32,880 nt of DNA from Spirochaetia bacterium. Lineage in GTDB: Bacteria > Spirochaetota > Spirochaetia > CADAEX01. This document shows, in pieces, positions 1-32,880 of the stretch. The notes under the pieces were generated by a model. The model was given only the letters and a program-made list of their open reading frames with translations, was not told where the DNA came from and made no database searches. Made by a program: the position numbers and the translations under genes. The first letter of the stretch is position 1. Each line of letters opens with the position of its first letter. The stretch is taken from positions 1-32,880 of the forward strand of contig JAGCGL010000106.1 of the NCBI GenBank assembly GCA_017649605.1. Reading direction: 5' to 3'.

Positions 1-730
1 CCGGTATAGGGAGCTTCTGCTCGGCAAGACCGCTTTCTATCTCGGTCTCACGGATAATCTCATTGCCCCAGTTGCCTATGGCGAACTTGCAGATAGAGAT
101 GCTGCTCTTGAATGTTGAGGCAGTCCCTACAAATGTTATCAGTGTCCCTTTGTCCTGGATTTCGTTGTAATAGTCAACATCATATTCCTCGTATGGAATC
201 CTGATCTTTATGATCATCTCGCCGGGGAGAAGGGTCAGTGTCTCTTCCTTGAAAAGCTGCTGGATAGGCACCATGAATCTGAGGTTTGCTGTTGTGTATG
301 AGAGAATCTCCACCTTGGCATTGAGTATGGAGAGGGCGGCAAATACGCTGTTCCTGATCTTTGGAGCACAGATAATACCACCTATGGTAAGGATATTCCG
401 TACATTAGGAGCACCGCATTCGGTAAGGGCTCTGATAAGGATAGGGGGAAGCACTGTGGCTCCCTTCTTGAGCAGCTCGTTGATCCTGAGCTCAGGCCCT
501 ATCTCAAAGTACCGCTCGCTCCGCTTAAGGGCCGAGAGCTCGGCTATATAGCCTGGATATATTGCCTTGTTGAAAGGTTTATCTGCGGCTGACTTATCTT
601 TGATGTCAACGCTGTTCAGGTCGTCAAAGCAGAGCCTGTATGACCTGCAGGCATTCATAGTCTTGAGAAGCCCATTCACATTGTCTGGGGTATAGTAGAT
701 GAATTTTGTCTTGTCATCTCCGTTCAGCAC
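1..730 (-). CDS. FAD-binding subunit of a molybdenum hydroxylase (CoxM/XdhB-like), 3' end outside the window
   Basis: The reading frame begins at a GTG at 730 and is still open at base 1, giving 243 codons of a family usually about 270-300 residues long. An in-frame stop lies just upstream, and a GAGG motif sits about 5 bases before the GTG, which fixes this start. The gene overlaps the end of the iron-sulfur subunit by 17 bases. Known family role: the FAD subunit passes electrons from the 2Fe-2S clusters to the final acceptor. The stretch GAPNVRNILTIGGIICAP matches the second FAD-contacting loop (usually TIGGN), except that the Asn is Ile. The first FAD loop (usually AGGTDL) cannot be recognised near the N-terminus. 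The family assignment is good, but flavin binding is uncertain. Confidence 0.82.
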   Translation of the reverse strand, partial: MLNGDDKTKFIYYTPDNVNGLLKTMNACRSYRLCFDDLNSVDIKDKSAADKPFNKAIYPGYIAELSALKRSERYFEIGPELRINELLKKGATVLPPILIRALTECGAPNVRNILTIGGIICAPKIRNSVFAALSILNAKVEILSYTTANLRFMVPIQQLFKEETLTLLPGEMIIKIRIPYEEYDVDYYNEIQDKGTLITFVGTASTFKSSISICKFAIGNWGNEIIRETEIESGLAEQKLPIP

Positions 731-1199
731 GTTTACCTCGCTTTATGGTATTCACGATCAGCCGCACACCTGCAGCCATGGAATGGAAGTCGGTGCAGTT
801 GCAGATATTCCCGGAAAGTGCCTCGTAGACATCCTTTTCTGTAAGCTGGACACCGCTCTGAACCAGTGAATATATAGTTATTATCTTTCCATGTTTGCAG
901 AAATCGCAGAAGTTGCAGCCCATGGCTTCCAGAACTTTTATTATGCTTGTAAATTCGGTGGTTGTGGAGATGTATTCGTAGGTAAGGATGCTGGAGTTGC
1001 GCACCGAGAACATACGGACCATACAGGCAGGCACAGGCAGGTTGTCCTTGAGCACGGTGCAGCCTCCACAGCGCCCTGTGTTGCAGCAGCTGTTCACCGA
1101 CAGCAGGCCGAAGTCGTCCCGGAGCACATCAGAAAGCTTCTCGGAAGGATCTGCATCCAGATTCTTCTTCATATTGTTCAGCGTGAATTTGATTATCAT
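714..1199 (-). CDS. 2Fe-2S subunit of a molybdenum hydroxylase (CoxS/XdhC-like)
   Basis: The protein has 161 residues, the normal size for the small iron-sulfur subunit. The start is the ATG at 1199, which overlaps the stop of the molybdenum subunit as ATGA. The reading frame stays open upstream, but that part overlaps the previous gene and does not resemble the family. The N-terminal plant-ferredoxin-type cluster motif is intact (CNTGRCGGC, that is C-x4-C-x2-C, followed by a later Cys in PVPAC). The C-terminal cluster ligands are also present (CNFCDFC and CNC). All eight expected cysteines can be found, although the usual Gln before the second motif is missing. Known role: electron relay between the Mo-pterin and FAD subunits in the cytoplasm. 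It is co-transcribed with both partners. Confidence 0.88.
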   Translation of the reverse strand: MIIKFTLNNMKKNLDADPSEKLSDVLRDDFGLLSVNSCCNTGRCGGCTVLKDNLPVPACMVRMFSVRNSSILTYEYISTTTEFTSIIKVLEAMGCNFCDFCKHGKIITIYSLVQSGVQLTEKDVYEALSGNICNCTDFHSMAAGVRLIVNTIKRGKRAERR

Positions 1200-3187
1200 T
1201 GTTCCTCCACCATACGGTACAGTTTCTCGGGTGTCACAGGCATATCGGTAATAACTTTCCCTAAAGCCTGGCTTATGGCGTTGCAATAGGCCGAAGGAAT
1301 AATTCCAAAGGGTATGTCGCCGCAATAGTTGACCGAATCGGCTCCCTGGCTGTTTATAAGGCTTATGCTTATAGGAAGGTTTGCGAATTTCCAGGAAGAT
1401 GTCTCGTCCTCTCCCTGGCTGGTGCACCAGTAGAGGCTGTTGATGATGCGCTGCATCAGATAGTTTTTGGAAATATCCTCGGTAATGGTGTCACCTATGT
1501 CGAAGCAGGTCCAGATTCCCTTTATCGAAGGCTTATAGGTGGTTATGTCCACCGAGACCTCTACTATGGCAACACCCCATGCGGCATCGTTGATGTCGTA
1601 GGTAGGGTCGTAGCTCTCCTCCACAGTTATCGGAAGCGGTGTGTTCACCCGCAGCTCCTGGAGTTTCTTGCTGCATTTCTGAATAAGCTGGATAGGCCCT
1701 TTGGTCATCTCTCCAAGTATGTCGGGGATAGAATCCTCGTTTGTTGCAGTGTCGTGGGGCATCATGTGGATGCTTTCCTCATCCAGCTCGGTTATTTTAT
1801 GGAATACTTTTTTCCACAGGGTATATTCAAAGAAGTTCTGTGGAACAGTGGCGGTGGAGTAGTAGACCTGCCAGTTGTCGTCCAGGGTGAGCTTTCCTGT
1901 GAAAGGGGTGCAGATCTTCTTGCTGAAGCCGCTGGTGGCCTTATAGGTGGCAAATGCAAGCCCTATGCCCCGGAAGTAGCGGTCAGATACAATCCCCTTG
2001 AGGCGGTTCTGCTTCGCCAGCTCGTAGGAGGAGAACTTCCTCTGGAAATCCGAGTTCTTGGCCGCCTTTTCTATTACAATGTTTCCAGCCTTTGCCGAAG
2101 AGCTTACTATGTTGTTCAGCCGCCATTCGTCGGGGAACTGCTCGGTCAGGGATATTATGTTGTTCACATGGGTCTCTATACCCACCAGTATCTGGGTGAA
2201 TTTGTTTCCTGTTATGAAGAACATAGGAGGGTAGCTGGTCTTGACAAGCTGTTCCTTTATAAGAACCTTGTTCACCTTATATGGTCCCATTATGCTTATA
2301 AGGGCATTCTCCATTACCTCTTCGGCAAACAGCTGATATGCTCCTGCATTTATAGCCAGCTCCACAGTGCACTGGAGTATGCTGCCTGTATTTTTATCCA
2401 CCAGCGATGTATGCTTTATCTTGAAAGGGTACTGGGCGCCGATATACTGCTGCACCTCTTCTTTGCTCAGGATAAGGCGTACCGATTCTCCAGGGCGCAA
2501 AGCAATTACCGATGCAGCCAATGCCGCCAGGTAGGATGGAAACCAGAGTCTCCCTTCCATGGGGGATGCAATCTGGGGTACATTTACCTTTACAGCCTCC
2601 TCAGGTATATTCAGTATGCTGCTTACTGTGGACCTTACATGATGAGGCCACTGGGTGGAGGTGCATACAGATACAGAATCGGATTCTCTGTAGATTGCCA
2701 CCCCTATAGGGTCGTTGTAAACCGGCTTATAGAGGTCTCCAGAGGTGTTGGTCTCCACAGTAAGCACCTGCTCCGGGTCTATCTCCTTGTCATCATAGGT
2801 CCAGGTTTCGTTCCGTTCCTTTACAACCTGTCCTTCGGCAAACTCTCCGTCGAAGAAAAGAGGGGTGCTGGGCTGGTATTCAACCTGTATCATTCTTGAT
2901 ACAGACTCGGCATCCTCCTGGCTTCTGGCCGCAATTATAAATATTGGCTCTCCCTGATAGTTTACATATCCGTTGCAGAGCAGGGGAAACTTGCTTTCCA
3001 GAATATCAAACTCTTTCTGGGGCAGGTCACTGTAAGATATTATGCTGCAGCCTTCAGGAAGCTCTTCGGGCAGATGGATATTCTTTATCTCTCCGCAGAA
3101 GATAGATGCCCTGTAAAGGTAAAGATAGAGAGAATTCCTAAGGTTTAAGTCCCTTTCTAAAACATCATCCCACATTGTTTGCTCCAT
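1196..3187 (-). CDS. Molybdopterin-binding subunit homologue (XdhA/CoxL-like), degenerate
   Basis: About 663 residues, shorter than the usual 750-800 of xanthine dehydrogenase or CO-dehydrogenase large subunits. Family-like stretches can be followed: NGYVNYQGEPIFIIAA, then CTSTQWPHHVRSTVSSILNI, and a C-terminal segment ending in a PVTPEKL motif. The glycine-rich GGGFGGK motif is replaced by ASPMEGR. The RGFG-type loop is not visible. The C-terminal GVGE loop, which carries the catalytic Glu, appears as CGDIPFG. The start is ambiguous: ATG at 3187 has GGAAG upstream and ATG at 3175 has GGAG upstream; both overlap the end of the NusG-like gene. The stop overlaps the 2Fe-2S gene by 4 bases. Homology is clear, but a normal hydroxylase activity is doubtful. 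Confidence 0.8.
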   Translation of the reverse strand: MEQTMWDDVLERDLNLRNSLYLYLYRASIFCGEIKNIHLPEELPEGCSIISYSDLPQKEFDILESKFPLLCNGYVNYQGEPIFIIAARSQEDAESVSRMIQVEYQPSTPLFFDGEFAEGQVVKERNETWTYDDKEIDPEQVLTVETNTSGDLYKPVYNDPIGVAIYRESDSVSVCTSTQWPHHVRSTVSSILNIPEEAVKVNVPQIASPMEGRLWFPSYLAALAASVIALRPGESVRLILSKEEVQQYIGAQYPFKIKHTSLVDKNTGSILQCTVELAINAGAYQLFAEEVMENALISIMGPYKVNKVLIKEQLVKTSYPPMFFITGNKFTQILVGIETHVNNIISLTEQFPDEWRLNNIVSSSAKAGNIVIEKAAKNSDFQRKFSSYELAKQNRLKGIVSDRYFRGIGLAFATYKATSGFSKKICTPFTGKLTLDDNWQVYYSTATVPQNFFEYTLWKKVFHKITELDEESIHMMPHDTATNEDSIPDILGEMTKGPIQLIQKCSKKLQELRVNTPLPITVEESYDPTYDINDAAWGVAIVEVSVDITTYKPSIKGIWTCFDIGDTITEDISKNYLMQRIINSLYWCTSQGEDETSSWKFANLPISISLINSQGADSVNYCGDIPFGIIPSAYCNAISQALGKVITDMPVTPEKLYRMVEEQ

Positions 3188-3698
3188 CAGTTTCTTCCAA
3201 AAGTTCAAAGCCGAAATCTATCAGATATGGATTATCATAAAGGGAAAGCCGTACTTTTGCCCGTTTTTTCCGTCTGTCCACCTTTACAATCTGCCCCTCA
3301 AGCCCTTTCATCGGGCCATCTATTACAACTATTCTGTCATTCTCGTTATATATAACCTTGGACTGACCTATTACCCGGCCATACTTTGCCAGCTCGTATA
3401 TTCTTTTTGCCTCTTCATATGGAAGCGGATAAATAGTCTTGTCAGCCTTTAAGAAACGGCTGAAATAATTGATATGCCTGAACTCCTGGAAAGTGTCGGA
3501 ATCGATTTTCTCGGCCTCCAGAAACAGATAGCCTGGAAAAATCGATTTAAGCCCCTTGTGGGTATGCCCGTTCTTCCGGATCATAAGTTCCTTGCGGAGC
3601 CAGAAGATTCTTAGGGGCAGGTGATCTTTCTTCCTTTCCCAGAGCCTTATATATGTATCTTCTTTTCCAGTTTTAACCTGGATGACATATAAATTCAT
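3165..3698 (-). CDS. NusG-family antitermination factor paralogue (LoaP/RfaH-like)
   Basis: The protein has 177 residues. The N-terminal NGN domain starts MNLYVIQVKTGKE and contains FPGYLFL (residues 54-60), the counterpart of the FPGY motif of NusG. A C-terminal KOW motif lies at about residues 127-150 (DGPMKGLEGQIVKV). Housekeeping nusG normally sits next to secE and rplK. This copy instead heads a molybdenum-hydroxylase-like operon, which is typical of specialised NusG paralogues (RfaH, LoaP) that act on particular long operons. The ATG at 3698 is chosen because a TTG further upstream (3734) lies inside the -35 element, and a good promoter ends 7 bases before the ATG. It overlaps the downstream gene by up to 23 bases. 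Operon-specific action is inference. Confidence 0.82.
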   Translation of the reverse strand: MNLYVIQVKTGKEDTYIRLWERKKDHLPLRIFWLRKELMIRKNGHTHKGLKSIFPGYLFLEAEKIDSDTFQEFRHINYFSRFLKADKTIYPLPYEEAKRIYELAKYGRVIGQSKVIYNENDRIVVIDGPMKGLEGQIVKVDRRKKRAKVRLSLYDNPYLIDFGFELLEETDGANNVG

Positions 3699-3705
3699 TA
3701 TTATT

Positions 3706-3734
3706 ATTTTAAACTTAAAAGGGCTGATTTTCAA
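3706..3734 (-). promoter_or_regulatory. Sigma70-type promoter of the nusG-like/molybdenum hydroxylase operon, leaderless
   Basis: TTGAAA (3734-3729), a 17-base spacer, then TAAAAT (3711-3706). Seven bases separate the -10 hexamer from the ATG at 3698. Transcription is expected to start at or next to the start codon. There is no Shine-Dalgarno sequence. Confidence 0.6.
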
Positions 3735-3803
3735 TAGAAAAATTTTTTATGAAATTTTTGAGAAAATTGAAGCAAAAACGTTTTTTTTCTTGTAGATACA
3801 TGT

Positions 3804-5081
3804 ATGAAAGGTGCAGGTATCTTATTATTTTTGCTTTTTCTGCCTGTCTTGTGCCGGGCAGATATCGATTTAGAGGTCAAATCGGAATGCTCCTCCGAGA
3901 AAGTGATCAAAAGGCGCATTGATGTAAAAGGGGATGCCTTTGAGGTCTGCGAAGTCTCGGAAAAGAATGAGGAGCACGAGTTTGGCACTGTGTCGGTTGT
4001 CACACCGTGGTTCGGCTTCGGCCATCTCAAGACCCGGGGGCTTCTGACCGAGTCCATGAATCCCTGCGGCTATTCTCCCACATCGGAAGTCTTCTTTGAG
4101 CCTGCACGGCTGGTTATGGACAGGAGCATAGGGGAGAGCGGCAGCTATGGGGTTTTTGTAAAACCTATGGATGGCCTTACCTGTTTTACCCTCGGAAGCA
4201 GGGATGAGCAGTATATAAGGGGCATTCTGGCAAGCCTCTCCATAAATGACTTCACCTGCTCTCTGCTTCTTGAGAACAGCGATATCCAGGAATATTCAAG
4301 CCCCTCGTCATGGTACCTCTCAAAACCAGAGAACAGTGGTGGTGCTGAACTCTGGAACCTCCTTCTCAACTGCATTTACGAAAAGGATTGGTTTCTTATA
4401 TCACTTACAGCAGGCTCCTGCTTCGGGGAGTATGTGGAATGGGGCTTCTTCAACCGTGATTATGTCACTTTTTTCTACAGCAATCTGTTTGAGCTCAACT
4501 TCATGTTCTCCGGAACCACAGAGGAGTATCTTGCCCCGGGTGGCTCTGTTCCAGCTTCCCAGTATAAATATGGGGTCGATGCCTGGTTCCGTCCCTGGAG
4601 GCCCCTTAAGCTTTCCGGGGTCTGGTACACCGATTATAAGAGGCCGGACTATAAAGACCTTTACTACAACGACTTTGCAAGGCATCTTACCTTGAAGGCC
4701 GCACTCTATGCAGGAGACTTCACATTGTCGGCCTCCTATGCGGCTGACACAGTATTTGCCAACACCTCAGAGACCAAAGAGAAAAGGGATTATCAGGGGA
4801 GCATAGTCTACGATGCCGACTTTATAAGGCTTTCTCTCTCAAACCAGTGGTATATAGAGGATGACCGTTATTACCGTGATGTGTTGACTGCCGGCTGCAA
4901 GCTCTATTTCGAGTATCTTACTGCCAGCTTCACTTGGAAGCGGGATATAGGGGACAAGATAACCGATTCCTTCTCCGAGGATCTTGTTCTTAAGCTGGAT
5001 AACTTCAGACTTAACCTGAGCCATAAGAAAAATGGAGAAAAACCTTCTGTATTCACAGTTACGGGAATAATCAACTATTGA
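3804..5081 (+). CDS. Probable exported outer-membrane beta-barrel protein, family not recognised
   Basis: The protein has 425 residues. The N-terminus is a signal peptide: a Lys at position 2, a hydrophobic run (ILLFLLFLPVL), and a likely cleavage after Cys-Arg-Ala at about residue 19. A Cys lies in the region, but the preceding residues do not make a good lipobox. The mature part is rich in Tyr, Trp and Phe with many alternating polar/hydrophobic stretches, and the chain ends in Tyr. These are features of outer-membrane beta-barrels. No enzyme motif is seen. It is transcribed divergently from the nusG-like gene. The start context has no Shine-Dalgarno; a weak -10 (TAGATA, 3793-3798) lies 5 bases before the ATG, but a -35 at good spacing is lacking. 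The stop codon lies inside the -35 of the pyrBI promoter. Confidence 0.62.
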   Translation: MKGAGILLFLLFLPVLCRADIDLEVKSECSSEKVIKRRIDVKGDAFEVCEVSEKNEEHEFGTVSVVTPWFGFGHLKTRGLLTESMNPCGYSPTSEVFFEPARLVMDRSIGESGSYGVFVKPMDGLTCFTLGSRDEQYIRGILASLSINDFTCSLLLENSDIQEYSSPSSWYLSKPENSGGAELWNLLLNCIYEKDWFLISLTAGSCFGEYVEWGFFNRDYVTFFYSNLFELNFMFSGTTEEYLAPGGSVPASQYKYGVDAWFRPWRPLKLSGVWYTDYKRPDYKDLYYNDFARHLTLKAALYAGDFTLSASYAADTVFANTSETKEKRDYQGSIVYDADFIRLSLSNQWYIEDDRYYRDVLTAGCKLYFEYLTASFTWKRDIGDKITDSFSEDLVLKLDNFRLNLSHKKNGEKPSVFTVTGIINY

Positions 5082-5106
5082 ATTTTTAGCCCTTGCGTTC
5101 TATTAT
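5078..5106 (+). promoter_or_regulatory. Promoter of pyrBI, leaderless type
   Basis: TTGAAT (5078-5083), a 17-base spacer, TATTAT (5101-5106), then exactly 6 bases before the ATG at 5113. The expected start of transcription is the A of the ATG. No Shine-Dalgarno is present. The -35 contains the stop codon of the upstream gene. Confidence 0.65.
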
Positions 5107-5112
5107 GTAAAT

Positions 5113-6702
5113 ATGAACACATTCAAAGGCAGAAGTTTTACCGTAATAGATGATTTCTCTTTCGACGAGAAAATGTATCTGTTCCAGAAGGCAAGGGAGC
5201 TTAAGGGCTATATCAAATCTGATGACAAGGCTGGTATGGACAAGTTCAGGATAAACGATCCTGACTTCGGTATCTACGAAGTATTTATCGAAGACAGCAC
5301 CCGTACCAAGGAATCCTTCAAGAATGCTGCGGAATTCCACAGGGTCAAGCTTTCCAACCTGGATACCTCCCATTCTTCCATAAACAAGCAGGAGAGCTTT
5401 GCCGACACCTTCAACACCCTTTCAGGCTACTACAACAAAATCTTCATAGTGCGGAGCAGGCAGGAGGGACTCTGCCGCTACCTGGCCGAGAACGCCAGGA
5501 ACTATGCGCTCCGGAACGGCCTTTCCACCACGCCAGCCTTCATAAACGCAGGGGACGGCAAGCACGAGCATCCTACCCAGGAGCTTCTGGACGACTTCAC
5601 TTTCCTTGAGCATAACGGCTGGAGCACCGACTCTATGCATATCGCACTGGCCGGCGACCTTTACCACGGCCGCACAGTCCACTCCAAGGCGGACGGCCTC
5701 AAGATATTCAAGAATGTGACTGTAGACCTGATTGCGCCGCCAGAGCTGGCTATGCCTGAATTCTATGTGAACAAGATGCTTGCAAACGGCTTCAAGGTCA
5801 ACTTCTTCTCATCCATCGAGGAGTACATAAACTCCGGTAAAATGGCCAAGATCTGGTACTTCACCAGACCACAGCTTGAGCGGATGGGCGATGCTATCCT
5901 GAAGAAGCAGGACCAGCTGCGGGACAGCATTACATTCCAGCGTGAATATATGGACAAGCTGCCAGAGGGGACAATCTTCTACCATCCTCTGCCGCGGCAC
6001 AAGGTATATCCGTCCATCCCTACATTCCTTGACTCCACGCCGCTCAACGGCTGGGAGAAGCAGTCTGCAAACGGCATGATAGTCAGGATAATCCTCCTGG
6101 GCCTTATCGCCGGAAAGATTGGCGATGACTTCAAGGGAGAGGTCAAGATGCCTCAGAACCACGAGGATTCGGAGGATTTCATAGTCTCTCTGCCAATCCA
6201 CCCAAATACCCCTATAAAGGATTGCTCCGAGGGAGTAAAGCCTATTGCCGACGGCCTTGTCATCGACCATATCCTCAGGGGACACACCGAGACCGAGATA
6301 AGGGATCAGCTTATAAGGATTATCCGTACCCTGAAGCTCTATGGAAAGGGTGGCGAATGGGTGACAGCATCCCGGAAGGAGCCTGACCGGATGAAAGGAA
6401 TCATATTCCGCCCTGGTCACGGCGAGTTCGGTATCAAGAACCTTAAGCGTCTGGCTGCCCTGGCACCAGGATGCACTGTCAATATCATCAAGGACAAGCA
6501 TGTGATCAAGAAGCTCAGGCTCCTTATGCCACCTGCCATCTACAACTTTGACGATATCGAGTGCTCCAACCCCGACTGTATCTCCAACCACGAGCAGGGA
6601 GAGGGGATTCCGGCCGAGTTCTACCGCACAGACGAGGATAAGTTTATCTGCAAATACTGCGAGAAAATTCATACATTCATGGATATCTGGAAATGGAACT
6701 GA
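5113..6702 (+). CDS. pyrBI: Aspartate carbamoyltransferase, catalytic and regulatory chains fused (PyrB-PyrI)
   Basis: The protein has 529 residues, the sum of a PyrB catalytic chain (about 310) and a PyrI regulatory chain (about 150). It makes carbamoyl-aspartate from carbamoyl phosphate and aspartate in pyrimidine synthesis. The carbamoyl-phosphate loop STRTKESF is at residues 62-69, HPTQ at 153-156 and HPLPR at 291-295. The PyrI part follows from about residue 345 and ends in a zinc site with Cys 484, 489, 513 and 516 (C-x4-C ... C-x2-C). Single-chain PyrB-PyrI fusions are known, for example in Thermotoga and some spirochaetes. The gene is first of an operon with a HAD phosphatase and rarA. 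The start is supported by the precisely spaced promoter, without a Shine-Dalgarno. Confidence 0.95.
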   Translation: MNTFKGRSFTVIDDFSFDEKMYLFQKARELKGYIKSDDKAGMDKFRINDPDFGIYEVFIEDSTRTKESFKNAAEFHRVKLSNLDTSHSSINKQESFADTFNTLSGYYNKIFIVRSRQEGLCRYLAENARNYALRNGLSTTPAFINAGDGKHEHPTQELLDDFTFLEHNGWSTDSMHIALAGDLYHGRTVHSKADGLKIFKNVTVDLIAPPELAMPEFYVNKMLANGFKVNFFSSIEEYINSGKMAKIWYFTRPQLERMGDAILKKQDQLRDSITFQREYMDKLPEGTIFYHPLPRHKVYPSIPTFLDSTPLNGWEKQSANGMIVRIILLGLIAGKIGDDFKGEVKMPQNHEDSEDFIVSLPIHPNTPIKDCSEGVKPIADGLVIDHILRGHTETEIRDQLIRIIRTLKLYGKGGEWVTASRKEPDRMKGIIFRPGHGEFGIKNLKRLAALAPGCTVNIIKDKHVIKKLRLLMPPAIYNFDDIECSNPDCISNHEQGEGIPAEFYRTDEDKFICKYCEKIHTFMDIWKWN

Positions 6703-7361
6703 AAGGCATTATCTTTGACATGGACGGTGTAATCGTCAACAGCGAGCCTCTGCATGTGCAGTTTGAGTGCGATATCCTCAAAAGCCTTGGGATTGATTTC
6801 CCAAAGGAAGGCTTCCCTGAGTATGCTGGGCTGGCTATGGACAAGTTCTGGCTTTCCCTTAAGGATAGATATGGCCTCAAGCAGCCTGTGGAGGAGCTTT
6901 TAGCATACGATACATCAATGCGGGCCAAGGCTTTCAGGGAGCATGACCATTTTGACACTCCTTCAGGGGTTGGAAGCCTTATAAAGAGCCTTAAAAGGGC
7001 AGATATCCCCCTGGCTCTGGCCAGTTCTTCCCACACCCTGGTTATCGATGCCATATTGGATAAAATAGGATTTCGCCGCTACTTTGATGTGGTTGTGAGC
7101 GGCTTTGAGCTTAAGAACGGAAAGCCGGCCCCCGACATTTTCCTCTATGCCGCAGACCTTTTAGGTACACCACATGCCGAGACAATGGTGGTGGAAGATA
7201 CTGCCAACGGTGTGCTTGCTGCCAAGAATGCTGGGATGAAGTGCCTCGGCTACCAGAATCTGACCAACCCCACCAGACAGGATCTTTCTATGGCCGATTT
7301 TGTAAGCGATGATTTTTCCTCTGTGACAGTGGACCAGCTTAAAAGAATTGTGGAAGGCTGA
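6693..7361 (+). CDS. HAD-superfamily hydrolase, beta-phosphoglucomutase/phosphatase-like
   Basis: The protein has 222 residues. HAD motif I is FDMDGVIVNSEPLH near the N-terminus, with the nucleophilic Asp and the DxD pair. Motif II is in LALASSSH, and the later GKPAPDIFLYAA and MVVEDTANGVLAAKNAGM segments give the Lys and the acidic pair of motifs III and IV. The alpha-helical cap between motifs I and II (about residues 15-85) is typical of the beta-phosphoglucomutase/phosphoglycolate phosphatase subgroup. The substrate cannot be told from sequence. The ATG overlaps the end of pyrBI by 10 bases, and the stop overlaps the rarA start as TGATG, so the three genes form one operon. Confidence 0.88.
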   Translation: MELKGIIFDMDGVIVNSEPLHVQFECDILKSLGIDFPKEGFPEYAGLAMDKFWLSLKDRYGLKQPVEELLAYDTSMRAKAFREHDHFDTPSGVGSLIKSLKRADIPLALASSSHTLVIDAILDKIGFRRYFDVVVSGFELKNGKPAPDIFLYAADLLGTPHAETMVVEDTANGVLAAKNAGMKCLGYQNLTNPTRQDLSMADFVSDDFSSVTVDQLKRIVEG

Positions 7362-9541
7362 TGGATCTGTTTGAAGATGGCAAGAACAGAATAAGTCCTC
7401 TGGCAGATGCCATGCGTCCCGAGACCCTGGACGATTTCTTCGGCCAGGAGCATATTGTAGGCAAGGGAAGGCTTCTCCGCCGTGCAATCCAGGCCGACCA
7501 GCTCTCATCACTAATCTTCTACGGACCGCCGGGAACAGGAAAAACCACTCTGGCACGTATAATAGCCAACACCACCAGCAGTTACTTCATATCGATAAAT
7601 GCAGTCCTGTCGGGAGTCAAGGAGATAAGGGATGCCATAGAGGAGGCCAAGAAACGGCGGGACTTCTACGGCAAGCGGACAATTCTCTTTGTGGACGAGG
7701 TGCACCGCTGGAACAAGGCTCAGCAGGATGCCCTTTTGCCATGGGTGGAGAACGGCACATTCATCTTCATTGGGGCCACAACCGAGAATCCATATTTCGA
7801 GGTGAACTCTGCACTGGTCAGCCGGAGCCGTGTATTCCAGCTTCTTCCCCTTACCAAGGAAGACCTCAAGAAGGCTGCCCTAAAGGCTATTTCCGACAGG
7901 GAGCGGGGCTATGGCCGTTTCAAGGTCACTATTGATGACGATGCCCTGGACCACCTGGCCACTATTGCAGACGGCGATGCCCGAAGCATCCTGAATGCAC
8001 TGCAGCTGGCTGTGGAGACCACACCTGAATCATATCCACCCCCGGAGGGGACAGAGATACATATAACCCTTGAAATAGCCGAGGAGAGTATACAGAAGAA
8101 GGCTATCCTCTACGATAAAGAGGGTGATTACCACTACGACATGATAAGTGCCTTCATAAAATCGCTCCGTGGCAGCGACCCGGATGCGGCCCTTTACTGG
8201 ATGGCACGGATGATTGCCGGAGGCGAGGATCCCAAGTTCATATTCCGCCGTCTGATGATACAGGCCTCCGAGGATGTGGGAATGGCCGACCCTTATGCAC
8301 TTGGGGTTGTGGTCTCCTGCGCACAGGCCTTTGACCGTGTCGGAATGCCGGAGGGGCAGTTCTTCCTTGCCCATGCCGCCCTGTACCTTACATCCTGTAA
8401 AAAGACAAACACCACATACGCCTACTATGATGCCCTTGATTATGTGCAGAAGGAGAAACAGTACGATGTCCCTTCGCACCTCAAGGATGCATCCCGCGAT
8501 AAAGAGAGCTTTGGCCATGGAGAAGGGTATAAGTATCCGCATGCCTTCAAGGATCACTGGGTGGCCCAGCAGTATCTGCCGTCAAGCCTTAAAGGAAAGG
8601 TGTTCTATACCCCGAGCAATATGGGCTACGAGGGGCAGATAGCACAGGAGCTTTCCAGACGGCGGGAGGTTCAGCTGGAGGCGCAGCTGGATACTGAGGA
8701 AAACACAGGAGAAATCCTCACATTCTCGCCGGACGACAAAAGCAAGAACGCCTGGTTCCGCCGCACTGCAGGGGAGAAGAACACAGTTCTCTCCGCCATC
8801 AGGGACGAGCTCTTCGCAAGCGCCAAGCTTTTAAGGCATCATAAGGTGCTTATTCCAGGGAACGACAAAGGTCTCCTGGCATGGGAAGCCTCCCGCCGCA
8901 CCCCTGAAGGAGGTGTCTTTGTCCTTATGGAGAAGGCTGCAGACCTGGATTATTTCATCAACTATCCTTCGGTGCTCAGCGAGGTGGAGCGCCCGGTTGC
9001 TATTCAGGGTACACTGGAGACTTTTGCAAAAGAGCACAGCATGCTCTTCGACTGCATTATAGGGCGGAACACAGCTACCAGAGCCGATAAAAAGGAGATC
9101 TTCCAGCGCATTCACTCCCTTCTGGAGAAGGATGGAAGTGCTCTCCTTTCCGAGATAGTTCCATGCCAGTGCACCCGGCTTTCTCAGATTGTAGCCCCAT
9201 ATCTCAAGGAGACAGAGCGTAAAAAGCTCACAGCAGCAGAGAACAAGCTGTATGCAGAAAGCCCTGTAATGGGCTGGAATGGCGAGGATCTGGTGGCATC
9301 TGCCGCAGGGGCAGGCTTCCTGGTTCATTCCCATACCAAAGACTTGGCTGAAAGACGCTACATAACCCAGAAGGATATCGAGAACTGGCTTAACACCGAG
9401 AATGATGGAACCTACGGAAAAGCCCTTGCATCCGAGCCTAAGCTTCTTGAGAAGATTAAAAAAGCCCTTGAGTCAATGACAGGAGACAATGGGGTCGAGT
9501 GGAAGACCCATCACATTATCCTTACTCTTCAGCGGGTCTGA
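7361..9541 (+). CDS. rarA: RarA/MgsA AAA+ recombination factor fused to a C-terminal methyltransferase-like domain
   Basis: The protein has 726 residues; ordinary RarA has about 430. Residues 1 to about 430 are a clamp-loader-type AAA+ protein: Walker A GPPGTGKT at 55-62, Walker B ILFVDEVHRW at about 108-117, sensor 1 GATTEN, and an arginine-finger region SRSRVF. The RarA tetramerisation part is also present (AEDVGMADP-like motif, ASEDVGMADPYAL). RarA acts at stalled replication forks with SSB. The remaining roughly 290 residues look like a Rossmann-fold methyltransferase (VLIPGNDKGLLAWEA, then FDCIIGRNTA and LLEKDGSALL), but no catalytic motif is clear. Fusions of this sort are annotated in spirochaetes as RarA with an unknown domain. 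The gene ends convergently with the DHH gene, overlapping it by 13 bases. Confidence 0.92.
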   Translation: MDLFEDGKNRISPLADAMRPETLDDFFGQEHIVGKGRLLRRAIQADQLSSLIFYGPPGTGKTTLARIIANTTSSYFISINAVLSGVKEIRDAIEEAKKRRDFYGKRTILFVDEVHRWNKAQQDALLPWVENGTFIFIGATTENPYFEVNSALVSRSRVFQLLPLTKEDLKKAALKAISDRERGYGRFKVTIDDDALDHLATIADGDARSILNALQLAVETTPESYPPPEGTEIHITLEIAEESIQKKAILYDKEGDYHYDMISAFIKSLRGSDPDAALYWMARMIAGGEDPKFIFRRLMIQASEDVGMADPYALGVVVSCAQAFDRVGMPEGQFFLAHAALYLTSCKKTNTTYAYYDALDYVQKEKQYDVPSHLKDASRDKESFGHGEGYKYPHAFKDHWVAQQYLPSSLKGKVFYTPSNMGYEGQIAQELSRRREVQLEAQLDTEENTGEILTFSPDDKSKNAWFRRTAGEKNTVLSAIRDELFASAKLLRHHKVLIPGNDKGLLAWEASRRTPEGGVFVLMEKAADLDYFINYPSVLSEVERPVAIQGTLETFAKEHSMLFDCIIGRNTATRADKKEIFQRIHSLLEKDGSALLSEIVPCQCTRLSQIVAPYLKETERKKLTAAENKLYAESPVMGWNGEDLVASAAGAGFLVHSHTKDLAERRYITQKDIENWLNTENDGTYGKALASEPKLLEKIKKALESMTGDNGVEWKTHHIILTLQRV

Positions 9542-10854
9542 AGCAGCTCGGCCAGCTCATCCTCTTCGTGGATAGCTTTCAGGAAATCCTTTCTGGTTAT
9601 TATTCCCACAAGCTTCATATCATCATTCACCACAGGCATGTGATTGAACTTGTTCTCAAGGAATATCTTCTCTATTTCACGCATTGTGTTCGATGCTTTT
9701 ATTAGGATCACCTTTGTGTTCATGTAGGTCTTGAGAGGGCTTCCCATGCTGTTTGCCTTCTCGGCGTTGCGGATATTCTTGTTTCCCATCATCCCTACAA
9801 CCCTGTCATCGCTGTCAACCACAGGTGCAGCAGTATGGTCTATCTCCAGGAGCCTTCTTTTTGCCTCTTCCATAGTCACATTTACAGGAATGGACTTGGC
9901 AGGCTTTGTCATGATGCTCTCTGCAGTCCGGTCAGGAGGGAGCTTTAAAAGTTCAGCTTTCAATGCCATCGGCACATCCATGTCGCCGGTCTTCTTTATT
10001 GTGGCAGAGGCAGCCTTCTCGTGGCCTCCGCCGCCCCATACAGATAGTATCTTGTTCACAGGGACAGCTTTCTTTCTGCTCCTTGCTATTATGGATGTTG
10101 AATCATCAGACTGGAAATGGAACATGGAGAATATGGCATCTGCCTTCTCGACCGAGAAAACCTGCTCCACCACAGCAGCAAGGCCGTTCACCTTATTAGG
10201 AAGATCCATGAAGCTGACCCCCACCTCATGCCCTTTAAGATTGTGGAAATCAAGAGAGTTCAGAAGGGAATGGAAATAGGATATCTGGTAGTCGTTCTTC
10301 AAGGGCTGCAGGAAGAACCTTGCAAGCTTCATCGAAGCACCCTGGCTGACAAGATAGGAGGCAGCCTTGAAATCATCTGGGGTCACAGAATCGGTGGTGA
10401 AGTTCTGGGTGTCTGAGAATATTCCTGTCAGCGCGATTGTGGCCTCGTCAGCATCAAGCTTTATTCCTCTCTCAATAAGCTTAAGCACCATGGTTGATGT
10501 GTTGGCTCCGTTTCCCACAAAGGAGAGCTGGGCCCCGGGAATATCAGAGCCGTCGGTGGGGTGATGGTCGAAAATCTCTATCTTTCCCTCCACATGGCCT
10601 ATATTTGCGAAGAATTCCTTAACCCGGTTGGCCGAGCGTGTGTCCACCACGACAATGTTATCAATCTGCTGGTCCTTAAGGTCATCGGGACGCTTAAAGG
10701 AGAGCTTTGTGATGTAGAAGGAGACGACATTGCCTGTAAGGGGATTGAGCAGATTGCTCAGCACCATTTCATATCCGGGATATAGTTTCTGCGCTGTAAG
10801 CATTGAAGCAAGACAGTCTAAGTCGGTGTTGGAATGACCAATGATGATGTTCAT
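9529..10854 (-). CDS. DHH/DHHA1 phosphoesterase with two CBS domains
   Basis: The protein has 441 residues. The DHH domain has HSNTDLD (residues 7-13) and the DHH motif at 96-98; the DHHA1 part has GGGGHEKAAS (274-283). Two CBS domains follow, at about 312-370 and 375-430. The same DHH-CBS-CBS order forms the N-terminal half of a group of long CCA-adding/poly(A)-polymerase-like proteins. Here the nucleotidyltransferase half is absent and the chain simply ends after the second CBS. CBS pairs usually bind adenine nucleotides. The substrate could be a short RNA, a cyclic dinucleotide or pyrophosphate; none is proven. The ATG at 10854 is chosen over an upstream TTG at 10893 because that TTG is the -35 of the promoter. 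Confidence 0.85.
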   Translation of the reverse strand: MNIIIGHSNTDLDCLASMLTAQKLYPGYEMVLSNLLNPLTGNVVSFYITKLSFKRPDDLKDQQIDNIVVVDTRSANRVKEFFANIGHVEGKIEIFDHHPTDGSDIPGAQLSFVGNGANTSTMVLKLIERGIKLDADEATIALTGIFSDTQNFTTDSVTPDDFKAASYLVSQGASMKLARFFLQPLKNDYQISYFHSLLNSLDFHNLKGHEVGVSFMDLPNKVNGLAAVVEQVFSVEKADAIFSMFHFQSDDSTSIIARSRKKAVPVNKILSVWGGGGHEKAASATIKKTGDMDVPMALKAELLKLPPDRTAESIMTKPAKSIPVNVTMEEAKRRLLEIDHTAAPVVDSDDRVVGMMGNKNIRNAEKANSMGSPLKTYMNTKVILIKASNTMREIEKIFLENKFNHMPVVNDDMKLVGIITRKDFLKAIHEEDELAELLQTR

Positions 10855-10863
10855 GATATGACA

Positions 10864-10893
10864 AGTATAGTTTCCTGCTCTTTCGGTTGTCAA
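10864..10893 (-). promoter_or_regulatory. Promoter of the DHH-CBS gene, near-leaderless
   Basis: TTGACA (10893-10888), an 18-base spacer, then TATACT (10869-10864). Nine bases separate the -10 from the ATG at 10854, predicting a leader of about 2 bases. The -35 shares bases 10888-10892 with the opposing promoter of the lipoprotein-murG operon. Confidence 0.65.
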
Positions 10894-10915
10894 GGTTAAA
10901 TAATTGATTTACTAT
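10887..10915 (+). promoter_or_regulatory. Promoter of the lipoprotein-murG-dinG operon, leaderless type
   Basis: TTGTCA (10887-10892), a 17-base spacer, TACTAT (10910-10915), then 6 bases before the ATG at 10922. The expected transcription start is the A of the ATG. The -35 occupies the same bases as the -35 of the divergent DHH-CBS promoter. Confidence 0.6.
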
Positions 10916-10921
10916 GATGGT

Positions 10922-11305
10922 ATGAGAAAGATTTTGCTCATCTTTTCTATATTTCTCGCACTGACCGACTGCAAGGGAGGGAAGAACACCTCAGAATTCC
11001 CCGACATCAGGCTTCCGCTCACATCAGACCTGGTCACCAGCTTCTCCTATGGCACTCCAAAGGGAGATTATCTGAGGGTCAGGGAGAACCCTGACCAGGG
11101 CTCCAAGTCCCTTTCTATGCTGTGGCACGGCAATATCTTCGAGATATTCACCAAGACCGGAGACAAGGAAGTTGTAGGGGATAAAGAGGATTTCTGGTAC
11201 ATGATCAGGTACGATGGAATCGAAGGCTGGGTATTTGGTGCAGAAATTGAGCTTTTTGAGGATTTACAAAAAGCCGAAAAGTGGGTAAAATTGACACATG
11301 AGTAG
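10922..11305 (+). CDS. Small lipoprotein with a bacterial SH3-type domain
   Basis: The protein has 127 residues from the ATG at 10922. A basic start (MRK) and a hydrophobic run lead to LALTDC, a loose lipobox of the kind spirochaetes accept, with lipidation at about Cys 17. The mature part contains DYLRVRENPDQGSKSL and later DFWYMIRYDGIEGWVFG. This pair of motifs is typical of bacterial SH3 (SH3b) domains, which often bind peptidoglycan or peptides. An earlier ATG at 10904 lies inside the promoter spacer, so the later start is chosen. It is the first gene of a seven-gene operon and overlaps murG by 8 bases, which fits an envelope role. The exact function is unknown. Confidence 0.75.
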   Translation: MRKILLIFSIFLALTDCKGGKNTSEFPDIRLPLTSDLVTSFSYGTPKGDYLRVRENPDQGSKSLSMLWHGNIFEIFTKTGDKEVVGDKEDFWYMIRYDGIEGWVFGAEIELFEDLQKAEKWVKLTHE

Positions 11306-12395
11306 AAAAATCTGTTTTACTGGGGGAGGGACAGCAGGACATGTTTTTCCAGGCATCTCTGTAATCGAAGCTCTCTGTTCCCAATATAATTACAAAAAAG
11401 AAGACTTTATCTGGATAGGCTCCACCTCCGGGATGGAGAAAAAACTGGTCGACGAGGCCGGAATCGAGTTCAAGGGAATCCTGTCAGGCAAGCTGAGGCG
11501 ATACTTCTCATGGCAGAATTTTACTGATATTTTTAAAATTACACTTGGATTTATACAGGCATTTTGCATACTTTTTAAAGTACACCCTGAAATAATCTTT
11601 TCAAAAGGGGGGTATGTAAGTGTTCCGCCAGTTCTAGCAGGAAAGCTTTTAGGGATCCCTGTAATCACCCACGAGTCTGATTATACCCCTGGTCTTGCCA
11701 CAAAAATCAATGCAGTTTTCTCTAAGAAAATTCTCCTTTCTGTTGAGGAGACCAGAAAATATTTAAAGCCCAAGTACAGAGACAAATGTGTTGTTGTCGG
11801 CAACCCGGTGCGGAGCCAGTTCTATTCTGGCAATGCCGAGCGGGGTCTTTCTTTCCTTGGCTTTGATGATAAGAAGCCCCTTATCTTTGTAGTCGGGGGG
11901 AGCCAGGGAAGCGGCGAGATAAATCAGCTTATCTGGGAAATCCGCAAGCCTCTGGCCGAAAAATACTATGTAGCCCATCAGGTGGGGGCAAACTCCACCA
12001 TTGGAAAGAGCGATGTGCCGGGCTATGTTCAGATTCCTTTCATAAAGGATGAGATAGCCGATGTCATAGCCGCCGCTTCCTTGGTTGTCACCCGGGCTGG
12101 TGCCGGCTCCCTGTGGGAGCTTTCTGCCGTCGGCAGAGCTGCCCTGCTGATTCCTCTGCGGGGCAGCGGCACCAGAGGGGACCAGGTTAAGAATGCCCTT
12201 TATTTCAAGGAGCAGAATGCGGCTGCCGTCCTTATGGACGACACAATCAGAAGCCAAGATCTGCTGGCCGAGATTGAAAGTATAGTTGGAACCGAGCGGG
12301 GTGCAGCCCTTAGTGTCAAAATGGCCCAGATGGCCAGAAAAGACTCGGCTGCCTCTATAGCGTATCAAATTGTCACACTTATTAAGAAGGATTGA
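11298..12395 (+). CDS. murG: MurG, lipid II synthase (UDP-GlcNAc transferase)
   Basis: The protein has 365 residues, the normal length. It transfers GlcNAc from UDP-GlcNAc to lipid I at the inner face of the cytoplasmic membrane, giving lipid II. The N-terminal glycine-rich loop GGGTAGHVFPG and a second glycine-rich loop, VVGGSQGSGEINQLI, are MurG signatures. HESDYTPGLATKI fits the family helix near the acceptor site, and RAGAGSLWELSAVGRAALLIPL is the UDP-GlcNAc-binding region. The start overlaps the lipoprotein stop. The segment around 11515-11660 is noticeably richer in A and T than the rest of the gene. Confidence 0.95.
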   Translation: MSRKICFTGGGTAGHVFPGISVIEALCSQYNYKKEDFIWIGSTSGMEKKLVDEAGIEFKGILSGKLRRYFSWQNFTDIFKITLGFIQAFCILFKVHPEIIFSKGGYVSVPPVLAGKLLGIPVITHESDYTPGLATKINAVFSKKILLSVEETRKYLKPKYRDKCVVVGNPVRSQFYSGNAERGLSFLGFDDKKPLIFVVGGSQGSGEINQLIWEIRKPLAEKYYVAHQVGANSTIGKSDVPGYVQIPFIKDEIADVIAAASLVVTRAGAGSLWELSAVGRAALLIPLRGSGTRGDQVKNALYFKEQNAAAVLMDDTIRSQDLLAEIESIVGTERGAALSVKMAQMARKDSAASIAYQIVTLIKKD

Positions 12396-12397
12396 GT

Positions 12398-12910
12398 ATG
12401 AATTTTGCAGACCTTTTATTTCTCCTTATAGCTTTATTTTTTGTCATCAAGGGATTCTTCAGAGGCTTTATCTCTGAGTTCATGTCCATGGCTGCCCTTA
12501 TTGCCGGCATTGTTGCCGCCCTCACTCTTCAGGGTAAGGCTTCGGGGCTTCTCAATGGCATGATAAAGAGCGACACATTCAGACCCCTTGTGGCATTCTT
12601 TCTCCTTTTTATAGGCACCTATATCCTTGTAAAGCTGGTGGAGCTTATGCTGCATAACGCCATAGAGGCTATCAAGATGAACAGCCTGGACCGGCTCCTT
12701 GGCCTTGTCTGGGGGCTTCTTGAGACTGCTGTCATCATCCTTATTGTTGTGTTCTTTATCTATAGGTTCAAGTTCAAGGCTGGTATGTCGTTCCTGGACG
12801 AGAGCGTGGTGGCCAAATATGCCAGGAGTTTCCTGGACGGCCTGAATATAGAGGGTTTCGACCTGAATAAAGGCAAGGATCTGCTGGGAGCTGTAAAGAA
12901 GAATGTTTGA
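12398..12910 (+). CDS. CvpA-family membrane protein
   Basis: The protein has 170 residues with four predicted membrane helices: about 5-25 (LLFLLIALFFVIKGF), 30-48, 64-85 (LVAFFLLFIGTYILV) and 105-125 (LETAVIILIVVFFIY). The start, GFFRGFISEF after the first helix and the overall length fit the CvpA (colicin V production) family, whose molecular role is unclear but which is often found near envelope or DNA-repair genes. ATG 12398 is preceded by AAGGA about 8 bases upstream. The TTG at 12392 would lie inside the murG stop region and is less likely. It overlaps holB by 8 bases. Confidence 0.85.
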   Translation: MNFADLLFLLIALFFVIKGFFRGFISEFMSMAALIAGIVAALTLQGKASGLLNGMIKSDTFRPLVAFFLLFIGTYILVKLVELMLHNAIEAIKMNSLDRLLGLVWGLLETAVIILIVVFFIYRFKFKAGMSFLDESVVAKYARSFLDGLNIEGFDLNKGKDLLGAVKKNV

Positions 12911-14081
12911 GAATATTATAGGGCATAAGCAGACAGTAGAGCTCCTTAGGGAGCAGGTTGCCAAGAACAGGCTGCCCGGCTCCATCCTTATAGAGGGGCC
13001 CCGTTATGCAGGAAAGCTTACCCTGGCACTGGAGCTTGCCCGATCTCTTACCTGCACAGGGGACCGGAGCTGGAACTGCCAATGCCAAAGCTGCCGCAGC
13101 CAGAAGCTCCTTGTCCAGCCCGACACACTGCTCTTGGGCTATGATAACTTTATGGAGGAGATCTCAGTTGCCTACCAGCTTCTTTTAAAAAACGACCAGA
13201 TCTACAGCCGTTATCTGTTCCTCCGCAGTGTCCGCAAACTGCTCCGCCGTTTCGACCCGGTCTTCTACGACGAGAAGGAGACCAAGTTCAAGAAGGTGCA
13301 GCCTCTTCTTTCTGCCTTGGAAGAAGCTCTGGCAGCCATCAATCCCGAGGATTTATCCACCCCGATAAAACCTAAGGCTCTGGAGGGGATAGTTGAAAAT
13401 GCGGCCGACCTGGCCAAGGAGCTTAACCTTTCCACCATACCGGTGAACCAGATACGCAAAGTCACATTCTGGGCCCATACCAGCACTACAGAAAGCCGCA
13501 AGGTGGTCATAATAGAGAACGCCGAGAAGATGAACGACAGCGCCAGGAACAGCATGCTCAAGATCCTTGAGGAGCCTCCCGCAGGCTGCTTCTTCATCTT
13601 CCTTTCCTCCCGCACCGGCGAGATTATCCCCACCATCAGGTCACGGCTTCGCAGCTATCCGCTTAAGGAACGCACCGAAGAGGAGGATTCAAAGGTACTC
13701 AGTCTTATCTTCCGGGAGAACAGCGGTGCCTACAGCTCTATATCCAGCTTCTTTGACAGCTTTGACCCCGATGTGGAGGTTCTTTCAGACCTCGCATCCC
13801 AGTTCCTTGCATACTATCTGGCAGATATCAGGTCTGATGAGGCTAAGAGCCAGCTTAAGGAGCAGCTTAAGGATATAAAGGGAGAATCGGTCAAAGTATT
13901 CCTGGAGAAGCTTTTAGAGCATTCACGCACTGCGCTTCCAGGAGCCCGGTTCAGCACATCGGTGAAGCTTGAGAAGCTGTGCAGAGATCTTAACAGGATA
14001 TGGTTCGATTTTGAGAGTCTCAATATGAACCCGCAGCTTCTTTTTGAATACCTTCTTTATGATGAAGGGGGAAATGTATGA
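12903..14081 (+). CDS. holB: DNA polymerase III delta' subunit-like protein (HolB/DnaX-type)
   Basis: The protein has 392 residues. The beginning MFENIIGHKQTVELL is the usual start of clamp-loader subunits. The Walker A position reads GPRYAGKLT, a degenerate P-loop as expected for the non-hydrolysing delta' subunit. A cysteine cluster (C-x8-C-x-C-x2-C from CTGDRSWNCQCQSC) corresponds to the zinc module. MNDSARNSMLKILEEPP is the highly conserved delta' segment. The SRC motif region reads PTIRSRLRSYPL, so the Cys is replaced by Leu. It loads the sliding clamp together with DnaX and HolA. An insert of about 100 residues after the zinc module is longer than usual. It overlaps the next gene as ATGA. 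Confidence 0.88.
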   Translation: MFENIIGHKQTVELLREQVAKNRLPGSILIEGPRYAGKLTLALELARSLTCTGDRSWNCQCQSCRSQKLLVQPDTLLLGYDNFMEEISVAYQLLLKNDQIYSRYLFLRSVRKLLRRFDPVFYDEKETKFKKVQPLLSALEEALAAINPEDLSTPIKPKALEGIVENAADLAKELNLSTIPVNQIRKVTFWAHTSTTESRKVVIIENAEKMNDSARNSMLKILEEPPAGCFFIFLSSRTGEIIPTIRSRLRSYPLKERTEEEDSKVLSLIFRENSGAYSSISSFFDSFDPDVEVLSDLASQFLAYYLADIRSDEAKSQLKEQLKDIKGESVKVFLEKLLEHSRTALPGARFSTSVKLEKLCRDLNRIWFDFESLNMNPQLLFEYLLYDEGGNV

Positions 14082-15274
14082 GGAACTTTGTCACAGCAGC
14101 CCTCAGAAGGACCCAGAACCTGGCTCCGGAGGAGAAGGTTGTAATCTATGAGGATCTTTTAAGGAATATCGCCGAGGACGACGATATGATGATCAAGGTG
14201 CTGGATGCCCTTCCTACTGGGGTTGCAGTATCGGATCAGGATCATAAGGTTGTATTCCTTAACCGCTATCTGGCCAACCTGGTGCGTCTCAGGAAGCCTG
14301 AGCTTTCCGACACCATGATATGGGATATTGTCTCACACAAGGAGATATCCGATTTTATCCGCACCACAATTCAAGATGGGGTAAAGCGCACCTCCCATAT
14401 CTTCGACTACACCATAGATAAGAAGAACTTTGCCCTGGAGGTCACAGTCTCCATGCTCCAGCACTCATCGGGCAGGACAGGCCATATAATCAGCATCGCC
14501 AATGTCACAGAGCGGGAGAAGGAGAAGAGGGAGAAGAAGAGGGACGAGAGCTTTGCCTCCCTTACAGCCCTTACAGCAGGGGTGGCCCACGAGCTTAAGA
14601 ATCCGCTGGGAAGCATGAGCATATATCTGCAGCTTATGGAGAGGCAGCTCCTTAAGCCGGAGGCCTTTGATGATGTAAATAGCTGCCGTGAAAGCCTTAT
14701 CTCTAAAATAAAGGTGCTTAAGAGCGAGGTGGAACGGCTTAACGGCATAGTGGTGGACTTCCTTTCCACAGTGCGGCCCCGGAATGCCAACCTGCAGGAG
14801 GAGGACCTGAACCAGATAATTAGGGATGCAGTGGAGATAATGATTCCAGACCTTGAGCAGCACAATATCAATCTTAAGCTGGAGCTTGAGGAGAATCTGC
14901 CGTACCTTATGCTGGACCGCGGCTTTATCCGTCAGGTGCTTACAAACCTTATCAGCAACGCCAAGGATGCCATGAAGGAGCTTGGTGGAGGTGTTCTCAC
15001 AGTATCCACCGAAAAGAACAGCGACTTTGTGATCCTCTCTGTAGCAGACACGGGCACAGGAATAAAGCCTGAGAACCTGACCAAGATATTCGACCCATAC
15101 TTTACCACCAAGAAAAGCGGTACAGGAATCGGCCTGACATTGGTCTACAAGATTATCAGGGGAATGGGGGGCGATATCACAGTAAGCTCGCGGCAGGGAA
15201 CCGGCACCACTTTCCGCATAACTCTGCCCCGTATGGAAAAAGAGATCAAACAGATTGAATGGGAGACAAAATGA
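14078..15274 (+). CDS. Cytoplasmic PAS-histidine kinase (NtrB/AtoS type)
   Basis: The protein has 398 residues with no membrane segment. A PAS domain covers about residues 36-145 (LDALPTGVAVSDQDHKVVFLN). A short charged linker (EKEKREKKRDE) leads to the HisKA domain with His 171 in AHELKNPLG. The ATPase domain has the N box NLISNAKDAM, G1 VADTGTGIKPENLTKIFDPYFTT and G2 GTGIGLTLVYKI. The following gene is its NtrC-family regulator, overlapping by 4 bases. The pair is of the AtoS/AtoC kind described in treponemes. The signal is unknown; a soluble PAS suggests an intracellular cue. Confidence 0.92.
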   Translation: MRNFVTAALRRTQNLAPEEKVVIYEDLLRNIAEDDDMMIKVLDALPTGVAVSDQDHKVVFLNRYLANLVRLRKPELSDTMIWDIVSHKEISDFIRTTIQDGVKRTSHIFDYTIDKKNFALEVTVSMLQHSSGRTGHIISIANVTEREKEKREKKRDESFASLTALTAGVAHELKNPLGSMSIYLQLMERQLLKPEAFDDVNSCRESLISKIKVLKSEVERLNGIVVDFLSTVRPRNANLQEEDLNQIIRDAVEIMIPDLEQHNINLKLELEENLPYLMLDRGFIRQVLTNLISNAKDAMKELGGGVLTVSTEKNSDFVILSVADTGTGIKPENLTKIFDPYFTTKKSGTGIGLTLVYKIIRGMGGDITVSSRQGTGTTFRITLPRMEKEIKQIEWETK

Positions 15275-16620
15275 AGTTCAATATCCTTGTTGTAGATGAT
15301 GAGATAAATATCCGCAGAGGCCTTGCCATGGGGCTTGCCGACGAAGGCTACGAAGTCCTGGAGGCCGGAAGCGGCACCGAAGCTGTCAAGATTCTGGCCT
15401 CCAAAGAGGTGGACCTGGTCATAACCGACCTTAAGATGCCCGAGATGACAGGGGATGAGCTTCTTAAGCATATTACAGCAAACTATAAGAATATACCGGT
15501 CATAATACTCACCGGCCATGGAACTATCGAGACCGCAGTGCAGATGATGCACGACGGGGCCTACGACTTCATGACCAAGCCCCTCAACCTGGACCACCTT
15601 TTCCTTATCATAAAGAGGGCTCTCTCCAACCGTCAGCTTATCCTTGAGCACAACGAGCTGCAGGCTCAGGTGGAGAAGATGAAGGCCACCAGCAACATGA
15701 TAGTGGGCAAAAGCCCCAAGATGCGCCAGATTATGGAGACTGTGGAGCAGGTTGCCGGAACCAGGGCCTCCATACTCCTTACTGGGGAGAGCGGAACAGG
15801 AAAAGAGGTTATAGCCGATGCTATCCAGGCCCTCTCGGACCGCAGGGACAAGCCTTTTATAAAGGTGCATTGCGCCGCACTGGCAGAAAGCCTTATTGAG
15901 AGCGAGCTCTTCGGCCACGAGAAAGGGGCTTTCACAAACGCATTCACCCAGAAGAAGGGAAAGTTCGAGCTGGCTGACAAAGGGACAATATTTCTGGACG
16001 AGATAGGCGAGATAAATCAGAATATTCAGGTCAAGCTGCTCCGTATAATCCAGGAGCGGGAGTTCGAGCGTGTCGGAGGAACCGAAACTATCAAGGTTGA
16101 TGTCCGCATCATATCTGCGACAAACAAGAACCTGCGCCAGGAGGTTCAGAAGGGTACCTTCCGGGAAGACCTCTTCTACCGCCTTAATGTGGTCAACATC
16201 GAGATACCGCCCCTCAGGGAGCGCAAGGAAGATATCCTCCTTATGGCCACAGCTTTCATGAACCGGTTTGCCAAGGAGAACAACAAGCAGATAACAGGGA
16301 TGGACTCGAAGGTCATGGCAATCCTATACAACCACCCATGGCGGGGCAATATCAGAGAGCTCGAGAACTGCATGGAGAACGCTGTCATAATGTGCCGGGG
16401 CAATATGATCATGGTAGATGACCTTCCTTTTGCAATGCGCAAAGAGACAGGGGACAACTTTATAAAGATAAAGCTGGGCACCACCATGGACAATGCCGAG
16501 AAGACCCTTATCATGGCTACTCTGGATATGTGCAAGGGGAACAAGAGCAAGGCTGCCGAAGTGCTTGCAATAGGAAGGAAGACACTGCACCGCAAGCTGG
16601 ACGAATATGCAGAGAATTGA
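15271..16620 (+). CDS. NtrC-family sigma54-dependent response regulator (AtoC-like)
   Basis: The protein has 449 residues. The receiver domain (1-120) has DDE at 9-11, phospho-acceptor Asp 53 in ITDLKMP, and Lys in FMTKP. The AAA+ domain has Walker A GESGTGKE, Walker B GTIFLDEIGE and the R-finger region. The sigma54-contact loop is GAFTNA instead of the usual GAFTGA. A Fis-type helix-turn-helix closes the protein (NKSKAAEVLAIGRKTLHRKL). The ATG at 15271 overlaps the kinase stop as ATGA and has GGGAG 7 bases upstream. An ATG at 15259 is less well placed. The target promoters are not known; I saw no clear sigma54 site in the window. Confidence 0.93.
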   Translation: MKFNILVVDDEINIRRGLAMGLADEGYEVLEAGSGTEAVKILASKEVDLVITDLKMPEMTGDELLKHITANYKNIPVIILTGHGTIETAVQMMHDGAYDFMTKPLNLDHLFLIIKRALSNRQLILEHNELQAQVEKMKATSNMIVGKSPKMRQIMETVEQVAGTRASILLTGESGTGKEVIADAIQALSDRRDKPFIKVHCAALAESLIESELFGHEKGAFTNAFTQKKGKFELADKGTIFLDEIGEINQNIQVKLLRIIQEREFERVGGTETIKVDVRIISATNKNLRQEVQKGTFREDLFYRLNVVNIEIPPLRERKEDILLMATAFMNRFAKENNKQITGMDSKVMAILYNHPWRGNIRELENCMENAVIMCRGNMIMVDDLPFAMRKETGDNFIKIKLGTTMDNAEKTLIMATLDMCKGNKSKAAEVLAIGRKTLHRKLDEYAEN

Positions 16621-19030
16621 AGATTACTTCACCCCCGAGATGATACGTTTCCTCAGGGCTTCCATAGAAGAGGCCGAGGGGAACGAGGTTCTCTTCTCCG
16701 GCAAGGCCAACAGGGATGGAATTGTGGACGAGATCATACTGGCGGCCAGGGGCAAGGAGGATACTGTCCCTGTAATCGAGTCTGTCATAGATTTCGGCGA
16801 TGTACTTATTCACAACCATCCAAACGGCTATCTTAAGCCCAGCGAGGCCGACCTGGATGTGGCAGGCCGCCTTGGACGCCACGGAATAGGGGCATACATA
16901 ATAGACAACCAGGTCACCGGTCTCTATGTGGTGGCCGAAATAATACGCCGCAACAAGAGAGAACCCCTTGATATTGATGAGACGGCAGCATACCTGGAGG
17001 ATGGGGGTGCCCTCTCACAGAGCGTGGAGAACTACGAGCCCAGACCCCAGCAGATCGACTTCCTTAAGGCAGTCTGCAGCTCCTTCAACAAGGACAGCAT
17101 AACTATAGCCGAGGCCGGCACCGGCGTGGGCAAATCCTTCGCATACCTTATCCCAGCCTTCAAATGGGCCGAGCAGAACAAGGAGCGGGTGATAATCTCC
17201 ACCGGCACCATAAACCTTCAGCACCAGCTTCTGGAGAAGGATATTCCGGTCATACAGAAGCTTTTAGGCAGCAAGCTGAAGGCTGTTCTTGTGAAGGGAA
17301 GGCAGAACTATATCTGTCTGAGGCGCTTCAACGACAGGGCCCAGGAGGCCAGCCTCTTTGACAACGAGGAGGATTTCAAGGCAATAGAGAAGTGGCTTGA
17401 GGTCACAACCACAGGGGAGCGGAGCGACCTTTCCTTCTTCCCCTCATGGGAGCTCTGGAGCGACATCTGCTCAGAAAGCGAGAGCTGCCTGGGAATAAAG
17501 TGCCCGTACCGGGATAAATGCTTTGTCATAAGGTCCCGCAAGGAGGCTACAGGAGCCAGCATTATTGTGGTGAACCATCATCTGCTGTTCTCCGATATGG
17601 AGGCAAGGATGGAGGATGACTTCAATGGCACCAGCATCCTGCCGAACTATTCCAGGGTTATATTCGACGAGGCCCACAACCTGGAGAATGCGGCCACATC
17701 ATACTTCTCGCAGAGCGTAAACAAGGGGTATATACTCAAGGTTATGCACCAGATCTACAGGCGGGTTAAGGAGCGTATCTTCGGTATCTACCGGTTCTGG
17801 AGCTACTATACAGAGCAGAAGGACAAGCTTGAGAGCATACCCCAGCAGATTGCAATAATAATCAGCAGGACCGACGACCTTGAGAAAGTGATACAGGCCA
17901 ATGTTCTTATGAACGACAACTCGCCTGTGCTGGATATGCGGAGCGAGTCCATAAACGCATCCGATATCTACGAGGCTGTGGGGAATCTGCGGAACGAACT
18001 GAATGATCTTTTCAACATTATAACCGATATCTACGAGGAGCTTTCAAAGATTCCGGATAAAGAGGTCAGGAACGACAAGCGGATGTACGAGACCTCCATG
18101 GTAAGGAACAAGCTGAGCGGCATAATAAGCATGCTCAACGACTTTATCGCCAACCAGGAGACCTGCATCAACTATATCGAGAAAGGGAAAAAGTATTCAT
18201 CACTGGTCATAGCGCCTCTCTCGGTCTCCGAGACTCTGCGTGAGATAATCTTCAACAAGCTGTCAAATGTGGTGCTGGTATCTGCCACCTTGAGCGTGAA
18301 CAAGAGCTTCGAGTTCTATGCCACCCGTATTGGGCTCCATGATGTGGAGCGGCCTGTTGCCCGGTTTATCTTCGATTCTCCCTTCGATTACAAGCGGAAT
18401 GTGCTTCTCTCTATCCCCTCTGACCTGCCCGAGCCCAAGAGCACCGACTACAGTCATAAGCTTTCGGATCTTATCAAGAATGTGCTTATTATTTCAGAGG
18501 GGAAGGGGCTGGTCCTCTTTACCTCCTATTCCATGCTCAAGACTGTCTACGACCTGGTGCGGGACGATTTCTCAGCCGCAGGGATAACCCTGTTCAAGCA
18601 GGGGGATGACGACAACAAGAAGCTCTTAGGAAACTTCTTTATCAATAAGAACAGCGTGCTGTTTGCCACCGACTCCTTCTGGGAAGGGGTGGATGTCCCG
18701 GGGGAATCGCTCTCTGTCCTCATCATCTGCCGGCTCCCTTTCAAGGTTCCTTCCGACCCGGTCATAAAGGCAAGGATGGAGCTTATAGAGAAGAATGGGG
18801 GAAATTCCTTTATGGAGTATTCGCTGCCCGAGGCTGTAATCAAGCTTAGGCAGGGGTTTGGACGCCTTATAAGGCGGAAAAGCGACCGGGGGGTGATTCT
18901 CATCACCGACACCCGGATTTTGACTAAATTTTATGGTAAGATTTTCTTCAACTCTCTCCCGGAGACCAGGAGAGATATTACATCATCAGATAGGATCTGT
19001 CTGAAAGTAGAGGATTTCCTCTATCCCTAA
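16607..19030 (+). CDS. dinG: DinG-like superfamily 2 helicase with an N-terminal RadC/JAMM-like domain
   Basis: The protein has 807 residues. Residues 140-807 are a DinG/XPD-type helicase: Walker A AGTGVGKS (170-177), DEAH at 354-357, cysteines at 237, 288, 294, 299 and 305 fitting the XPD-type Fe-S site, and motifs V-VI near the end (DSFWEGVDVPG, QGFGRLIRR). The first 120 residues hold HNHPNGYLKPSEADLD, which gives His 69, His 71, Ser 79 and Asp 82 in the spacing of the JAMM/RadC metal site; Glu 27 could be the acidic partner. DinG unwinds DNA-RNA hybrids and damaged DNA. The start overlaps the regulator gene by 14 bases. It is the last gene of the operon, and its stop abuts the convergent neighbour with no gap. 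Confidence 0.9.
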   Translation: MQRIEDYFTPEMIRFLRASIEEAEGNEVLFSGKANRDGIVDEIILAARGKEDTVPVIESVIDFGDVLIHNHPNGYLKPSEADLDVAGRLGRHGIGAYIIDNQVTGLYVVAEIIRRNKREPLDIDETAAYLEDGGALSQSVENYEPRPQQIDFLKAVCSSFNKDSITIAEAGTGVGKSFAYLIPAFKWAEQNKERVIISTGTINLQHQLLEKDIPVIQKLLGSKLKAVLVKGRQNYICLRRFNDRAQEASLFDNEEDFKAIEKWLEVTTTGERSDLSFFPSWELWSDICSESESCLGIKCPYRDKCFVIRSRKEATGASIIVVNHHLLFSDMEARMEDDFNGTSILPNYSRVIFDEAHNLENAATSYFSQSVNKGYILKVMHQIYRRVKERIFGIYRFWSYYTEQKDKLESIPQQIAIIISRTDDLEKVIQANVLMNDNSPVLDMRSESINASDIYEAVGNLRNELNDLFNIITDIYEELSKIPDKEVRNDKRMYETSMVRNKLSGIISMLNDFIANQETCINYIEKGKKYSSLVIAPLSVSETLREIIFNKLSNVVLVSATLSVNKSFEFYATRIGLHDVERPVARFIFDSPFDYKRNVLLSIPSDLPEPKSTDYSHKLSDLIKNVLIISEGKGLVLFTSYSMLKTVYDLVRDDFSAAGITLFKQGDDDNKKLLGNFFINKNSVLFATDSFWEGVDVPGESLSVLIICRLPFKVPSDPVIKARMELIEKNGGNSFMEYSLPEAVIKLRQGFGRLIRRKSDRGVILITDTRILTKFYGKIFFNSLPETRRDITSSDRICLKVEDFLYP

Positions 19031-20197
19031 TCAGCTTCTGCTGCAGATAAATTCCCTGTATTTATCAGGATCTGTCTCTAAAGCAACTATATTCTCTTCG
19101 TCGGTGCACTTGAAAAGGGCAGCCTTGGTCTCGGTCATAAGACGCTCTGAATCCATATCGCGGCCGTTTCTGGAGGAAAGACCGGCATAGAGCATGTTCT
19201 TTCCGGACATGACACTGAAAGATTTCGCGTAGTTCTGGCACAGGGCAAGGCCTTCATGGAGGTCCTTGTCAGGGAAGATCACTGCAAACTTCTCGTCAGA
19301 CACAGCAAAGCGCAGGTCATTGAGTGTAAAGCATTCGGAGGCAACCTCGCCAGCCAGCTTCCACAGGTCGGAGCCTGGGGTGGAGGTGAACTTGAACTCT
19401 GCAAGAACCAGGTCCTTCTTAAGGGAGATAGACTCGGTAAGGCAGTCGGTGAGGGCTATCTCAAAGAATTTTATGTCTGCAAATCCAAAGTCTGTAGGCT
19501 TGTGCTCGAATCTTGCAGGCTCATCATTATCTTCTGCAGGAGGCTCTGGAGCATTCACAGGATCAGGGTTGTAATAAGTCACATTCGAAGTCTCTTCCTC
19601 GATCTCCGGCACAGAAGCAACCTCTTCATCAGCATCTGCCTTGGCTGTCTTAGGCCTTAATTTAAGCCCTTTGCTCGATGAAACCACCAATGCTACAGCA
19701 GTTATGATTATGAACACTATGGTATAGACCATAAGAGATTTGAAGATATATACAGCCTGGGATCTGTCAGAAATCTTATAAAGAATCTCTATGTTCAGGA
19801 CCGGAGGGGTGGCTGTTACCTTTACAGGACCCTTGTAAAGCATGAAGTTGCGGCTTGTAGTGTATTTCGCCTCGTTCTTGTCGGGGTAGAAATGGACTGC
19901 ATCCTGGTTTGTGGAATAGTAGTAGAGGACAGCGTTGTCCTTGTTCTTTATGACCAGGGACTGCAGCCTTCTGTCGTAGTTGAAAAGGGCTTTTATATTC
20001 TTGCCGAAGGCAGGGAAGAACCTGTCTCCTGCCAGGTATCCGTTGCGGATAACTTTGCTCACCTGGCCGAACATATCATCCCCACGTTGGGAATTTGCCT
20101 TCTGGATTCCATACATCTTTACAGTGAAAAGGGTAGCAAGCAGTAAAAAAATAGCCAGCGCCGATACAGCGTATACGACAATAATATTCTTTCTCAT
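19031..20197 (-). CDS. Two-helix membrane protein with a degenerate GGDEF-like domain
   Basis: The protein has 388 residues from the ATG at 20197. The first membrane helix is at about 5-25 (VVYAVSALAIFLLLATLF), followed by a roughly 140-residue extracytoplasmic part, then a second helix (VYTIVFIIITAVALVVSSS). After an acidic, Pro-rich linker, a C-terminal domain of about 150 residues follows GGDEF-like order. Where GGDEF is expected it reads RFAVSDEKFAVIFPDKDLHEG, so the signature is gone; MLYAGLSS and ERLMTETKAALF correspond to later GGDEF-domain elements. A diguanylate cyclase activity is therefore unlikely. It lies 19 bases after punA on the same strand. No Shine-Dalgarno is seen; GATAAT lies 6 bases before the ATG, but without a good -35. 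Confidence 0.7.
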   Translation of the reverse strand: MRKNIIVVYAVSALAIFLLLATLFTVKMYGIQKANSQRGDDMFGQVSKVIRNGYLAGDRFFPAFGKNIKALFNYDRRLQSLVIKNKDNAVLYYYSTNQDAVHFYPDKNEAKYTTSRNFMLYKGPVKVTATPPVLNIEILYKISDRSQAVYIFKSLMVYTIVFIIITAVALVVSSSKGLKLRPKTAKADADEEVASVPEIEEETSNVTYYNPDPVNAPEPPAEDNDEPARFEHKPTDFGFADIKFFEIALTDCLTESISLKKDLVLAEFKFTSTPGSDLWKLAGEVASECFTLNDLRFAVSDEKFAVIFPDKDLHEGLALCQNYAKSFSVMSGKNMLYAGLSSRNGRDMDSERLMTETKAALFKCTDEENIVALETDPDKYREFICSRS

Positions 20198-20216
20198 AGT
20201 ATTATTATCGGATATA

Positions 20217-21050
20217 TTAATTAATCTTTGAGATAATTTTACGGATAAAGTCTGCAAAAAGGTGACGTTTTGCATTGGCCTGCACCAGAACCTCGTTCTC
20301 GTCCTGGGGGACATGCGACACACCGGCGGCCAGGTTGGAGATTACCGAGATGGCCAGCACCTTGAGCCCTGTATGGACTGCCAGTATAGTCTCGGGAACA
20401 GTGGACATACCTACGGCATCGGCCCCAAGTATCCTTGCCATGCGGATTTCGGCAGGGGTCTCATAGCTCGGTCCCATGAACCAGATGTAGATTCCCTCCT
20501 TAAGGTCGATTCCCTGTTCCTGGGCGGCAGAGCGGGCCAGCTGCTGCAGTCCCTTGTCATAAGCCTCGCTCATGTCGGGGAACCTGGGGCCGAAGTCAGA
20601 GTTGTTCTTTCCTATAAGGGGGTTGGTGCCTGAGTTATTTATATGGTCGGTTATGAGCATGAAGTCACCGGGCTGGAAATCCTTGTTTATGCCGCCGGCC
20701 GCATTGGTCTGGATAAGGTAGTTTATACCCAGCACCTTGAGAGTACGCAGCACTATGGCTATATCCTGGCCGTCGTAACCTTCGTAGAAGTGGAAGCGGC
20801 CGTCCATAAGTACCACATCCTTGCCCTCAAGCTTTCCGAAAATAAGGCGGCCTATGTGGCCAGGGGCGGTGGAGACAGGGAAGTGGGGAATAGATTTGTA
20901 TGGGATCTGCACATCTATCTGAACCTGGCTTGTGAGGGGCCCAAGACCGCTTCCCAGAATGATGGCAATCTTAGGCTGGCCTCTGTAATTGTTCTGGAAC
21001 AGAATGCGGTTTATGGAGTCGGTGGCCTTTATGATTATCTCGTCATTCAT
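20217..21050 (-). CDS. punA: Purine nucleoside phosphorylase (trimeric type)
   Basis: The protein has 277 residues, the standard length. It splits (deoxy)inosine and guanosine with phosphate in purine salvage. Visible motifs are IILGSGLGPL (phosphate loop), PGHIGRLIFGKLEGKDVVLMDGRFHFYEGY, LIQTNAAGGINKDFQPGDFMLITDHINNSG, GPSYETPAEIRM and GADAVGMSTVPE. These are the signature segments of the PNP/MTAP family. The ATG at 21050 has no Shine-Dalgarno; a TAAAAT -10 ends 6 bases before it. The promoter is head to head with, and superimposed on, the mnmA promoter. Confidence 0.95.
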   Translation of the reverse strand: MNDEIIIKATDSINRILFQNNYRGQPKIAIILGSGLGPLTSQVQIDVQIPYKSIPHFPVSTAPGHIGRLIFGKLEGKDVVLMDGRFHFYEGYDGQDIAIVLRTLKVLGINYLIQTNAAGGINKDFQPGDFMLITDHINNSGTNPLIGKNNSDFGPRFPDMSEAYDKGLQQLARSAAQEQGIDLKEGIYIWFMGPSYETPAEIRMARILGADAVGMSTVPETILAVHTGLKVLAISVISNLAAGVSHVPQDENEVLVQANAKRHLFADFIRKIISKIN

Positions 21051-21056
21051 ATTACT

Positions 21057-21085
21057 ATTTTACAATCAATTTGAAAAATTGTATA
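21057..21085 (-). promoter_or_regulatory. Promoter of punA, leaderless type
   Basis: TATACA (21085-21080, four of six consensus bases), a 17-base spacer, TAAAAT (21062-21057), then 6 bases before the ATG at 21050. Its -10 overlaps the mnmA -35, and its -35 overlaps the mnmA -10. Confidence 0.5.
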
Positions 21086-21087
21086 CT
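21059..21087 (+). promoter_or_regulatory. Promoter of mnmA-birA, leaderless type
   Basis: TTTACA (21059-21064), a 17-base spacer, TATACT (21082-21087), then 6 bases before the ATG at 21094. This placement also favours ATG 21094 over ATG 21088 as the start codon. Confidence 0.65.
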
Positions 21088-21093
21088 ATGGCC

Positions 21094-22152
21094 ATGAAAA
21101 AGGTTATTGCCCTTGGAATGAGCGGTGGAGTGGACTCTTCCATGGCCCTGGAATATCTCAGGAAGGATTGGGACACCATAGTGGGCGCCAACCATGTGGT
21201 TTGGCACGGCGTAAAGTGCTCAAGCCCCGAGGTTATTGACCGGGCCAGGACACTCTGCAAAAAGGAGAATATCCCATTCTATTGCCTCGATGTCTCGGAT
21301 GAGTTCAACAGACAGGTGACAAAGGCTTTCGTAAAGGACTATCTCCATGGCCTTACTCCGAATCCATGCGTAATATGCAACCAGACCATCAAGTTCACCT
21401 TTTTCTACGAAAAGCTTAAAGAGGCCCTTACCAAGGACGGCATCCTGGAGCCGGGCGACCAGCTCTATTACTCCACCGGCCACTACGTGCGCCTTGTGGA
21501 GCGCGCCGGCTCGCTCTTTCTTGCCAGGGCCAGGGACCTTTCCAAGGACCAGAGCTATATGCTGTACAGGCTCCCGAAGGAGCTCCTGGCCCGCTGCATC
21601 TTCCCCCTTGGGGACAAGCTTAAGAAAGATGTCAAGAAAGAGGCTCAAGCTTTGGGCATGCCATCCAGCAGCGTAAAGGAGAGCCAGGATATCTGCTTTA
21701 TCGAAGGCTCCTACGGCGATTTCATAGAACAGTACACAGGTAAGCAGTACCAGCCTGGCTCCATATACGACACCCAGGGAAATAAGCTGGGGCTCCACAG
21801 GGGCTACATCCACTACACAATAGGCCAGCGGAAAGGGCTGGGACTGGGGAGCGGCCCCTGGTATGTGACCCAGGTTATCCCCGAGAAGAACCGTGTCATA
21901 GTTGGGCGCGAGGATGAGCAGGGGCAGACTGAGTTCGCAGTAAGGGACCTTAACTGGTTCATTGGCTTCAAGGGGCCGCTGGAGGCAGGAGTAAAGGTGC
22001 GGTACAACTCCGGCATTCACCCCTGCACCGCAGAGCCTCGGGCTGACGGTACCGTACGGGTGCTTCTAAAGGAGAAGACAGTAATTACACCGGGGCAGAG
22101 CGCAGTCTTCTACGACGGCGACATAGTGCTGGGAGGAGGGATAATAGCATGA
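21094..22152 (+). CDS. mnmA: tRNA-specific 2-thiouridylase MnmA
   Basis: The protein has 352 residues from ATG 21094. It puts the 2-thio group on U34 of Lys, Glu and Gln tRNAs. The PP-loop is GMSGGVDSS near the N-terminus. NPCVICNQTIKF carries the first catalytic Cys (the family pattern is NPDxxCN; here the Asp is Pro-Cys-shifted, as in some members). DQSYMLYRL and KESQDICFIEG hold the interaction loop and the second catalytic Cys. The C-terminal beta-barrel follows (GIHYTIGQRKGLG-like segment, HYTIGQRKGLGLG). The start has no Shine-Dalgarno and coincides with the predicted transcription start. It overlaps birA by 4 bases. Confidence 0.94.
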   Translation: MKKVIALGMSGGVDSSMALEYLRKDWDTIVGANHVVWHGVKCSSPEVIDRARTLCKKENIPFYCLDVSDEFNRQVTKAFVKDYLHGLTPNPCVICNQTIKFTFFYEKLKEALTKDGILEPGDQLYYSTGHYVRLVERAGSLFLARARDLSKDQSYMLYRLPKELLARCIFPLGDKLKKDVKKEAQALGMPSSSVKESQDICFIEGSYGDFIEQYTGKQYQPGSIYDTQGNKLGLHRGYIHYTIGQRKGLGLGSGPWYVTQVIPEKNRVIVGREDEQGQTEFAVRDLNWFIGFKGPLEAGVKVRYNSGIHPCTAEPRADGTVRVLLKEKTVITPGQSAVFYDGDIVLGGGIIA

Positions 22153-22847
22153 TTATCCACCTGGAATCGGTCTCCTCAACCATGGACGCAGCCCGGGATC
22201 TGCTGCCTCAGAAACCTGAGGACGGCACCGCCATATACGCCGACTACCAGGAGCAGGGGCGGGGCCGGGTGCAGGGACGCCGTTGGGTCTGCCCCAAGGG
22301 GGAAAGCCTCCTGGTCACTTTCCTTTTCAAGACAGAATCTGTTGCATTCCCAATCTCAAGCTTTCCCCTCTATGCCGGCTATGTCACAGCCAGATGCCTT
22401 AAGAGGCTCTACGGCATAGAGTGCCAGGTAAAGTGGCCCAACGACGTGCTGGTGGATGGGGCCAAAATATCTGGCATCTACACAGAGTGCATAGACAATT
22501 ACATCTCCTGCGGCATCGGAATCAACCTCCTTCAGGAGCAGTTCGATCCATCCTACAGAAGGAGAGCATGCTCGGTGAAAATGGTATCCGGCATGGTTGC
22601 CGACCGGGAAGAGCTCCTGAAAGAAATGATAAAAGAATTTATTCTGAACTTAAAAAACTCTGAATGGATAAAAGATTTTCAAAGTATACTTTATAAAAAT
22701 AATGAAATAATCACGGTTTTGGATGGGCTGGCAGACTCTGGCACTATAGTCAATGGCATCCTTTCTGGCATTGGAGAGTATGGTCAGATGCTCATAAAAC
22801 TCCCCGACGGGACACTCAAAGAGATCTTCACCGGAGAGATCCGGTAG
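22149..22847 (+). CDS. birA: Biotin--[acetyl-CoA-carboxylase] ligase, no DNA-binding domain
   Basis: The protein has 232 residues. It activates biotin as biotinyl-AMP and attaches it to a Lys of carboxylase carrier proteins. SVSSTMDAAR and DYQEQGRGRVQGRRW form the biotin/AMP loop, and KWPNDVLVDGAKISGIYTE carries the catalytic Lys. The helix-turn-helix of repressor-type BirA is absent, so this is a simple (class I) ligase with no operator-binding role. The C-terminal SH3-like domain is present but short. The part from 22620 to 22720 is strongly A/T-rich compared with the first half. It is co-translated with mnmA. Confidence 0.92.
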   Translation: MIIHLESVSSTMDAARDLLPQKPEDGTAIYADYQEQGRGRVQGRRWVCPKGESLLVTFLFKTESVAFPISSFPLYAGYVTARCLKRLYGIECQVKWPNDVLVDGAKISGIYTECIDNYISCGIGINLLQEQFDPSYRRRACSVKMVSGMVADREELLKEMIKEFILNLKNSEWIKDFQSILYKNNEIITVLDGLADSGTIVNGILSGIGEYGQMLIKLPDGTLKEIFTGEIR

Positions 22848-22849
22848 GA

Positions 22850-22869
22850 TGACGGATGTCAGATTTTTT
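22850..22869 (+). terminator. Weak possible terminator after birA
   Basis: A small TGAC/GTCA stem with a 4-base loop is followed by GA and seven T. The stem is short, so termination here is uncertain. A better 6-base-pair hairpin (22830-22845) overlaps the birA stop but lies 17 bases before the T run. Confidence 0.3.
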
Positions 22870-22880
22870 TCTCCAAACTG

Positions 22881-22909
22881 TTGATGATTTTCTTTAATAT
22901 TTGTATCTT
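22881..22909 (+). promoter_or_regulatory. Promoter of groL
   Basis: TTGATG (22881-22886), a 17-base spacer and TATCTT (22904-22909). The predicted leader is about 42 bases and contains the Shine-Dalgarno AAGGGG (22943-22948), 9 bases before the ATG. No CIRCE inverted repeat (the HrcA operator) is visible in the leader. Confidence 0.5.
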
Positions 22910-22936
22910 ATAGAAAAAGCAAATAATTTTTATTAA

Positions 22937-24598
<1,662 letters not shown>

Positions 24599-24626
24599 TC
24601 CGCTGAGGCGAAGGTAAGCGCAATAA

Positions 24627-24666
24627 CCCATGGTGCCGGCTTATCCGGTACCGTGGGATTTTTTTT
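24627..24666 (+). terminator. Intrinsic terminator of groL
   Basis: A 13-base-pair stem (24627-24639 with 24645-24657, two G-T pairs) with a 5-base loop, then one A and eight T. This is a strong rho-independent terminator. It ends 11 bases before the next start codon, leaving no space for a separate promoter after it. Confidence 0.88.
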
Positions 24667-24677
24667 ACGGGGTATCC

Positions 24678-25757
24678 ATGCTGTATCTGAATATAGCGAT
24701 CTTAGTCTTTCTTCTGGCTCTTTTTGCTTATATCCTCCATCTTATCTACCACAAGTACATCTACTTCGGGTATTCGCCAAAGCAGGTGGCGTTCCTTATC
24801 GGACAGCAGCAGATGGTGCTGGATAACCTTAAGGTGGGGATCATTTACACAGACAACCGGGGCAACATAATACTTCTGAATGCGGCTGGAAAAAGCCTTC
24901 TGCAGCTGGATGACAGCGCTATCGGCACCAATGTCAGAAACTATTATTTCAAGGAGCCTTTCCTTGAGATCATGGACAGGGGCGAGAATATCCAGTCAAA
25001 GGAGATAAGGGTTTCGGCAGGGAACACCATCCTTTTCCGTTTCCATGTTGTGAGGGAACCCGACATGGGGCAGACCATAGGGGTTATAGCAAGCCTTGAG
25101 GACCTGACTATAGCCAAGCAGAGGGCCGAGGAGCTTACCGGCATGCGTATGCTCATGGGAGAGGTGCGGGCCCAGAACCACGAGTTCATGAACAAACTCC
25201 ACACTATATCGGGGCTTATACAGCTTGAGGAGTATCAGGAGGCCATAGACTTCATCTCCCAGGCCACCAAATCGAGCCAGAAGCTTATAGGAATAATCGG
25301 CTCCAAGGTCAAGGAGCCCAGCGTGGCAGGACTTCTGCTCTCCAAGTGCAACAAGGCGGGCGAGAAGAAGGTCAATCTTATCATAAACGAAGAGACCTAT
25401 ATGAAGGATCTGCCCGAGAAGATGCACAAGGACGAGTTCTGCTCCATTGTGGGTAACCTTATAGAGAACGCACTGGACGAGCTGGCCGGCCGCACCGACG
25501 GCATCATCGAGGTCGGCCTTTTCCAGGGCGAGGAAGAGATGAACATAACTGTATTTGACAACGGAAAGGGAATTCCGGAGGATCTGCAGGAGAAGATATT
25601 CGAGAAAGGTCACAGCTCCAAGGGTGAAAACCGTGGCTACGGCCTTTATATTATTAAAGAAATAGTTGACACCTACGGTGGAAAAATACGATTATGGTGT
25701 GAGTCCGGCACAATGATTGTAATAACAATTCCAATGAGGCAGGAGAAGGATAAATGA
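24678..25757 (+). CDS. CitA/DcuS-type histidine kinase without periplasmic sensor domain
   Basis: The protein has 359 residues. One membrane helix lies at about 4-25 ([21 protein letters not shown]). A PAS domain follows at about 45-145 ([21 protein letters not shown]). The phospho-acceptor His 168 is in [23 protein letters not shown], the diagnostic segment of the CitA/DcuS family. The ATPase domain has [43 protein letters not shown]. Ordinary members have two helices framing a citrate/dicarboxylate-binding periplasmic domain; here the first helix and that domain are missing. The start is ATG 24678, with GGGG about 6 bases upstream, directly after the groL terminator. It overlaps its response regulator by 4 bases. 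Confidence 0.9.
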
Positions 25758-26437
25758 AGATTCTTATTGTAGATGATGACCCGATGGTAGCTCACATCAA
25801 CCTTAAGTTCGCCAACAAGGCGGGCTATGAGGATGTGGAGACTGCAGCCGATATAGAGAGCGCAAAGGAGAGGCTTGGCAAAGGCGATATAGACCTGGTG
25901 CTTCTGGATGTCTACCTGCCTACAGGAAAAGGGACCGATATCCTTAAGTGGATACGTCAGGAGAACCTGAACACCGATGTTATCCTTATTACAGCAGACC
26001 GAAGCTCCGAGACTGTGGAGGAATCTATGAATTTCGGGGCAGTGGACTACCTGATCAAGCCTTTCGACTTTGCCCGTTTCCAGCTGGCTATGGACAAGTT
26101 CGAGCGCAAGAAGACAGGCTTTGTAGGCAAGAAGAGCGTGGAGCAGGACGATATAGACAGCATCTTCTTCGAGTCTGCGGCCAAGAGCGACAAGGTCAAG
26201 GATATGCTGGAGAAAGGGATGAGCGAGAAGACCTATACAGCAATCTTAGAGGCTATAAAAGCTATGGATGCACCGACCACAGCCGAGGAGCTGGGGGACA
26301 AGCTGGGCATTTCCAGAGTGTCGGTGCGCCGATACTTAGAGTTCATGGAGAACAGGGGAATCCTTGAGATGAAGCCTATATACGGCAAGAAGGGAAGGCC
26401 TCAGCATCTCTTTAAATATGTACAGGAAGGTAATTGA
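25754..26437 (+). CDS. CitB/DcuR-type response regulator
   Basis: The protein has 227 residues. The receiver domain has DDD at 7-9, phospho-acceptor Asp 52 in LLDVYLP and Lys in [11 protein letters not shown]. The C-terminal domain is a winged helix typical of CitB/DcuR ([31 protein letters not shown], followed by [13 protein letters not shown]). Such pairs usually control uptake or fermentation of citrate, malate or fumarate, but the partner kinase lacks the sensor domain, and no such transporter is in the window. The stop codon lies within the -35 of the tRNA promoter. Confidence 0.92.
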
Positions 26438-26462
26438 CCTTAATTATATAATTTGGTAAAGT
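26434..26462 (+). promoter_or_regulatory. Promoter of tRNA-Met
   Basis: TTGACC (26434-26439), a 17-base spacer and TAAAGT (26457-26462). Transcription should begin around 26469, giving a 5' tRNA leader of about 8 bases. The -35 overlaps the stop codon of the upstream regulator. Confidence 0.6.
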
Positions 26463-26476
26463 GTTTTCCGTTAATC

Positions 26477-26549
26477 GGTGGCGTAACTCAGTCGGTAGAG
26501 TAAGCGGCTCATATCCGCTCTGTCAGGGGTTCGAGTCCCTTCGCCACTA
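26477..26549 (+). tRNA. tRNA-Met (CAT), elongator type
   Basis: A full cloverleaf can be folded. The acceptor is GGTGGCG with CGCCACT (first pair G-U). The D stem is ACTC/GAGT with a GG-containing loop. The anticodon stem is AGCGG/CCGCT with loop CTCATAT, anticodon CAT at 26510-26512. The T stem is AGGGG/CCCTT with loop TTCGAGT. The anticodon stem lacks the three G-C pairs of initiator tRNA, and the body resembles bacterial elongator tRNA-Met more than tRNA-Ile2 (CAT). CCA is not encoded. Confidence 0.93.
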
Positions 26550-26555
26550 AAAATA

Positions 26556-27758
26556 ATGAAAAGATATCGGTTCATTTTTCTTCTTTTCTTTGTCCTTGCA
26601 ATTGCTGGTTGCGGAGATGGAGGCGGTGGCAGAAGCAGCAGCGGTGGGAACGACGATATTGTTTATGATGACACAACTGCTCTCTGCTTTAATTCTTTTG
26701 GATCAACAGTAATCTCAATCAGAATAAATGGAACTCTGGGAAGCATTCCTGCCCTTGACTTTTCAAAAGATGGTCTGAACTGGTCCCCGATTGTTCTGGT
26801 AAATGAAAATAGTGTTGAGGTGGCTGCTCTGTCAGATGGCGAAAAGGTATATCTGAGGGCACATGATGCCAATAACTTTTTTTCTGAAGATTTAATGAAT
26901 TATATTCAATTTATAATCACCGGTACTGGGTCCATCGCAGCCAGCGGTAATATAATGAGTCTTCTTGATAAGACACTTATCTCAACAGAAATACCATGTG
27001 ACATGTGTTTTCTCAAACTTTTTATGGATTGCACAGCATTGAAAAGAGCCCCGGCATTGCCTGCAACAACATTGGCAGTGCGTTGTTATGGCAGTATGTT
27101 CTCAGGCTGTACAAGCCTTATGACAGCCCCAGCTCTGCCGGCATCAACGTTAGCAGAGCTTTGTTATGCGAGTATGTTCTATGACTGCACAAGCCTTGTG
27201 ACAGCCCCGGCATTGCCGGCTACAACATTGGCAGTGCGTTGTTATGATGGTATGTTCTTTGACTGTACAAGCCTTACAACAGCCCCGGCATTGCCTGCGA
27301 CAACATTAGCAGATAATTGTTATGAGGGTATGTTCTATGACTGTACAAACCTTACGGCAGCCCCAGCATTGCCTGCGACAACCTTGGCGGAGGGGTGTTA
27401 TACTGTTATGTTCAAGGGCTGCACAAGCCTTACGACAGCCCCAGTTCTGCCGGCAACAACGTTAGCAGAAGATTGTTATTTATTGATGTTCTCAGGCTGT
27501 ACAAGCCTTACGGCAGCCCCGGCTCTGCCAGCAACAACATTAGCAGATAAGTGTTATCGTAGTATGTTCTATAATTGTCAGAACATAAAAAATATTACTG
27601 TCTATTTTACTAAATGGACTGATGCTTCTTGGACTGATGCTACAAAAGAGTGGGTTGTCGGGATTCCATCAGGTGGCACATTCACTTGCCCAAATTCATT
27701 GCCAGATGAATTTGGAATTGATAGAATTCCAACTGGCTGGACAAAAACTGATTTATAG
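26556..27758 (+). CDS. Surface lipoprotein with seven 26-residue repeats (BspA/DUF285-like leucine-rich type)
   Basis: The protein has 400 residues. The signal peptide MKRYRFIFLLFFVLAIAGC has a clear lipobox (IAGC, Cys 19), followed by a Gly/Ser-rich linker. Residues 159-340 are seven tandem copies of a 26-residue unit with the core CTSL..APALPATTLA..CY..MF. This is the type of cysteine-containing leucine-rich-like repeat found in surface proteins of gut and oral bacteria. A short non-repeat tail follows. The gene begins 6 bases after the tRNA, with no Shine-Dalgarno and no promoter of its own, so it is probably read on the tRNA transcript. Its composition is richer in A/T than that of its neighbours. 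Role unknown; adhesion or host/fibre contact is inference. Confidence 0.78.
   Translation: MKRYRFIFLLFFVLAIAGCGDGGGGRSSSGGNDDIVYDDTTALCFNSFGSTVISIRINGTLGSIPALDFSKDGLNWSPIVLVNENSVEVAALSDGEKVYLRAHDANNFFSEDLMNYIQFIITGTGSIAASGNIMSLLDKTLISTEIPCDMCFLKLFMDCTALKRAPALPATTLAVRCYGSMFSGCTSLMTAPALPASTLAELCYASMFYDCTSLVTAPALPATTLAVRCYDGMFFDCTSLTTAPALPATTLADNCYEGMFYDCTNLTAAPALPATTLAEGCYTVMFKGCTSLTTAPVLPATTLAEDCYLLMFSGCTSLTAAPALPATTLADKCYRSMFYNCQNIKNITVYFTKWTDASWTDATKEWVVGIPSGGTFTCPNSLPDEFGIDRIPTGWTKTDL
27030..27575 (+). repeat. Seven tandem 78-base repeats in the lipoprotein gene
   Basis: Seven in-frame units of 78 bases, beginning at the Cys codon TGC/TGT at 27030. They are similar but not identical; the GCYxxMF and PALPATTLA segments are the most constant. 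The array could change copy number by slippage or recombination. Confidence 0.9.
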
Positions 27759-27760
27759 GT

Positions 27761-28771
27761 TTACCTGGCTTTGTAGGCCAGCTGGCCGCAGGCTCCGGAG
27801 ACTCCGAATCCTTTCCTTCTTCTTAAAGTATAGTTGATCCCCAGTTTGTCCAGTTTTGAGCAGAATACATTTATATCCTTCCGGTCCGGGGTCTGGAAGG
27901 GCTTTCCCTCCACAGTGTTCCAAGGAATAAGGTTCACCAGCACCGAAAGGCCGCTTGTGAAGTACCTCAGCGCCTTGATATCCTCGTCCCCCATGTTGAA
28001 ATCTTTTATAAGCACATATTCAAAGGTGAAGCGCTTGTTCTTGTCCTCCTGGAACTGGATAAGGGCATCCTTGAGCTCCTTGAGAGGGTAGCGGGCAGTT
28101 ATAGGCATAATCTGGCGCCGTTTCTCCTCTATGGCGCTGTTTAACGATACAGCAAGCCTTATCTCCAGGGGCGACTGAGCCAGGGCCAGGATACCAGGGA
28201 CTATGCCGCAGGTGGATATAGTCATACGCCGGGCACCAAGGCCTATTGCGTTCTTGTCGTTCAGTATCTGGATTGCTTTCTTTAAATTTTCGATGTTGTC
28301 AAAGGGCTCTCCCATACCCATGAATACGATGTTGGAGAGCTTTCCGGCTATCTTCTGTCCAATGAGGAACTGCTCCAGTATCTCGCCGCTGGTTAGGTTC
28401 CGCTTAAAGCCCATGTCTGCGGTGCGGCAGAAGGCGCAGGCCATCTTGCAGCCCACCTGGCTCGATATACAGATAGTCTTACGGCCGTCTCCGTCCGAAA
28501 GGATCACACACTCTGTGAAAAGACCGTCAGAAAGCTCTATGCGGAGCTTGCAGTTGCCATCCTCGTCATCGAGGGAGGTGTCCATCTTGGAGGTGAGGAT
28601 AGAGTATTCAGATGAAAGCTGCTGTCGCAGGACCAGAGGTATGTTAGTTATGGAGTCAAAAGATTCTATGCCTGTGTAGAGGGCATGGTAGATCTGCTTG
28701 GCGCGGAAGCTCTCCTTGACATGGATAAGCTCGCTAATCTCGGCAGGAGTAAGACCTAAAAGGCTTCTCAT
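27761..28771 (-). CDS. rlmN: RlmN, 23S rRNA A2503 / tRNA A37 methyltransferase (radical SAM)
   Basis: The protein has 336 residues. It is a radical SAM enzyme that methylates C2 of A2503 in 23S rRNA and of A37 in some tRNAs. The 4Fe-4S site is CKMACAFC (C-x3-C-x2-C), within ISSQVGCKMACAFCRTADMGF. NIVFMGMGEPFDN is the SAM-binding GGE-like motif. The Cys of GFGVSGACGQL near the C-terminus and another in STCGIVPG correspond to the catalytic cysteines. The start is 3 bases after hisB, and the two are co-transcribed. The stop is 2 bases from the stop of the convergent repeat lipoprotein. Confidence 0.95.
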   Translation of the reverse strand: MRSLLGLTPAEISELIHVKESFRAKQIYHALYTGIESFDSITNIPLVLRQQLSSEYSILTSKMDTSLDDEDGNCKLRIELSDGLFTECVILSDGDGRKTICISSQVGCKMACAFCRTADMGFKRNLTSGEILEQFLIGQKIAGKLSNIVFMGMGEPFDNIENLKKAIQILNDKNAIGLGARRMTISTCGIVPGILALAQSPLEIRLAVSLNSAIEEKRRQIMPITARYPLKELKDALIQFQEDKNKRFTFEYVLIKDFNMGDEDIKALRYFTSGLSVLVNLIPWNTVEGKPFQTPDRKDINVFCSKLDKLGINYTLRRRKGFGVSGACGQLAYKAR

Positions 28772-28774
28772 AGA

Positions 28775-29359
28775 TCAGATAAGACCTTTTGTAGAGAGAA
28801 CCTGCTTTGAGTCTGCGGCTGCATACGCCTGTGCAAGAGCCTTGCCCAGCGCCTTGAAAAGGGCCTCTGCCATGTGGTGGCTGTTCTGGCCGTAGCGGCA
28901 GGTGCAGTGGAGCGCTATCTGTGCCCTGTTAGAGAGAGCGATGAGGAATTCTCTTAAAAGGCACATGTCGAAGGTGCCGGCCTTAGGCTGTGGGAATTCG
29001 GCGTTAAGAACCATGGAAGGGCGGCCGCAGATATCGATCACTGCCTCGGAGACAGCCTCATCCATCGGGATTATTGAGTAGCCGTAGCGCTTAACCACGC
29101 CTGTCTTTGCGGCAGACTGGGCAAGTGCATCGCCCAGAACCAGGCCGATATCCTCAACCAGATGGTGAGGGTCTACATCAACATCGCCGTCAGCCTTTAC
29201 AGAAAGGGCGAATCCTCCATGGAAAGCCATAGCTGTAAGCATGTGGTTGAAGAAAGCCACAGGGGTGTCTATATCGACACCTTTTCCAGTCATATCCAGG
29301 GAAAGACAGATATCGGTCTCCTTGGTTTTTCTCTTGATCTCTACAGCATTTTTTCTCAT
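28775..29359 (-). CDS. hisB: Imidazoleglycerol-phosphate dehydratase
   Basis: The protein has 194 residues, the usual size of the monofunctional enzyme. It removes water from imidazole glycerol phosphate in histidine synthesis. Both metal-binding signatures are present: HHLVEDIGLVLGDAL (HHxxED) and SHHMAEALFKALGKAL (HHxxEA), and also FNHMLTAMAFHGGF. The start ATG 29359 has a strong Shine-Dalgarno (GGGGG, 6 bases before). No other his gene is in the window; its operon partner is rlmN. No confident -35/-10 pair is seen in the 97-base divergent region. Confidence 0.94.
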   Translation of the reverse strand: MRKNAVEIKRKTKETDICLSLDMTGKGVDIDTPVAFFNHMLTAMAFHGGFALSVKADGDVDVDPHHLVEDIGLVLGDALAQSAAKTGVVKRYGYSIIPMDEAVSEAVIDICGRPSMVLNAEFPQPKAGTFDMCLLREFLIALSNRAQIALHCTCRYGQNSHHMAEALFKALGKALAQAYAAADSKQVLSTKGLI

Positions 29360-29433
29360 GGTATGCCCCCTATGTTTATATTTATCGGCCTATTTATAAT
29401 ATTTCTATACTATTCAAAGCATGTTTTTTAAGG

Positions 29434-29449
29434 TATAGTGTCTCAGGAG
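29434..29449 (+). promoter_or_regulatory. Likely -10 and ribosome binding site of the yhhQ-like gene
   Basis: TATAGT (29434-29439) could be a -10; the bases 17 upstream (TATTCA) are a poor -35. AGGAG (29445-29449) is a good Shine-Dalgarno, 7 bases before the ATG. The start codon is therefore secure, the promoter less so. Confidence 0.4.
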
Positions 29450-29456
29450 TCACAAC

Positions 29457-30158
29457 ATGCATTTCGGATTCAATGAGATGATGTGGTTCGCAGTTCTTAT
29501 CGTGAACTTCGTCATTGTACTGGCTGTCTACCGGTTCATGGGAAAGACAGGTCTTTTCGTCTGGATGGCAATCGCCAGCATCCTTGCAAATATCCAGGTA
29601 CTCAAGCTGGTGGAATTCTTCGGCTGGAACATAACACTGGGCAATGTGCTCTACGGTACATCGTTCCTTGCCACCGACATAATATCGGAGAATTATTCCA
29701 AGGAGCTTGCCCATAAATCGGTGTGGGTGGGGTTCTTCGCCATGATCTCCATGATCATACTCATGACACTTTCCTGCCTCTTCATCCCGGCTGCAGATGA
29801 CTTCATATCAGAGCCGATGAAGGCCATATTTACAGTTATTCCGCGTGTCTCCTTCGCAAGCCTGGTGGCATACCTCATATCCCAGAACCACGATGTCTGG
29901 GCATACCACTTCTGGATGGAGAAGTTCCCTGAAACAAAGTTCATCTTCATCAGGAACAACCTGAGCACCATGATAAGCCAGCTTATAGACAGCGCGATAT
30001 TCACCATAATTGCGTTCGCAGGGATGTATCCGGTCGGAGTTCTGGTGCAGATTGTCATTTCCACATACCTTCTCAAGTGGCTGGTTGCATTCTTCGACAC
30101 AGGATGCGTCTACATCGCGGCCCACTGGTTCAAGACAGGAAAAGTCAAGGAGATGTGA
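29457..30158 (+). CDS. yhhQ: Queuosine precursor transporter (YhhQ/DUF165 family)
   Basis: The protein has 233 residues with about six membrane helices (WFAVLIVNFVIVLAVYRFM, then MAIASILANIQVLKLV, VGFFAMISMIILMTLSCLF, and others). ATDIISENY corresponds to the family motif TDIxxExYG, and RNNLSTMISQLIDS to the conserved RNxxSTxxSQxxD segment. Family members import queuine or preQ0/preQ1 for queuosine-modified tRNA. No queuosine synthesis gene is in the window, which would fit a salvaging organism. It overlaps the methyltransferase gene by 1 base (TGATG). Confidence 0.9.
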   Translation: MHFGFNEMMWFAVLIVNFVIVLAVYRFMGKTGLFVWMAIASILANIQVLKLVEFFGWNITLGNVLYGTSFLATDIISENYSKELAHKSVWVGFFAMISMIILMTLSCLFIPAADDFISEPMKAIFTVIPRVSFASLVAYLISQNHDVWAYHFWMEKFPETKFIFIRNNLSTMISQLIDSAIFTIIAFAGMYPVGVLVQIVISTYLLKWLVAFFDTGCVYIAAHWFKTGKVKEM

Positions 30159-30787
30159 TGGAGAAAGGTTTCCAGGAGTATCTTGACCAGTTTGTGAAGT
30201 TCACCAACCGGCATAATAAGGAGATTTATTACGGTAACCAGGGGCGGGACGACATCCAGGCGCCGGTTGAGCCCGAGATAGGGCGGTTTCTGGCCTTCCT
30301 GGTCAAGATGACAGGGGCCAAGAGGGTGCTTGAGCTTGGGACCGGCGTGGGAAACTCTGCGATATGGCTTGCAGAGGCCTTAAAGGAGCAGGATGGAATG
30401 CTCTATACAGTGGACAACCACCCGAGGACCTGGACCGAGGCCTGCGAGAATATAGAGAAGTCGGGACTCAAGGACACCATAACCATGATTCACTCCGATG
30501 CCGACGAGGCAGTGCGCATGCTGCGGGAGCAGAATCTTGAGTTCGACATAGTGTTCCAGGACTGCGCCAAGTACATCTACACCGTAATCTACGAGGATGT
30601 TGCCGCACTGGTCAGGAAGGGCGGCATAATAGTGGCAGACGACACCATGTTCCCTGTATGCCAGAATATAAGGGAGAACCTTGGGCGCCACATGGACCGG
30701 TACAACAGGCAGATATTCGCCGACAAGCGCTTCTTCTCCACCATGCTGCCCATCGGCCACGGCATGACCCTCAGCTGGAAATGGTAA
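30158..30787 (+). CDS. SAM-dependent O-methyltransferase (COG4122/TrmR-like)
   Basis: The protein has 209 residues. SAM motif I is VLELGTGVGNSAIWLA, motif II is MLYTVDNHPRTWTEA, and the metal-binding Asp region is FDIVFQDCAKYIYTVIYED, then GGIIVADDTMF. The layout is that of catechol-O-methyltransferase-like enzymes, including TrmR, which methylates 5-hydroxyuridine in tRNA. Co-transcription with a queuosine precursor transporter and the tRNA theme of both genes make a tRNA target possible. An alternative, since it precedes RiPP precursors, is peptide modification, but a promoter separates the two, so this is weaker. AAGGAG lies before the ATG at 30158. Confidence 0.85.
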   Translation: MEKGFQEYLDQFVKFTNRHNKEIYYGNQGRDDIQAPVEPEIGRFLAFLVKMTGAKRVLELGTGVGNSAIWLAEALKEQDGMLYTVDNHPRTWTEACENIEKSGLKDTITMIHSDADEAVRMLREQNLEFDIVFQDCAKYIYTVIYEDVAALVRKGGIIVADDTMFPVCQNIRENLGRHMDRYNRQIFADKRFFSTMLPIGHGMTLSWKW

Positions 30788-30821
30788 TATTGATAATTTT
30801 TTGTTATATTTTTCTTCACAA

Positions 30822-30850
30822 TTGACAGCAGGAATAGGCTACTTTATATT
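30822..30850 (+). promoter_or_regulatory. Strong promoter of the first Nif11 precursor gene
   Basis: TTGACA (30822-30827), a 17-base spacer, TATATT (30845-30850). The predicted leader is about 14 bases and carries the Shine-Dalgarno AGAGGGGG before the ATG at 30871. It is the closest to consensus in the window. Confidence 0.75.
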
Positions 30851-30870
30851 TTTACTCAAGAGGGGGAATC

Positions 30871-31131
30871 ATGAAGATTGACAAATCAAAGCTCACTGCC
30901 GAAATGATCAAGAAGGCAAAGGATTGCAAGACCCCGGAGGAGCTTGTTGAGCTGGCAAAGAATGCCGGTTTAGAGCTTACTGTGCCTGAGGCAGAGTCAT
31001 ATCTGGCAGAGCTTGAGGATTTTGAGCTTGACAGCAAAGCCCTGGATAAGATAGCAGGCGGTGGATCCTGTTATATGGATTGCGGTGGCAAGTGCTGGTA
31101 CGACAGTACCCACTGTTCAGATCTATACTGA
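30871..31131 (+). CDS. Nif11-type leader RiPP precursor peptide 1
   Basis: The peptide has 86 residues. Residues 1-64 are a Nif11-like leader: a Lys-rich start (MKIDKSKLTAEM), an amphipathic helix with TPEELVELAKNAGLEL, PEAESYLAELE, then ELDSKALDKIAGG. The Gly-Gly at 63-64 is the expected cleavage site of a bifunctional peptidase-exporter. The core (residues 65-86, GSCYMDCGGKCWYDSTHCSD-LY) has four Cys (67, 71, 75, 82), one Ser and one Thr pair available for modification. The next precursor aligns without gaps through the Gly-Gly, but its core is unrelated. No modifying enzyme or transporter is in the window. Strong promoter and Shine-Dalgarno. Confidence 0.9.
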   Translation: MKIDKSKLTAEMIKKAKDCKTPEELVELAKNAGLELTVPEAESYLAELEDFELDSKALDKIAGGGSCYMDCGGKCWYDSTHCSDLY

Positions 31132-31145
31132 AAAATTCTCAAAAA

Positions 31146-31185
31146 TTGTAAAATAGACTTTACAAAAATTACATGATATTGTAAA
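31146..31185. promoter_or_regulatory. Possible operator: three TTGTAAA half-sites over the ATPase promoter
   Basis: TTGTAAA (31146-31152), TTTACAA (31159-31165) and TTGTAAA (31179-31185). The first two form a perfect 7-base inverted repeat with a 6-base loop. The second and third form another, with a 13-base spacer, which spans the -35 and -10 of the ATPase promoter. The loop-type pair could also be a weak RNA hairpin, but no T run follows. In A/T-rich DNA the -35 itself (TTTACA) accounts for part of the match. Confidence 0.4.
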
Positions 31186-31187
31186 CT
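31159..31187 (+). promoter_or_regulatory. Promoter of the AAA_14/DUF4143-type ATPase gene, leaderless
   Basis: TTTACA (31159-31164), a 17-base spacer, TAAACT (31182-31187), then exactly 6 bases before the GTG at 31194. It has the same geometry as the pyrBI, mnmA, punA and lipoprotein promoters and thereby supports the GTG start. Confidence 0.62.
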
Positions 31188-31193
31188 CAAATT

Positions 31194-32363
31194 GTGGAAA
31201 GGTTATTTGAGCATTACAGAAATAAATTAGCATTCACCAAGACAGCCTTTGTCAGGAGCCTGGAGCAGAACATCGACTGGAAATCCAGCCTCATCGGCAT
31301 ACGGGGGCCCAGAGGGGTCGGCAAGTCCAACCTCATGCTCCAGCATATCAAGAAGGCCTTCAAGGAAGATTACAGCAGGGCACTCTATGCCAGCCTGGAC
31401 GACCTTTATTTCGCTGACAATTCACTTTCCCACCTTGCGGAGCAGTTCACCCGGCGGGGTGGAACCCATCTTTTCCTGGACGAGGTCCATAAGTATCCCA
31501 AGTGGGATCAGGCTGTGAAAAGTCTCCATGACAACTTCCCGGGACTCTCCATTGTATATGCCGGATCATCTCTCCTTGAGAATCAGGCCCATACCTATGA
31601 TATGCAGGGCCTTTCCTTCAGGGAATACCTTGCTTTCAACACCAACAGGGAATACCCCATATTCTCCCTTGAGGATATCCTGACCCGCACCGAGGAGATC
31701 TCTGCAGAGCTTGCCTCCGAGATAAAGCCCTTCAAATATTTCGACAATTACCTCAGGATGGGCTATTATCCCTTCTTCATACTGGGAGAGAAGAACTACT
31801 TGAGCCGTATGAATGAGACCATCAACATGATCCTGGATATAGAGCTTCCTATCCTGCGTAATATGGAAACATCTTCCATCCCCAAGATACGCAAGCTGCT
31901 GGCCGTCATAAGCAAGGCTTCCCCATGCGTGCCCAATGTGGCCTCCCTTGCTTCTCATATAGGAGTTGCCCGGCAGACACTGCTCTCTTATTTAAAGCAC
32001 CTGGAGGAGGGAAACCTTATAGTGCTGCTCTATAAAGGGGCGCGGGGAACCGGATCTCTTGTAAAGCCCGACAGGCTGTACCTTGAGAACTCCAACCTTA
32101 TGCATGACCTGATGGACTATGAGGCGGCACCTTCCGATTCCCTTGAGACATTTGTTCTGAACCAGCTGAAGAAGGACCATGATATAAAGCTGACTGCTTC
32201 CGGGGATTTCCTGGTTGATGACCGGCACACATTCAAGATGTGCAGCGGTAACAGGAAGCAGAAGCAGGCAAAGGATGAGGGCAATTCTTATATAATTGCC
32301 GATGACATTGAGATCGGCTCAGGCCGTCTTATACCGGTCTGGCTTTTAGGATTTTTATATTAA
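31194..32363 (+). CDS. AAA_14/DUF4143-type ATPase within the Nif11 precursor array
   Basis: The protein has 389 residues from a GTG start. Walker A GPRGVGKS is at 38-45, Walker B LFLDEVHKYPKW starts at 93, and sensor-1-like YAGSS is at 122-126. The SFREYLAF and YLRMGYYPFF segments and the winged-helix part (VASLASHIGVARQTLLSYLKHLEEGNLI) are typical of the AAA_14-DUF4143 family. The C-terminal nuclease-like part has FKMCSGNRKQKQ where PD-(D/E)xK relatives have an acidic residue, so it is probably not catalytic. Function of the family is unknown. It lies between two Nif11 precursor genes, 12 bases before the second, and reads into it. A dedicated role in RiPP production, immunity or regulation is speculation. 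Confidence 0.85.
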   Translation: MERLFEHYRNKLAFTKTAFVRSLEQNIDWKSSLIGIRGPRGVGKSNLMLQHIKKAFKEDYSRALYASLDDLYFADNSLSHLAEQFTRRGGTHLFLDEVHKYPKWDQAVKSLHDNFPGLSIVYAGSSLLENQAHTYDMQGLSFREYLAFNTNREYPIFSLEDILTRTEEISAELASEIKPFKYFDNYLRMGYYPFFILGEKNYLSRMNETINMILDIELPILRNMETSSIPKIRKLLAVISKASPCVPNVASLASHIGVARQTLLSYLKHLEEGNLIVLLYKGARGTGSLVKPDRLYLENSNLMHDLMDYEAAPSDSLETFVLNQLKKDHDIKLTASGDFLVDDRHTFKMCSGNRKQKQAKDEGNSYIIADDIEIGSGRLIPVWLLGFLY

Positions 32364-32375
32364 TAGGAGGTAAGT

Positions 32376-32624
32376 ATGCCAATCGACAAGATAAAACTTA
32401 CAAATGCAATGCTTATAAAAGCAGCAAATTGCGAGACTGCCGACGAACTGGTAGCACTTGCAAGGACAGAAGGAATGGAGATCACAAAGGCCGAGGCCGA
32501 GGCTTACCTTTCAGAGCTTGATAATGTTGAGCTTGACAGCAAGGCTTTGGAAAAGGTGGCTGGTGGCTATAATCTATGCGAGAATTATGGTCAGGCATGC
32601 CCGAGTTATATAAATGTAGGATGA
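32376..32624 (+). CDS. Nif11-type leader RiPP precursor peptide 2
   Basis: The peptide has 82 residues. The leader (1-64) matches precursor 1 in length and plan: MPIDKIKLTNAM, TADELVALARTEGMEITKAE, AEAYLSELDN, then ELDSKALEKVAGG with Gly-Gly at 63-64. The core of 18 residues (YNLCENYGQACPSYINVG) has two Cys (68, 75) and does not resemble the core of precursor 1. A near-perfect Shine-Dalgarno (TAGGAGGT) stands 6 bases before the ATG. It is probably transcribed with the ATPase. Confidence 0.9.
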   Translation: MPIDKIKLTNAMLIKAANCETADELVALARTEGMEITKAEAEAYLSELDNVELDSKALEKVAGGYNLCENYGQACPSYINVG

Positions 32625-32628
32625 TTAT

Positions 32629-32721
32629 ATGCCAATAGATAAGACAAAGTTGACAAAAGCGATGCTGAATGAAGCAGCTATGTTCCAGGCTGAGGAGCCT
32701 AGCTCAAAAAAAATATATTAA
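32629..32721 (+). pseudogene. Truncated Nif11 precursor gene
   Basis: The frame encodes 30 residues. The first 19 or so (MPIDKTKLTKAMLNEAAMFQ) match the leader start of the neighbouring precursors, then the sequence departs (AEEPSSKKIY) and stops. The leader helix, the Gly-Gly site and any core are missing. An AGGA lies 7 bases before the ATG, so it may still be translated. It is best read as a remnant of a precursor gene after deletion; a functional micropeptide cannot be excluded. Confidence 0.72.
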
Positions 32722-32739
32722 AGCTTAAAGGAAATACTT

Positions 32740-32880
32740 ATGCCAATTGATAAGACAAAAATGACAAAAGAGATGCTTGCAAAAGCAGCAATGTGTCAAA
32801 CTGCTGATGATCTGATTGCCCTGGCAAAAGATAACGGCATTGACATTACAAGGGAAGAGGCCGAGTCATACCTGGCAGAG
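32740..32880 (+). CDS. Nif11-type leader RiPP precursor peptide, cut by the window end
   Basis: Forty-seven codons are visible and the frame is open at the last base. MPIDKTKMTKEML, then CQTADDLIALAKDNGIDITREEAESYLAE, aligns without gaps to residues 1-47 of precursors 1 and 2. AAGGA stands about 8 bases before the ATG. The Gly-Gly site and core lie beyond the window. Confidence 0.88.
   Translation, partial: MPIDKTKMTKEMLAKAAMCQTADDLIALAKDNGIDITREEAESYLAE

What the first reader, a model, noticed from the sequence alone, without database searches (positions are those of the whole stretch)
30871..32880. Edge of a Nif11-leader RiPP locus in a spirochaete-like genome
Seen: four genes or gene parts with the same leader plan. 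Both complete ones have Gly-Gly at residues 63-64 and identical ELDSKAL segments, and their cores are unrelated (22 residues with four Cys; 18 residues with two Cys). Known: Nif11-type leaders guide RiPP maturation, often with one tolerant enzyme acting on many cores. Inference: a multi-precursor natural-product locus whose enzymes lie past the right edge or elsewhere in the genome. Such loci are far better known in cyanobacteria and some proteobacteria and firmicutes than in spirochaetes.
Basis: partly seen in the sequence, partly recalled or inferred. Interest (0 to 1): 0.82.

Follow-up and report, generated by a model that had tools for sequence, protein, structure and literature searches.

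The report
Rumen spirochaete family of modified-peptide genes
Uncultured rumen spirochaetes carry some two dozen scattered genes for small secreted peptides that share one removable leader but end in very different cores, together with exporter and radical-SAM enzymes elsewhere in the genome; some cores recur almost unchanged in rumen bacteria of another phylum, which suggests that a conserved and exchanged peptide repertoire is being made there.

Summary
The window ends inside an array of Nif11-leader (double-glycine) precursor genes: two complete genes, one degenerate remnant and one gene cut by the contig edge. The edge overlaps contig C119 by exactly 141 bases. Joined, the locus holds nine complete precursors. 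An unbroken relative's contig shows housekeeping genes on both sides, so no maturase or exporter lies just past the right edge. The enzymes are elsewhere in the genome: an NHLM-type exporter with a C39 peptidase, a B12-dependent radical-SAM enzyme (TIGR03975), and two SPASM radical-SAM enzymes adjacent to further precursors. LanC-like and YcaO proteins were not found. Six of seven genomes of this rumen Spirochaetia genus have 14-29 Nif11 matches plus exporter plus SPASM enzyme; the seventh has none of the three. Leaders are about 61% identical within a genome and cores are near chance, yet across the genus cores share a Cys-Tyr/Trp...Cys grammar, and individual cores are conserved between species and in rumen Negativicutes. 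Eleven precursors carry a Hint (hedgehog/intein) domain after the core, an architecture for which I found no paper in the library held. A new variant of a known kind; chemistry and bioactivity are not shown.

The parts
30871..31131 (+). Nif11-leader precursor 1: leader 30871-31062 (64 aa, ends IAGG), core 31063-31128 GSCYMDCGGKCWYDSTHCSDLY
   Evidence: ORF; TIGR03798 E 3.8e-6, 27.0 bits; upstream AGAGGGGG
31194..32363 (+). AAA_14/DUF4143-type ATPase inside the array; 0-4 bp from a precursor in three species; not a known RiPP enzyme
   Evidence: PF13173 E 3.7e-21; pS 0.09 to two other species versus 0.43-0.52 for flanking genes
32376..32624 (+). Nif11-leader precursor 2: leader 32376-32567 (ends VAGG), core 32568-32621 YNLCENYGQACPSYINVG, conserved in two other species
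   Evidence: ORF; TIGR03798 E 4.5e-6, 26.8 bits; core orthologues in G003 and G006; upstream AGGAGG
32629..32721 (+). Degenerate precursor remnant (30 aa); the same 3' part recurs in C119
   Evidence: ORF; matching copy in C119 27288-27443
32740..32880 (+). Nif11-leader precursor 3, cut by the contig end; complete on C119 27633-27890 with core KSYKCPGEVCTEHCHLNQWYE
   Evidence: 141-bp exact overlap of the two contig ends; ORF on C119; 33.5 bits for TIGR03798, over the cut-off
30158..30787 (+). O-methyltransferase gene (PF01596) bounding the array on the left; adjoins 29457-30158; probably not part of the system
   Evidence: PF01596 E 8.9e-31; conserved neighbour in relatives with or without precursor 1
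29457..30158 (+). Integral membrane protein, read as a YhhQ/queuosine-precursor-type transporter (own knowledge); conserved left flank
   Evidence: ORF; syntenic in G002, G003, G006; pS 0.43-0.59 to them

Best explanation
The locus is one part of a dispersed, genus-wide Nif11-leader peptide system. Shown: many precursors share a 64-residue leader ending in GG and carry unrelated 7-28-residue cores, and the genome encodes an NHLM exporter (C39-peptidase ABC protein, second ABC protein, HlyD-like adaptor), a B12-binding radical-SAM enzyme beside it, and SPASM radical-SAM enzymes directly beside other precursors. Inferred: the common leader lets the shared enzymes act on many precursors; a subset of cores is modified at Cys and aromatic residues by the SPASM enzyme, and some by C-methylation; the C39 peptidase cuts after GG and the peptide is exported. 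Arrays diversify by tandem duplication, leader/core recombination and transfer between species. The products most likely act between cells (competition or signalling), because single cores are kept almost unchanged between species and even between phyla while their leaders diverge.
For: 24 TIGR03798 places in the genome. Exporter proteins over curated cut-offs: TIGR03797 759.9 bits (cut-off 709.4), TIGR03796 996.6 (853.3), TIGR03794 285.6 (156.2); TIGR03975 461.9 (281.85), adjacent on C38. SPASM radical-SAM genes with CNFRCPYC adjoin precursors on C32 and C125. Co-occurrence: six of six Nif11-bearing genus members have TIGR03797 over its cut-off and homologues of the SPASM enzyme (50-97% identity to the C125 query); the Nif11-free member has neither; none of 53 relatives outside the genus passes the TIGR03794 cut-off. 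Leaders 60-65% identical within a genome, cores 0.12-0.14 versus 0.10-0.12 shuffled. Core grammar: C[YW] 40 observed versus 13.4 expected, CxxxC 28 versus 10.1, CC 0 versus 12.3. 23 of 88 core clusters shared by two or more species. Core VKTCYMVDGCAFKCGTLKDC in a Selenomonad matches IKTCYMIDGCAFKCGTLKDC here, core DNA 83% and leader DNA 58% identical; ICYMEDCPKHTM identical in protein at 72% DNA identity.
Against: No maturase lies in the window's own locus, so modification of these particular cores is inferred. The two complete window genes score below the curated TIGR03798 and Pfam Nif11 cut-offs. The SPASM enzymes fall far below the cut-off of every NCBIfam maturase family listed, so their chemistry is unassigned. 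TIGR03975 passes its cut-off in only four of six Nif11-bearing genomes. Some cores lack Cys. G000 is a draft with 6.4% estimated contamination; C38 and C32 are assigned by binning, though homologues in relatives support them. No expression or mass data.
Confidence: 0.8

Rival explanations
1. Most of these peptides, including the window's, are unmodified double-glycine peptides: the C39 exporter cuts and secretes them, CxxxC cysteines form disulphides, and the radical-SAM enzymes serve only the few precursors beside them.
For: The window array has no maturase; precursors outnumber SPASM genes (23 complete precursors, 2 SPASM genes in G000); CxxxC spacing suits a simple disulphide; exporter conserved in all Nif11-bearing members, TIGR03975 only in four of six.
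Against: Leaders of distant and adjacent precursors are alike, as expected if the same enzymes bind them; the C[YW] bias is not explained by disulphides alone; SPASM homologues are kept in every Nif11-bearing genome.
Confidence: 0.35
2. They are lanthipeptides or azole-containing peptides of the prochlorosin or TOMM kind, with a LanM or YcaO enzyme.
For: Same leader family and multi-precursor plan as prochlorosins and TOMM N11P peptides (PMC2887384, PMC10783134).
Against: No LANC_like match in this genome; no YcaO in any of seven genus genomes. G000 is only about 93% complete, so a missed LanM is possible, and LanC was not searched in the relatives.
Confidence: 0.04
3. The array is a decaying repeat family with no present function: duplicated leader ORFs with random 3' ends.
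For: A degenerate remnant occurs twice; cores look random within a genome; some cores may arise by frameshift near a neighbouring leader.
Against: Cores identical or nearly so between species and phyla despite synonymous change; non-random core composition; co-occurrence with the exporter.
Confidence: 0.05

Closest known systems
Nif11-derived peptides (N11P, TIGR03798) with the NHLM/NHLP exporter set (TIGR03794/03796/03797), Haft et al. 2010, PMC2887384
   Same: Leader family, GG cleavage site, large paralogous sets, the same three exporter families
   Different: Host is a rumen spirochaete; no LanM-like or YcaO partner found; radical-SAM enzymes instead; a Hint-fused precursor type
Prochlorosins / ProcM system of marine picocyanobacteria (PMC10783134)
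   Same: Many precursors scattered in the genome, conserved leader, highly diverse core, maturation enzymes in trans (inferred here)
   Different: No lanthipeptide synthetase found
Lah cluster of Lachnospiraceae C6A11 with the LahT C39 transporter (PMC6363468)
   Same: Nine Nif11-leader precursors with diverse cores and a substrate-tolerant C39 peptidase
   Different: Lah is a single lanthipeptide cluster; here genes are scattered and enzymes are radical-SAM
SPASM radical-SAM maturases (TIGR04463, CefB NF038107, PapB NF047865, TIGR04064)
   Same: Radical-SAM plus SPASM architecture, adjacent to peptide precursors
   Different: All scores far below the family cut-offs (e.g. 148.8 versus 525 for TIGR04463)
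Hint domains: hedgehog, inteins, bacterial intein-like domains; the C-terminal Hint of a Selenomonas filamentous adhesin
   Same: Fold by Foldseek (gp41-1 intein, BIL domain, hedgehog), PF13403 over cut-off, invariant first Cys; 68% identity to the adhesin Hint
   Different: Placed after a RiPP core; canonical block-B His appears as Gln and the final His-Asn is absent, by reading the alignment

Membership tests
Nif11-leader RiPP precursor (TIGR03798) | Profile match over the curated cut-off | tested here: inconclusive
   Complete window genes 26.8-27.0 bits, cut-off 32.3; four genes of the genome over the cut-off, one of them the completed third window gene
Nif11-leader RiPP precursor (TIGR03798) | GG (or AG) cleavage site followed by a short variable core | tested here: met
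   127 precursors with leader and core; core length 7-28
Nif11-leader RiPP precursor (TIGR03798) | Post-translationally modified product | not testable with these tools
   Needs co-expression or mass spectrometry
NHLM/NHLP exporter | TIGR03794, TIGR03796 and TIGR03797 over cut-off in one operon | tested here: met
   C38 1102-7172
Lanthipeptide (prochlorosin type) | LanC-like cyclase / LanM | tested here: not met
   No LANC_like match in G000
TOMM / azole peptide | YcaO cyclodehydratase | tested here: not met
   0 of 7 genus genomes
rSAM_ocin_1 RiPP C-methyltransferase (TIGR03975) | Profile match over the cut-off | tested here: met
   C38 7233-9140, 461.9 bits versus 281.85
Nif11 rSAM maturase (TIGR04064) | Maturase over the cut-off | tested here: not met
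   58.5 and 64.8 bits versus 518.7
Ranthipeptide (PapB type) | NF047865 maturase over the cut-off | tested here: not met
   98.1 and 108.6 bits versus 340; Cys-X3-Asp in several cores is only a lead
Self-processing Hint domain | Hint fold and N-terminal Cys | tested here: met
   PF13403 35.8 bits versus 28.4; invariant Cys; fold match (model mean pLDDT 61)
Self-processing Hint domain | Catalytic block-B His | tested here: not met
   TESQ or TGSQ in all 11 sequences aligned; position assigned by eye against the recalled motif

The most novel reading that the evidence does not exclude
Rumen bacteria of two phyla share and exchange a conserved set of Nif11-leader core peptides. One branch is a new precursor architecture, leader - core - Hint domain (some with a second, truncated Nif11 domain at the end), in which the hedgehog/intein-like domain would activate or release the core's C-terminus, for example for macrocyclisation or attachment to the cell envelope.
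Probability: 0.3. Interest if true: 0.85.

Novelty: new variant of a known kind. Interest (0 to 1): 0.62.

Why it matters
It identifies an uncultured rumen spirochaete genus as a rich source of leader-directed peptides with radical-SAM rather than lanthipeptide or azole enzymes, supplies over a hundred natural leader/core pairs for testing enzyme tolerance, and shows single cores kept across phyla, which makes the open question of what such peptide families do testable by synthesis of a few conserved cores. The Hint-fused precursors would, if active, be a new way to process a RiPP C-terminus.

Tried and rejected
Lanthipeptide and TOMM readings: no LanC in G000 and no YcaO in the genus. Enzymes just past the right edge: rejected by the 141-bp join and by synteny with G002 C4. 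SPASM enzyme as a known family: no cut-off met. Spread by phage: no match of precursor 2 in phage records and none of the SPASM enzyme in viral contigs. O-methyltransferase as a tailoring enzyme: conserved neighbour where precursor 1 is absent, with ordinary divergence, so not adopted. Spliceotide XYG idea from cores such as SSYSDGYGDEP: Tyr-Gly was not among the most enriched pairs, so left as a lead. A paper joining 'Nif11' and 'Hint domain': none in the library searched. In-frame TAG flags: in G000 the stop simply ends the truncated second Nif11 domain of the Hint fusion.

Full report
Observation. The window holds two complete double-glycine precursor genes at the stated places, with Gly-Gly at residues 63-64, ELDSKAL in both, and cores of 22 residues with four Cys and 18 residues with two Cys. 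Both match the Nif11 leader family TIGR03798 at E about 4e-6, though at 26.8-27.0 bits against a cut-off of 32.3. The two partial genes are a 30-residue remnant at 32629-32721 and a gene cut at 32740-32880.

The locus beyond the edge. The window is all of contig C132 of a 1.79-Mb draft genome. Its right end is identical over exactly 141 bases to the reversed end of C119, and the cut gene continues there with core KSYKCPGEVCTEHCHLNQWYE and scores 33.5 bits, over the family cut-off. Joined, the array has nine complete precursors and two remnants, the ATPase gene at 31194-32363 lying inside it. In relative G002 one unbroken 228-kb contig shows hisB-like, membrane-protein and O-methyltransferase genes, a carboxylesterase-like gene, a Nif11 array, then a 130-aa protein, a STAS-domain-like gene and mutL; G000 has the same left flank in C132 and the same 130-aa protein and mutL in C119. 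The join is therefore well supported, though not proven because identical contig ends also mark branches in an assembly. No maturase or exporter lies in this locus.

The whole genome. TIGR03798 finds 24 places on six contigs. A single C39 peptidase is on C38, in an operon with two further exporter proteins and a B12-binding radical-SAM protein; all four pass their curated cut-offs. Two SPASM radical-SAM genes, on C32 2955-4472 and C125 29491-31011, adjoin precursors whose neighbours' cores include CYQVDGC and CYMIDGC or CYAVDGC. They have a CNFRCPYC motif but pass no maturase family cut-off. Two DUF7005 proteins with HECTH or HECAH motifs lie among the C32 precursors. LanC-like proteins were not found in G000, and YcaO in none of seven genus genomes.

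The genus. Six of seven genomes have 14-29 Nif11 matches each; of 53 relatives outside the genus only one has a weak match. The same six have TIGR03797 over its cut-off and SPASM homologues at 50-97% identity to the C125 enzyme; the seventh has neither. TIGR03794 passes its cut-off in five of the six and in none of the 53 outside; in the sixth, G006, it does not pass. TIGR03975 passes in four.

Leaders and cores. From fetched loci I collected 127 precursors with a GG site and core, 104 distinct cores. Within a genome leaders are 60-65% identical while cores are 0.12-0.14, near the shuffled 0.10-0.12. On 83 cores clustered below 60% identity, C[YW] occurs 40 times against 13.4 expected, CxxxC 28 against 10.1, C[YW]xxC 12 against 0.97, and CC never against 12.3. 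So the cores are not random: they share a grammar, visible twice in window core 1.

Conservation and exchange. 23 of 88 core clusters occur in two or more species. In matched pairs pooled synonymous difference is 0.039 in cores and 0.228 in leaders of the same genes, while other genes near Nif11 loci average 0.35-0.61 between species; several pairs have unrelated leader starts joined to identical cores and 3' flanks. These pairs were chosen for similar cores, each core has few synonymous sites, and pairs within a cluster are not independent, so I read this as evidence of recent exchange and recombination, not as a rate. In the window the ATPase gene differs by pS 0.09 from G003 and G006 while flanking genes differ by 0.43-0.52, so the block from the ATPase onward was probably exchanged recently. 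Selenomonad genomes carry Nif11 precursors with nearly the same cores and different leaders; there core DNA differs mostly at synonymous positions while the peptide is kept, which points to selection on the peptide.

Hint fusions. Eleven of the 127 precursors have a Hint domain directly after the core; seven of these end with a second, truncated Nif11 stretch. Three Negativicutes loci have the same architecture, two with a core homologous to the spirochaete one, SCYTNMTCDGNECNPAHPH against SCYTQTSCDNNECNPAHPK. A model (mean pLDDT 61) matches inteins, a bacterial intein-like domain and hedgehog. The first Cys is invariant, but the His of the usual block-B motif reads as Gln, so activity is uncertain. 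A 68%-identical Hint ends a filamentous adhesin of Selenomonas ruminantium. I found no paper in the held library with both 'Nif11' and 'Hint domain'.

Mechanism and verdict. Best reading: shared leader, exporter cleavage after GG, radical-SAM modification of at least some cores, products acting between cells. Precursors, exporter and enzymes are shown; leader-directed modification, cleavage and function are inferred. The system belongs with the Nif11/NHLM peptides of Haft et al. 2010 (PMC2887384), resembles prochlorosins (PMC10783134) and the Lah set (PMC6363468) in plan, and differs in host, enzyme class and the Hint-fused type.

Noticed in passing
G000 C32 (L026) 1914-2708 and ten more in G002, G003, G004, G006: Nif11 leader - short core - Hint domain fusions, seven of eleven with a truncated second Nif11 domain; same architecture in rumen Negativicutes (L169, L170, L171).
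   Followed up: partly
L175 (NC_017078.1) 3001-3423: A Hint domain 68% identical to those of the Nif11 fusions ends a very large filamentous adhesin on a Selenomonas ruminantium plasmid.
   Followed up: partly
G000 C32 (L026) 769-1587 and 4476-5342: DUF7005 proteins with HEXXH motifs among the precursors; the second begins with a truncated Nif11 leader. Homologues lie beside precursors in five genomes.
   Followed up: partly
G002 C5 4072-5085, G003 C65 4679-5692, G006 C109 2689-3702: A gene beginning CEYLIVGGGLAGCSLGYLL (flavin-type nucleotide-binding motif, own reading) sits within Nif11 arrays in three species with synonymous difference of only 0.03-0.05; possible tailoring enzyme.
   Followed up: no
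G000 C119 27288-27443 and 27370-27615: Core GAKARLFGCSGVY is encoded where the end of one precursor overlaps, in another frame, a damaged leader copy; the core recurs in G004 and G006.
   Followed up: no
window 32629-32790 and C119 27039-27443: A remnant plus the start of the next gene is repeated almost exactly, a likely tandem duplication and a possible cause of the contig break.
   Followed up: partly
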